Shown piece after piece: positions 1 to 64,000 of a stretch of DNA of 64,000 nucleotides (positions within the stretch are counted from its first letter, which is position 1; the number at the start of each line of letters is the position of its first letter). The position numbers and the translations under genes are program-made. The notes below the pieces were generated by a model. It was not told the origin of the DNA, did not search any database, and saw only the letters and a program-made list of their open reading frames with translations. This DNA is from Lenzites betulinus (lineage: Eukaryota > Basidiomycota > Agaricomycetes > Polyporales > Polyporaceae), in assembly GCA_022264855.1 (NCBI GenBank), contig JABYQU010000004.1, positions 248,001 through 312,000 of the forward strand, read 5' to 3'.

Positions 1-462
1 CTCTCTTGCGTTTGGGGGGAGGCTCGGAGGACTCCCCTTCGTCGTGTGTCTTCTTCTCTTCCTCGGGCTTCTTCTGGGAGCGGTAGGGAGGCGTAGAAAT
101 AGGAGGTCAGCGGATGGCAGAGTGTGCGAACGGCTACGGGACATACCACCTTCGGGGGCCTTCCCCTCGGGCGGCGGGGCGACTCGGTGGACGAGCCCGT
201 CGCGGCGAGCGCGGCCTCTGCGGCGAGCGTCTTCTTGTTCTTGCTGCCTGGCGGACGGCCCCGCTTGCGCTTTGGGGGCGAGGGGTCTGCCTGGGGAGCT
301 AAGATCGCAAGATCAGGGGACTAGGGTGAGTACGGCGCTTGGGGTGGGTGAACGGAGCTGGAAAGAGGCGGACGGACCCGACTCTGGCTCGCCGGAGTTG
401 TCGGCGATCTCGTCGACGTTGTCGTTGTCGCTGTGGGCCCTGGCCTCGGGCGAGTCAGACAT
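1..462 (-). CDS. AT-hook DNA-binding protein, 3' part cut by window edge
   Basis: The start codon is at 462 and the reading runs leftward off the window. Three exons can be read: 462-378, 298-147 and 73-1, with introns at 377-299 and 146-74 (the second begins GTATGT and ends CCCAG). The N-terminus is acidic (MSDSPEARAHSDNDN). Exon 2 carries two AT-hooks, KRKRGRPPGSKNKK and RRPRGRPPK, the Arg-Gly-Arg-Pro core that grips the minor groove of AT-rich DNA in HMGA-type proteins. Exon 3 starts a Lys/Glu-rich stretch ending in another basic patch (PPPKRKR). A role as a nuclear architectural or chromatin factor follows from the motif; partners are unknown. The C-terminus is not in the window. The first donor (GTCCGT) is weak, so the first junction is the least certain part. 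Confidence 0.78.
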
Positions 463-1257
463 GGTCGCGCGCGGCGGTAGCGGGAAGGGGAGGGCTGGTC
501 GGATGAGGGGAAGAAGGAAAACGCGAGCCGGCCGCGTTTTAACGAGGAAATGGGCTCAAGGAATTCTCGCGTGCAGAACGCCCAAAAGCGGGGTTTATTA
601 TATCTCCCAGAGAACGTCCAGAAGGAATGATCATGCACGAATTCTTTCGCTGTACGTAATTTACGTCTCACTGTCAGGATGGAAAAGGGAGGTCGGGCGC
701 TGGACTCGCTCGCCCCGCCGACCGTCCCCGCCGGGCCGCGGGGGCGCGGGGCAGGTGTGGGCGCGCACACTAAACAGCTGGCGGAGCTGGGTGCGAACGC
801 GGCCGAGAGGAGGCGTGGCGGGGGATCGCGCGCGAAGGGGAGAGGACTAAAGCGTCCGTCGGTACATGTGAGACGGCTGATGTTCGTCCAATCCAAAAAT
901 CAGATAACGCGGCTCACATGAAAACCTGGCGGACTGTGGCCATGCCCAGCCGGTGGGAGGAGCGTGTGCGGAGCGATCAGGCCTGGTTCTCGAACGGCGC
1001 GCGCGGTTGTTGTCCTCAGCTTTCGCCGGGCAGAGCTGGGAGAGCCGGTGATGGACACAGGTACCTGGCTGCCCTCGCCCGAGTCGGCAACCCACCGTCG
1101 CGGAAGACGCCCCAACTCCGCCCTAATTCCCGCCACACGCGCGCCTATTCAATTACTGCAACGTGTTCTGCCCGATCCGGACGCGCCTGCACCGTCACAC
1201 TCTCCCGTCCTCCTCCCCGCGCGCTGCATGTCCGCCACAGCCGCCTAGGCTACTATC
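463..1257. other. Intergenic, divergent promoter region
   Basis: This lies between the AT-hook gene (-) and the OS-9/Yos9 gene (+), whose start codons face away from each other, so it should hold both promoters. The long open frames crossing it on both strands look like by-products of high GC. I see no tRNA, repeat or clear TATA box. Confidence 0.5.
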
Positions 1258-3101
1258 ATGCGCACCCACACCCCCGCACTCGCCACCCTCGCCGCCCTCG
1301 CCCTCGCCGTCGACGCCCGCATCCACCACTCGCGCGTCCCCGAGGACCCGTACGCGTTCCCCAAGTACCGCGTCTCCTTCCTCCACGGCCTTCCCGTCCT
1401 CAACGACACCGCCGAGCGCTGGCTCCGCGAGGGCCTCCGCGGAGGAGAGCTCGAGTTCCTCGACCAGCCCTGGGAGGAGTCGCACTCCCTTGCCAGCCCG
1501 CTAAAGAGCATCGAAGCCTCCGACGACCTCGCCCCGCCCGATGTCTGTCCAACGTGCCCCCTGCCCCCCCCACGCCCGCACGCTGACCGTTTCCCCGCGC
1601 AGGCAGCCCAGGCCCAGGAGGCCAACTACACGCTCCAGCGCATGAAGTTCGGCCCCAAGTCGTCCTTCGTCTGCCTCATCCCCCCGCCGCCCACAGAGCC
1701 CCCCGCCGTGGTGGACGACGCGCCGACAGACGTCGCCACGCCCGTGCACAGCTGGTCGCTGCTCCAGCCGCTCTCCGGAAAATGCCTCTACGTGAGCAGC
1801 CCCGCCCGGCATCCGTCCGCGCGCACCGCCGATAACACCCGCACAGCACAGGCAAGGCTGGTTCACATACTCGTACTGCCATAATTCGCATGTGCGCCAG
1901 TTCCACGAGCTGCACCACCAGCACATCCCCAGCACAGGTGACGCGCCCCCCCCGCCCGCCTGCGAATTTTGCTAACCGACCGCGCCGCTCCGTCCAGGCG
2001 AGTACAAGCCAGAAGAGGATCCGGAGGTAAGCGCAGCCCCGTGACCGGTGCACCCCGCTATCTAGAGTGACGTCCCATGTCTCTAGTGGGAAGCGTACAC
2101 GCTGGGAAGGGCGCCGCCCACGCTCGAGGCCGGAGCCGAGCTCACCACCGCTGAGGCCGCCGCCGCCGCCAACCTCGAGCTCGCCCGCGGCGCCGGCTCC
2201 CGCTACCTCGTCCAGCGCTGGGGCGAGGGCACCTACTGCGACAAGATGAACCGCAAGCGCGACGTCGAGGTCCAGGCAAGTCCCCCGCCGCCCGCCATCC
2301 CACACGCACCGCACACGCTAACCCCGTGTTTTTTGCCCATTTCCCTCTCGTTTCTCGCTCCTTCCCTCGCCTTCCTCTAACCCACGCTTCCACGCTCCGC
2401 CCCGGCACACTGGTACGCAGTTCCACTGCTCGATGACGATGACGGACACGATCCTCTTCGTGAAAGAAACACAGACGTGCCACTACGTGGTGCACATCGC
2501 GACGCCGCGCCTCTGCGGCGAGCCCGGCTTCCGCTCGCGCGTCGACGCCGCCGAGGAGCACTACATCCGCTGCCGCGAGGTGCTCGACGGCCCCGCGCAC
2601 GCCGCCGCCGACCGCGACGTCCGCCCCGCCCCGCACCCGTTCCGCCGCCCGCCCCCGCCGAAGAAGGTGCTCGCGCCCCCCGCCGCTCCCGGGACGGAGA
2701 GCGCGAAGGGCGAGGGCCCGGGTGCGCAAAAGGACGCGCACGCGGAGCTGCTGCGGCGCGCGATCGAGCAGCTGCTTGCGCACCAGGGGATCGCGCCGGG
2801 CGACGTGCGCGGCGTCGGCGCGGACGGCGAGGTCGTGTTCGGCTTTGTGGACATCGACGTGGGCGAGGACGGGGAGGGCCAGTATGCGGACATCGTGCTT
2901 GGGGAGGAGGAGGGCGACCTTGGGGCGCGGCTGCATGAGATTCTGCGGATGGCGGGGTATGATGTTGCGGACATCATGGAGGCGGCGGCGGACGGCGAGA
3001 AGGAGAAGGAGAAGGAGGGGGTGCAGGGGGACGCGGACGGGCGGGCTCGGGGCGAGGAGGAGGAAGGTTCGGCGGCGAAGAAGCAGCGCGACGAGCTGTA
3101 A
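1258..3101 (+). CDS. YOS9: OS-9/Yos9-type ER quality-control lectin
   Basis: ER-lumenal lectin that recognises trimmed N-glycans on misfolded glycoproteins and hands them to the HRD1 ubiquitin ligase for ERAD. The start at 1258 gives a hydrophobic signal peptide (LATLAALALAVDA). The MRH (mannose-6-phosphate receptor homology) domain is read across several exons: KCLYHRQGWFTYSYC, then YLVQRWGEGTYCDKMNRKRD, VEVQFHCSMTM and FVKETQTCHYVVHI. The last holds the Glu and Tyr expected of the sugar site, and the cysteines are in family positions. Introns include about 1540-1603 and 1792-1846, plus others up to about 2420. The protein ends KKQRDEL, an HDEL/KDEL-type ER retrieval signal. The usual Trp-Trp pair of the MRH entry is Trp-Phe here. 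Upstream open frames are not coding. Confidence 0.93.
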
Positions 3102-4863
3102 CTGTAACACTAATCTGCTGCAGCCCCGCGATGCTTACGCTTTGGTTGTGGACGGTGACAATGCTTATACCTAGACTGCACTTAGCGACCCCATTCACTT
3201 CGCCTCGTCCCCCTGCGTGCTTCTCCCGCTGTCCAGCGTCCAACGTCCAACATATAAGCATTCCATCGCTGCTGGATTCCGGAATGCACAAAGACGGGCT
3301 CTAGACTAGTGGAGCGTGCAGGGTCGCTCCCGCGCGCGCACTGCACAGCTGTCAGTGGAGTCACTGCACTCAGGCTAGTGTCGACAATTTCCGGGCTGCC
3401 ACGACGCACGCTAGCGGGCTCTCCCCGCCGCTAGAAGACGTTCGGCGCGGGCGAGACGCACACGAAGCTGCTCGAAGCTAAGTACAAGGCGCGGGACGTT
3501 TTTGGTAGCGGTCTACTTATCATATATCAGACTTGGGCCGAGTTCGCGAAGCGGGTGCATGCACGGCCGCGGGCGATGTCCGTTCGTTAGCGCATGCCGG
3601 TGGTGTAACGCGTTGTTGTCCGCGGAGATGTGCAGACGCAGACGCACGTACGGCCGAGCGCGAGTGTCTGCGGCACACCCGAAGAACCAGTTAACCAAGT
3701 CCTACTCCTAGTGGACGTCTAAGGTGAGTGCCAGGCCCCGGTCGGCGTTCTGATCCTGCCATAGCAGCTCTGTCAGACAGCACACACAAGAACGACCCTC
3801 AAAACTCAGCTCATCACAACAAGAGGAGAGACGGAAGGAGGGACTGTATTGCTGTGAGCTGTACGCGTACAATTACACGAGCACGCTTTCTATCGTAGAC
3901 GACTGTACAGCGAAAGACTCTTTGGTTTTGGGTTCGGGTTCGGCGTTCGGGTTCGGGTGCTGGCTCGGGGAGGGGGCGGGGTCTCGTGCCCGCTCGTGCG
4001 TGCGGCGGTCATAACATAAAACAGGAAGGGGCAAGGCAAGGAGGAAATATGTGCATGAAGATGAAGATGGGCAAGGAAAAGGAGAAAAAGAAAGAAAAGG
4101 GAGAAGAAAGAAGAGCAAGAAGGCGAACGGGCGTGGGCGTAGTGAAGGTGGGCAACGGCGGGAACGGCGCACAGAAGCAAGCAAGAAAAGCAAGCCGGGG
4201 AGCAGCGTCCAGATACCATGGGCGGGACTGAGAGAGAAAGCGAATGTGTGCGGGGGTGGATGGGCATGTGGGCGGGTGGTGGAGAGGGCACGGACGTGAT
4301 GCACGAAGCACGAAGCCCCCCACACACGCCAACGTCGGATGTCGAAGAAAACGGAAAAAAGGATGGAATATGAAGCAGAACATGGAACATGGAACATGGG
4401 AGATATAGCACTCGCGCGCGGGCATGGTCGTCGTCGTCGTCGTCGTCGGTCTGTCTGTGTTGGCTGTCTGTCTGTCTGTCTGTCTCGAGGCGGACTCTAT
4501 ACACATAGCTAAGATAATAGAGCGCAGATTAGGCGCGGCGAAGGGGAATAATAGATATATAAAGCATGGCAGGGCAGGGCGGCGGCGGCGGCGGGTCCGT
4601 TCGAAGCTGATGATGACGAGGATGATGATGATGCGGGCGATGATGGGCGTGCGTAGGTGTGGGAAGGGCAGACACAAGGGGATGGGAAGGGGGCGGGGAG
4701 CGGGGAAGCCGAGAAGGCAGACCGCGAAAGAACGGTCCTCGTCGCGCGGGTGCCATCGCGACGGCGCGTCCGCGCACCCAGACGCGCCTCGACCCCCCGC
4801 CCGCGCCCCATAAGGCCAGCAGCAGCAGCAGCAGCAGCGCGCGCACGCAGACACAGGCCCACG
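3102..4863. other. Intergenic between convergent genes, with microsatellites
   Basis: This separates the 3' ends of the Yos9 gene (+) and the kinase gene (-). It holds a GTC trinucleotide run near 4424-4447 and a CTGT tetranucleotide run near 4448-4484, plus purine-rich stretches (about 4040-4190). Frames crossing it are low-complexity. No RNA gene was recognised. Confidence 0.5.
4424..4490. repeat. Adjacent GTC and CTGT microsatellites
   Basis: About seven GTC units are followed by several CTGT units. They are directly visible simple repeats in the 3' flank of the kinase gene and are likely to vary in length between strains. No function is implied. Confidence 0.85.
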
Positions 4864-7800
4864 CTAGAAGAACCGCCGCTTCGAGTGCTTTTCGTCCACG
4901 TCGACCTTGATGTGCTGGTGCGCGGGCGCGGCGCCCTCCTTCGAGCACGGCACGATGCCCCGCAGCCACTCGTCGCCCTCGTCCTCGTCCTCCGGCGCGT
5001 GGCAGTGGTCCGCGCAGCGCGGGCTGTCGCGGTCGTGGCTGTTGCACCCGCACAGCAGGTCGTTCGACTTGCCCCGCCCGCGCAGCAGGTCCGAGAGCGT
5101 GCAGCGCGCGGACGGCTCGACGAACAGCATCCGCCGGATCGCGGGGCGCGACTCGCGCGGGAGCAGCCGGAAGATCGACTCCGCGCCGCCCGTCGAGAAC
5201 GTCGCGACGGACGCGACGCTGTTCGTGCGCGCGCGCCGGCGCACGGTGGCTGACGACTCCTTCGGCTCCGCCTTCGGGCGGGACGGCGTCGCGGGGGCGC
5301 CGGAGACGGCGGTGCTGGAGGACGACGCGGTCTCGGCGGACGGCGGCGTCGCGGTGCTGGTAGAGGAGGTGACGGTGCTCGTGGAGGACGCCGCGGCGGG
5401 CAGCGTCTCCGGCTCGGACTTGCTGTGCTCCGCGTTCGTGACCATCTCCTGCGCGACTCCGACGGTGGCGAGCGCCTTCGCCTTGTCCTCGACCGCGAAG
5501 TCGCGCGTCTTGATCGGACTCCCGGAGAGCACTTCTGGCACTTCTGACGGCGCGGGCTCGCTCACCAGCTCCAGACGGAGGCCCTCCGTCGGCTTCACGA
5601 TGGGCGATAGTGCGTGCATGGTGTTAGAGCGGTGCGAGGGCCCCATGTGCGGGCGCTTCATGAGCTCTGCGGAGGCAAGGGTGGGGGAGACAGGAAGGGA
5701 CTCTGTGGACGAACCGGGCCGCGGGTAGGTGAGCACGGACGGGTCCATGTCTTGCGGGCTTTCCGCGTGCGCGATGGGCTCCATGCCGCTAAACAGCGCG
5801 GGGAGTGTCGCGGTGGACTGAGACAGTGCACCAGCGTGGAGGGACGCGCGTACGCGGTTACGGCGCAGAATACGATCTCGCTCCTCCAGCTCGTCGGAGG
5901 TAAGTCCAGCATGCATCGAGGGCGCGGTGAGCGCGGTGCTGTCAGAGCTGGATGACTCAGCGAGGGAAGCACGCTCCGACGGGTCTGCGTCGAAAATGGA
6001 TGAGGCAGCGGAGCTCTCTACTTGCGTAGAAGGTGCATGCGAGTTGGTCGCCGTCAGGACTGACGCATTTGACGGGGCAGGTTCTGATGACTTGGCACCC
6101 TCGGCAGGCTTCCCGTCCTCCTTCTTGGGCTCGATCTCCTTCCGTGGTGGTGGCTTGACGGAGAGGTCAGGGTGCGCATGCACGAACGCGCGGAAGCTCG
6201 GATCGCTCTTCGGATCGGGGATCTTCCAAGGGAAACGGCGGAGGACCATGCACATGAAGATGATGGCCACGCTCCACACGTCCGTCTTCCGTGGGTCGTA
6301 ATTATCCTGCGCAAGCACCTCTGGGGCCAGGTATGGGTCGCTACCGACGATGCCCGACGCGAGCGTCGTCTTCTTTCCTGGGTAGTGGAAGACGGTCGCG
6401 GTGCCAAAGTCGATCAACTTCACGACGTTGTCCTTCGTCATCACGCAGTTATCCAGCTTCAGGTCGCGGTGCGCAAGCCCGAGCGAATGCAGGTACTCGA
6501 CACCGTCGCAGATCTGGCGGAACACGCAGTAGATCTCTGGGCGCGTCATGTTGCCTGACATGACCACGCTGAACAGGTCGTACGGCGCGTATTCCATGAC
6601 CTGAGCAATGCGGCGCGTGCGCCACGATCAGATGACTTGTCCCGGCGGGACTGAGACGATTGTGGGCATACCTCGTAGAAGTGCCCGTGGTCGGTGACGA
6701 TGTCGACGGTCTCGATGATGTTCGGGTGCTTGAGCGTGCTCCCGACACAGAACTCCGCAGTCACCTTCTTCTGGTACTCCCGCTCCGACTCGCCTTGGCG
6801 TTTCGGCCTAAACTCCTTGACGGCGAACGTCGTGCCCCCGCTCTTGGTCGGCGCCTTGATCAGACGCACAGTACCGCCCGCACCTGAACCGAGTACCCGA
6901 CCCCACTTCCCGTACTTCTTCGACATCTGCACATGCGTGGCCGACGATAGCGAGGGTACGCTATATGCGTTCCCTGTCGAGTCCTTCTTGTGATGACGGC
7001 CGTGATGATCATGGTGATTATGGTGATCATCGACTTTTGTCGAGGATGTCGAAGGGACCGTGGATGGCGGTTCCAGGTGTGACTGAGTGTTGCTGTGTCC
7101 CGAGTGCACGGAGCGAGGCGGGGAGCCAGAGCTGGTTTTGCTGTTCGCTGAGGCGGCACCTGGGGAAGGCGTCTTCGCTACACGCTCCTTACCAGACCCG
7201 TTGACCTTGTCGTCATCGTGCTTCCCTCTGTCCTTGTCCTTGTGTCCGCGCAAGAGCGTGGAGAACCGCCCGTCCTTGTGCTTACCCTCGCCAGCGTTTG
7301 ACAGCATGTCGGTGGAGCCGTTGGCGGAAGCCGAGCCGGAGGCCGTCCCGGGGGTACCGGGAGGCATCGACGAGGGCGTGAGGGCACCTGGTGGAACATC
7401 TAGGTGGCCGCTCGCTTCGAGGATGGCGTTACGACGGAGGTCCAACGCGCTGTGGTCAGCCGGCGTGGCGAACGCGGTGGACACGGGGGAGCCTCCATGA
7501 GAGTGGGGTATATGGTGGTTGAGAAACCGCTTCAAGTCATGGAGGGGGTTATGCGAGTGCTTGGCGCTCTTGGGGACCGGCGTGACCGGGGTCGCGGGAG
7601 TGGCTGGCGGATGCGCAAGGGTCGCGGATGGCGGGACAGCTGGTGGCAGCTCGCGGTCGGGGGATGTGCGCGAAGGGGTGCTCGTGGGGCTGGGGAGCGA
7701 CGAGGGTAATGGGGTGCTCGACTTGCGGCTGGAAAAGATCGAGCGGCTGGACGAGGACGGTGGGGGGTGATTGTTGGCGGTGCCCATGCTGTCCGAGGTA

Positions 7801-8413
7801 GGGCTGGTGGAGGTGGGGGAACCCGAGGGGGACGGGGATCTGCGCCTGCCGAAGGAGGTTGACAGGAATCTGGAAGGACGCCTGGAGGGAGTGGGGACCT
7901 GGAGGGGGGGCGCGAGGAGGGGTAAGCAGGTGAAGGCAGAGGGCAGCAAAGGGATTAAGAAGGAACGGGTGGTAGGGGATAAGGGAAGGGGACGTAAAGG
8001 GAATAAGCGATACGGACCTGCTCCTTGTTGGGTGGGTGCTGTGAGGCGCGCACGGTCGAGGCAGAAGTCGGAAAGGCGACTTCGTCGGGGTTCGGGGAGG
8101 GCGACTGGACGGCTATTGCAGGAGACGGGGGAGCAAGGGATGATGATGGGGCAGGGTCGGAGATGGGGGAGGATGCGGGGTGGGAGTTTGGAAGGGTGAG
8201 GTCGAGGGGCTGGATGGGCTTTGCGGACAGCATGGGGGCGGGTGGTGGCGAGAGGGAAGGAGAGGCGGCGGCTGGGAGGCGGGAGTAGCTGGCTGGGAGA
8301 GAGAGGGTGGAGGAGTGAGCAGAGGATCGGAGGGCGACACCGACCGCTGACCGTCGGGCGCCTACGCGCTGACGGGAGTCCCCCTCTGCGGCGCGCATCA
8401 TCTCGGCTTCCAT
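4864..8413 (-). CDS. HAL5/SAT4 (NPR/HAL)-family serine/threonine kinase
   Basis: Fungal kinases of this family regulate nutrient and ion transporters at the plasma membrane. The catalytic domain is complete: [10 protein letters not shown] (ATP-binding Lys), HRDLKLDNC (catalytic loop), DFGTA (metal-binding Asp) and [11 protein letters not shown] (APE). The domain is split by one intron at 6601-6671, which joins HFYE to VMEYAPYD. A further intron at 7899-8017 joins NKEQ to [10 protein letters not shown]. The long N-terminus is Ser/Pro-rich and His-rich in places. A Ser/Thr/Pro-rich insert of roughly 270 residues interrupts the C-lobe after [15 protein letters not shown], before [16 protein letters not shown]. 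The start is uncertain: 8413 ([10 protein letters not shown]), 8233 (MLSAKPIQ) or 7788 (MGTANN) are possible. The substrate is unknown. Confidence 0.88.
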
Positions 8414-11400
8414 CTCAGATCTCCCCGGTCCGGCTCTTTTCCTCTCTTGGCCAGCCGATGCCTCCCGCCCCCTCCTCCGTCCGAATCCTCTCAACCAAAG
8501 CCGAAGCCGACACCGACGCCCGGAGCCCTCCCGGCCTGCTCTCGCGCCCTCGCCCTCCTTCCGCACCCTCCGACCTCCCGCGCCGTCCCGCACGCAGGCC
8601 GACGCCCGCTAGTGCGCCGCGCGCTTTGGCCACCCTACGTCATCGCACCCACCGCCCCGTATTGTCACTCGGCAGCCACTGCCGAAGCGCGTCCCCTTAT
8701 TTTCGAGCCCTTTGCTGCATTCGTGCGCTGTGGATGCGACGGACCCGGCAGAGCAGCTCAGGCCGCTTCGTCATCCCCTCACGAGAACAGGCCGCTCCGA
8801 TCTGCGCATGCAGCAGCGCGAACCTTTCCCCGCCCCAGCCCATTTATCTACAGCCAATCCTCCCCCTGCCGCCCCGCTCTCCAATCGGCTTCCTCTGATC
8901 ATCCCTCCGCCGCCCTATCGTCCGATCCTCGATTCCATCCCCCGGCCCAGCGCCCGTCCATCTACGCTCGCCCGCAGGCGCCCACACCCAAGCCCGTCTC
9001 GGCATCCTCTCTCTGCGCCCTCGTCCATCTTAGCATTCCACAACACTGCTACACGTTCGTTCTCAGCTCGCGCCAGCTTCGGTACACAACTCACTCGGCC
9101 TGCTGCGATCACCTCCACCCGACGCGCTTCCATGGCCCGCCCAGCGCCTCCCCGCCAAGGTTTCACCACGTCCACCCCGCGCGCGCGCACGTCCACGTCC
9201 AACTGAACCTCCGCCGCTTCCGCGCCCGACTCGGCGACACGCTCCCCATTTTGCCATACAGACGCGTCCGCCGCGCACCCGTGAGACCCCCGCGATCGCC
9301 CCCGCGCCCGATCCGTCCGCCCTTCCCAAGGGTCCAAGCTCAAGACTTCCCACCGCGCGCGCGCGCGGTCCTCCGACGCTGCAGCGCGGCATGTGCACCA
9401 GGCCCACAGCCTATCACGGCTCCCACGCCCTGTCGCGGCGAGTCCGCGTTCCCCATCCGCGCCGCCCCGTTGGTCGACGCCTGCGCGCGGGCTTTGAGCG
9501 GGTCTCCGCAGGACCCCTGCACGTACGCGCGCGCGCGAGCAAAGTTGTGCGCGCACAGTCAAGGGTTACACTCTGGCCGCCTCCAGCCTCAGTGGGTCCG
9601 CTCCGACCGACGCGGCTGCCCAGCCGTGCCACACTGTGCACTGCGCATCTATCGCGCCCGGCGCCCGCAGTGAATCATCTCCGCATATCCACATCCTGCC
9701 AGTGACCACCGGACAGATGGCGCTGGTATTATACTTATGGAAAGCGGAAGGCCACACAGCGCCGCCGCCGCTGACGTCGTGCTATTCTCGTCGGCGTTGT
9801 GGGTGCACCGCTCGATCACGACATCCTCCGACGTCGACGCCGTGCGACGGCGTGCCTAGCGACAGACAGGTTCTGTGCACCTGTGGACGCTGTCCATGCC
9901 AATGGCCATTACACCGCGGCGCTCAGCGTGCTCAGCGGATAACGCGAGTGGCCAGGCGGCGTCGCGTCGGGCATCTAGATATCGGTATACCCCCGGGATC
10001 TCAACCACTTCCACTGGCCGTTGCATTTTATCATCTTTAGGAAATAGGGATCGCGCCAGTGCCATTCCTATTCCTATTTGCTGCTGCGCCGTGGACCGTG
10101 GACGGAACGGATCCGGATGTGAGTGTGCCCACGCAGAAGCCGCAGCGCCGCGCCGAGGCGGGGACACACGACGGTGGCGACGCCGTCGCACGCTGCTTCC
10201 GAGACCGCCTTGGCTCTGACGACCGAGGACACACGCGCGGCTTTGGGCTGCTCTCGGGCCATCTCCGGGCGTGCGCAGCAGTGTTAGGGTGGTGGTGGCG
10301 AGCCGGCGACATATGCTTTTTGCAATATGTTATTGTGTAGTAGCTGGGCCGTTCGCAGTCCGGAGTCATACGATCCCAGGCTATTCCGACATGCATTCGC
10401 CCCGTTTCTCCCCGTACGACCCGCGACATACCATACCATACCGGCAGCCGCTATGATTGGACATGTCGGCGCGCGCGGGAGACCAGCCAGGCAGGCGAGT
10501 TCGCGCCGGACGACTCGGCGTCGGACGTCGCGTCCCATCAGCCAGGAGGCTTCTCGGTCCAGAACGCCCCCGCAACGGTCCCAACCGAAATCGGGCCACG
10601 GCCCAAGGCGCGCTTCGAGGAAGGCTGGCAGCCAGCGTCCGTGGGTCCGACCCCGCGTCGACGACGAAATCAAGCGGTCATGGGGTGTGCTTTAGCGTCC
10701 ACAGCCCACGATATTCCAACACACTCACCAGCACGAGCACCGGGGCTGCACAGTACAGGTGCGCGCGTTCGTGGTCGTGTGATGCCCAATTCCTAGCTCA
10801 GGCTGATGTGCGCGTATGTGAAGGGTCGGGCGTACAGCAACGATACTGCGCGATGTCTGCCATCCAGACAGTCGTGTGCCCAGCCGCCAGCGGGGTACGC
10901 GCTAGCCGGCCCACGACATCGCGGACCTCGGTTCTGCGAGGAGTGATAGTGATACACGCGTTGGGGTGCGTTTCGCGACCTCTCGCTGGCTCCAGCCTCC
11001 CAGGGCCATTGCGACACTGCGACAGCACTCCGGGGGTCCGGCGGATCATGCTGGTGAGAGTTTGGGCATCACTGACCCGTGAACAGTTGTCAGTCGCCGT
11101 CTCGACTCTCGACGTCCCAATGGGCGTGCAACGCTTAACGTCCAAGGTGCGCGTTCGCTCGTGCCAGCGGTCGATAGGGGACTGGGCCGCAGGCTGACCA
11201 TCTCCACGCACCTGCGAGGACTGCCAGTGCAAACCACGGAGGCAGGATAGACCTGTGCCAGCCCTTGCCGCTGCGGCGCGGATCAGGAACTTCGGACTGG
11301 CTTTACGGTGGGCGGATGTCCGCAGCGCAGAGCCCTGAGGCCTACACCTGAAGCTTGCTAACATGGACTACGACCATTCGGACCGCTCGAAGTGCATCAC

Positions 11401-14400
11401 GCGGTGCATGATGTGCACTCGCGACCCGCCCGCCGTTTATGTACGGTGTGCCGCGCACTAACGCTCCGTCGAACTCATATCATATCACAGGCTAGAAGCC
11501 GCGGCGGTCTGAAATAGACATGGACTTGAGGCGGGCAGCTCGCGAGCCTCGAGTCTCACAAGGCTCGAAGCTGTCTAAGCAGCGAGCACCGGTTCGTCGT
11601 CCCCCTCTGCCCTCGACTCTCGAGCTCGCTTTGCCGGTACCAGAATCGTGCGTCTGCGATACCGCGCTGACAAAAGCGCGAGCGCGAACCTCATCCAGAA
11701 GAACTCGCGTATAGGCTTTCTGATCCTCGCGGCGCACGCGCGGTGCGAAGCACGCCCGCCCGCCTCAGTGCCAGGCTTCTGTATAGCACCCTTCTGTATA
11801 GCATGCACCATTCGAATTCTGTTCTGCCTGGCCAGCCCTGAGCCAGCCAGTCAGCCGCTTCCTCCGGGTTAGGACACCGGGGTGCCGAAGGCGGCTGCCT
11901 CGACCTTCTATCCGTGCCTCCTCCGTCAGCCTCCTTCCTATTCCTCGCCAACAGGAACGAAGAGCGCCGCCTCCCCCGGCTCGCGTTCTGGTGCGGCCGT
12001 TACGACACGGCAGCACGCCGCTGGGTGTCCGTCTCGGCACCCGTCTGCAGGTACGCACGTAATGACAAGCGAACGTAACGCACCTTGGGCACATGATGCC
12101 AGTGATATCAATGCGCGTTATGCCATGATTCATCCAGCGGCCCCGTAGCGTATACGGAGATCCTCGGCACCATCATCGACGTCGCGCGAGCTTGTTATGC
12201 TCCTTCCAGACGGTGCTAAGAATAGCACTACCTGCGATGCGTATACGTACGTGTGTGGGCACCATAGGGCGTTGTGGACGAGTAGCCTCAGCTTATGATG
12301 CAATTATTACAGGTGTCGGCCAGGGCGTGGGGCATGGCGGCCATAGGTTTTAGGGCTATCTGCATCCTGGAGCGTCCGGACGTCCACTGGAGTCAAATGC
12401 GGAGGTATAGGCCGTGACGGACCTGACTCACCGTTCGTACACGGGCAAACCTAGGTAAGTGGGTCCGGCGAGCCAACGCCGCCGCGTACGTTAGAGCCGC
12501 TCCACAGTGATCCTTGGGTGTCCACTACGCGTAGTTGTCGTACTCTGTATACGTCCAGGCACGCGCGGACGTCAGGACTCAGGATCCGCTGAGGTGTTTG
12601 GTACCGCTATCGCGCCCCACCGGCGGTGGCTAGTACATAATGAGCGGGACAGCGCGGATGCAAACGGAAGCACGCGCGTACGAGGACGACGCCATCGCGA
12701 GCGTACAGGCGGTCGAGGCACCCGCCTGTGGCTAACGGGCTCGATCGGGCATGGGCTGACATGGGAGGCACCGGTTGCTTGCGCTCGAGCCTGGAGTCGG
12801 TGTTCTCGGTGGGGGGCTGCAGCAGTGCGGATGTCGGCGTTCTGGGACACAGTGTACTGCAATGTCGCAAAGCTGTGAGCAGCAGCGCGAAGATCCCGAG
12901 GATCTGCGAGCGCACGTATGCACCGACCTATGAACGTGAACATCTGTGCTTCCCATACTTACATACAACGACACACACGACGCGGCGCCATGCACGGTGA
13001 CGATGCTCAAATTCGCCGCAGGCCCAACGCGAGTGCCTGAGCGCATCGTGCAGCAGCACAGCACAGCGCGGGCGCCACAACATCGATACGACGGCGTCGC
13101 ACTCGGGGAAACAGCAGGAAACAGGCCGCCGCGCTGCCGCAGATCAGCGCTGCAGCCCTCTCCATTCTCTGACCCCGGCCGGTTACGTAGCAGCGCCGCG
13201 CGTATATTGCGCAATACTCCCGTGTCGGGCGCAGGCCTTCTCCCTTCTCTGAGTCTCAGCATCAGCGAGGTGGCCACTCGAAGCCGCCACTGCGCATGCG
13301 GCCGGCTTCTGCGTGAAGCTTGCTTGAAGTCGCAGGTCGTAGACCATCCCGAGAAGTCGAACTCACGCCGCTCGCTGTTTGGAGCGTGTTTCATTCGTAC
13401 GCGTTTCACCTGCGCCGAGTGCAGTCAGCATCCGGATCCAGATGGGTCCCAGAATATACTGCGGCTGACGGCGGCGAACTGAATTCGGAAATGTTGCCCT
13501 GCGCTGGCTGGTTCATGATGAGGTTCAGAATCCGAAGCCAGCCAAGCTGCGCACCCGCCGCCGAGGTGTCAGCCCATTGCGCCACCGTTGGACGCGCACT
13601 GTTCAGCCAGCCCGGCCGGCGACTGGCAGCCCGAAACGGAGGTGCCGGGGCACTCGCTCGTTCCTGGGCCCTCCGGCCGGCGCCTCCCTGCTGGGCTTCG
13701 GGTCCGATCGCGATCGTACGCGTCGCGTCATTAACGCCACCTGCCAAGGCACCCGGCGCTCGCGGTCCGACCCGGCCGCCCCGACCTGCTCGGACCAGAG
13801 CGCCGCGAACGAGATGCGAGCATGCCGGGACACGCATGCTGTTTGCGCACTGGCCTCAACGTTGTGCGACAGCGCTACAAGGTCGTGGGCGGCGCGGGAG
13901 GTGTTTGGCAGTATGGGTAGTGGCGGCGCACGTGAAACAGGCAAGGAAGGTGGCGACCTCGAGGCTACTGGACGAGCAGGGGGATCCGCGGTGTGGGGTA
14001 GCCTCGACGTAAGTGCTAGACCGGGGGAGAACTTCGGGATTCATTTCGGGCTGGGGCGTCCAATGGGGGCGGGGGGAGAAGGGACGGCGAGCCAAGGAAC
14101 CTGCAGCGTAAAAGGTAACTCACTGAATGAGGCACGCATGCATTCAATTTCGCGGGCTGCCAAGTGCTTGAACGGTGATTATGATCGACCGGCGTGCTGG
14201 GCGAAGAAGCTCCAGGAGTAAGTCATTTGGAGGGCACTGGTGAGCATAGAACACGAGCACGTAAAACGAGCTTATGTTCATGAACGCACGTTCGCTCGCA
14301 ATGCGTCGAGTATAGTTATCGTACATCCACTCTAAAACTCCGATGACAAGACGCACCCAAGACGCACCAAGCACAGGCCGAGTGTCGCGTGAACTATGCA

Positions 14401-14409
14401 GCGAGAACC
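8414..14409. other. About 6 kb without a supportable gene
   Basis: From 8414 to about 9690 the + strand is C-rich and stays open in one frame for 408 codons (8447-9673). That product is low-complexity Pro/Ala/Arg/Ser with no recognisable domain and with overlapping open frames on the other strand, so I do not call it a gene. From 9690 to 14409 only short frames occur, no product is recognisable, and stops interrupt all frames. Small local repeats are visible, such as a repeated TTCTGTATAGCA near 11780. I found no terminal repeats, reverse transcriptase or transposase motif. It may be decayed repeat DNA or simply a large intergenic space. Confidence 0.45.
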
Positions 14410-17344
14410 TCAACCCTGGTCGTCCGCGTCCCTCTTCCTCTTCATCTCTCTTGACACCTTGTGCTGCGCCGACTCGTGCCGAGCAAGCTCGGGAGGAACC
14501 TTCGACACCGGGCTCTTGGAAATCTCTGAATGGTGCATCGGAAGCAATGTCAATTAGATCATCAACGCCCGAATACGCGATACTGTAAAGAGACGTACCT
14601 TGTTTGAGATCGTACCTGCTCGGTCGAGAAGAATGTCATTAGCGTATGTTCGAGAAGGTGGACGAACATGATATTGATATGGGGGCGGGTGTCGGTCGCA
14701 CGACCATATGGGCATCGTACTAGTGCACCCGCCCTGGTGATAGATGAATACTAGAAGGAATAGCACGTACATGACTTCGTCGTCGTCGTTTGAGAGGAAC
14801 GTAATCGCAGTTCCCTGCTTTCCTGCACGACCGGTACGACCGATACGATGGACATATGCCTCGATGGTGTTGGCCATCTGGTAGTTCACGACCAAGCCGA
14901 CATCCTGCACGTCGATACCACGACCTGCAAGATCGGTGGCGACGAGGATGTCCGAGTCGCCCGTGCGCAGGGATTGTAGTGCGGCTTCTCGCTGTTCCTG
15001 CGTCTTGCCCGAGTGCAGGGTCGCGGCGCTCCACTACCAACCACTCCTCAGCAATTTGACACAAACTACATTATGCATGAATGCACTCACGCCTGCACGA
15101 TGAAGATCCTTCGCCACCATGTCCGCCATCTTCTTCTGGTTGACGAACACGATAATGGGGGACGGGTACTGGTTGCTGTTGAGGATCTCCACCAGACGGT
15201 GCCTGCATCGCAACTGTCAATACCACGCCCGCGCATGCATACGCAAACTACGCACTTCTTCTTTTCGTCTCCACTGACGAACTCGACCTTCTGCTCAACA
15301 GTGTCCACAGCCCGACCCGCCTCACCGATAGTGATAATAGCCGGTTTCTTGAGGTACTTCTTCGCGAGGCGCTCCACCGGCGGGGGCATCGTCGCGGAGA
15401 ACAGCGTCGTGACGCGCGTGCGGCCCTTCCTGATCAGCGTCTCGCCGTCGACGTCCATCTGCATGCCCTTGTCCTCGCCCTCCATCGTGTCCAGGGGGAG
15501 CTTGTCGAGGATGAAGGTCAGGTCCACCTCGAACCCGAGGTTGACCATTCGGTCGGCCTCGTCCATGACGATGTAGCGGCACTGCGAGAGCACGATGACG
15601 TGCCGCTCGATGACATCTTTCAGACGACCGGGCGTTGCGATGATGATTTCGGCACCGGATCGCAGGTTGAACTGTTGTTCTTCTACTGAGCGCTGTAGGG
15701 TAGAGGCGTGAGTATGGAAATAGACTTAGGAAACCCGCTGAAGGCACTTACACCTCCGACGATGGAAACACAGGTGAAGCCTAGTGGACCTGCGAACTTC
15801 TTGGTTTCCGACTCGATCTGTTGTGCCAATTCACGTGTGGGCGCCATGATGAGCGCATATGGGCCGAGATGTCTGTTGTCGTCGGTGAACAGCGGCAGCT
15901 TCGAGATGAATGCCAACATCGGGATGACGAAGGCAGCCGTCTTACCGGAACCTGGAAGCGACGTTTGAGTAAACAGTTGTACGACAAAGTTGAGATGACT
16001 CACCAGTTTCTGCGATACCAATAATATCTCGGTTTTGAAGACCAATTGGAATGGCCTGCCGCTGGATAGGCGATGGCTCTTTGTATCCAATCTGGTCCAC
16101 GATGTCGAGAATCTGGGGCGGGATGATAGACTCTCTCCATGAACGAAGAGGGTGAGGAATCTGACCACCTATTGCCATGCATAAGTGTGCAACTCACCAA
16201 AGCAAAATGACAACACATACCTCTCGCAGCGATGCTGAAGTCCTCGCGGAAGATACGCCAGTCGCGCTCCTTCATCTCGTCCAGCGACTTCTCCGACCAA
16301 TGCCGCTCATCAATGCCAGTCTTCGCCGCGCGCCGCCTCTCGAGCGGGTCCGCAAGGACCATCCCGTCTCCACCTTTACGTCCGGGCACAATAGCACCTC
16401 CGCCGTCGTCCATCCCAGCAATATGTCCGCGTCCGAACATGACCCCGCCGCCTTGGCGTTGGCTCCCAATGGCCCCCGGGGTCTCGGCGTTGTATGTGTC
16501 GTCTTGTGCGTCCCAGTCGAAGACGAACTTGCGGTCGTTCATCTTGCGTATCCTGCGCTTCTTTTTGTCCACACCGAGGTACCGCGAGCGAATCGCCGTG
16601 AGGTCGTCCTCGTTCATCGGGGGCGCATATGTCTCGCCGTCTTCAATAATGGTAGAGCTTTGGACCCCTGCATTGGATGCGCTTGCAGGAACAGGAGGCG
16701 GGGGCATGGAAGAGGAGGGGTGTGTGGATGAGGCGGCCGGTCCATAGGGCAGACCTTTTCCTCGGTCTGCGCGGGGTCCTGTCGGGACACCTTGGTAGTT
16801 GGATCCTCCGCCTCCTCCACCACCACCGCCCCCGCCCCGATTGTCATCATGTTGCCTTCGGTCGCGGTCGCGGTCATTGCCGCGTCGGTCTCCTCCGCCA
16901 CGCCTGCTATAACGGTCTCTATCCCGGTCCCTGTTATCCCTACCGTACCGGTCATCATCTGCAGGCAGAGCGATGAGTCAAAAATGAATGGAAAGACAAT
17001 CAAGAGACATACTGCGACCGCCTCCGTCGTGGCCATACCGCGAGGAACGCTCGCGCTCCCTGTCCCGTTGCCGGATCTCCTCCGCCTCACGCTCAAGGGC
17101 CTCCCGGTCCTGCTTAGCGTGGTCCTCCTTCGCCTTCTGCTCCTTGATCTCCTGCGCGCGTTTCTGTATAGCTATTTGCGCGCGCTGCTCCTTGGTGAGG
17201 AACCTGGGCTGCAGTGCGGGGTGCATTCAGCTAAACTGTAACAAGCCTTCAAAGTAACGCACGTACCTTCGCAGCCGCCTCTTTCTCCTCCTTCTGCTTC
17301 TGCAGCAGAGACTCAATGGAAAGCGGCTCCGTTCTTGCAGCCAT
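14410..17344 (-). CDS. PRP28: DEAD-box pre-mRNA splicing helicase Prp28
   Basis: Prp28 (human DDX23) is the ATPase that swaps U1 for U6 snRNA at the 5' splice site during spliceosome activation. The N-terminus is charged and Arg/Asp-rich ([21 protein letters not shown], then a Gly run), followed by [20 protein letters not shown], typical of Prp28 orthologues. Helicase motifs in order are Q motif [14 protein letters not shown], Walker A AETGSGKT (split by an intron), [31 protein letters not shown] and [11 protein letters not shown]. At least seven introns were read, including a late short exon MYDLKQ before the C-terminal exon, which ends [10 protein letters not shown]. Start and stop are well supported. 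It is divergent from the EF-hand-like gene, with under 300 bases between the two start codons. Confidence 0.96.
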
Positions 17345-17620
17345 TTCGACGATATTCAGCCCTCAGTCTTGGACGTACACGGCGGTAGCAGCCTGAGCGA
17401 GCCTGGCAGCTAGAACGCGCGACCACAACGCAAGCGCGCCTGCACTCCAGCCACGTGCCACACTGATCGCCACCCATTTCCGGAAAACCGACGTCCCGTT
17501 TATCCAAGCCCGCCCACTTTCGCCACTCGAGTCTCGCGAGTCTCAAGCCATCCCGGCTGGTCTGCATCGTCCCCGACACACCCAGCGCGCCACCGCACCC
17601 ACACGCTCCCCAGGGGCCCT
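17345..17620. promoter_or_regulatory. Shared divergent promoter, prp28 / EF-hand-like gene
   Basis: The start codons of prp28 (17344, -) and the EF-hand-like gene (17621, +) are about 275 bases apart and point away from each other, so both promoters must lie or overlap here. No TATA box is evident. This is inferred from gene arrangement only. Confidence 0.5.
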
Positions 17621-18378
17621 ATGCCGAAAATGCACCGCGATATCGAGGAGCTCCGCACGCAGTCCCCGCGCCCCGAGACGCCTGAGCCGGACTCGCGGCA
17701 GGGCAGGCGCAACCCGCGCGAGGCGGGCGTGCAGCTGCTCGACGACGACGGCGCTGTCTCCATGCAGGTGCGCATTTGACTGGTCATCCCACCACCTTGT
17801 TTCCTTTCTTCCACACGGGAAATCTAAGAGTGTGCGAGCAAATGGCTGACGGCGGCGTGTGGTGCAGCTAGAATCCTGTCTGAAGCACGTCTTCGCAAAG
17901 TACTGCACGCCACGACCGGCGACGGCGGCGCAGAAGCGGGGCGAGCTGCTCGAGCCGCCTGAGGGCGCGTTCTTCAGCGCGGAGGGCCTGGACGCGTGGG
18001 CGCGGGACACGAACGGCGCGCCGTTCGATGCGGACACGAAGGAGGAGATCCTCGAGTTTATGGACGTGACCGAGGACGGAGGCCTGACGTGAGTTAGCCG
18101 AGTTATAATGGTGCACATATGTGTGTGGTTGGGGGCCTGACTATGGGATGCAGGTTTAAAGGCTTTTTGCAAGTCTACCAGCTGCAGACGGAGAACGACG
18201 AGGAAGAGACCTGGCGGGATCTTGTACGTAGTTCCGTTTAGTCCTTCTCAGTGCTGGTTTAACATTGTCGTAATCTTGGATGCAGGCTGCGCATGGGTTC
18301 GACCGAACACTGCGGCTCGTGGCTGCGAGACGGGAGGACTCGGATGTGGATCCCCGGCTTACCTCCCAATCGGCGTAA
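17621..18378 (+). CDS. Small EF-hand-like conserved hypothetical protein
   Basis: Four exons: 17621-17767, 17868-18088, about 18153-18223 and 18286-18378. Each intron has GT..AG ends. The product begins MPKMHRDIEELRTQSPRPE, a disordered polar segment, followed by a folded part. That part holds FMDVTEDGGLTFKGFLQVYQ, which matches an EF-hand loop (Asp at position 1, Thr 3, Asp 5, Gly 6) and its exiting helix. An acidic stretch TENDEEETWRDL and a short tail follow. Calcium binding is possible but the loop lacks the usual Glu at position 12. I do not recognise a named orthologue. Coordinates of exon 3 may be off by one base. Confidence 0.6.
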
Positions 18379-18759
18379 GTCACTCAGTGTGCTGAGGCTT
18401 GATCAGGTGGAGGTGTTGCTCACAGATGCCCTCATGCCAAGCAGGTCATAATCATAGCGTCAAACTCGAAGCCTGAAAATATCGTACACCATGTTATCAA
18501 CAACGTAATCCAACATGTACCTCCACACATTCGACGGGGAACGTCGAAGAACCGCGGTTACATCCCACGCCAGCACCTCCCCGCATATTGGACGTACAGC
18601 TGCGACGACCGCGGAGCAAGCTGATGCTACAACAGAGAACACTCGATTCATTCACGAACGACACCACGAGATTTACGACGTTCATGTTACCCCCAGACAT
18701 GTACCGCAGCACGAGTCCTGCAGTTATATATGTATACCTTGCATCGTCCGCCTACCCTG
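18379..18759. other. Short intergenic gap between convergent genes
   Basis: This joins the 3' ends of the EF-hand-like gene and the methyltransferase gene. The small frames here are not convincing. Nothing else was seen. Confidence 0.5.
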
Positions 18760-19712
18760 TCACGAGCGGAGGGAGAGCTTCCAGATTTCGACACCCTCCC
18801 AATCGCCCTTCTCCCAGTGAGCTCCGGCCTTCTCGATGGCCTTGGCGAGCTTCTTATGGGGAATGCGCTCTACCTTGAAGTTCCAAGGATCCTTCGCCTG
18901 AGATAGAGCATAGTCGGTAAGGGCAGGGTCCCTGCGTTCGAGACAGAGATAGACGGGGGGAGTACGGAGCTCGGACGCGGACACATGGCAAAGAGCGTGC
19001 AAGGCGCGCAGGAGCGGTGTGACCAGGTCTGCTGAGTAGATGGTATCGGAAGTGAGGATGAGGTCGAACGGAGGCCCGAGGAGAGGGCCGGGCTGGCCTG
19101 CAGGGTGCGGCTTCTCGACCTGTGCGGAGGCGATAGTCTGTGCGTCGTCCCACACCCAGTGGTCAGGCGGGACGGTCCAGTCGAGGACGCGCACTTGCAC
19201 GTTTCCAGCGTCCGGTGGAAGCTGGGCAAGGTTGCGGGCAATGTTGGAGGCAAGGACGGACGATACGACGTCATTGAGATCCGTTGCTATCACGTCCCAT
19301 CCCATAGAGGCGAGCGCGAGACTAGAGCGGGGACAAAGAGGGAGAACAAAAGCAAAGACAAGGCGGCACCGGACGGAGGCGGTAAGAGAGACACTGCGGA
19401 CAAGTACGCCGAGGGTGGTACGCACGCGGAGAGGCCGATGCCGCTTCCCAGCTCAATCGCTCGGGGACGGAGCTGTGCGGGCGGTGGCCTGTGCTTGAGA
19501 CTCAGGCTATCGGAGAAGAAGAGGGAGAGACACTGCGCGCCGAGCCAGAGCGCGCTGCCGTTTGTGTGGCCGTCGTCGAGCTGGGCGAGGTGGAAGAGGT
19601 GGGCGCGGAAGGGGCAGGCCAGGACGGGGACATGCTTTGTCTCGTGCGCGGGACGCAGGGGCGGCATCATGGGCGAGGGAGGAGGAGAGGACGGGATAGA
19701 CGCGTGCGCCAC
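18760..19712 (-). CDS. METTL21/EFM6-like protein lysine methyltransferase
   Basis: Class I SAM-dependent methyltransferase of the family 16 type that methylates lysines on translation factors and chaperones. The start at 19712 gives MAHASIPSS. Motif I is ELGSGIGLSALAL, made by joining two exons across an intron of about 125 bases whose donor is GTGCGT; the acidic post-I residue follows in GWDVIATDL. The family-specific segment is DLILTSDTIYSADLV, where the usual motif is Asp/Glu-x-x-Tyr. The C-terminus reads GVEIWKLSLRS. Resemblance is closest to yeast Efm6, which modifies eEF1A, but the substrate here is inferred. It is divergent from the RhoGEF gene. Confidence 0.8.
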
Positions 19713-19902
19713 GAGGCGAAGGGCCGGACGGGCGCCTTTGCGGAGAGTGTTGCTGTTGCGCTTGCGGACTTGTCGCTGCGATTCGCTTCGCCCTCCCTCT
19801 TCTCTCCTCCGCCCGCCGTCGCCGTCCCTGCGCGAGCTGCGTCCCCCGTCCCCCTCTCGCCACGCTGGCGCTGCTGTCCCCTCTGCCGCCTAGTCTCCGA
19901 TC
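19713..19902. promoter_or_regulatory. Shared divergent promoter, methyltransferase / RhoGEF
   Basis: The two start codons are only 190 bases apart and point away from each other. The interval is pyrimidine-rich on the + strand just before the RhoGEF start, a common fungal promoter feature. No TATA box was seen. Confidence 0.5.
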
Positions 19903-22900
19903 ATGAAGGCGTTTCTCAATAGGCTCAACCGCGGCCTCGCCGGCGGCAAAGAGAAAGAGAGAGACAAGGAACCGCCTGCTCAGAAGGAAAAGATACCCCA
20001 GCTCCCTCCCCTGCCCGACTGGCCACCCTCGCGTGTGACCTCAACCCCGAACTCTGTAAATTCCTTCAAGCCCCTCCCAGAGATCAACGCGCGCCCCTTG
20101 CCTCCAATCGAGGAGCCCTCGTCGTCATCCACAGACTCGTCCGTAACCACCACCCCAATCGCCTCTAATCCCCCTCTGCCTGCGACGGACGCGAAGGAAA
20201 ACGTCCCCGTCGCTGATCCTGCCCCAATACCACAGACCACGCGCTCCGAGCCCGACTCCACAGGGCGTAGCTCGCGCAAGAACGCGAACGGGTCAGGTCA
20301 CAACGCAGACGCGCAGAAGAAAGTTGCCTTTATATCCCCCCCGCCCACACCTGGTCCTGCCCAAGATCGCGGCCTTCCTGCCGCGGAGACACCTACACCG
20401 CCTAACGTAGCTGTAAAGTCTACCGTATCGCGTTTCCACGCCGCTCATGGCAAGGAGACGCGTGGATCCACATCTACAGCAGCTTCCTCGCGCACAGATG
20501 TGTCCTCCACCCTCAAGTCGAACAAGGCGGCTTCCACGCGGACTGCAACATCCCCGTTCCCAGGTAAGAGCTACGGTGGTGAGACCGCCTCTCTCCACCA
20601 GTCGTTACGCTCTGGCACACCATATTCCTCGATGAGCAACACCGGTAGCCGTATTCTTGCTGCGCAGTCGTGGAGCGAAGGCGCGGAGGAGGATCTCGTC
20701 TCCAATCTCGGCCAACGCGAGCGCACACGACAAGAGGTCCTGTGGGAAATTGTGGCTAGTGAAGAACGGTTCGTGGCCATCGATTGCTCCAGGGCCGTGG
20801 TTGACGTACTAAACGGCCTGCAGATATGTGAACGAGCTGCTGAAGATGAAGGAGACCTTCATTGAACCGCTTCTGCATCCTTTTGTTGCAACCTCTCCGA
20901 TATCTTCCCCGACACCCTTAGACTTTGACGACTTTTCGCGCGCCGATACCCCCCGAGAATCCCTCGATTACCTCCCCATTGCCGCCCGTTTCCTAGCATC
21001 GCCTACTGGTGAGCGCTCAGAATCGCCCCAGCCGAACGCACCACCTCGAAAAGAAGATAACCATCCTAATATCGACGGCGAGTCTATGGACTCCGCGGAG
21101 GAGGACGAAGCGGACGACAGGATGGGTGCGACCTACCAGTCCTCGCGCCAGAAAACCGTTGCCATGTCCCTTGCTGCAAAGCACAATCACCCACGGTCGC
21201 CGTACGGCACGTCTGCCGCTCGGTCGGGGCCAAGCAAGTTTGGGATTTCCGTGCCTTTCCCCTCCCGGTCGCACCAGTCACTTCCGCCACCCCCGCGGGC
21301 GAACGGGCTGACGTCGTCCACACAGTCGCTCGGCCGCCAGTCGTTCATTGCTGACGCGCAGCGGGAGCGCGACCACGCGCCTTCGACACGGACTACAGGC
21401 ACCAGCACGACCCGGGTGCTGCGCAAGTTCAAGAAGAGCAACCCGGGTACTGACGCCATGGTACACGGTGCAGTGCCCCCGGCGCAGCTGCCCGAGGATC
21501 TCCGAAAATGCTTGGAGGTCATCGAGGAGGGTATCCTGGACGGCCACATCCGTCTCAGCGAGGGTCTTCGGAAGCGGTACGAGGAGCAATACCCCCTGGT
21601 TAGGTCACTTGCGGATGTGTTCGTATCCAATGTGAGTCCTGCAGACAGGTAAGTTGTACGCTTTCACAAACTAATGTACTGCAGGCGCACATCCTGCACG
21701 GGTACGCGACGTATGTTTTGCACCTAGAGCGCGCACTAGAGCAGGTCGATAACGCGCTTTCGGATTCGAGAGCTAGTAAGAAGCCCAAGAAGCAGGACGC
21801 GGACCAGTGGATGAAGATCTGCCAGTACCTTCAAAAACTGGAGATCAACGCATCAGAGAAGGGGGAAACGGGACTCGCGATCTCGCTTTCAAAGCCATTC
21901 CAGCGGCTGCTCAAGTACCCGCTGCTCTTCCAGAACCTGCTCTATCACACGGACCCGAGCACGTTCGAGTACGAGAGTACGCTTCAGATGGTTGCGGAGG
22001 TGGAGACGATCGTCCGGAGCATTGAGGACGAGAAGATCCAGAAGGAGGAGCGCGACAAGACCCGCGACGTATTTGCGCGCATAGAGGGTCTTGACAAGGT
22101 CAAGCAGCTCATGGTCCCGAAGCCATCACGCGTACTCGTGGAGGAGCGGCCATTGACTGGGGTGAATCCGCTAACGGATCCCACCTCAAGCGCGTACAAA
22201 CCGTCCACGTCGCCGCCACCAACATCGGGGAACCCGAAGAACGTGAAGGGCAAGACGTCGTTCAAGCGGCTAAGTGACGTGCTGCAGTCGAACAACAATG
22301 GCATCGGGGGGAAGAAGGATCTGTGGCTGGTCGTGTTTAACGACGTCGTCCTACGGTGTCAGAGGACAGGCACGACGTCGCTGCCATTGGTATCTGCGAC
22401 CAACTCGCGAACGAACTCGCTTCCCGAGCTGCAGGGGAAAGCGAAGTACGCGACCACGGGCCGGAGAAGCTCCCACACGAAGCCACGGAACATGTACAAG
22501 TTTATCAAGGTCGGTGCGAGTGCGGCTTCGTAGTGGGATTAGAATCTAATACCCCGTGCTTTTACTCCAACAGATCGAGACATGGGCCATCGGCGACGTC
22601 GTGCAGCCTCGGGAAGGCGTGGTCTCCATGGAAGAGTAAGTGTCTTCGCCCCCTTCCCGCCGCAGCTATCTCCTGACGCAGTGTTCGTGTGTGTTCAGCG
22701 TCGTGCGCTCGCGGCAGCAGGTGCACTCCGGCGTCCAACCGCGCCTCGTGCCCATGCCCGACGATGACGAAGAGGGCGCCGAGTCCGACGACTCGGACCG
22801 CAAGAGCAAAATGAGCTTCTCGTACTGGGGCGCGGACAAGGTCACTCTCCAGAAGCCCGTGGTTGTCAAGCCCAAGGCACCCCCTTCGAACGGCGCCCGC

Positions 22901-23335
22901 CGCCAGCCCCAAGGCGCAAGCGCCACCACCGCCTACGCGCGCGAATCGTCCGCGAACGCCAAGTTTGGCACGCGCCTCGTGTCAACCGAGGTGACGAACG
23001 CACCGCGCCCTGCGAGCCGCAGGACGCAGGCGACTCCCACAAACCGTAAAGTCACCCCGCATTCGGACGAGGGCCACTCCATGAAGGTGACGATCACGCG
23101 GGAGCACCGGCCAGGATGGGATAGCAGCACCCGCGCGCCCGCTGCAGCGGTGCCCAAAGGCTCTGCGCCGCGCACGCGCAACACCTCCCAGACCAGCGCA
23201 GCCGCGCGCGTCACCACGACACCCGCCACCACGAGTAAGACGCTAGGGTCGCCCGCGCCCTCGGAGGACTCGGGCGTCGGCTTCGTCCGCAACATGGTCA
23301 TCCAGGACCCGTCTCTGAACCGCCTGATCCCATAG
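19903..23335 (+). CDS. Rho guanine-nucleotide exchange factor with interrupted DH domain
   Basis: DH-domain proteins load GTP onto Rho/Cdc42 GTPases that steer polarity and cell-wall synthesis. The protein opens with about 270 residues of Ser/Thr/Pro-rich disorder. DH conserved region 1 is RQEVLWEIVASEER joined to YVNELLKMKETFIEPLL across an intron at 20769-20823 (donor GTTCGT). A Ser/Pro/Arg-rich segment of about 200 residues follows. The domain resumes at RYEEQYPLVRSLADVFVSNA, HILHGYATYVLHLERA and SLSKPFQRLLKYPLLFQNLL, the last being the classic CR3. A PH-like section, KKDLWLVVFNDVVL to NMYKFIKIETWAI, comes next, then a basic disordered tail ending at 23335. Further introns lie near 21632-21684, 22514-22573 and 22637-22698. 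The target GTPase is not evident. Confidence 0.9.
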
Positions 23336-24340
23336 ACAGTCTGCACGCTCCCATGCTCGTCCTGTCCGCGCCCGTCTCCGCCTCCACCGCCGCGCGCGCC
23401 CGCTCCACCATCTCATCTCTTTGTTCATGCATTTTACGTTTGTTCACGCTTCTTCTACGGGGATACTTTACGACCAACTCTGTTCCATCTCTATATGACC
23501 GAATCATCATCATCCCGCATGCGCACCACAGGCCCCGTTTCTACCGGTTTCCATCGCGCTGATATGCTGCTCCCGCTGCTGCTGTTTTTCCACGCCGTCC
23601 CCTGTTCTTTTCTCCCACCCTCGCTCGCGCTCACTCCCACAGCCTCCCCCGCGCACCCTGCCCGGAGTCCCCCTTCTGCCCCGCCTGTCCATTGTCACCG
23701 AGTACCCATAGCTGATGATACCGTATCACTCCTTATTTTCTTTATTCATGCATGCGTTCCCGGCCGCTAATTATCACTGCACGCGCTCACACACTCGCTC
23801 ATCCGTTGTGCTGTCCATTTATCACCATTTTCACCGTCGTCGTCTCGTCATCACCGTCCCGCCGCCCGCCGCTCGCTCACGTCACAGCCATCCCCTCCTT
23901 ACGCAGCCCCTGCCAACCCCCGTACGTAACATTTGGCTTGTTCTTCCTCTTCTTCTCTTGTCCGCTCCCCCCTCCCCTTCCACCTAAAGCTGTGGCCCAA
24001 GCGTAATCTTGGAGAGGCGCGGTGCGACACACGACGCTGCCCCGTGGCTCCGGCCCCCCGTCCGAACTCCCGCTCGGGTACTGGCCATACTGGCACCATG
24101 TAGCCCTGCGTAGCTGTGATCCTCTGATATATGGCATCAAAGATTCAAACCCATCACGAACGGGACACCGTATCGTGCACGCCCGGTTTTCCTCTGCCTG
24201 CCTGCCTCCTCCACTAGGTATTTGAATCACCTAGGCACGGATGTGGATTCAACATGCATCAATGGTACAACTTCGCGCTCTCTTGGATCTTCTACTGTAC
24301 TAGTACTGTGCGTGTGCTCGTCTCGACCCCCGTCGACCCT
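23336..24340. other. Intergenic between convergent genes
   Basis: This is strongly pyrimidine-rich on the + strand (about 23340-23990). It holds the 3' flanks of the RhoGEF (+) and asparagine synthetase (-) genes. Short frames only; no recognisable RNA gene. Confidence 0.5.
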
Positions 24341-26721
24341 CTAGCTCTGCTCGGAATATGCGGCCTGGTGTATGCTGACGCTCCGGCCACTGGGGTCGGA
24401 CGCGCAGCCCCAGTCCGCGCGCGGTAGCCACCTGAAAAAAGCAAGATGAGATGAGCATCGTGCAGCACGAATGCGGGCGGTAGATGGAGAACGCACCTGA
24501 CAACTGTCGCGGCTGCAGCAGGAGGATACAAGCCTGCAAGAGGTCATATGAGCACGGGGCGATAAACGGAGCGATAAACAGCAGGCCGCTTACCGTCAAA
24601 GATGTCGCGGATGAAGTACCCCTCCTTCGTGTCTGGGGTGTTGTCCGGCCAGCGCTCGGCGCGCTTTTCGAACGCCTCGTCGGACACAACGGACGCGGCG
24701 TGGTCCTTTATCCTGCGGGCGAAAAATTAGGATTTAGATTGGGGGCACGCGACACGTATGAGGGAGGGGACACGCACCCGTCGATCCAGGAGTAGCCTAC
24801 GCCGTCGGAGAATTGCTCCTTCTGGCGCCAGAGGATAGACCGAGGGAGATACGGCTAGCGCAGCGGTGTCAGTCGTCGACGCGTGGACGAGCGCAAGCGA
24901 GGCCCTCGCATACCTTGCCGTCCGGCGAGCAGTCGAACGCTTTCCGGATGATGTACTGCACACACGCGAGATCAGCGATGGGGGACGAGACCAGGGCAGG
25001 GACGCGTGCGCACCTTCTCCATCTTCGGGCAGCCGTCCGCGTCGACCTCCTGGCTGGAGCCCTTGCTGAACATCTTCTCCTTCGGGTCGACGTTCATCGC
25101 CACCTCGAGGAAGGCCTTGTCCAGGAAGGGGACGCGCGCCTCGAGGCCCCACGCCATTGTCGACCTGCGTTCGCTCAGCGAGGGGTACTTTCAACGACAG
25201 AGCGGGTGGACTTACTTGTTGGCGCGGAGACAGTCCGACGTGTGCAGGTTCTTGACCCGCTTCACGCACTCCTGGTGGAGTGACTTCGGATCAGGCGCGG
25301 CGTGGAAGTATAGGTACCCTGCATCGCGCGGTTGTCAGGAGGATATTACGAGGCACGCGAGCACAAGGAACACTGACCGCCGAAAATCTCATCGCTGCCC
25401 TCCCCGCTGAGGACCATCTTCACACCCATCGCCTTGATCTTCCTGCTGAGGAGGTACATGGGCGTGCTCGCGCGCACTGTCGTGACATCGAAGGTCTCGA
25501 GGTGGTAGATGACGTCCGGAATCGCGTCCAGGCCTTCCTGCACGGTGAATGTGTACTCATGGTGCACAGTCCCAAGATAATGCGCTGCCTTCCGGGCGGC
25601 GAGCAAGTCGGGCGAGTTTTCCAGTCCAACAGAGAACGAGTGCAGCTGGGGCCAAGACGTAATTGTAGCTGCAAAAGAAGTAAGAACGCATAGCATGCAC
25701 GAAGCTCGCTCCAGCACCCACCAACTTCATCCGTGTATGCCTCACCGGGGGTAGGTGGGCCGCTCCTCGCCTCGGCGAGCTTCCGTTTCCTGGCTTCCAC
25801 CTGGGCCTGGGCCACCTTCTCCGTCTCACGCGCCGCAATGGCCGCGATCAGACTGCTATCCAGACCTCCGCTAAGCAGCACCCCGTACGGAACCTCGGAC
25901 ATCAGCCGCTTCCGGACCGCCTCCTCGAGCGACTCGCGCAGGAGCGTGAGGTCCGCGGGCGTGGTAGGGATGGTCGCCTCGGGGCCGTCGACGTCGCCGT
26001 TCCACCACGAGGGCTTGAAGTAGCGCGTCGTGGACTGGTCGCGGCTATCGTAGACGTGCCCGGGCGGGAACGCGATGATCTTGTCGCACAGGTCGGTGAG
26101 CGCCTTGAGCTCGGACGCGAAGAAGGTCGCCCCGGGCCGTTTTGAGCTCCAGCCCTGGTAGAGCGTGGTGATGCCGATGGGGTCGCGCGCGGCGATGATG
26201 CGCGAGGGCGTGACGGACTCGTCGAGGAGCACGAAGGAGAACATGCCATCGAGGAGGTCGCATAGGCCCGTGTCCTTCTCTTGGTACTAGAGCGCGGAAA
26301 AAATTAGTACGGGTGGCGCTGGGGCGCGTGCGGCGGTGGGGGACGCACGAGGGGGATGATAACTTCGCAGTCGGAGTGGGTCTTGAACTGGTACTTGCTC
26401 TTCAGCTGCGCACGCAGCTTGTGGTGGTTGTAGATCTCGCCGTTGACGGCGAGGATGATCTTTCCATCGGTGCTCACGAGCGGCTGCGCGCCAGTGTCTG
26501 CGTGCGCGAACTTGTCGGCCCCCGCTATGCGGTGCAATGGTTTCGGAGAACTCACCGACACCTACGATGGCAAGACGCTCGTGCGCGAGGATGGTCTGCT
26601 TGCCGCTGTAGCAGCCGGACCAGTCAGGACCGCGGTGGCGAATTTTCTTCGAGCACGCGATGAGACGCGGCCGCTCTGCCGCGGGGTTGTCGATGCCATG
26701 TGCGATCACGATGCCACACAT
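24341..26721 (-). CDS. ASN1: Asparagine synthetase (glutamine-hydrolysing)
   Basis: Converts aspartate, glutamine and ATP to asparagine, glutamate, AMP and PPi in the cytosol. The start at 26721 gives MCGIVIAHG with Cys2 as the glutaminase nucleophile. HRGPDWSG and [10 protein letters not shown] are standard N-terminal class-II amidotransferase segments. The synthetase domain has the PP-loop [13 protein letters not shown] and [18 protein letters not shown], with [10 protein letters not shown] further on. The C-terminal exons read [18 protein letters not shown] and [16 protein letters not shown], ending at AAYSEQS. Eight or more short introns break the gene. The stop at 24341-24343 is reached only after two small final introns are removed. 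All key residues are present. Confidence 0.97.
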
Positions 26722-27458
26722 GTCGCGCGTCTGAATGTGAGCTGCGGGACTAGTTGGGGGTGGGTGGGATGGGAGAACGGGCGAAAGATGGACGCGCTCA
26801 AAACGTCGACTGGCTGAAATAGTAGGGAGGTGACTCGCGGGGTAGTGACTCGGACAGTGCAGTTACTTATCAACCTTTCAATTTCCATCCTTTCGACGAG
26901 TGCAGATTAGATAACGCGTGATATACATATTGTCCGCCGATCGAGGTGCGATCTGGACGAGCGGAACGGTCTTCGCTTCTTTCCGAGCCTCCGTCTCCGC
27001 CTCCGAACCATGGTCATCCTCCCTTCCTCTTCTTCCGACAAACTTACGCAAGACATCTAGTGACTCGGGTGTGCCCTGATCATAGTACGTGGCATGACTG
27101 TGGTCCTTGCTTAGGAAAAATAGCGGACCTGAAGAGAGTTCGCGCCGGCGTTGTGGTCCTGTGAGCGCGACCATCCTGAGTTCGGCGACACCTTGATTCT
27201 GAGTTCGAACAGCGGCGAGCAGTCGTTGTGCGCGGCCCACTTCATATTACTGTACTGCGTTGTATATCCAATCAATGCCAATAAGCCGGTGCTCGAAATA
27301 CAGCATGAGCGAAGTGGACAAGCGGTCAGCCGAAGCGCACGAGCACTTCAAACCGGAATGCCAGTACTTGTGTCACAAAAATCCGATATACATTTCCGGT
27401 TCATCGAACATAGTTATACATCGATTCTTACCGGGCACCTCATACATCCCCGCGGCGT
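26722..27458. other. Intergenic, upstream of asparagine synthetase
   Basis: This lies between the asparagine synthetase start and the 3' end of the aldo-keto reductase, both on the minus strand. It should contain the asparagine synthetase promoter. Frames here have no recognisable content. Confidence 0.45.
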
Positions 27459-29091
27459 TCATCCCCACAGGTGCAAAGCCTTCGGGTCGACATTGTCCCT
27501 GTACCGTCCGCCCTTGACGGTGTGCGTGGCCAGGACCTCCGCGATCTCTGCTTTCTCCGCCTCCGTCAGCACGATCTCGCCAGCGGCGAGGTTCTCCAGG
27601 TTGCGCTTCTTGTTGCTGAGTTCCGGGCGTCAACAGGCTGTACTACTATCACGGCAGAGAATGCTAATGCTGTACTCACCACGAGCCGGGGAGAGGGAGG
27701 ACGTGCGGGCCGAGAGAGGCCACCCAGGCGATGCTGAGCTGCGCGGGCGTGACGCCCTTCTTCTCGGCGATGACTTTGATCGCGTCGACGATCGCCATGT
27801 TGTGCTTGAAGTTCTGCGAAATGAGCACATGGTGTTAGACATTTGGGGGACTATGTTCTCAGGGCGAGAAAGACGGACCTCCTCCTCGAAACGCGTGAAT
27901 GTCAGGCGCATGTCCCCGGCTGTGCGACATTAGTAAGTATCCATCTCGCCCTTGTATGGAGGCGCACTTACGGGCAAGATCCTTCTTCGGGTCTTTGATA
28001 GTACCGGTGAGGAAGCCTCGTCCCAAAGGACTGTTGGTGTATGCCATTAAATATGAACATTACGGATACGAGGAGTTAACTCACGAGTAGGCGACGACGG
28101 TGACACCAAGCTCCTTCGCGGTTTCGATGACTAGAGAACCTTCAGCATAAGGTCTATCCATTCTAGCTGCCCGTTACACCCACCCTTCTTGGCCTCCTCC
28201 TCGTAAGACCAGAGGCTAACCTCGATCTCCACGGCAGCAATCGGGTGCACTGCATGCGCCCTCTTGAGAGTCTCAGCGCTGCACTCCGACAGGCCGATGT
28301 GCCCGATCTTGCCCTCCTCCTTCAGCTGCACGAGCGTTCGGACCGCGTCTTCGATCGGCACCCGGTGGTCCACGCGCGCGGACTCGAAGAGGTCCATGCG
28401 CTTGATGCCGCCCAGGCAGGCGTTGATGTTGTCCACGCTGCGACGGAGGTTCTCCGGGCTAGTAGGGATGGTCAGAAACTAGAGTGCGATTTGTTTGGGA
28501 CGCCAGAGGCGACATACGAAGCATCAGGGCCACCTTGCCCAACGCCGCCCTGTGGAATGTTTCCCAATCAGCATGCGCGGCTCGTTGGTTTATTGTGCGA
28601 ACAGATACTTACCTTCACGGACAGGAAGGTGCGGTCCGCGTACTCGGGGTACTTGGCGAAGAACCGCGAGAGCATCAAGAGGTTGGCCGTGGACCAGTTC
28701 GGGCCGTAAAACTCGCCTGGGGTGAGGGTATCAGTAAGATCCATACCCGGCTGAAATAGATAACCTCAGTAGTGTGGCACCTACCGCTGTTAATGAACAT
28801 TTTCACGCCGGCGGGCAGCGCGTCGATGCCCGCCTTGATGCACTCGAAGGCCTCCTCCTCGGGGAGGGGGAAGTTCGGGTCCCGCCATCTGTGCGTGTGC
28901 GATGTTAGCATATACGAGGATCGTAGATATCGCAGTGAATGCGAACGTCATCATCATCAATCCATGCTGTTGAGGATGGACAGTCAATGGTCAGAATAAG
29001 TACATGCAAAGGCTTCCACACTTACGCCGATTCTTCCAATAGTAATGTCTGAGGCTGAGCCGCCGAGCTTGGTAGTAGAGACGATAGACAT
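27459..29091 (-). CDS. Aldo-keto reductase, pyridoxal reductase-like
   Basis: NADPH-dependent TIM-barrel oxidoreductase of the AKR8/AKR13 type, resembling fission-yeast pyridoxal reductase Plr1. The start at 29091 gives MSIVSTTKLGGSASDITIG. The second exon, HGLMMM, joins WRDPNFPLPEEEAFECIKAG. MFINSGEFYGPN contains the catalytic Tyr, DRTFLSVKGGVG the Lys, and RMDLFESARVDHRVPIED follows. Cofactor-side motifs HIGLSECSAETLKRA, AYSPLGRGFLTGTIKD and VLPLPGS are present. It ends KALHLWG at 27459. About eight short introns were read. Pyridoxal is the inferred substrate; other small aldehydes remain possible. Confidence 0.93.
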
Positions 29092-30083
29092 GGTATTCAA
29101 TCTGACGAAGTTGAGGGGTTTGCTATGTGAGTGAGAACGTTTAGCAGTGTTTGGTGGGGATAGGGCGATATCGCAGCCTTTGTATTTATACAGATGCTGG
29201 GCCCAGGCGCAGCACTACGTACGCTTGCGATGAATATGCTGGCAGTCCGCGATCAAGCCTGAGCTGTATGCGTATCCACCGAAGCGGGATGGCTGACTGT
29301 AGCTACAAACCCCGTTCACGTCATGACTTACGCTCCCGCGCTGCTGTACACGGGACTGCCACTAGTGGGACGCGTACGCGCTTGGCAGATGCGGCCGGCA
29401 AGAGAAGGTGTACATCGACGGCAAAATTATCCCCGTGGACCGTGGTGGTACCGGCGGTCCCCTCACGACTTCCAGTCGGACGCGTTGCCTCTCGGCACGA
29501 TCATTTGGTTGTGGAACGCCAAAGCATGTGTTTTGTGAACCCATGCTGATCTGTACTGGTTCTGGGCTCTAACGCAACAACCGTTCTGCAGACGATATTG
29601 GTTTGACTCTCGCGCACGAGAATAGCACACTCTCAGAAATTCGGGAAGCACGACCAGGTTGTTTCCGTGGAGGTGCGGAATTATGGATAGAAACAAGGCA
29701 ACCTGAATACGTGCAATGAGCGCATGCAACGGCGAGGGTGGGAAGAACATCGCCACTCACCGTCGCAGATAGCAGGTAGCCGAATATTTGGAGGGATCTC
29801 CGGGTCAGAACAGAATCTCGAAAGTGGTGTACGCATGCGTAGCCACGTCAACCGACCCACCTAGCACTGCAATGGCAGTGGTGTTAATCCAGTCATGCCC
29901 ACGAGTTGGTCTGAATGTAAACGTGTCGGGGATCATAACGACTACATAGTGACGTACGTACACAGTGGCTGTATCCAAGAAGTCCAGGGGCGGTATAGAA
30001 CTGCGTAAGCAAAGCAAAAAAACAAGACTACGGAACAGGTATATCCCCGGACGTTACCATACAAGGGGAACCACTGCATCGAC
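29092..30083. other. Intergenic, possible relic of a membrane-protein gene
   Basis: This separates the reductase start from the proton-channel stop. A minus-strand frame at 29805-30017 and another at 29463-29756 read as hydrophobic stretches, but frames are broken and no start or domain can be fixed. It could be a decayed fungal membrane-protein gene; the case is weak. Confidence 0.3.
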
Positions 30084-30902
30084 CTACGGTTCATCACGCA
30101 CGACTTGGGCACTCTGCAAGGACGTGATGCGGGCACGAAGCTCCTGGTTCTCCTGCCGAATGGCTTCTAGCGACGCGTGTGCGACCTTCAGTTGCTGGCG
30201 CGTCTCGATGAGCTCCTCAGCTTGCTGCTCGTCGAGTTCTCCTGCGCTAACGGCGATCCCTGCGAGAAACGTTAAGGCGCAAACCTGTGACCGGACTGCG
30301 TTATACAACTCGTCTGTCACCTACCTTGTACTAATTTGACTAAGCGCCACAATCGAAGAATAACGAGAAGGGAGGCGAGTTCTCGTTCGCGGCCACGGAG
30401 AACAATTTCGAGGATGAAGGTGGTGAGGATGACAAGCGCATCAAACAAGTGTAGCACGGCGTGGGCGACAGGCCCAGCGGGGTTATAGTAGCGGGCGCCC
30501 AGTGCCCATAATGAGACGGGTATTTCGGCAAGGAAAAGGGTGGTGATGACGAGGGAGATGTTGGCGAGGATGTTGAGCCAAAGCGGGGTGTCAGGTCCTT
30601 CGATGGGTGTGCAGTCGTTGGAGAGGAAGGTGTAGCCGAGGTCGGCGAGTACGCACGCCGAGTCGATGAGAACCTGTGCACAAGGTGTGAGTTGTTTAGT
30701 GGCAAGATATGTATGCCAAGGGAAAGGTGATGATACGGACGAGGGTGATCACGGTGTAGTGGAGTGGTCTCGACTCGAGAAATTCGGCGGCGCGAATCTG
30801 ACAGTGTCGGTAGGTACTTTTCGAGCTGTGATCCTGTGCTTCAATCGCATCATGTGTGTCGTAGTTAGAAGTGGATGGCAGAAGTGGATCTTGTTCAGAC
30901 AT
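30084..30902 (-). CDS. HV1: Voltage-gated proton channel (Hv1-type voltage-sensor protein)
   Basis: A four-helix voltage-sensor protein without a pore domain, as in Hv1 channels that let H+ out of the cell. Three exons: 30902 to about 30725, the middle exon to about 30345, then to 30084. S1 is VLIDSACVLADLG with Asp58 at the selectivity position. S2 carries Glu104 (LFLAEIPVSLW). S3 carries Asp132 and Glu143 (FDALVILTTFILEIV). S4 reads LVILRLWRLVKLVQG, giving Arg161-x-Trp163-Arg164-x-x-Lys167, the Hv1 signature with Lys in place of the third Arg. A coiled coil follows (EELIETRQQLKVAHASLE), as expected for dimer formation. The N-terminus is short and polar. Both introns have GT..AG ends and keep the frame. 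Confidence 0.87.
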
Positions 30903-31505
30903 GTCGATCCGGCGTGGTAGCAGTAACTACGCGCGAGCAATATTTGGCTCGAGGCAAACCTCCAGCCTCGACGTCACTGTCCCGCGATGGGTGGGCGCTC
31001 GAGCGGTGATGGGTCGTGACAGGACGCGTGGGGCGTGTGACGGTCCGCGTTTGTCGCGATAGTGGGCGTCTGTGTGTAGCAGCGGTCGTTGGAGAGAAAC
31101 CGGACGTTTGCAGCCCGGACCCGTCGATGCTGCCCTCCGCTGCCAGATTGCACGCAATATTATCAATATCTGGCTAGGATGCACGTCACGCCCGCTCAAG
31201 AACGTCAACGCCCATGCTGCATGTTCAGTGGAGGCTGGGCAAGACCCAGTCACGACTGTCCTTCCCTGTCATCGTCTGCCTGATAGCGGATGCCAGGTTA
31301 CTGACACTTTCCCCAGCCATGCTTCCACTAGGTCCACTTATATACCGCGATGCTCATACTGACTGACGACTCCCGCCGGCCTCCGTTCACAGGGCATTGA
31401 CTGAGTCAGTCCCGCCTCTTTCGACTCTCTCAGCTCCCTGGTGGGCTTTCGTTTTTTCTTGTATTATCCCACTCCTTCTCTTCGTCTTTCTTTATTTTTT
31501 GTACT
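30903..31505. other. Divergent intergenic region
   Basis: This lies between the proton-channel start (-) and the four-helix membrane protein start (+). The + strand is T-rich just before 31506. No element was recognised. Confidence 0.45.
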
Positions 31506-33529
31506 ATGGAGTGGTGGACTCTCTTCAGAAGGATCAGGATTATCATCTTCGGTGAGCATCTGCACAACCACTCGCTTCGACGACGCTCACCTGCCGGCGC
31601 AGCGTTCATTTCCATTGTTAGCATCGCTTTTGCCGCCATTTTGTCTGTATACTTGTCCAAGGAATGGATTCACTTCTCCACCTTGCAACGTATGTGCACA
31701 TACGGTTCATTATTCTGTCTTGTCGTTTAACCGTTGAGCCCGCACAGGTGCCATCGTCCTGGCCATGATAGGCGTCAACACACTGACGTCTCTACTGTTG
31801 TATCTCATGTTGGTAAATCTATGCTCACCCTTAATCATGTACTGACACCTGGCAACTACAGGGCTGTTGTAGTTTTTCGCATGTGGAAAGAGCTCCTCCG
31901 AGTCCTTTTCCTCCTCGCCATCCACATCGGTAGGCGTCTTATTCTTCCTCCCAGTATGCACTGTATATATTCTGACCTTGACTGTAGGTGCTGCAGTACC
32001 GTTCACACTCTTCGGTTTCTCATTCTCCTGTGCCATCTTCAGTTAGTCGTCGTACATTGCACTCACTGCGAAGCATCTGACCGGTATACTCGGCTATAGA
32101 CCCCGGAGCAACATGCAAAATCGTCAACCTCACATTCCTCTCAAGCGCTTGGTCTATTACAGGACTTCGTAGGTGATCGAAATATTTGTCATGGCACTCT
32201 TCTAAACACACCCAACCTGTAGTTCTTGGGTATACTGTATATCTCTGCATAATGTCTCGTGTCCCTCACCCCGCTCCCCTGGTCACTCTGAATGACCTGC
32301 TAGACACCCCACCCGTTAGCAGGGCTACCTCTGTGGTTTCTGCACACTCTGCCACTCGTTTACTCTCCCAATCGGCTCAGTCAACATTAGCACGTCCAGC
32401 GAGCCCCGCATCCATGTATTCTCAAGAATCAACTCGCCCAAGGACGGTACCCAAGAGACTCTTCGTTGCGAACAGCACCCCGCGCTCAAGCACACAGACA
32501 ACAGTCTCTCGTACCGAGGAACTACAGCGAGCTCCTTCTTACGGAGCGACGGGCACGGAGACTCGCGAAATTGAGCCGTCAATCTTGCATTCCCGCTTCT
32601 CGACTTCGACTATGGGAAGCACGCACTCCGTTGCCCCCGCCCTGCCCAGGAGTCTGTTCTCGCTGCGAGTGCCACACTCCGAACATCTTTTCCGGCGTCC
32701 GTCCGCCCCCGCGGCCCCCTCCGTACCTCGCCCACCTGTGGAGAAGATGCCCCAGCGTATACCCCCGCGACCTCTATTACTCAACCCGTTCAGTGATCCG
32801 CTTTCGCGCCACGGTACCCCCGAGACCGCATTCTCCGGATATAGCTACACATCCGCCCCCGCGAACATGAACGTTGGAGGTTACGCCGTCCCCCCACCTT
32901 TCCCCGGCCCCTACGGACAAGGGCCTGCAGCATACGGCAGCTACCTCTCGCCATACGCCTCTCCGTCGCTCTACTCCGCGCCGCAATTCGACCGCTCCTC
33001 CACCCCGCAGACCATCTACACTGTGACAGGCCCCGCACAGGTCCTCCCCGGCCCCCCGGGCTACGCGTACCTCGCGCCCTACGCCGTGCACTACGCCGGC
33101 GCGCCCACGCGCACGCACGCCGCCACGCCCAGCGCGTCCTCCATCCACTCCATGTCGCCGAGCATCCACTTCCACCCGACCGGCCCTGCCCCAGCGCACC
33201 CCGCATCGCTCACACCCGCACACCCGGCGAACGAGACGCGCGCGCCGCCCGCGGTGCACCTGCGCAGCGCGAGCGACCCCGTGGTGCGGACGTACAGCGC
33301 GGACCCGCGTGTGGGCGGGCGCGGGGACGGGGATGTCATGCTCCCGAATCCGTATGCCGCGGGCGCGGAGATTAGGAGGTATGGGAGCGTGCCGCATGTA
33401 CGCAGTACGGGGGCGTATGTTGACAGTGTCACTAGTGGTTGCATGGGAGGACTGACGGCTGCGGCTCCGGCGGAGGATGGGCGGTGGAGGGAGGCGGTAT
33501 TGAAAGCCGCGTCGGCGGGGCGAGGGTAG
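31506..33529 (+). CDS. Four-helix (MARVEL-like) membrane protein with long Ser/Pro/Tyr-rich tail
   Basis: The start at 31506 gives MEWWTLFRRIRIIIF. Six exons were joined; the first ends at 31551 and the second runs 31603-31689. Their frames agree only as one chain. Four hydrophobic segments are FISIVSIAFAAILSVYL, AIVLAMIGVNTLTSLLLYLM, LLRVLFLLAIHIGAAVPF and FLSSAWSITGLLLGYTVYL. The last runs directly into a tail of about 430 residues (open frame to 33529) rich in Ser, Pro, Ala and, further on, Tyr/Gly/Pro (PGPYGQGPAAYGSYLS). The topology suggests a small tetraspan with a cytosolic disordered tail. No named orthologue is recognised and the MARVEL link is only by helix pattern. The first exons are short, so the 5' model is less sure than the last exon. 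Confidence 0.6.
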
Positions 33530-34040
33530 GATCATGATGGACTTGGTGATGTTGTGCTTACTACTTAGCGGGATGATTTTTTGATGGGTTTGGCAGAGCT
33601 GAGGAGGGTGTGAGATGTATATGGACGGGCGGTACACAAAGCAGGAGGACAGCTGCAGCCGGACGAGTTGTAACTTAGAACAACAAATACCCAACGCCAG
33701 CTGGTTGCACGACGTTCATACAGCCTGCACATATATACGTCTGCAGCCGCCGTTGAACGTTCAAATACATCCATACACCAACGCGGCGCAAGTTCCAGAT
33801 GTAGCATGGACTGCGTGTCTGACATATATATTGGATTCGGGCCGCGAACGAGCATACATACCAAATTGAGCCCACGTGGGCGTCCCCCGCCGTTCCTGAA
33901 AGGCGGTCCTCCCGCGGGCGGCGACTCCCTCCTCGCAGTGGCCACCACCCGCCCCAGCCCGTCTCATCCCCTCCACCTCCCCAGGCCCCGCCTGTGTCCA
34001 CTCTTGCTCTTTCTAACGGTGATACACTCGGGTTAACGCG
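33530..34040. other. Intergenic, promoter of the syntaxin gene
   Basis: This holds the 3' flank of the tetraspan gene and the promoter of the syntaxin gene. Only short frames are present. No TATA box near the syntaxin start was identified. Confidence 0.45.
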
Positions 34041-35442
34041 ATGCAAAGTGACAAGCTCGCAGCGTACAGGGTGCGTTGCGCCGAGTCCCAGCGTCTCCGC
34101 CACCGCGGCTGACGGCATTCTTGGAACACACAGGCTCGCCAGCAGCAGCAGCAGCCGGGCGGACAGGCACATGAGATGACGCAGGTTGGCGGGGGCGCAG
34201 AGCCCGAGCCGGCGTCGCCGCTGAACGGTGCGGGGAACGGGAGCTCGGACACGATGTCGAACTTCTACACCCAGGTGCGTTCGACGAGTTAGTGTTACCG
34301 CCCGTCCACAGGCGGACGCGCGTGTGTACCGGCTGCTGAATACTAGTGCTGACCGCTGTCGTGGGACGGATAGGTCTCGTCGGTGCAAGACGGCATTGCG
34401 CAGTTCAGCAGCAACGTCTCGCGGATATCTGACCTCCACTCGCGCACGCTCAACAGCGCCGACGACGGCGCGAGCCGCCAGAACGAGGCCTTGCTTGACG
34501 AGCTCGTGGGGCAGACGCGGCAGCTGAGCAACGAGATCAAAGAGAAGATCCAGACTTTGTCTTCGTATCCCGTCTCTCGCGCGCAGGACCAGGTCGTCCG
34601 CAAAAACCAGGTGAGCATTAGCTGCGCTTGTAGCATCTTACGCACCTTCTGATACCGGAGATCCTTTATAGACCGGATTGTTGCGCCAAAAATTCGTTGA
34701 TGTCCTCCAGAACTACCAGCAGGTGGAGAGGGATTACCGTGCAAAGTACAGGCAGCGGGTAGAGCGGCAGTTCAAGATTGGTACGCAGCATCGTCCTTCG
34801 GCCCCTTATTAGAGTGGAAATTGACCTTCTGTTGCTCATTCAGTCAAGCCCGATGCCACACCAGAAGAGGTTGCTGCTGTGGTCGATGATACCAGCGGTA
34901 CTGGTGCTCAGATTTTCACCCAAGCGGTACATATTGCCACACTTCACACACGCGGCTCTCGTCTGACTCGACTATGTAGCTTTCGTCGTCAACTCGCTAT
35001 GGCGAATCGCGGACGGCGTACCGGGAGGTGCAGGATCGCCACAACGATATCCAGAAGATCGAGCGCACGCTCGAGGAGCTCGCGCAGCTATTCAACGACG
35101 TGAGTAATATAAGATGTCCCTGTCGAATCACGGCTTGCTCACCGTGGTCCTGTAGATGGCCGTCCTTGTTTCGCAACAAGACGAGGGCATCGACGCGATC
35201 AATGATACGGCCGTACGTGTGGAGAATGACACAGCTGCGGGGTAAGTCCCTCCCTCTCGGCTGCGCTTTGGTGGGCCTAACGTCATTGCTACAGCTTGAA
35301 AGAGACCGATATCGCGGTGAAGCACGCTCGGTCAGCCCGGCGCAAGCGGTGGATATGCTTCTTCCTCACGCTCGCCATCATCGCCATTCTCGCGCTCGTC
35401 CTCGGCCTCGTCTTCGGCCTGCGCACCAAGAGCAGCAACTAG
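34041..35442 (+). CDS. SSO1: Sso1/syntaxin-1-type plasma-membrane Qa-SNARE
   Basis: Target-membrane SNARE that pairs with Sec9 and Snc for secretory-vesicle fusion at the cell surface. The first exon (MQSDKLAAYR) starts at 34041 and is spliced to ARQQQQQPGGQ. The Habc region begins at VQDGIAQFSSNVSRISDLH and continues LLRQKFVDVLQNYQQVERDY. The SNARE motif is IQKIERTLEELAQLFNDM then AVLVSQQDEGIDAINDTA, with the zero-layer Gln in VSQQDE. It ends with a single transmembrane anchor (WICFFLTLAIIAILALVLGL) and a short RTKSSN tail. About seven small introns interrupt it, several in or next to the SNARE motif. Confidence 0.95.
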
Positions 35443-36187
35443 CAGCCTTGTTGCCACTCTCACCAGCCCGGCTCGCCGGGCGTTGTCACGAGTTGGGACG
35501 ATATCATGCGAACGATTGATTTACGGCTACTACTGCACCTCCGGCTAACGCGCCATGGGGACGTTTCTGGACGACGGCACAACGAATCTACTACTACATG
35601 TTTTCGTCTAATATACCACCGGCTGTATGTTCGTTCCCGCCATGGCATGCCCCTAATATGATCACACTTGTACTCCGAGTCCAATTTGAATATACCCATT
35701 ACATACTACCTCGCGCTACGGCGGACTCTGGGAACAGACAACGCAGCTTCGCCCGCGTAACGTACGCGGGCAACAAACAACTCGCCGTTATCCCAGTACT
35801 GGCCCGGAGCTCCATCGACCGTCTCTCGAACAGCGCCGCGATGACTACGACGCCGACCACGAGTGCGATACTCGTCCTGTCATCTTCCGTTGGCCACGGC
35901 GGCACCTGTCGCGCAAGGCCTCGCGCAGCGGGATAAAACCACCTGAAGCGTCGAAGCCATTGCCCGCGTCGGACCCGTTTCCCCACCCTCGCGCTTCCCC
36001 GGTCCCACTCCCATCCCCCGCTGCCACCACCCAGTCACTGGGCTGCAGGACTCATTGCTTCCGGATCTTGGGCCTCGCCGCTGTCTGTACGCCAGGACGA
36101 TTGACCCCACTCCGACAGACCCACCCACCCAGAAACTAGCATCGTAGCTCCTACACGCGCCGCAACTTGAGGAACGCAATAGCGACG
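35443..36187. other. Intergenic, promoter of kynureninase
   Basis: 3' flank of the syntaxin gene followed by the kynureninase promoter. Open frames here are short and overlapping on both strands. Nothing else was recognised. Confidence 0.45.
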
Positions 36188-38051
36188 ATGGCTAACCAAT
36201 TCAAGATCGCGCCGGAGGAGGACGCGCTGCTCAAGCTCAGAGCCGAGTTCGCGATCCCGACGTTCCGCCAGATGAAGGCGGGCGCAGTCGCCGCCGAGCT
36301 CGGTGCGTCCTCTCTTCTCTCCCGCCGCAGTGTCGCTGATGCTAATCCCTCCGGCAGCGGACGAGCCGTGCACGTACCTCTGCGGAAATTCGCTCGGGCT
36401 GCGCGCAAAGCGCTCGAAGGAGCTCGTCGAGGAGGAGCTCAACGTGTGGGCGACGAGGTGCGCGGGTCTCCTGCCGTCCGTGTGTATGTGTGTGCGGGGC
36501 GTGAGTGCTGATCATGAGAGTCGCGCATGCGCAGGGGCGTCGAGGGCCACTTTGACCACCCGCTCAAGCGGAACTGGGTGGGCATCGCGGACAAGATCAA
36601 CCCGTACTTTGCGCAGCTCGTAGGTAAGTGGAGTTGTTGGTGTACTGGGTACAGACGGCGGCTGAGCGGGGCGTGCTTGGTTCGTAGGAGCGCAGGAGGA
36701 GGAGGTCGCGTGCATGAACACGCTCACGACGAACCTCCACCTGATGCTGAACCTGTTCTACAAGCCCACCACGGAGCGCTACAAGATCCTCTGCGAGACG
36801 AAGGCGTTCCCCTCTGACCAGGTCCGTTCTATTCCCTCCCCCTTGCTCTTCCTCCCTTTCCTCCCTCTCCGCCCCGCGTCCGCCTGCTCACACAATCATT
36901 CGTAAACAGTACGCGTTCGCGACGCAGGTCGCCGCGCGCGGGTACAAGCCGGACGACGCGATAATCGCGCTCTCGCCGCGCGCAGGCGAGCACACGCTCC
37001 GCACGGAGGACATCCTCGCGACGATCGCGCGCGAGGGCGCGCGCATCGCGCTCGTGCTCTTCCCGGGCGTGCAGTTCTACACCGGCCAGTTCTTCGCGAT
37101 CCCCGAGATCACCGCCGCCGCGAAGGCGCAGGTACGTCCTTCCCCCGTCCTCACTCTCGCGTGGGGTGCACGGAGAATTTGGAGGAGACGCTGAATGTTG
37201 GGGGGCGGTAGGGCTGCGTGGTCGGCTGGGACCTCGCGCACGCGGTGGGCAACGTCCCGCTGGCGCTGCACGACTGGAACGTCGACTTCGCGGTGTGGTG
37301 CACGTACAAGTACCTCAACTCCGGGCCCGGCGGCATCGGCGGGCTCTTCCTGCACGAACGCTGGGCCGACCTCCCCGTCCGGTACGTCCTTCCCCTCCCC
37401 TTCCCTCCCTCCCCTCCTCTCTCCCCACCCCTCCTCCCCCTCGCGCTCAGTGGCTGACGCGCACGCTGCTCACCCCACAGCGAGGCAGGCTGGTGGGGCC
37501 ACGACCGCGCGACGCGGTTCGACATGCCGCCCGACTTCCGGCCGATCCGCGGCGCGCAGGGCCTGCAGCAGTCGAACCCGTCCGTGCTCGCGGTCGCCGC
37601 GCTGCTCGGCGCGCTCGAGGTGTTCGCCGCCGCGGGCGGGATCGCGCCCGTGCGCGCGCGCGCGCTGCGCCTCACGGGGTACCTCGAGGCGCTCTTGCAT
37701 AAGAGCCGCTTTTATGTGCCTCCGGAGCGCGTTTTCCAGGATGCGGCGGGTAACGAGCAAGAGGGGGGAAAGAGAGAGGGAGGCAAGGGGAAGCTGGCGG
37801 TGACGGTGATCACGCCGGAGGACGCGGCGCAGCGGGGCGCGCAGCTCTCGCTGGTGTTCCTCCCGACGGGGCGGGGCGTGATGCCGCGCGTGCTGAGGGG
37901 GCTGGAGGAGCGCGGGGTCATTGGGGACTCGAGGAAGCCGGACGTGATTCGGCTCGCGCCGGTCGCGCTGTATAATACGTTTGAGGACGTGGAGCGGGCG
38001 GTGACGGTGTTGGAGGAGGTGTTGGCGGAGGTGGAGAAGGAGGGTGTTTAG
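36188..38051 (+). CDS. BNA5: Kynureninase
   Basis: PLP enzyme that cleaves kynurenine or 3-hydroxykynurenine to anthranilate or 3-hydroxyanthranilate plus alanine, on the way from tryptophan to NAD. The start at 36188 gives [15 protein letters not shown]; an in-frame ATG at 36167 would add seven residues. Family segments are [40 protein letters not shown] and [12 protein letters not shown] (Asp that contacts the PLP nitrogen). [16 protein letters not shown] holds the Schiff-base Lys. The C-terminal exon carries [10 protein letters not shown] and [16 protein letters not shown]. About seven short introns were read. A Gly/Lys-rich insert ([14 protein letters not shown]) sits in the small domain and is probably a surface loop. 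Confidence 0.96.
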
Positions 38052-38600
38052 GGATTGGGTTAACGATTGGGGGTCGTTCTAGGAGGCTAAAAGGTAGAAG
38101 GATGTAAACTGTGTATGTTGTAAAGGTTTTGCCAATAAGACGTCAATGTATCTGTCTGTCAGTGCACTCTCGCCGTCAGTACTTAGTTCGGTAGTCATGT
38201 TCAGGCCTCAGCATGCGACAGGTTATGTCTGATGGGTCTCTTCAAGCGCATCTTGCAACTAAACCAGCCTCTGTTGGCGTATTTGCAACCACTAAATATA
38301 TTCAATCGAAGCGGTGGAATGCGTACATCATCACTGTATATCGTCTGGCGCATATATATCAATACAACACTAAACTGATCTCTTCTTTCCGGGATATTCC
38401 TAAACATACAAGCTCGGCACCGAACCCACACCTACGCAGTCAGGCGCCGAGCTGTTTCTACAGGAGTAGTGGAGCGGGAGGAGCAAGAACCGCGCCACCG
38501 ATCCAGTGGGTGATTGAGTTGTTAGAGCCGCCGCCGTGACGTAGGGCGAAAAGTCGTACTCGCGTATGGCGATGACGTCGATCGCAGCCGATTTCGTTTC
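38052..38600. other. Gap between convergent kynurenine-pathway genes
   Basis: This contains both 3' ends. A possible polyadenylation-type AATAAG lies near 38133 downstream of the kynureninase stop. No gene is evident. Confidence 0.45.
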
Positions 38601-39495
38601 TCAAGCGGCGGGGGTGTCCTGGGCGACGAAGTCGGCCACGATGCGCGGGTAGACGGTCCCGCGCAGGAGGTCGTTGTGCTCCTCCTGGAGCCGGTCGAAC
38701 GTCTTCTCCAGGCGGGGCGGCCCAGGTTGCCCGCCCACCAGGCCGGAGAGGTGGGCGTACATGATCTCGCTCTGCAGGACGTCGACGAGGGTGTCGCCCT
38801 TGGAGTGGATGATGAGCCAGCGAATATGCTCGCCACCGGGACGTGTAGCGTACGACGCAATGTTTACGTCCGGGTACGCGTCATGCTCTCCAAACGCGGC
38901 CGCGATGAACCACTCCTTGTAGTCGGGGAAGGAGCGGAGGAGCGCGTCGATGTCGTAAATGCCCTCGGAGAAGATGATGCCGCTAGTGACAGCAAGGAGA
39001 TCCGGGGACGGCGCGAGCTCGGCGTAGGGCGAGGCGAGGAAGACGGAGGCGAGCATGTGCGCGGAGCAGCTGTGGCCGAGCAGGAAGAGCTTGGCTGCCG
39101 GGGGCTGCGGGCTGGCGGGCGACGGACCGGGCCATGTGAGGAGGAAGTGGAGAAAGAGGAGGATGTCCTGGGCGTGAGAGGGGTGCTGGATGGGATCAGC
39201 CGCGGTGGTCAGCCGGTAGTCGGGGACGGCGACAGGGCAGGCGGTGAGCGCGGCGAGGGTGCGCGCGAGCTCGGCATGGCGGGCCCTGTCCTCGCTGTGG
39301 GCGCAGTAGGCTAGTGAGCGGGGCGGTACGCGCAGCGGACGGAGGGGACACTACTGACGAACGCCATGCACCGCCGTGGACGAAGACAAGGAGGGGCCGC
39401 AGCGGCAGCGCACCCGGGGGCGAGTGATAGTCGAAGGCGTGGGCAGGGAGGGGCCCGTAGGAGAGGCCCAGGACCGAGGAAGGCTCCGAGCTCAT
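38601..39495 (-). CDS. BNA7: Kynurenine formamidase (alpha/beta hydrolase)
   Basis: Hydrolyses N-formylkynurenine to kynurenine and formate, the second step of tryptophan catabolism. Two exons: 39495 to about 39360, then the exon ending at 38601. The splice joins VHGGAWRS to EDRARHAEL (donor GTCAGT). The oxyanion-hole motif is HGGAW. PVAVPDYRLTT follows, and the nucleophile elbow is GHSCSAHM, where Gly-His-Ser-x-Gly is more usual. SEGIYDIDALLRSFPDYKEW is the segment that marks this family among esterases. The acid and base are probably Asp in IIHSKGDTLVD and His in EEHNDLL. The convergent kynureninase gene next door supports the assignment. Another alpha/beta esterase activity cannot be excluded. 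Confidence 0.86.
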
Positions 39496-39609
39496 GACGG
39501 TTGGACGCACAGCCGTTCAGGCGTTCCTGACGTCATCCCTCCTGGCGCGCCTTATAAACCCCCTTTCGGCCCCTCCTCTCCCTCCTTCACCCCCTCATCC
39601 ACTTCCACA

Positions 39610-40016
39610 ATGGCATTCACAGGCTCAGACATTTGCAAGGTGCGCTTTTCTGCTCCTCTCTTCCTTCCCAATGTCGTCCTAACTCCTCTCCGCAGATCAT
39701 GTATGTTGCTCCACGTCCTTACTGCGTAATAGCCACAGTCGCTCACGCTGCATAACTCCACAGCTTCGCCATCCTCCTCCCCCTCTCGGTGTATTCCTTG
39801 AGCGTGGCTGCGGTGCCGACCTCCTCATCAACATCCTCTTGGTGAGCCAACAAGTTCCCCATATCCCCCTCACAACGCTGACTTTCCCTCTTAGACGGTT
39901 CTGGGTTACATGTGCGTCTGGGATCGAAAATGCTACTTCCGGCATTCCCCATTGCTGACTTATCCTCTTCTAGTCCCGGTATCATCCATGCGCTCTACAT
40001 CATCCTCAAATATTAG
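39610..40016 (+). CDS. PMP3: Pmp3-type plasma-membrane proteolipid, with one-base frame problem
   Basis: A tiny two-helix membrane proteolipid (UPF0057) linked to ion and cold stress. Exons: 39610-39639, a 5-nt exon 39696-39700, 39764-39841, 39895-39911 and 39974-40016. They encode MAFTGSDICK, II, FAILLP, GVFLERGCGADLLINILL, TVLGYI and PGIIHALYIILKY. The exons total 173 nt, one short of a multiple of three. The frame changes inside the C-run at about 39779-39783: the family has Leu-Leu-Pro-Pro-Leu-Gly and one more C would give it. Either the assembly lost a base or the allele is frameshifted. Skipping the 5-nt exon also restores frame but removes the first half of helix 1. It is divergent from the formamidase gene. 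Confidence 0.9.
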
Positions 40017-40820
40017 GCGCACCCGGGCCATCCCCCATTGCTATCCGGCCCTCGCCATCTCCACGCCGCTCACGACTCCGACATGATTGTTATTGACGGA
40101 CCCTGTACATGAGGATCCTATAATTCTCGTACTATCTAGCGGCGCAGTAGTAGATGTTGTTCTCCGTGCGCTTGTGTGTGTAATGATACCCTTCCGTTGC
40201 GCTTCGTACAAACTTCGAACGTGTGTGACGAACGCGACACTTCAACAGACGCGAAATTGAAAATCCGAATGGCGCCTGCGGTGGCGCGCTTTCTTGTTCA
40301 TCTTCCAGGCTGCAGTTGAGCAGTCTGGATCCTGTTGTGTATTGGGCCCCCTGCTCTATGCCAGATTAATGGGCACTCGTAGCAATAAAAACGCGCACGC
40401 AAAGGCTTGCCTTCGGCGAAGTATCTTCGACTTGAAGCATTGAAGTTGAAGGTTGCATGAAGGTAACGTCAGGTGCTCCGAGACTGATAGTGAGTATATC
40501 ACACGGAACATCGGTCAAACGACCTACGTCGTCCACGCTCCGAGACAGTATTAAGGCAACTTGCCACCACGCTGATGAGGGTGGAGAGCGTTGCTCTGAC
40601 GAGCAAGGGATCTGCAATCTAGTACAATCTGATCTCGTGAGTCGGTGTAGTACAACATGTGTTCAATATTCTAACTTCTCGCAAAATCTACACCCACGTC
40701 ACCGTCCATGTTCCTGAGGACTGCGCGTCATCCCCTCCAGCCCAAGGCGGCATAGGCACGCGTCCAGAGGAGCCGCAAGACCCTCCAGAACCGCAGGAAC
40801 AGTCGGTGCCACAACCAATG
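40017..40820. other. Gap between convergent genes
   Basis: 3' flanks of Pmp3 (+) and eIF2B-epsilon (-). It has an AATAAA at about 40384 and only short frames. Confidence 0.45.
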
Positions 40821-43800
40821 TCATACCGCAGGAGCGCCCGTCTTCCCCGCCGGTGCCTCGTCGTTCTCGCTAGCACTGTCGAACTCTTCGCTCTCTTCTT
40901 CGCTTTCTGACTCCGCTTGCTGTTGAGGCGCCTTGGAGGGTGGTGGTGCTGCCAGTGCTGATGCTGGTGCTGCCGGTGCTGGTGCTGGTGCTGCCGCCGA
41001 TGTTGCCGCTGTTGGTGTCGCTGGCGTTGCTGCTGGACGCGAGGGCGCAGCCTGAGGGGCGGGGGCCTTCGCGGGAGGATTCACCGGCGCGCTCTCCTCC
41101 TCGCTGCTCTCCTCCTCCTCGCTCTCCTCTTCTTCGCTTGAGGTCTCCTCCTTCGCAGGTGTCTTTGCTGGAGCTGGTCCTGGTGCGGCGGGTTTTGCCT
41201 GCGCTTTTGGCGGCACCGGAGCCTCGTCTTCCTCCTCGCTCTCCTCCTCGCTCGAGCTTTGCTCCTTCGCGGGTGCCTTGGCTGGAGCCGGGACTGGAGC
41301 TGGAGCGACGGGCGTTGGCTGCGCTTTCGGCGGCACCGGGGCCTCCTCTTCCTCCTCGCTCTCCTCGTCGCTTTCTTCCTCGCTCGAGCTCTCCTCCTTT
41401 GTGGGTGCCTTAGCAGGGGTCGGAGCCGTAGCAGAAGCCTTCGGCGGTGCGGGGGCCTCCTCCTCGCTCTCTTCTTCACTCCCGCTCTCCTCCTCGCTCG
41501 AGCTCTCCTCCTTCGCGGGCGGCTTCGCCGGGGCCGGAGCTGCCTTCTTCGGCGCAGGAGCCTCCTCCTCACTCTCCTCCTCACTGCTCTCCTCCTCGCT
41601 CTCGCTCTCCGCGTCAAACTGCTCGATCATCTTCGCGCCGACCGCCCAGCAGCGCTTCAAGCCCTCCGCGAGCGCCGAGCCCTCCTTCACGCCCTCCCCG
41701 CGCGCCGCCGGCGACGCGTGCCACGCCCGGATATCATCCTCGTCCACCAGGTCCTGCTGATAAAACGCCGCGAGCACCTGCGCGAACAACGCCTGGCGCG
41801 CCCCGCCCGCCGCCGCGCAGTGGTGTTGCAGCACCTCGACGGTCTCGACCTTGTCTACACCGCCGATCTTGTCGACGAGCGCGCCCCATCTGCGCACGAC
41901 CGCGCCGATCTCTGCGCGCTGCGCGGCGGGGTTCGCAGGGATGAGCGGGACGCGGTCGACGAGCGCGCCGACGACGGCCTCGCGCACGCGCCGGAGCGGC
42001 ACGTTCGACGCCATGCGCAGCGTCTTGAGCTCGACGGCCGCGTTCTCGACCGAGTGGCCCTCCGCGAACGCGCGCTCGAGCGACTGCGCGACTTCGGAGC
42101 GGAACTCGGTCTCGGCGGCCGCGGTGTGCAGCGTGTGGATCGCGGAGGTCTGCGCGGAGGGGTCGCCCAGGCCGAGCGTGAGCGGGGGCCCGGAGGCGGA
42201 GGTCATGGAGGAGGCGCGGGAGCGCGTGGAGTAGGAGGTGTCTGTGTCGCTGTAGTCGTCTGTCGTCGAGCCTTCGTCGGAGAGCTCTAGGTCGGACGCG
42301 GGGTCGCCTGGGAGGGTTCTGGTCAGTATCAGTCGGCTGAGGAGCATATGGAAGGACGTACCGATCCGCATGAGTCGTAGGTTGCTGAATTGATCGCGGA
42401 CGTCCATGCTCTCGTCCTCCTCGGTAGGACCCTGCGGCCAGACTAGCGCATTTGCGCCCTTGCCGAGGACCTCCTCGGCCTCCTCTTGGTCTGCACCAAC
42501 CTGTCAGCATAGAACGTCACGATACAGCCCAAACGCGGATGTACGTACGCGCTTCGACCTCCTCCAGGTCCGAATCTGGCTCCTCGTCCTCGTCGTCCGC
42601 ATCCTCAGCGTCCTTCTTCTCCTGCGCCGTGCGCTTCCGCGACACGCGCTCAAAATTGCGGAGCTTCGCGTCCTCGCCGATGGTGACGCCCTCAGCGATG
42701 ACGCACCCCCGCGGCACACGACAGCGGTCCCCGAGCCGGACACGCTCGCCGACGATGCTGCCCTCGACGACGCAGCCCGCGCCGACGTGCGTGTCGTCGA
42801 ATATGTACGCGTCGCGTAGGACGGCGCCGGGGCCGATCGTACAGCGCTGTCCGATGACGGAGGCATGCACGGATGCGCCAGCTTCGATGATGGTATGTGA
42901 GCCGATGAGCGTGTTGTTCCCAATTTTGCAAGTCCTGAGTGAGGATTGAGAATCAGTGGCTGGGAGACGGATAAATAGTGCACATACCGCGACAAGACTA
43001 CGGAGTTGTCTTTCGCGATGTATTTGTTTCCCCGGAGGTGCTCATATGAGTGGCCGCCGGGGTGGTTGTCATCCGGTACAAGCGGGAACGTCCACCTTGC
43101 GAGGATGTCCTTGCTGTATACCGTACATTATCAGCAATGAGTGTACTACACCGGGATGACCGCGACTGTACCTGACAGCGTCGTAGCTCCGTGTGTCCGC
43201 CACTCGTGCGGCGTAACCGTCTTTTGCGACGTAACAATAGATATTCTTCATCAGTAAATCCGATGTCAGCACCCCGTGTACAAAGTCTCGCCGGATGTCC
43301 AGGTAGTCGAAGTTGTCCTGGAACAGCGATGGGACCTGCGCACGAAGCGATTGTCAGAACATGAGCAGCGCAGAACGATGAATAGAATGTACCTCCACAG
43401 AGCAGACGTCGATCGCACAGTCGATGAGGTCATATCGAATCTCCACTTCCGGGTGTTCGACCAGCACCTCGCGCGGGATCTGGATGAGCGGTGTTGCGGG
43501 ATAGCCCACGGCCGACTCGTAGTGCAAGCATTCCGAAGTATCCGGGTCCAGGACAAACACGCCCGTCTCCCCTCTCGACCTGCAAACAACCACACCCACA
43601 TCCGTATCAGCACACCACCCCTCCCGCACAAAAAACGCGACCAGACGCACCTTGTACGGTGCTGCGCGCCGCTCTCCTTCACGACCATGGTCATGATCGC
43701 GTCCTTGTTCGTGCGGCGGCGCTCCTTGTGCGCGCGCACGACCTCGTCGATGCGCACGTTGCTCACGAGGTCGCCCGTGACGAGCACGAAGTCGCTCGTG

Positions 43801-44356
43801 ATGATCCCGTGCGTGTAGATGTCGCGCATCGCGTCCCCCGGCGAGAACGTCTCCTTCGCGGTCACGATCGGCACGATCTTCAGGCCCGTGCTCGGCTTTG
43901 ACCATTTCGAGTCCCTGTGTCCGCGCGCGCGGCCACGAAGGCGAGGGCGAGTACGATAGCGCGGATGGGGAAGCGAGGGAAGATCGTTGGAAGGGGGAGA
44001 AAGGGTTGTGGTTAGAAGTGTGAGCGGCGGAGGGGAGGAGCGCGGGCGTACCGTATGGCGGCCTTCACCTGGTCGGCGTACGACCTGCAAATGACGAAGA
44101 TCTCCTGCACGCCCGCGAGCGCGAGGCTCTCGAACGTCCAGTCGAGCAGTGTGGCGTTGCATATAGGCAGCAAGCACTGTCCGAAATCCGCCTCAGCATC
44201 TGCGCGGACGCCGGAAGACGGATCACGCACCCTCGGCTTGCCCACTGTGAGCGGCTTGAAGCGTTTGTTGAAGCTGTCTGCGAGGATGACAGCCTGGAGG
44301 ACCTCGTCCTCCTCCGCGATGTCCTTGTCTTTTCCAGACGATGATTTCGGAGGCAT
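40821..44356 (-). CDS. GCD6: eIF2B epsilon subunit with long acidic repeat tail
   Basis: Catalytic subunit of the eIF2 guanine-nucleotide exchange factor that limits translation initiation. The start at 44356 gives MPPKSSSGKDK. The nucleotidyltransferase-like part follows (LQAVILADSFNKRFKPLT, LLDWTFESLALAGVQEIF, VLVTGDLVSNV). The left-handed beta-helix repeats are GNNTLIGSHTIIEAGASV, QRCTIGPGAVLRDAYIF and VGAGCVVEGSIVGERV. The W2 catalytic domain covers AETEFRSEVAQSLERAFAEG to GLKRCWAVGAKMIEQFD. Most orthologues end soon after W2. Here roughly 240 more residues follow: blocks of SSSEEESEEE alternating with Pro/Ala/Lys linkers such as PAKAPAKEE. About eight introns precede the long last exon. 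Confidence 0.95.
40908..41620 (-). repeat. Degenerate coding repeat, acidic Ser/Glu blocks and Pro/Ala/Lys linkers
   Basis: At least five imperfect units encode SSSEEES-type acidic clusters followed by APVPPKAQ- or APAPAKAP-type linkers within the eIF2B-epsilon tail. The pattern resembles Nopp140/SRP40 repeats, whose serines are casein kinase 2 sites. It is seen directly in the DNA as repeated GCTCTCCTCCTCGCT-like stretches on the + strand. Confidence 0.85.
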
Positions 44357-45009
44357 GGCGAGCAGATGTAAGAAGTGTTATGACGGGCGCTACTCAAACT
44401 TCGCCTTGTTGCCGAAGTATGAAAGTATGACTCGATCGCCCCAATATGATCATTGTCAATATTGTCATGCACCAATTGGCGGAATGTAGCTCATCGAACA
44501 CCTCAGGATAGTCGAGACGTCACACACACTCAACAGCATCTGCACGACGAGCTAAAGCATGTGTATTGGAAAAGGAGGGGACAGTCGCAGCTCATATAGG
44601 ACAACATGGGTAGTACTAGCTCATCGATGCATCGTGTTCTGTTACCATATACCAAGGAACAGTTCAGGATTACACAAAGCCATGGACACACGCGAGCACG
44701 ATCCAGTGAGAAAGAAAGTGGGTATGGGGATATCACCTATCCAGATCGACATTAGGCTGAGTAACAGCGGATCAAGACGATGTAGGTATGGGGCGTAACT
44801 CGTGAGGGAAACAAAAAGCAAAGGACCAGATCCGCGTCGTACATTACCCAAAGAATGAGCGAAAAGAGGATGGAACGAAATCCATTAACATGGATGTGAA
44901 AGGGAGGAGGGGGTAACCCGGTGGGGGCGTAGTGAGAGGGAAGAGACATTAGAAGTTGCACAGCTCGTCATGGTCGTAATAATGTATGAAGAGAACGAGA
45001 AAACGACGC
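44357..45009. other. Intergenic, promoter of eIF2B-epsilon
   Basis: This lies between two minus-strand genes. It contains the eIF2B-epsilon upstream region and the 3' flank of the Lys/Glu/Ala-rich gene. No further feature was recognised. Confidence 0.45.
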
Positions 45010-46197
45010 TCACGCAGCCGCCGCGACGACGGGTGCGGCGGGCGGTGCCTCGACCTTGGGCTCCTCCACTGCGGGGGCAGCAGGTGCGGGCTCCGCGGCC
45101 TCAGCCTCCGCAGCGGGGTTCTCCAGAGGAGCAACGGGGGTGGGCTCCTCAATCTTCGGGGGGTTCTCCTCGACCTTGGGAGGGGTGTTGTGCTCGGTCT
45201 TGGGCTTCGACTTGAAGAACTCGCCAACGCGAGCCGACAAGCGACGGCTGACCTTGGGAGACTTCTTCTCCTCTTTCTTCTCCTCCTTCTAATATATACA
45301 ATCAGTCTCCAAAATGTTACCATGTTGACAATATCGACAAACCTTCTCCTCCTTCGGAGCCTCGGTCTCCGCAGCGGGCTCAGCAGGAGCAGTCTCAGCA
45401 GCGGGGGCCTCAGCGGCGGCGGGAGTCTCGCTGCGATATCGTCAGCACCGATATTTGAACACAATGTCTCGAACAACTTACGTCTCCTTCACGGGCTCGG
45501 CGGCAGGAGTCTCTTCAGTCTTGGGTGCCTCGACGGCAGCCTCGGCCGCGGGCTCCTTGGGAGCCTCCTCGGCAGCGGGGGCGGGGACCTTATCGCATCG
45601 TTAGACGGTGATGACATGTCAAAGAACGATGATGATGGACATACCTCTTCCTTCTTCTCAGTCTTCTTAGCGGCCTTCTCCTTGGGCTTCTTCTCAGCCT
45701 TCTCCTTCTTGTCGCCCTTGAAGGGGGCAAGGAGCTTGGCGAGGAGAGAGGGGCTCTTGGGGCGCTCCTCCTTCTTGGCCTCAGGGGCAGTCTCGGCCTA
45801 GACGAGGGTCAGCTAGAACATTGAATTAAGACTGCAGTCAACGCACGGGCTTGGCCTCCTCGGTGGCAGGAGCGTCAGCAGCGGGCGCCTCAGCGGTAGG
45901 GGCAGCGTCGGCAGCAGGGGCCTCAGCCTCAGTCGCGGGGGTAGCCTGAAGAACGACAATCAATCATCGTCAACCCGATGCGAACAGGATGCAACGAACC
46001 TCGACCTTGGCCTCCTCCTTGGGAGCCTCCTAAACGGGAGTTGAGATTGAGCGCCCGAGCACACGGTCGTTGATTGGACTTACAGCAGCAGGCGCTTCGG
46101 TGGCAGCCTCGGGCGCAGGGGTGGGCTCGACGGCGGGAGTCTCGACAGGCTTGGTCTCCTCGACGGGGACGACGGGGGCAGCGACGGTGTCAGACAT
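45010..46197 (-). CDS. Lys/Glu/Ala/Pro-rich disordered protein
   Basis: The start at 46197 gives MSDTVAAPVVPVEETKP and the frame ends PPAAPVVAAAA at 45010. Seven or so exons are joined by introns of about 50-60 bases with clear GT..AG ends. The protein is almost wholly low-complexity Ala/Glu/Pro/Lys. Two basic, more ordered islands stand out: SPSLLAKLLAPFKGDKKEK and SPKVSRRLSARVGEFFKSKP. They look like amphipathic or Ser-Pro-phosphorylated segments. The compact, intron-rich structure and strict frame preservation through repeats suggest a real, well-expressed gene. I do not recognise a named family, and any function would be a guess. Confidence 0.72.
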
Positions 46198-47530
46198 TAT
46201 GGAAGACTTAGGGGTCGTGAGCTGGAGGTTGAAAATGGCGGTTGGTCAGACGACGCGACTTAAAAGAGCCGAAAACAAAGCGAAAGGCGTTGTGACGAGC
46301 TCGACGCGAGGATGCGACAAGGCTGTGGGCACTGAGGGGCTCAAAGGACTTACAATAGTGGTATATGGAAGAGAGCGAGGGCTCTGTGGCCTGGCGACAA
46401 GGAGAGAGAACGAGAGAAAGAGAGATAGGGCGAGAATAAGCTCTGGTCACGGCGCCCTTCTTATCCTTAAACAGTCCGAACAAACAAGGCTAAACTAAAT
46501 TTGGCCAGCCCATGTCCACCCCTGCCTAATCCGGCCACGCGTCTCGTTCTGCTGCAACAGTTCGATCATTCGTATTCGTTGACCCGGATCTTGGCTCGCC
46601 CGCCTCAAACACGCACACAAATATCCTCAGCGAGCTCGCTGGGGCGCGGTGGCCTCTGCACGCAGCGGCGCTCGGCGTGGGCAGCAGGCTCGGCGGGCAA
46701 ACTGGGCGGGCGACGTGGGAAAGCGGTTCACAAGGTGACAACAAAATGTATTGATTTGGGCGCGAGCCGAAAGAAGGAAGCGTCCAGTTCGCGTTCCGGC
46801 GGGCTAGCGACGATCGGGAATCATGTCGTTCTGCGACGTGGTGCAGTCTCACAGGGCGTATCCCGCCGCCCGCCTGCCTGCCTGCTGTCCCCCGGGGCCG
46901 AGTGGACGCTGGCACAGCGATGCTGGGGCGAGCGGGCGCGGTCTGTGTCATGGACGAGCGAGGAGAGAGCCGTGGAGGAGGCCGAACTGGCGCGCTGCAG
47001 GGCTCGGCTGTAGTAGGCTTCGATTCTATTGCGGGTAAGCGTCGGTGCGTTCTGGGCTGCGTGACTCGGCGTGAAGGGTGCGTTTCACATATGCAAATTG
47101 GCCCTTTCCCGCACGTGGGCCCGAGCCGTGGAATTCTCGAAAACGCGCCGTTTCTACGTAACCGCCGGATAAGGAAACATACGGGGCGCCCGCTTCCCAC
47201 GTAAAACACTTATCCTCCGCCGTCTCGCGGCCGCTGCCGACCCTCTCGCCTCCTCCTCGAGGCCCGCTTTGCGACGCGCTCCTGCTCTTTGTTCTACGCT
47301 TCCGAGACAACGCTAGCTGGGCTTGCTCTTTTCTGCCCCATGCACACTACGCTAGCGCCGCACGAGGTCTCCACTATGGCTACACGCTGCACTTACTCCA
47401 CTCTCGCGTCAGGCTTAAGACGTCTCCTCGGCTGCAGGCACCCTCTTGCGCCCCTTTACTGCCCGACGCTCGATAACCTGACCGCACTCCGCGCCTGCTC
47501 ACGAATCTGCACGACTCCGTACGACCCGCC
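46198..47530. other. Divergent intergenic region
   Basis: This holds the promoters of the Lys/Glu/Ala-rich gene (-) and the PalI-like gene (+). A 227-codon minus-strand frame at 46526-47209 has no recognisable domain. I do not call it. Confidence 0.45.
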
Positions 47531-48518
47531 ATGCTCGCAGCAATCACGCCCTTCTTTCTCTTCGTCGCGTTCCTCCTCTTGCTCCTGGTCTCGCTCTCTC
47601 TGCCCATCATCAAGAGCATCTTCCTCTTCCAGCTGACCGCCAACTCCTCCGCATCGCTCCTAGACTCCTCCGCTTCCGGTCAAGTTCGTTTCGGCGTGTG
47701 GGGTTACTGCACTTCTGCAATCACGGTTGAGTGAGTACCGCGGCCTGTCTGATGTCACTGTTCCGTCAACTGACGGTATCATTTCCTCCTGTCTGCCCTG
47801 TCTCTCCGCCCTGTGATCCCACAGAGTCGTCGGCATAAACCATGAAACGGCCGGCCAGTGCTCAAGCACTCGTCTGGGCTACCAGTTCGACTCCAACGTG
47901 GCCAATGCGCTCCACGTGAGTGGCTTTTCGGACACCATCTCTCGGACCTTGAGCGCGGTGCTGGTGCTCCATCCCATTGGTATGTCGCTCCAACGGCTTC
48001 CCACCCCCATCATCCGCTCAATCCCCTGTGCTCCAGCCTGCGCCCTAGCGTTCTTGGCTCTGGTCGCATCTCTGTTCATCACCCGTCGGCGCTCTCCGCA
48101 CACCGTCTCCCGCCCTGCCGCGCTCACCACGCTGCTCGTCGGTCTTCTTGCGGCGGTGATTGCGACCGTCATCTTTCTCCTGGACGTCATCTTCGTCGCC
48201 GTCGTTCGACACAAGATCAATGATGAATCCCATGGCGTCCTGGGCCTCGGTTGGGGAAACGCGGTATGTTTCGACGTTCCCCTCATCGCGCGACTGATTC
48301 AATCACGAGGTACTGATGATCGCCCTTCATGTCCGAGCAGGTGTGGATGACGCTCGGAGCCACGATTGCCCTATGGGGCTCTGTCGTGGGCAGCAGCATG
48401 GGCCTGTGCGGTGTTGGCCGCCGATACGGCAGGTGCGTCGCGCGTCCGGTGTGCTCGCGAACGCGTCGGTCGTGTGCTAACGCGCGCGTCTGCAGCAAAC
48501 GCGTCGAGGGAAGATACT
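47531..48518 (+). CDS. SUR7/PalI/Rim9-family membrane protein
   Basis: Rim9/PalI proteins assist the ambient-pH sensor at the plasma membrane; SUR7 relatives mark eisosomes. The start at 47531 gives a hydrophobic N-terminal segment (FFLFVAFLLLLLVSLSLPII). It is followed by KSIFLFQL and then VRFGVWGYCTSAI, the Gly-x-Trp-Gly-x-Cys signature of the family's first extracellular loop. Exon 2 continues GYQFDSNVANALHVSG and SRTLSAVLVLHPI. The next exon has two helices, ACALAFLALVASLFI and TTLLVGLLAAVIATVIFLL. The last part is MTLGATIALWGSVVGSSMGL and a short basic tail (SKRVEGRY). Four introns were read. Which branch, PalI or SUR7, is not settled; the size fits either. Confidence 0.85.
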
Positions 48519-49729
48519 GAATGTTCGGCGGAAGACGTCTGACAGGTCTTCGTCGCCGCCGCCGCCGCCGAATCGAGTCTGATTCTCAGGCGGAACGTGA
48601 TACCCGGCTGATGGGCGCCACATGGTGTGTTTTCCCCTCCGCCCTCTCTTGGAGCTGTCAGCCGGAGCCCGCGCGCGCGACGATGCGGAGCTCCGACTGC
48701 TTCATCTTTGACTCTCGTGCTTCGTGCCTCTCGTTCCTGCGACAGAACATTATTCCGCCTTTCCGTCTTCCTATGTTTCACGGAGACATTGCCCTTGTCC
48801 GCAGACTGGTGTAGCCTATATCTGTATACCTTCAACATTAACGCTCTCTTCTTGTACTCTTCTTGTATACCTCGGCCACCGTGCTGTACTTCCCTCTGAC
48901 GTACTGTTCATATATCTTGTCCGCCGATGTCTGGGCTCGGCCACAGATCGACTCGGAATGTTCCACGCCCTTGCGCCGCCAATGCATCGATGTATGCCGA
49001 CCATAGTCACAAGAGCAGCGCAGCACATAGTGACTGCGTTCGCGATAAGCCTGCCCGGTCCCCGGCATCGTGATTACTTGCGGGGGTGGCTGGCAATGTA
49101 CGCGGCGTGTCCAGACCAAAATGTTCCTTGGCTTCTGCCACTGGACAGGACGAATTGGTGGGCGGGACGTCATGTAGGCTTCACTACATCTGTCGTGCAC
49201 GGTTCATGCATAACAGTACTGTTAGGATCCGGATGTGGTTGTGCTCGTGCCAAGTTACGGCCATGCAAGCCTCTTGGCCTGACAGAACGCAAATACCGCA
49301 GCAGCCCGCACTGTGCACTGTGACTGAAGCCTCCACCCCGCGCGGCGATCTCACAGCGAGTGCCGTCCTTCTCTCTCGAACATCGGCCCGAAGGCACGGT
49401 GGCAAGTCACATCCGCGCACGCTAGCTTCACATGCGAGCGCACACCGTTCGCACACAATAGATCGCGAGATGACGAAAGCCCACTACCCGAGATACAAGC
49501 CCCGCGCGCGCACGCAGCAGGGGCGCAAGCACGTACGCTATCCATGTGTGCACGCTACATAGCGCGTGAGGCCCGGCGGGCCACGAGAAGGCCCGAAGGA
49601 CGCCCCGGCGTGGGGACGCGAACCCGACGCGCTCGTATGCTCTAAACCCATGCTCGCTCGACACCCACGCGTAGGCGCAAATGAGGGGCGAGATAGGTCG
49701 AGGATAGCCCGCGGGCGGGAAGCACACGG
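48519..49729. other. Gap between convergent genes
   Basis: 3' flanks of the PalI-like gene (+) and NOP2 (-). Short frames only. No RNA gene or repeat was recognised. Confidence 0.45.
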
Positions 49730-52206
49730 TCACGCTGCGGCGGCCTCCGCCGGTGCTGCTGCTACTGGAGCAACCTTGGACCGTGGCGGGACCCTCAGGC
49801 CCTTCTGCTTCATCCGCTTGCGCTTCGTCTCTGCGGAAGCCGATATTAGCACGCGCCCAGATAGTGAGAGCCCGAACGGCAACGGCGCAGCTGCTCACCT
49901 TCGAGATACGGCTGGTCCTCGCTCTCGTCGAACGCGACCGCGACGGCCTCCACGTCCATATCCGCGCCGTCCGCCTCCGCGGCGGCCTGCGCGGGCTTGA
50001 CCTTCGCGCGGCGCTCGACCTTGAACTTGGCGACGTAGAAGCCGTCCATGTTGTGCACGTGCGGGTAGAAGCGGCGCGTGAGGCTCAGCTTGTCGCTGAA
50101 CGTCTTCCCGCGGAAGCTCGTGAAGCCCGGGCGCCCGAACTCGAGCCCGGTGTCGACGAGCTTGACGTGCGGCCGCTTGCGCAGCGCGTAGTCCACGACC
50201 GCCTCGTTCTCGTCGACCGTCACCGAGCACGTCGAGTAGACGAGGAAGCCGCCCGTCTTCGAGTCCGCCTGCACGCTGTCGATCGCGCAGAGGATGAGCT
50301 GTTTTTGGAGGTGCGAGAGGAGCGCGAAGTCGCGCTCGGACTGCGGGTCGGGCACGAGGGAATCCACATGATAGATTAGCGTCAGGGTTCGATGTATGCA
50401 TGGGCGGGGCGCGCACCTTGTTAGTCTTTACGCTCGCGTCCTTGCTTATTACACCCGTGCCGCTGCACGGCGCGTCCAGCAGGACCCTGTCGAAGCCGCC
50501 GATGACCTTGGGGAACTCCCGGCCGTCGTACGAGCACACCACGACATTCTTGCAGCCCAGCCTGTGCACGTTCGCCGTCAGACTCTTCGTCCGCGCCTTG
50601 TTCGCGTCGTTCGCGAATACGACACCGGTGTTTTGCATGAGTGCGGCCATATGCGTGGTCTTGCCGCCTGGGGCAGAAGCCATGTCGAGCACGCGCTCGC
50701 CTGGCTGCGGCGCGAGGGCGATTACGGGCAGGAACGAGGACGCGGCCTGCAACATGTAATGCCCAGCGAGGTATTCGGGCGTCGCGCCAATTGGGACGCT
50801 ACTCTCGAATACCTGCAGTCCGACGTTCGTCCACTTGCCGATGGGTTCGAGATTCACGCCGCGGTTGATCAACGCCTGCGCGAGGTCGCGTCGGCGAGTG
50901 CGTAACGTGTTCGTACGGATCGTCACAGGCCGCGGGATCTCGTTCGCTTCATAGAACTCGATTGCCTGACGAGAAGTGAGTAAGGCAGTGCGCTTCCGTG
51001 TAGATATCAGTCATACCTCCGCGACAGGGAACAACTGGAAGAGCTTCTCAGCAAGGAAGTCGTTGTAGCCATAATAGCTTGAGACGTCGGAGATGAGCGT
51101 ATGCACATATTCCGATCTTGCCCTGGAGAACGACATGTCAGAACGGTCCGACGCTCGATCAAGAAAGCAAGCTTACCGGCCCTTCGCTGCATATTTCTTG
51201 AAATTGCCCAGCACTCGTACGCACTCGCGCATCCGCCGCTGGACGGTTTGCACGTCCGGACCTCCCCTCTTCTTCTCTTCTTCCAGCTCCTCCGCGGTAG
51301 GTAATGGGGAGCCCTCCTCGCCTTCTTCGCCACCCTCACCCTCTTCGTCCATGTCAATATCGTCCGCGTCCGCCAGGTCGTCATCGCTCATCTCTCCGTC
51401 GAGCTCTGCCTGCCTAATTTCCTCGGCGTTAAGCTTGGCCTCTCGTGCTGCTGTGGCATCCAACGCGCGCGAGCGTGCCTCCATGTTTTTCATGGTGATA
51501 GGGCCGTCCTCATCTTCTTCATCACTGTCGTCCGAAGATGCATCCGAGCCAGTGGGAATAATTTTGAGAGGCCTATCGCGCTGTTTCGACTTCCTGCCCT
51601 TGGTGGGAAGCTCTGGCTCATCCTCTTCGTCCGAACCGAGGTCAAGTTCTTGCGCAGGAGCATTGAACATGTCATCACTGAGATATATGTTAGCAAAAGG
51701 GAGAGAATCAATGTCGCATGTTTTACACACTCCTCGATTTCAAGGTCATTGAGGTCGCCCTCGAAGCCAACGACCTCTTCGTCGTCGCTGCCATGGAAAA
51801 GAGACCTGCAATAGTGTCAATATCGATACACGACCCCATGACTAGCGCGCGAAACGTACTTCGCATGTGCTTGAATATCCTCGTCTTCCTCGACGTCCTC
51901 CCATCCTTCGCTGCTTCCCGCGCCCTCGTCCTGGTCTTCAAACCGGGCTTGTTTGGATTTTGTGGGTTTCGGCTTGTCGGACTTCGCCTTCGCCTCACCC
52001 TTTGCAGCGGCTTTCGGTTTCGCCAATGCAGACTTTACGGGCTTGCTCTCGCTCTCGCGAGCCTTTTTGGCGGGACGCTTGCTCGGAGCCTCGACATCGT
52101 CTGCCTTGCGCTTCCCGAGTTTCTTCTGAGACGGACGACCGGCGTTTTCCCGCGCGTCGCCCAGCGGCGAAGGGTCTCCCTGCTTGTTCTTTGCGCGGCG
52201 TCCCAT
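49730..52206 (-). CDS. NOP2: NOP2 25S rRNA (cytosine-C5) methyltransferase
   Basis: Nucleolar NOL1/NOP2/Sun-family enzyme that makes m5C in large-subunit rRNA and is needed for 60S assembly. The start at 52206 gives [17 protein letters not shown], a basic nucleolar-type N-terminus. Acidic clusters follow ([31 protein letters not shown]). The catalytic part holds [37 protein letters not shown] (SAM site), [19 protein letters not shown] and [20 protein letters not shown], with both catalytic cysteines (motifs IV and VI). [18 protein letters not shown] is near the end. The last exon is basic ([16 protein letters not shown]). About six introns were read. It is divergent from the FUN14 gene across 300 bases. 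Confidence 0.96.
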
Positions 52207-52506
52207 GTCGGTGGATAGGTGTACAGGCGAGACTAGAGGAGTACGATATGCAGAGGGCGAGCTGCAAAGACAGAAATTTCGAGCGCCCAGTGTAGATCCA
52301 AAGATGGCAAGTACGATCGAGCACGTGTGGCTGTATTTCCGCCCAAAAACGGAGCCCTAACCCTCGGTGTTATGCTTAATGACATCAACGTCGAGCAAAC
52401 CCCGGGCGTCCACAACCTTCAACTCGACTGAGTCGACGACCCTGCGCAGTCTCTAGACCTTGCGCCTCGACCAACATCGCCAGCCGGTGTCCGCTCGCTA
52501 ACCAAT
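52207..52506. promoter_or_regulatory. Shared divergent promoter, NOP2 / FUN14
   Basis: The start codons of NOP2 (52206, -) and the FUN14 gene (52507, +) are 300 bases apart and face away from each other. This is inferred from arrangement; no individual element was identified. Confidence 0.45.
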
Positions 52507-53350
52507 ATGGGCCTCTTCCCCCTCTCACCCCTTCTCTCTCGCCCAATCTTCGGTGCCGTGCATAATGGCCGCCTCGCACCCTCCAGCGGGCGATATTTTG
52601 TCCCCTCAGCGGCGCGGGGCGCTGCTCGCTACCAACATAATCTCCACAATCAACATGCAGAAACATGCAAGATTATGTGGGCCGCACATGCGATGAAAAG
52701 GCCGTCCCTACCCAGGCATCTCTTGAAGATCGGTATCTTAGGTCTAGGTCTCGGGATGACCTTCCTCGCAGCCCCGATAATTTACTGTGACCGTACGTGT
52801 AGTAATGTCTACGTCGCATACCGTCTCCGCCGGCTAAAACATATCTTTGCAGCGGTGACGTCCAAAGCTGCGTCTCCGACCGTTGTGCCCCCAGCTAGTC
52901 AAGCGAAGGCTGCATCTGTCCAGCCGTCAGCGCCGCCCCCTCCGCCCCCCTCCTCGAGCATCAGCTACCTCGAGCTCACGTTTGGCACTGTTTGCGGTGT
53001 CTGCGCGGGCGTCTTCGTAAAGAAAGGTGCGAAAGCGGTCGCTTTCGTTATGGGCGGCGTGTTCGTGCTCCTCCAGGTGAGCCATGCTCGGTTCCGATGT
53101 CCTCCGGAGGGACGAGATCTGACACACTCGCATCGCACAGTACCTCGGTTCGCTGTCGCTGGTGCGTGTTGACTGGAGTCGCACGGCCACCCGCTTCGAG
53201 AATCTGTTCTACACAAAAGATGCCTCGGGCGCGAGGAAGCCTCCGAACGTCGGCTCGCTCTTCCGCTGGATCATCGACTTCCTTACCGCCGACTTCCAGC
53301 AAAGAGCCTCGTTCGTCGCGGGCTTTGGGCTTGGCTTGCGGATCGGCTGA
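52507..53350 (+). CDS. FUN14-family mitochondrial outer-membrane protein
   Basis: FUN14/FUNDC1 proteins are small mitochondrial membrane proteins; the animal member is a mitophagy receptor. The N-terminal exon is Arg/Ser-rich (RGAARYQHNLHNQ) and fits a mitochondrial targeting region, then a helix KIGILGLGLGMTFLAAPIIY. An intron (from the GTACGT after TACTGTGACC to TTTGCAG) joins it to a Pro/Ala linker. The FUN14 domain is TFGTVCGVCAGVFVKKGAKA, VAFVMGGVFVLLQYLGSLSL and VRVDWSRTATRFENLF. A final helix lies in the C-terminal exon (ASFVAGFGLGLRIG). The start at 52507 is the first ATG in frame; a later start is possible. A fungal mitophagy role is an inference. Confidence 0.88.
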
Positions 53351-53525
53351 GCTATGGTGCAGCAGCATAGAAGAGCAAGGACGGTTCCATGTATTATATT
53401 ACAATTCCCTCCTTTAGTTCCTGTACATATTTATTCACGTTTCTGTACTTCGCTTGCCCTGTGTATATGTTCAATACAAAACATACCGACATTCGTGATA
53501 CCAATGCTTACCACATGTATGGTTC

Positions 53526-54062
53526 TCAGTTCCCGACGAGAGCCTTGATCCGCGCGATCAGCTCCTTGTCCTCTTCTTGCCCCCGCTGGTGGCCCTCACG
53601 GCCCTCCTTGAGATACCCAAACAGCTCATGCAGCACAGCCGGCAGTTCTTGGTGCTCAGCCACAGCCTGCTTCAGCTGTTTCTTCTCGGGATCCCATCCC
53701 TGCACGCTCGTCTCCTTGATCCCCCCCTCCGACGTGTGCACGAACAGCCTGTCGATCGGCTGCGAGGTCCGGTCGTGCGCGACGCGCCATGCATTCATGA
53801 ACGATCCGGTATCAGGCAGATGGGTGGCCTGCTCCGCGAGGCCCGCGAGCGCTGCGAAGTCCGCGGACTCGAGCTGCAAGACCCGCCCGCGGGCGTCCAC
53901 CGCGACGTCCGGGCGGAAGAGTGCGGCGGTGAAGCCCTCCGGATCTGCGGGTGCGTTCAGGAGCTCGGCAAGGACGAACGTGTCGCGCGCAGGGACGAAG
54001 TCGGCGCGGGAGGGATGCGGAATGGCGCGGGCGTGCCAGCCTTTGGCAGATGTGGTGGCCAT
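53526..54062 (-). CDS. Unrecognised protein, possibly longer at the N-terminus
   Basis: A single open frame from MATTSAKGWHARAIPHPS at 54062 to IKALVGN at 53526. The sequence looks globular, with segments such as DTFVLAELLNAPADPEGFT, RPDVAVDARGRVLQLES, and a charged helical end (GHQRGQEEDKELIARI). The same frame stays open upstream of 54062 and reads a hydrophobic helix (LFIALAALLGTYLLFF) followed by HTTTIRAGNNSV. An N-terminal membrane anchor, reached from an upstream exon, is therefore likely. I could not fix that start. It is convergent with the FUN14 gene. Confidence 0.62.
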   Translation of the reverse strand: MATTSAKGWHARAIPHPSRADFVPARDTFVLAELLNAPADPEGFTAALFRPDVAVDARGRVLQLESADFAALAGLAEQATHLPDTGSFMNAWRVAHDRTSQPIDRLFVHTSEGGIKETSVQGWDPEKKQLKQAVAEHQELPAVLHELFGYLKEGREGHQRGQEEDKELIARIKALVGN

Positions 54063-55542
54063 GACACTGTTGTTCCCGGCGCGGATCGTTGTTGTGTGTG
54101 GGAGCGGCGCGCTGCGGAAGAAGAGGAGGTACGTGCCGAGGAGCGCAGCGAGCGCGATGAAGAGTGTTTTGGGCGGTCCGGATGCCAGTTTGGCAGAATT
54201 GAACTTTGAAAGTGTAAGTACTGAGTAATGCAGGACGGTGGCCGTACGGCAGATGGTGGTGGTCCGTGAAAGAGGTGTTGAAACAACAGCGAAGTGAAGG
54301 ATGGCGGTTACCTTAGGTATGGACCGGGCTTGTGCGCAGGGAGCATGTACATGTGGTCATCGTTCCGAGCAGGAACCCGGCCGGTGGACTTATCGAGGTT
54401 GTCGTCATATGCACGCAGGTTCTTGGCGCGAGCCGTTCATCGCAATGTTCCGAGCTGTATCATGTCGTATGGACTATTGTCGACACATACCTCTAACTTG
54501 AGGTGGGTGTTGTATACGTATACGTAGTCGGTCATACACGAAGGATGCAAGCCGGTTGAGCTAGTCTGTGTGCTTTTGACATCCCGGACGAAGATGAGTA
54601 GGCTGTTCTGACTAAGAAGCGCCGAAACATATGCCGTTCATCGTGGCGCTAAAATCACGGAGCGCTCTTCGAGCTCGCCGCCATCACTATGTACTTCTCA
54701 CCCATGCTCACCGGGACCCATGGCGGCATTGACAATTGACAGCATCCTGTCCACTGCAACCACGAGGAGGCCATGGGAATGTCCTTGCCATTCGACCTCG
54801 TGTCTGCCTCGCAAACACACCCTGTATCCACAGGCTACTCATGAGAAGGGAATGACCGACCCTTCTTCCTGATGGATCTCCTCCGTTTGACAGGTCTTCG
54901 TGGGGATTCCGAGCCTATAAAGGCCCCGTCGCATCTCTTAGATATCTGAGTGGCTCTTCAAAGGCCGACGCGTGCATGACGGATCTCGAGGTAAGCTCAC
55001 GAGTAGTTCTACAAGCGATCATGAGCTAATTAGCGCAGCTGTTGCTGAATGTAGATATATTGTATCTCAGGGCTGCGCTGCAAGCTATGAATGCGAGACA
55101 AGATATTACGCCGCCCTGTGCGCCCAGCACGTCGTCCGTGGACGGATTCCTTCTGCGCATTGAGCTCAGACAGTGCAGAAGCAGCGCAGATCGTGTGGTT
55201 CGCTGTCCTTCCCGCAGGCGGACGACAGGATGAGCAGATAGCTTCCGGGAGTAGTACATGATCGTTACAGCGCAACAGTGAGCTTTCTGAAGGGCCTGAC
55301 AGCTGACGTACGCCAACACGGACCGCCCGATGCGCCCAGCGACAGCGGTTACTACTGCCTCAATTTTTCGCTCCCCTCTGCGTGATCGGTGGAGATACGG
55401 CAAGCGGCCTGCACCTCCCTCACGCTGCCGCTCCCCTGGCAGGGCAGTGCCCGATGTGCTAGCCGTCATATACAGGTCATAGCGTGTCTCTACGGTTCCG
55501 TCTTCCCTTCTGGTCCCCTTCCCTGTGTGGCTCATCCCAGAT
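54063..55542. other. Intergenic upstream of the DUF6533 array
   Basis: This contains the promoter of the unknown gene (-) and of the first DUF6533 gene (+). A TATAAA sits at 54916-54921, 55 bases before an ATG at 54976 (MTDLE, then a GTAAGC donor). That would be a plausible gene start, but no continuing coding sequence could be recognised after it. No other feature was seen. Confidence 0.45.
54916..54921 (+). promoter_or_regulatory. TATA box candidate
   Basis: TATAAA in GAGCCTATAAAGGCC. It is about 55 bases before the ATG at 54976 and about 620 before the first DUF6533 start, so its target is uncertain. Confidence 0.4.
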
Positions 55543-57307
55543 ATGTCAACGCCTCTGGAAGTCGCACTGGCGTCGGCCGAGTACTGGTGGGTCCCGTTTG
55601 CATATACGCGTTGTCTCGCTTACAAACATACTTACCTCTCAGGGTATACGCCGTACGATTCAATAACGCCCTGGTCCTTGTGGCATACAGTACGTCGCTT
55701 GCGCGCCACCATGCCATTTACCGCCGGAGATCATCGAGCTGATCGAGTCTGTCACCAGCGACCCTGTACTACGATTACCTGCTCACGTTCTCGGACGAGG
55801 TTGAGTACTTCTGGAAGTCAGCCAGCCTGTCGATCATATCCGTTCTCTTTGTTGTGAATCGATACCTTGGCCTCCTCGGACCATTACCCCTCTTAACAGA
55901 GTACTTTGCTAATCTCCCGGAACATGTGCGTCGCTGGTTAGCATGAGCCTGCGCACGACTTTCACTGACGCGGACTTGGTTTGATAGACGTATGTGGACG
56001 TCCACCATGTCCGGTTCCTGCAACCCTCTGATGGCAACGGGATACGCATAGATGTCGAGTGCTCCAGACGTATCACCAGGCGTATGCTTTGGCTAGCCAG
56101 GGGATCGTGGCTGGTGAGTGATATTGTTGTTGGCCCGGTGGCTATATTCACCACCAGAGCAGTGATGCTCGTAATTCGCACATACGCGTTGTACAATCGA
56201 AGTCGGCGTATTCTCTATCTCCTCGTCGGAACACATGTCTCTGGCGCCCTCGTATGCCTCGTAAGTAGCGTCAAAAGTATTCACTACCGCCGTATGACGA
56301 ACACCGGGATAGGTCGCTGTCCTCTTGAGTGTTAGCCCTGTAAACACAATCACACCCTTGCCCTTCACATACGCTGCCTGCGATCTGTCTCTCACGAACA
56401 ACCAGTACGTGCTTGGCCTACTCTTTCGGGTGCATACGATTGAACAGACCACATCCACAGAGCTAACCGTACGCTCTTCTCTTCCCAGAGATGAGTAATA
56501 TTCTTCGGCACTCACGGGTGATTAAAACAGATTTGGTCATTGCGTGGAGCGCTATGCTCTGGTTCGACACTACAATCTTCACACTGACCCTGGTGCAAGC
56601 GCTGCGGATGCGCCGCCATTTCCCAGGCGGGCTTCTCGAGGTCATGTTTCGGGATGGTCAGTATTCCCTTATGCTTCCAATTTCTACATGATAGGACAGA
56701 TTCTGACACGGTCCTCCTTCGCGAACTCTTTCTGTTCCAGGGACCGTGTACTATGGGTCAGTGCATCGCGGAGGACGCGGTGATAGCGCAGGCGTTCTGA
56801 CCTTCCGGTGACAGATTCATGGTGGCGTCCAATGTATCAAACATCATTACGTTCCTGGTAATGTCTTCCCTCACATTGCCCGCGATGATCAGAATATACT
56901 GATATGTTGCATTGAATAGATCACTCGAGTGCGTACGTTGAACAGACCCAACAGATATTCTCTAACCCCGACATTGCAGACCAACTCACCCCTGAAGGGA
57001 ATGGACACTACACTCACCAACGTGTGCGTGGGTTTCATGATCCCCTTTCTGGCATGGCGAATTTGAGCGTATTCATAGACTGTCGACAACGCTCACCTCG
57101 CGGATCATCCTCAACTTGCGCAATCCCGAGCTCCAAAAACCTCGACAGAGTCAGGGGGACGATCTCACGAGTATCTGGTATACCACGACAGCTGCGCCGG
57201 TCACAACTGCTACCACCACCACCAACACCACCACGTACGGCTGCGCATTGACAGATGCCGATACGCTCCCGGCGGAGACGCAAATCAGCGAGGTTGATAG
57301 AGTATGA
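55543..57307 (+). CDS. DUF6533-type multi-helix membrane protein, array copy A
   Basis: Family typical of agaricomycetes, function unknown; the seven-helix pattern recalls receptors. The start at 55543 (exon 55543-55586) is MSTPLEVALASAEYW. Core segments are TLYYDYLLTFSDEVEYFWKS, FVVNRYLGLLGPLPLLTEYF, CRVLQTYHQAYALASQG, VMLVIRTYALYNRSRRILYL, HLVIAWSAMLWFDTTIFTLT, MVASNVSNIITFL and TNVLSTTLTSRIILNLRNPE. Frame is kept only by three microexons: 2 nt at 55988-55989, 8 nt at 56462-56469 and 9 nt at 56920-56928. Each is flanked by AG and GT, with introns of 51-62 bases. The C-terminus is Thr-rich. The same layout in copies B and C supports the model. Minor junctions near 56260-56340 are less certain. 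Confidence 0.85.
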
Positions 57308-58494
57308 CCGGTGTCTTCCACGCGGCTGATTCCGAGCGTCGCACCAGCGAGTTTATGGATCTCGAGGTATGCGACCCGTGCGAACGATACTGTACGAATT
57401 CTCAAGTATGTAGTAGCGATGTATCCAGTGAACATGTACACTACCCCACATTACTATATACGTAAGTTTCGTTTCGTAGTGAACGCGGAACAACAGTACT
57501 AACGCACACGTTCTACAGGATAGATTGTTTTTCCTTCTAGGATGAGTGCCACACACTATATGCGGCAACTTCGGCCGCGCTTGCACTGCCAAGCCGCCGG
57601 CCGGTGGTTTCCTGGACCCATTGACAGGCCCTGCCTCACTCGTGGAGTCAGCTCGGGGTGCTGGGGTGGCATATAAGCATCTTCGCTCTCACCACCATCG
57701 CGGTAACCGCAGAAACCTGGCGGAGGCACTTGCCGAAACACATCGCAAGACGTCCGGTTCCTACATCAGCTTGACACGTCCCTCGAGGTGGCGCGTCTAG
57801 TCTGACACTGTCAGGTACGGTTATTCGACGTGGGTCGCCCAGCCCAGATTTGATCAGATCTTAGGCGGGACGGTCCCGTCGACGATCCATTCTACACCTG
57901 CAGGTCGAGCCGACCCAAACCCCCCTCGCCCTGTGCGATAGCCACATAGGCTTACACAGGACCCTGTCGACGACACTTAGCGCTCAAGAGGTGTCGTCCA
58001 ACCGCTCGCCCTGATCGACGGACGGTAGCGGGCCTGGAGATGCAAAACTGAGTATTGTATGGTACGCCGCCTCTGTTCTCAGGTCCGGGTGCGCTTCTGC
58101 GCGCGTATTCTGGGTGTGGGATCGCGGAGGTTTCGGCGTGCACACCGCCGCTGTGCTAGAGCGGCCTTTGGAAGAGCTGTTACGGCAAGCGCAAGTGCCG
58201 GAGACTTAGAGTTCGTTGCGCTGGACACTGCGGCAGGCTTCCGCCGCCACCGCGCAACCCCCCTACTTGTTCTTGTTCGCGTCCTGAGCGCCGGCGGAAA
58301 AATCTTCCATAGATGTTCAAAGAGCAGCTTGACTGATTTGCGATGGCCGAGGCCTCCTTCCATGGCCGTCCTGCCGCCCTCCCTTTCTTTCTGCGCGCTC
58401 GACGGGGGTTCTCAAAAGGCTGACGGGAACTCCCCGCAGATCTCCTACGCCCTTGTGAATCCATACCGTCTTCCTGAGGAGTGTGCAGCGCAAC
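57308..58494. other. Spacer between array copies A and B
   Basis: A TATAAG lies near 57672, too far from the copy B start (58495) to be its obvious promoter. No helix or DUF6533 segment is visible, so this does not look like a decayed fourth copy. Frames are short. Confidence 0.45.
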
Positions 58495-60159
58495 ATGTCC
58501 TCCGTAGACTCTGTAGCGTCGTACTTGTGAGTCCCCGTCGACGGCGTAGCGAAGCGGCGACGTCGCTTACCGAACCTTCTTTCCTTTTTAGTGTGTACTC
58601 CGTACGATGGGATACGTCGCTAACACTGTCCGCTCTCAGTAAGTTCGGGTCCGACCGCCCCGCCAGACACCGTTGACAGCCCAACAGCCATCCTGTACTA
58701 CGACTACGTGATGACGCTGTTTAACGAGATCGAGTACTACTGGATCCCTGCGTCGCCCTCACTCTCCTTCCTCTTGTTTGTGGTGAACCGGTATATTGGT
58801 ATTCTCGGACCTATCCCCGTGTTTTTCGAATATTTCTCCGAGGTGTCCGAACATGTGAGTGCTTCGGGCCTTGCTTGCATACTACCCCCTACTAACGAGT
58901 CTGCAGCGGTCAGTCACGACCAGCCTGAGGCACCTGCTACATACTGAAGCTTGCTCACCTGTAGATGTCGGCAGCTCCAACTGTACCATCAGATTTTCGC
59001 GATGTTGAGCCAAGCAGTCGTTGCGAGTACGTCCGTCTTGCCATAGCTCTGCATTGTCCTAGCTGTTCATGCCTCCTGTAGTTCTACTCATCCTACGAAC
59101 GTATGCGTTGTACAACTGCAGTAAACGGATGCTTGCACTGCTTATTAGCATGCATCTCGGGGGCGCCATACACTGTCTAGTACGTCACTGTTCTTCCTTC
59201 CCTCCAAAGTGCGCAAGGCTTACCCCGTTACCTCAGACTGCAGTGTTAACAAGCAAGAGTCCTTTGACCACCGAAGTCCCGCTTGGATTCCGTTATTCCC
59301 TCTGCAATCTATCACTCACAGACGACCAGTGAGTATGCCACGCTAGTGCTGCGCGTTGGACGTTAAGAGCTGACAGGTTCTATCACAATTAGAGGCGTCC
59401 GTAAGTTAGAGCCACCGTCAAGATTGCGTTGACTGACCAATCCTAGATCTCGCGTTGGCATGGAGCGCCATGTTGTGGTTCGACACGATAATATTCCTCT
59501 TAACACTGTATAAGGCAGTGCAAATGCGGAGAGAGATGTCGGGAGGGCTGTTAGCGATATTATTTCGGGATGGTGAGCTGTCTGCTTTCCCGTTACGTGA
59601 CATGTTTGCTCAACGTCTTTCTCCCCAGGGACTATATACTATGGGTAGGTACATGACGGCAGCGAACGGAGTGCCTTGGGCTCACCTTGACCCAGTATCC
59701 TGGTGGCCGTGAACATGGTCAATATCGTCACTTTCTTAGTAAGTACTATCTATGTATACATCCGCTCTCCCTGACGAATCTTCTACAGGAAACGCCGGTA
59801 AGTTCAGTTGCCCTCAACCCTCGAGTCAATGTCCCACGCAGACCCCCCGCCAGCCAAACACGCCTATGAAGGGCATGGCGACCACGATGACGAACGTGTA
59901 GGTTCCCATGAACGATAACGACAAACGTGCACTCGTTAATCTCCGCACCAGGCTCGCGGTGACCCTCACGTCTCGCCTGATGCTCAACTTGCGAGACCCA
60001 GACCTACAAAGACGTGGCCGGCACGCAGAGACGAGTCGAAACGAGGGGTGGTCCATGGGCCAATTCACCTCCAGGATGATGTCCTTCCGATTCCCGACAA
60101 CCGATATCGAGAGCCGGACGCTAGACGATCTTGGCACTTCGTGTACCTCGGACTCATGA
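58495..60159 (+). CDS. DUF6533-type multi-helix membrane protein, array copy B
   Basis: The start at 58495 (exon 58495-58526, 32 nt) gives MSSVDSVASY, spliced to VYSVRWDTSLTLSAL. Core segments are TILYYDYVMTLFNEIEYYW, LLFVVNRYIGILGPIPVFFE, CRQLQLYHQIFAMLSQAVVA, VLLILRTYALYNCSKRML, HLALAWSAMLWFDTIIFLLT, NMVNIVTFL and TNVLAVTLTSRLMLNLRDP. It ends LDDLGTSCTSDS at 60159. Microexons are CG at 58907-58908 (preceded by a perfect CTACTAAC branch site), AGGCGTCC at 59393-59400 and GAAACGCCG at 59789-59797. Flanking introns are 46-64 bases. A receptor-like role is only an inference from topology. Confidence 0.85.
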
Positions 60160-60887
60160 GAACATAGAATCCCGAACATACGTAATAGGTGCGTTGACTA
60201 CGCGCGGCAACGTTGCCCACCCCCCCGCCCTGTACCTTACTCACCTTTATCGCGCCCTCTCCAGTTACCTAGTAGCACGAAGCTGTATCACATTGTACAA
60301 GAATCCACTCGCATCACTTGACTGATCGCACGCTGGCCGCTTGCGCAACTGCGCTAGAACGCGCGGCGGCAATATAGACCGAATCGGCCGCAGACCGCAG
60401 GCCGACTGAGACTCGCTCGATAAATTCATGGCACTTATATACCGAGCGCGGCGGAGTGCCTGCCAACGTACCTCCTGCGATCAGCCCAAGGCCCAGCAGC
60501 CACGGAAACCTGTCCCGTAAGTGCCTGGCTGCCCCACTATAACCGCGTTCGCGTCCGGGCGCTCACCCCCACCCGGTCCCATGCCGCCCTCCCGCTGCCC
60601 AGGCCCGAGCGCTACGCCGCCACAAGCCGCCGCCCCTCGGCCGTGTTTGACCAAATTGGTCGATCACGTCCAGTTCAAGTTCTGTCGGAGCCGGAGTGGG
60701 CAACTTGTCAGTCTTATGCGCCGCGCCGTTCTCCCCGCGCACCACGAGCATCAGTCCGGTGGCAAAGGGTCCGCTGCGCTATCAGGCTGTGGGCTATGCG
60801 CAGGACTGTCATATGAAGACGACCGTGGCGAACATACGAGCGGTACTATTGCTGGGGCGAGCCCGCCCTTTCGTCGTCCTGCCCCTC
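60160..60887. other. Spacer between array copies B and C
   Basis: A TATATA lies at 60436-60441. The C-rich stretch about 60540-60660 is low-complexity. The frame at 60521-60916 is not the gene; the DUF6533 start is the later ATG at 60888. Confidence 0.45.
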
Positions 60888-62823
60888 ATGGCAACCGCAT
60901 ACTCATCCTCGGCTGAACTGTGAGTGATTTTCTGCGACGCGAATTTCATGGATCTGACGGTTGTGTGCGGGGTACAGAGGCAAGGGCGTCCTGTTGAACA
61001 ATTACATGGCGGCAGCTTCGATTAGTGAGCCTATGTGTCTCGTTCCGTGGACCACCGACGGCTGATATGAGTCCGCCGCAAGCTATTCTATACTTTGACT
61101 ATAGCTTAACGGTGGGGACTGAGATCGACCGCTTCTGGGGGAAGGCGAGGCTCTCCGCCGCGTCCACTCTTTTTGTCCTGAACCGCTACCTGGGCCTCCT
61201 GGGCATCGTCCCTGTAATGCTGGAGTATTTCGGACACTTTCCGCCACAAGTAAGCCTTCCTGCCGTAAAGTCAAATGTTACTCTGACATATATACCGTCA
61301 TTAGCGGTTAGCATCTTCGCGCCCCTGTGCCGCTGTGTCCGGTCCTAATTTTGGTGCAGATGTCGACAACTTCAGAGCTATCATCAATATTACTCTATCG
61401 CCATGCAGGTCATCGTTGCATGTAAGCCAGCCCACATCCAGCCAGCGTCCGGGCACGGTTCATGACCGGCAATCTGTCTACCCAGCGATATTGTTAGTGC
61501 GGACTATGGCGCTATACGAGGGGAACAAGCGCATCCTGTGGGTCTTGGTCGTCGTGTGTTTCTCGGTGGGATTGGTACGCCGGACGCCATGCGTATCTCG
61601 GGCCATCTGATGCTCAACGCTGTTAATCAAGCTCACCGTGCTGGTCATCTCCAAAGTGGTCAACCTGACGCCTGATGCCGCCACCGTGGCGGATACGCCC
61701 GCGGGCGATTATATGGGCTATTGCGACCTCTCGTTGACTGTCACGCAGTGCGTCTCTCGCGCCATACCGCTCATGCATCACGTCCTGATGAACGCCTTTC
61801 CAACAGAGGCTACCGTGAGTGCATCTCAATTGCCCTTCGGGCACCGGGACGGCGTACCTCATCGGTCATTGTAGGCTCCGTCGTGGGTTGGATCGCCATG
61901 CTCTGTGTCGAGACGACCATCTTTGGTCTCACCCTCGTCAAAGCAGTCCGCATGCGGACCAGCCTCCGCCACGGCACGATCGGGGTCCTCTTTCGCGACG
62001 GTCAGCATCCCTGTATCGATGTCATCATCGCCCGAGTCACTGACCAAGGGCGACGTGAACCGCACTCTATTCCAGGCGCGATATACTACGGGTCGGTCGT
62101 CCCTCTTCCGCCGGCGCGCGCTGCGCTGCGGCCCAGGGCCCGAGAATTGACAATGACACCCTTCCAGAGTGCTGGTCCTCGCCGGGGTCGCGAACATCCT
62201 CACGTTTCTGGTACGCCCCGCACCACCAGAATCAGCCCCCCAAATTCCTTCTGACCACCGGGCCCTGTTGTTATTCAGGCGCCCGGGGTGATGATGATCA
62301 GCTCCCATTCGTCCGCGAGACCACCTGCTGAGACCCCCTGCTATCGCCACAGATCAACGACAACGACCGCGGGATCGCGACCACACTGACGAACGTGTAA
62401 GTCCCCACCCGCTCCCCCGCTCCCGTCCGAGCCCCGGGGCCGTGCCCTCTGCCCGCGCTCGCGCTGATCCGCTTGCATTCACGCTTGATGCTGAATCGAT
62501 GACATCGCCGCCCGGCATGGACCTGCATGGACTCGGACAGCCTATCGACGACGCTCACCTCGCGCATGATCCTGAACCTCCGGGACCCAAACCTGCACCG
62601 CAGCCGCCTGCACATGGGCCGGTGGACGCTCACGCACCCGACGCAGGCTGGCGCGATGGCCCTGCAGACCGTGAGCGCGAGCGCGGACGGCGCGCGCACG
62701 CTCTCGTTCCGGGGGACGTACGGCGCCGGCGATGGCGATGGGGAGAGCGAGTGGGAGCTCGAGCCCGAGCCTGAGCCCGAGGAGGATGCCGATGCCGACT
62801 CGCGGCGGGGCTGCGCGTACTAA
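60888..62823 (+). CDS. DUF6533-type multi-helix membrane protein, array copy C
   Basis: The start at 60888 (exon 60888-60919, 32 nt like copy B) gives MATAYSSSAEL, spliced to GKGVLLNNYMAAASI. Core segments are TILYFDYSLTVGTEIDRFWG, LFVLNRYLGLLGIVPVMLEY, CRQLQSYHQYYSIAMQVIVA, ILLVRTMALYEGNKRILWVL, YCDLSLTVTQ, VVGWIAMLCVETTIFGLTLV, VLVLAGVANILTFL and TNVLSTTLTSRMILNLRDPN. The tail is longer than in A or B and acidic (ELEPEPEPEEDADAD), ending RRGCAY. Microexons are CG at 61305-61306, AGGCTACC at 61807-61814 and GCGCCCGGG at 62279-62287. It is the most diverged of the three copies. Confidence 0.84.
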
Positions 62824-63286
62824 AAATTAGCTTTCCTCCGTCACCTGAGTCTGTCATTCGCTTTGCTCTGCTCACATGTTGTTTGTTGGGTTGTTGATTT
62901 GTCTGTTTGTCGCCACAATACCAGCACTTTGTATATACCAATCAGGGGTCCAGGATACAATTATACGCGCTATTTACAGTGTCGACGATACAGCGTGACC
63001 GTGGTCGGAATACCACTACTTGATACAGTGTGTGCTCTATACTACAGTCCAGCAGCCAAGTTCAGTGTACAACAAGAAAGGAAAACAGAAAAGAGACCCA
63101 AGAAACCAGGGGCGTGGAGAAGTAGAACTCGACTAGCGATGCGACAGCAAAGCGGGGGGAAGGGGTGCGCGGCACAGCGTCTCAACGGCACGACAGGCGT
63201 CCGCCCTCGCAGGCCCAGGCCCAGAACATTTTCAAAAAGCCGCAAGGCAAAAAGCTAAAAAAGCAGCAGCAGCAGCCGCTGGGGAG
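62824..63286. other. Gap between convergent genes
   Basis: 3' flank of array copy C and of the truncated right-edge gene. No feature was recognised. Confidence 0.45.
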
Positions 63287-64000
63287 TCAGCGCGAGCTGC
63301 GCCGCGACGACGCCGGGCTCGCCGTGTCCGCGCGCACCCATTCCTCGCGGCGCGCGCGCGTGATCGGCGCGTCCGGGTCCACGACGTCCTCGGGGAACAT
63401 CCCGTACGACACGATGCGCCCCGGCACGGGCGGGAGCGGCACGACGACCGCGCCCGCGTCGCGTTCGAGGTCGATGTAGAACGTGCTCGTCGGGGAGAGG
63501 GACGTGCTCGGCAGGCGCGGCGCGACGCGCGCCTTCGCGGGCGGGGCAGGCGAGCCGAGCGCGGAGAAGGACGTGGGCGAGCGCGCGGAGCCGGCCGTGG
63601 ACTGGCTCCAGCACGACTTGAGCTTCATGGTGCGCAGCGGGCGGATCGTGGGGAGGACGAGCGGGCGCGGGGCCCCAGATGGGGCGTGGCGCGGCGCGGC
63701 GAAGGGCTGCGCGACGCCGCGGCGGCCGGTCGCCTCGCGCTTCGCCCAGCCGGGGCGCACGCTCTCCATGCTGCACTTGTGCGAGATCACGGACGCGCTG
63801 CCGAGGATGTGGTTCGTCCACGTCGTGCGCTTCGGCGGCGGGGACGGCAGTGGCGCGGCGGGGACGGGCTTGGGCGCGACGGAGGTGCGGTGGGCTTGCC
63901 AGATCGAGGGCGTCGTCGGGGTGGACTGGGGCGAGGGAGGGAGCGCTTTGGCGTGCTGCTCGAAGATGGGCGTCGAGAAGTGGAGGGAGGGCCGCTTGAC
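63287..64000 (-). CDS. Unrecognised Pro/Ser-rich protein, 5' part beyond window edge
   Basis: One frame is open from the right edge to a TGA at 63287. It starts in the window with VKRPSLHFSTPIFEQHAKAL and is Pro/Ala/Ser-rich, then more ordered: WTNHILGSASVISHKCSMES, PTIRPLRTMKLKSCWSQ and STFYIDLERDAGAVVVPLPP. It ends ADTASPASSRRSSR. High GC and open frames on the opposite strand reduce certainty, but this frame alone has a balanced amino-acid content and a plausible end. No family is recognised. The start codon and any upstream exons are missing. Confidence 0.55.
   Translation of the reverse strand, partial: VKRPSLHFSTPIFEQHAKALPPSPQSTPTTPSIWQAHRTSVAPKPVPAAPLPSPPPKRTTWTNHILGSASVISHKCSMESVRPGWAKREATGRRGVAQPFAAPRHAPSGAPRPLVLPTIRPLRTMKLKSCWSQSTAGSARSPTSFSALGSPAPPAKARVAPRLPSTSLSPTSTFYIDLERDAGAVVVPLPPVPGRIVSYGMFPEDVVDPDAPITRARREEWVRADTASPASSRRSSR

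Follow-up and report, generated by a model that had tools for sequence, protein, structure and literature searches.

Most DUF6533 genes of Lenzites betulinus very probably hold a real exon of only two nucleotides that is normally included in the mRNA; we put the probability of this reading at roughly 0.93. The exon would be spliced between an exon encoding DUF6533, which ends in phase 0, and an exon that opens the third long helix. The initial annotation had described it in three paralogs, here called copies A, B and C, within a window of 64,000 nt, the whole stretch of DNA that was analyzed. The two bases, their positions between an AG and a GT and the sizes of both flanking introns were all recovered as claimed (Table 1). 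The same holds for the phase-0 end of the upstream exon (PEH in A, SEH in B, PPQ in C), for the start of the downstream exon, which in all three copies reads TGT CGx only if two bases precede it, and for the branch site CTAAC, located in the intron before the microexon of copy B.

Table 1. Predicted features of the three DUF6533 copies (positions within the window)
Copy	Feature	Position (strand)	Length	Remarks
A	first 13 exons	55543..57023 (+)		exons 2 to 12 equal in length to those of copy B
A	upstream exon with DUF6533	55759..55925 (+)	167 nt	phase-0 end
A	intron 5' of 2-nt exon	55926..55987 (+)	62 nt	GTGCGT...TAG
A	2-nt exon AC	55988..55989 (+)	2 nt	with A56052 a Thr codon; AG/AC/GTATGT, frame
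A	intron 3' of 2-nt exon	55990..56051 (+)	62 nt	GTATGT...TAG
A	Cys exon	56052..56113 (+)	62 nt	CRVLQ
B	whole gene	58495..60159 (+)		14 exons, 321 codons and stop, 2-nt exon included
B	upstream exon with DUF6533	58688..58854 (+)	167 nt	
B	intron 5' of 2-nt exon	58855..58906 (+)	52 nt	GTGAGT...CAG, CTAAC inside
B	2-nt exon CG	58907..58908 (+)	2 nt	with A58965 an Arg codon; AG/CG/GTCAGT, frame
B	intron 3' of 2-nt exon	58909..58964 (+)	56 nt	GTCAGT...TAG
B	Cys exon	58965..59026 (+)	62 nt	CRQLQ
C	first 13 exons	60888..62396 (+)		
C	upstream exon with DUF6533	61083..61249 (+)	167 nt	
C	intron 5' of 2-nt exon	61250..61304 (+)	55 nt	GTAAGC...TAG
C	2-nt exon CG	61305..61306 (+)	2 nt	with A61360 an Arg codon; AG/CG/GTTAGC, frame
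C	intron 3' of 2-nt exon	61307..61359 (+)	53 nt	GTTAGC...CAG
C	Cys exon	61360..61421 (+)	62 nt	CRQLQ

Copy B needs the 2-nt exon to be read as a single open frame of 321 codons, and it matches Pfam PF20151 (DUF6533) with 33 bits against a curated cut-off of 24.1. Omission of the microexon had been said to shift the frame in every copy; the frameshift, together with stops, is indeed seen for A, B and C. Between donor and acceptor each of these copies has a single AG-NN-GT. With both introns required to be at least 38 nt long, such a site arose by chance in 10.6% (A), 5.4% (B) and 11.2% (C) of 500 shuffles, and in none of the 500 did it arise in all three jointly. The donors following the microexon are weak in copies B (GTCAGT) and C (GTTAGC).

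The initial claim that the exon is used, made for three copies, gains support from the whole genome. At 63 of 81 DUF6533 matches a 2-nt exon was assigned at the junction, 49 by rule and 14 by eye with the target known beforehand. A filter for the acceptor AG-N-TGY removed 16 of the 81 loci, and 7 further ones had no scorable donor. Among the 58 loci kept, for which this selection fixes the acceptor phase in advance, the best upstream donor is in phase 0 in 57 (including C68:74471, later reassigned to the fused class described below), so that two bases are missing. The motif AG-NN-GT[AG] occurs in 49 out of 57 regions whose donor and acceptor are both fixed, compared with a mean of 3.5 and a maximum of 9 in 200 trials of dinucleotide shuffling. 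When any GT was accepted, AG-NN-GT was present in 54 of the 57 regions (shuffle mean 8.5, maximum 18, 500 trials). It was also found in 22 of 25 representatives of a set thinned to less than 50% identity but in none of 47 control windows placed in the intron that follows; these windows come from those of the 63 loci for which a donor was found in that intron. The median pairwise identity of the 63 copies is 27%, which suggests that the 2-nt exon is probably old.

Other exon lengths (k) were considered and rejected. Under a relaxed rule a 6-nt exon is possible in 15/57 regions (shuffle mean 3.3, maximum 10), of which 12 begin at the start of the 2-nt exon and use a second donor GT; a 17-nt exon, at 7/57, equals the shuffle maximum. 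The any-GT rule, for which shuffles cover k = 2 only, also gives raised counts for k = 0 (36/57), k = 6 (34), k = 4 (17) and k = 8 (13). For k = 0 this is expected, because microexons reading AG adjoin a GT.

The two bases and the base that opens the following exon form one codon, which specifies Ser, Gly, Thr or Arg in 59 copies out of 63. A cysteine follows directly in 61 of them and is replaced by Phe or Tyr in C35:359824 and C19:140613. The invariance of this Cys in a 33-row alignment is no independent evidence, since most of the rows had been picked for an intact junction. The microexon itself is AG in 37/63 copies and GG, AC, CG, GC, TC, GT, CA or CT in the other 26. Its flanks are AG and GT, apart from a GC donor that follows the exon in C23:498558 and another that precedes it in C76:621096. 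The introns measure 49–85 nt before and 47–77 nt after the exon (medians 60 and 58) and are of the size usual for introns in copies A and B (44–84 nt). A CTRAY branch motif is present in 32/65 introns before and 30/65 after the microexon, while shuffling gave means of 10.3 and 9.1 and maxima of 22 and 19; the motif also occurs in 22/65 control stretches downstream of the first donor. We also considered a U1 compensation, by which a microexon not ending in G would need a G at donor position +5. Across all 63 copies, base -1 and position +5 are linked (14/14 vs 24/49, p 0.0004). After thinning of close paralogs the link fades (p 0.04, 0.15 and 0.53), and it is at most a hint.

The junction might instead be bridged by a single intron ending at a later phase-0 acceptor within the Cys exon, with loss of the Cys and some following residues from the protein. 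Several public models are built in this way: P0028, P0039 and P0043 read SEx/TYHQ without the Cys, the Lenzites model P0121 reads SEQ/YSVS, and a phase-0 AG is present after CRQ in copy B. However, the Cys segment is kept in ten out of ten proteins on contigs shorter than 1.4 kb, and P0027, which is 89% identical to the Fomes model P0038, has the ten residues that are missing from the latter in one gap at this very junction. A later acceptor would also leave the AG-NN-GT in 49/57 regions unexplained, and the combined intron would be 126 nt long in A and 110 nt in both B and C, outside the 44–84 nt of the introns of A and B. It is thus highly improbable. A single intron starting from a different, phase-2 donor within the upstream exon or beyond it would yield the 19 extra residues that the GenBank model P0001 of copy B has between SEH and RCRQ. 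Yet these residues are translated intron sequence, nothing similar is found in five short-contig relatives of the subfamily, and the preference for phase-0 donors in 57/58 loci speaks against it as well, so that such a donor is scarcely credible. In the five relatives (P0017, P0027, P0056, P0057 and P0068) the stretch from RY to the Cys is exactly 21 residues long, the spacing of this subfamily and the one predicted for copy B. Their contigs of 1.1–1.4 kb, taken as RNA from their small size and not from the record, are too short for such introns; at one remove, these proteins suggest inclusion of the 2-nt exon.

Just as hard to credit is a recursive splice point of zero length at the AG..GT, lying within one long intron and with no exon at all. 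An AG/GT is also present at 37 of the 63 loci, in line with k = 0 in 36/57 regions under the any-GT rule, but it is there because these microexons read AG. The other 26 loci have no AG beside the GT, and the frame would be left two bases short. Finally, the exon could be real but optional, with regulated inclusion, so that skipping or retention would inactivate the gene through a frameshift. Animals are known to have regulated microexons. Skipping would lead to an early stop, within 22 codons, in 42 of 65 loci, though only in these. A regulated microexon is also described in Trichoderma (PMC11121469). On the other side, the five short-contig relatives show the included form only, and we regard an optional exon as unlikely.

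For a normally included 2-nt exon, the two short introns are most likely recognized separately, by intron definition, and then excised in succession, since with only 2 nt between the acceptor and the next donor the two sites could not be occupied simultaneously. Public models of the DUF6533 family, those of copies A and B included, appear to be often wrong at this junction. Frames, Cys counts and expression values of these receptor-like proteins would consequently be unreliable.

Exons this short had been called very rare in the initial annotation. This is fair, but 1-nt exons have been published for plants and for Fusarium (PMC4674806, PMC8831610, PMC12940212). The 1-nt exon of Fusarium CYP621A, called the first such case in a fungal gene by its authors, is likewise an ultra-short internal fungal exon; it was found via a phase clash and a conserved AG-N-GT, an intronless relative serving to mark the length (PMC12940212). 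There, 1 nt is concerned in orthologs of one Fusarium P450 gene, with RNA reads, whereas the Lenzites exon has 2 nt, belongs to a basidiomycete, occurs in 63 paralogs of one genome and is known here from DNA rather than from reads. The 1-nt exons of plant APC11 and VPS55 were also missed by annotation, and there are relatives that carry the base as part of a larger exon or have no introns; they differ in having one or few gene copies and RNA evidence (PMC4674806, PMC8831610). Exons of 2–5 nt in Arabidopsis, Drosophila and human are of the same size class, and the passage citing them gives no hint of a multigene family (PMC12940212). Many P450 genes of the white-rot basidiomycete Phanerochaete chrysosporium likewise have short exons, but the microexons described there comprise 2–10 codons, with a shortest exon of 6 bp (PMC1184071). 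RS-exons in recursive splicing (PMC6224609) offer a further likeness, as the tiny exon and the GT would together form a new donor once the first intron is removed; in contrast to what is described there, the two bases in Lenzites must remain in the mRNA, and the splice order is inferred here. SNB1 of Coprinopsis is, like the present family, a predicted seven-helix membrane protein with PF20151, and the passages on it do not mention a microexon (PMC10949477). Among the matches listed, titles and abstract openings of the open-access literature contained no report of this 2-nt exon. Ultra-short exons are a known kind; for the family-wide scale we found no earlier report.

It is conceivable, though decidedly unlikely, that the 2-nt exon acts as a shared gate, with about 60 receptor-like genes hanging on one demanding splice step. 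If so, altering a splicing factor could turn all of these genes on or off in concert, for example during fruiting. One genome offers 63 diverged 2-nt exons with varied bases and donors, besides fused and 5-nt forms. This natural variation lends itself to asking which features the spliceosome requires around an exon too small for it to contact, and in which order the introns leave.

Among the variant junctions, the two bases are fused to the upstream exon in five copies and to the downstream exon in one, the microexon measures 5 nt in two copies, and two SNB1-like genes run through the junction uninterrupted. The fused and 5-nt variants fit a 2-nt exon and serve as natural controls. Also within the 81 matches and outside the 63 are C19:61452, where the acceptor AG seems to be absent and was apparently lost, and nine matches that belong to other subfamilies or are unreadable here (C1:682349, C41, C13, C22:119444, C87:784653, two on C12, C2:515544 and C44). 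In a FastTree phylogeny the copies with upstream fusion formed a grade at the base, which would imply that intron 1 arose by gain two bases 5' of an older donor; this origin was dropped when the branching order lost its resolution upon addition of an SNB1-like outgroup. AU tests did not reject the fused group as a clade (p 0.62), nor a group joining the microexon copies to the 5-nt and the downstream-fused ones (p 0.48), nor the same group without the downstream-fused copy (p 0.41).

The interval 55543-62396 of the window (G000:C43:248001-312000, that is, contig C43 of the genome of Lenzites betulinus, Polyporales) holds three DUF6533 genes, copies A, B and C. Each has a phase-0 exon, an AG and a GT separated by two bases, and a downstream exon starting N TGT CG. 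The initial annotation had claimed a 2-nt microexon at the same place in all three paralogues, and its coordinates and intron lengths are right in every copy. Including this exon makes copy B a complete gene, with 14 exons and 966 coding bases (321 codons plus stop); when it is left out, stops arise in A, B and C. Exons 2–12 have the same lengths in A and B (47, 167, 2, 62, 98, 92, 8, 126, 16, 43 and 9 nt), and two exons of copy C differ from these, each by a multiple of three. The introns of A and B measure 44–84 nt, and both introns beside the 2-nt exon are of normal size for these genes. Further very short exons, including a second microexon, are common to the three copies.

Window coordinates of the very short exons in the three DUF6533 genes
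Exon	Copy A	Copy B	Copy C
2-nt microexon	55988-55989 (AC)	58907-58908 (CG)	61305-61306 (CG)
8-nt second microexon	56461-56468	59393-59400	61807-61814
16-nt exon	56741-56756	59629-59644	62076-62091
9-nt exon	56920-56928	59789-59797	62279-62287

A search of the Lenzites genome yielded 81 PF20151 matches, three of them in the window, and their downstream exons were located with an iterated profile. Filtering for an AG-N-TGY acceptor dropped 16 loci, and in another 7 no donor could be scored, so that 58 remained. The best donor was in phase 0 in 57 of these; the acceptor phase is built into the selection, the donor phase is independent of it. One of the 57 phase-0 donors, at C68:74471, turned out on later inspection to be a wrong pick, and this locus was moved to the upstream-fused class described below. 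The 57 regions were scanned for AG, k bases and GT, with each intron at least 38 nt long. For k=2, any AG and any GT gave 54/57 regions (shuffles: mean 8.5, maximum 18, n=500), A/C/T before AG plus a purine after GT gave 49/57 (mean 3.5, maximum 9, n=200), and YAG with GTRNG gave 26/57 (mean 0.7, maximum 4). After thinning to 25 loci below 50% identity, 22 retained the pattern, and in control windows of the next intron it occurred in 0 of 47. Among other values of k up to 18, k=17 just equals its shuffle maximum and k=6 is raised, the latter being a shadow of k=2.

Altogether, 63 of the 81 loci carry the 2-nt exon (49 placed automatically, 14 by eye). Its bases are AG in 37, GG and AC in 9 each, CG in 3, and GC, TC, GT, CA and CT once each. 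The residue made at the junction is Ser in 36, Gly in 9, Thr in 9, Arg in 5 and another in 4, followed by Cys in 61 of 63. Since these loci are deeply diverged (pairwise identity 12% to 96%, median 27%), the comparison suggests that the exon has long been kept in evolution. At two loci, C76:621096 and C23:498558, one donor adjoining the 2-nt exon is GC, not GT. Among the remaining loci, two close paralogues (C1:581903 and C1:742427; L065, L076) have a 5-nt exon, ACAAA, instead, with one residue gained. Five others (C54:604934; C68:70824, 74471, 100537 and 102865) have the two bases joined directly to the end of the upstream exon. In such loci (C68:68800-105000, C54:604934; L052, L055, L043) a phase-2 donor leads to a single intron, which may be the ancestral state or the result of intron loss. 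Fusion to the downstream exon (C49:53497) and loss of the acceptor (C19:61452) were each seen once, and nine loci belong to other subfamilies or are unreadable at the junction.

GenBank models of this family often join the exons wrongly here, either translating intron sequence or omitting the Cys segment. The Lenzites betulinus hypothetical protein P0001, which covers the whole of copy B, has 19 extra residues at the junction; P0035, the model of copy A, is damaged there, and P0121, from a Lenzites C87 copy, lacks the Cys segment. Others among P0002-P0132 are misjoined as well. We found 146 relatives of copy B. Among the 120 matches listed, at least ten lie on contigs shorter than 1.4 kb encoding 298–332 residues; as copy B spans 1.67 kb including introns, these ten contigs are most likely RNA assemblies. 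All ten proteins keep the Cys segment without odd insertion. In five (P0017, P0027, P0056, P0057, P0068) the spacing is 21 residues, as in copy B, although P0057 is one residue shorter directly after Cys; the other five show a spacing of 25, that of another subgroup. P0027 is 89% identical to the Fomes fomentarius gene model P0038, which lacks exactly RCHWIHLYHQ at the junction. Over the 120 matches listed, the spacing is 21 or 22 in 23 and different in 53 (some true subgroups with 24–26, some insertions), 8 have no anchor, and 36 have no Cys motif by pattern, a few of which have a missed Cys (e.g. P0095, P0101, P0120).

In fungi, introns this short are generally taken to be defined as units of their own, so that exons need not have the usual minimum size. 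With only two bases between them, however, an acceptor and a donor cannot both be bound at once, therefore the two flanking introns should leave in sequence, one after the other. If the first went first, the donor of the second would be rebuilt as ...NN|GT. AG is the usual end of an exon, and its excess among the microexons would help such a rebuilt donor; alternatively, the protein may equally select Ser, Gly or Thr before Cys.

Exons of 1 nt have been published for plant APC11 and VPS55 (PMC4674806, PMC8831610); a report on Fusarium CYP621A followed in February 2026 (PMC12940212). The Lenzites exon is of one kind with these and came to light through the same reasoning, in another phylum and on another scale, with one position in 63 genes. 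The Lenzites genome also still holds fused and 5-nt forms beside the 2-nt exons.
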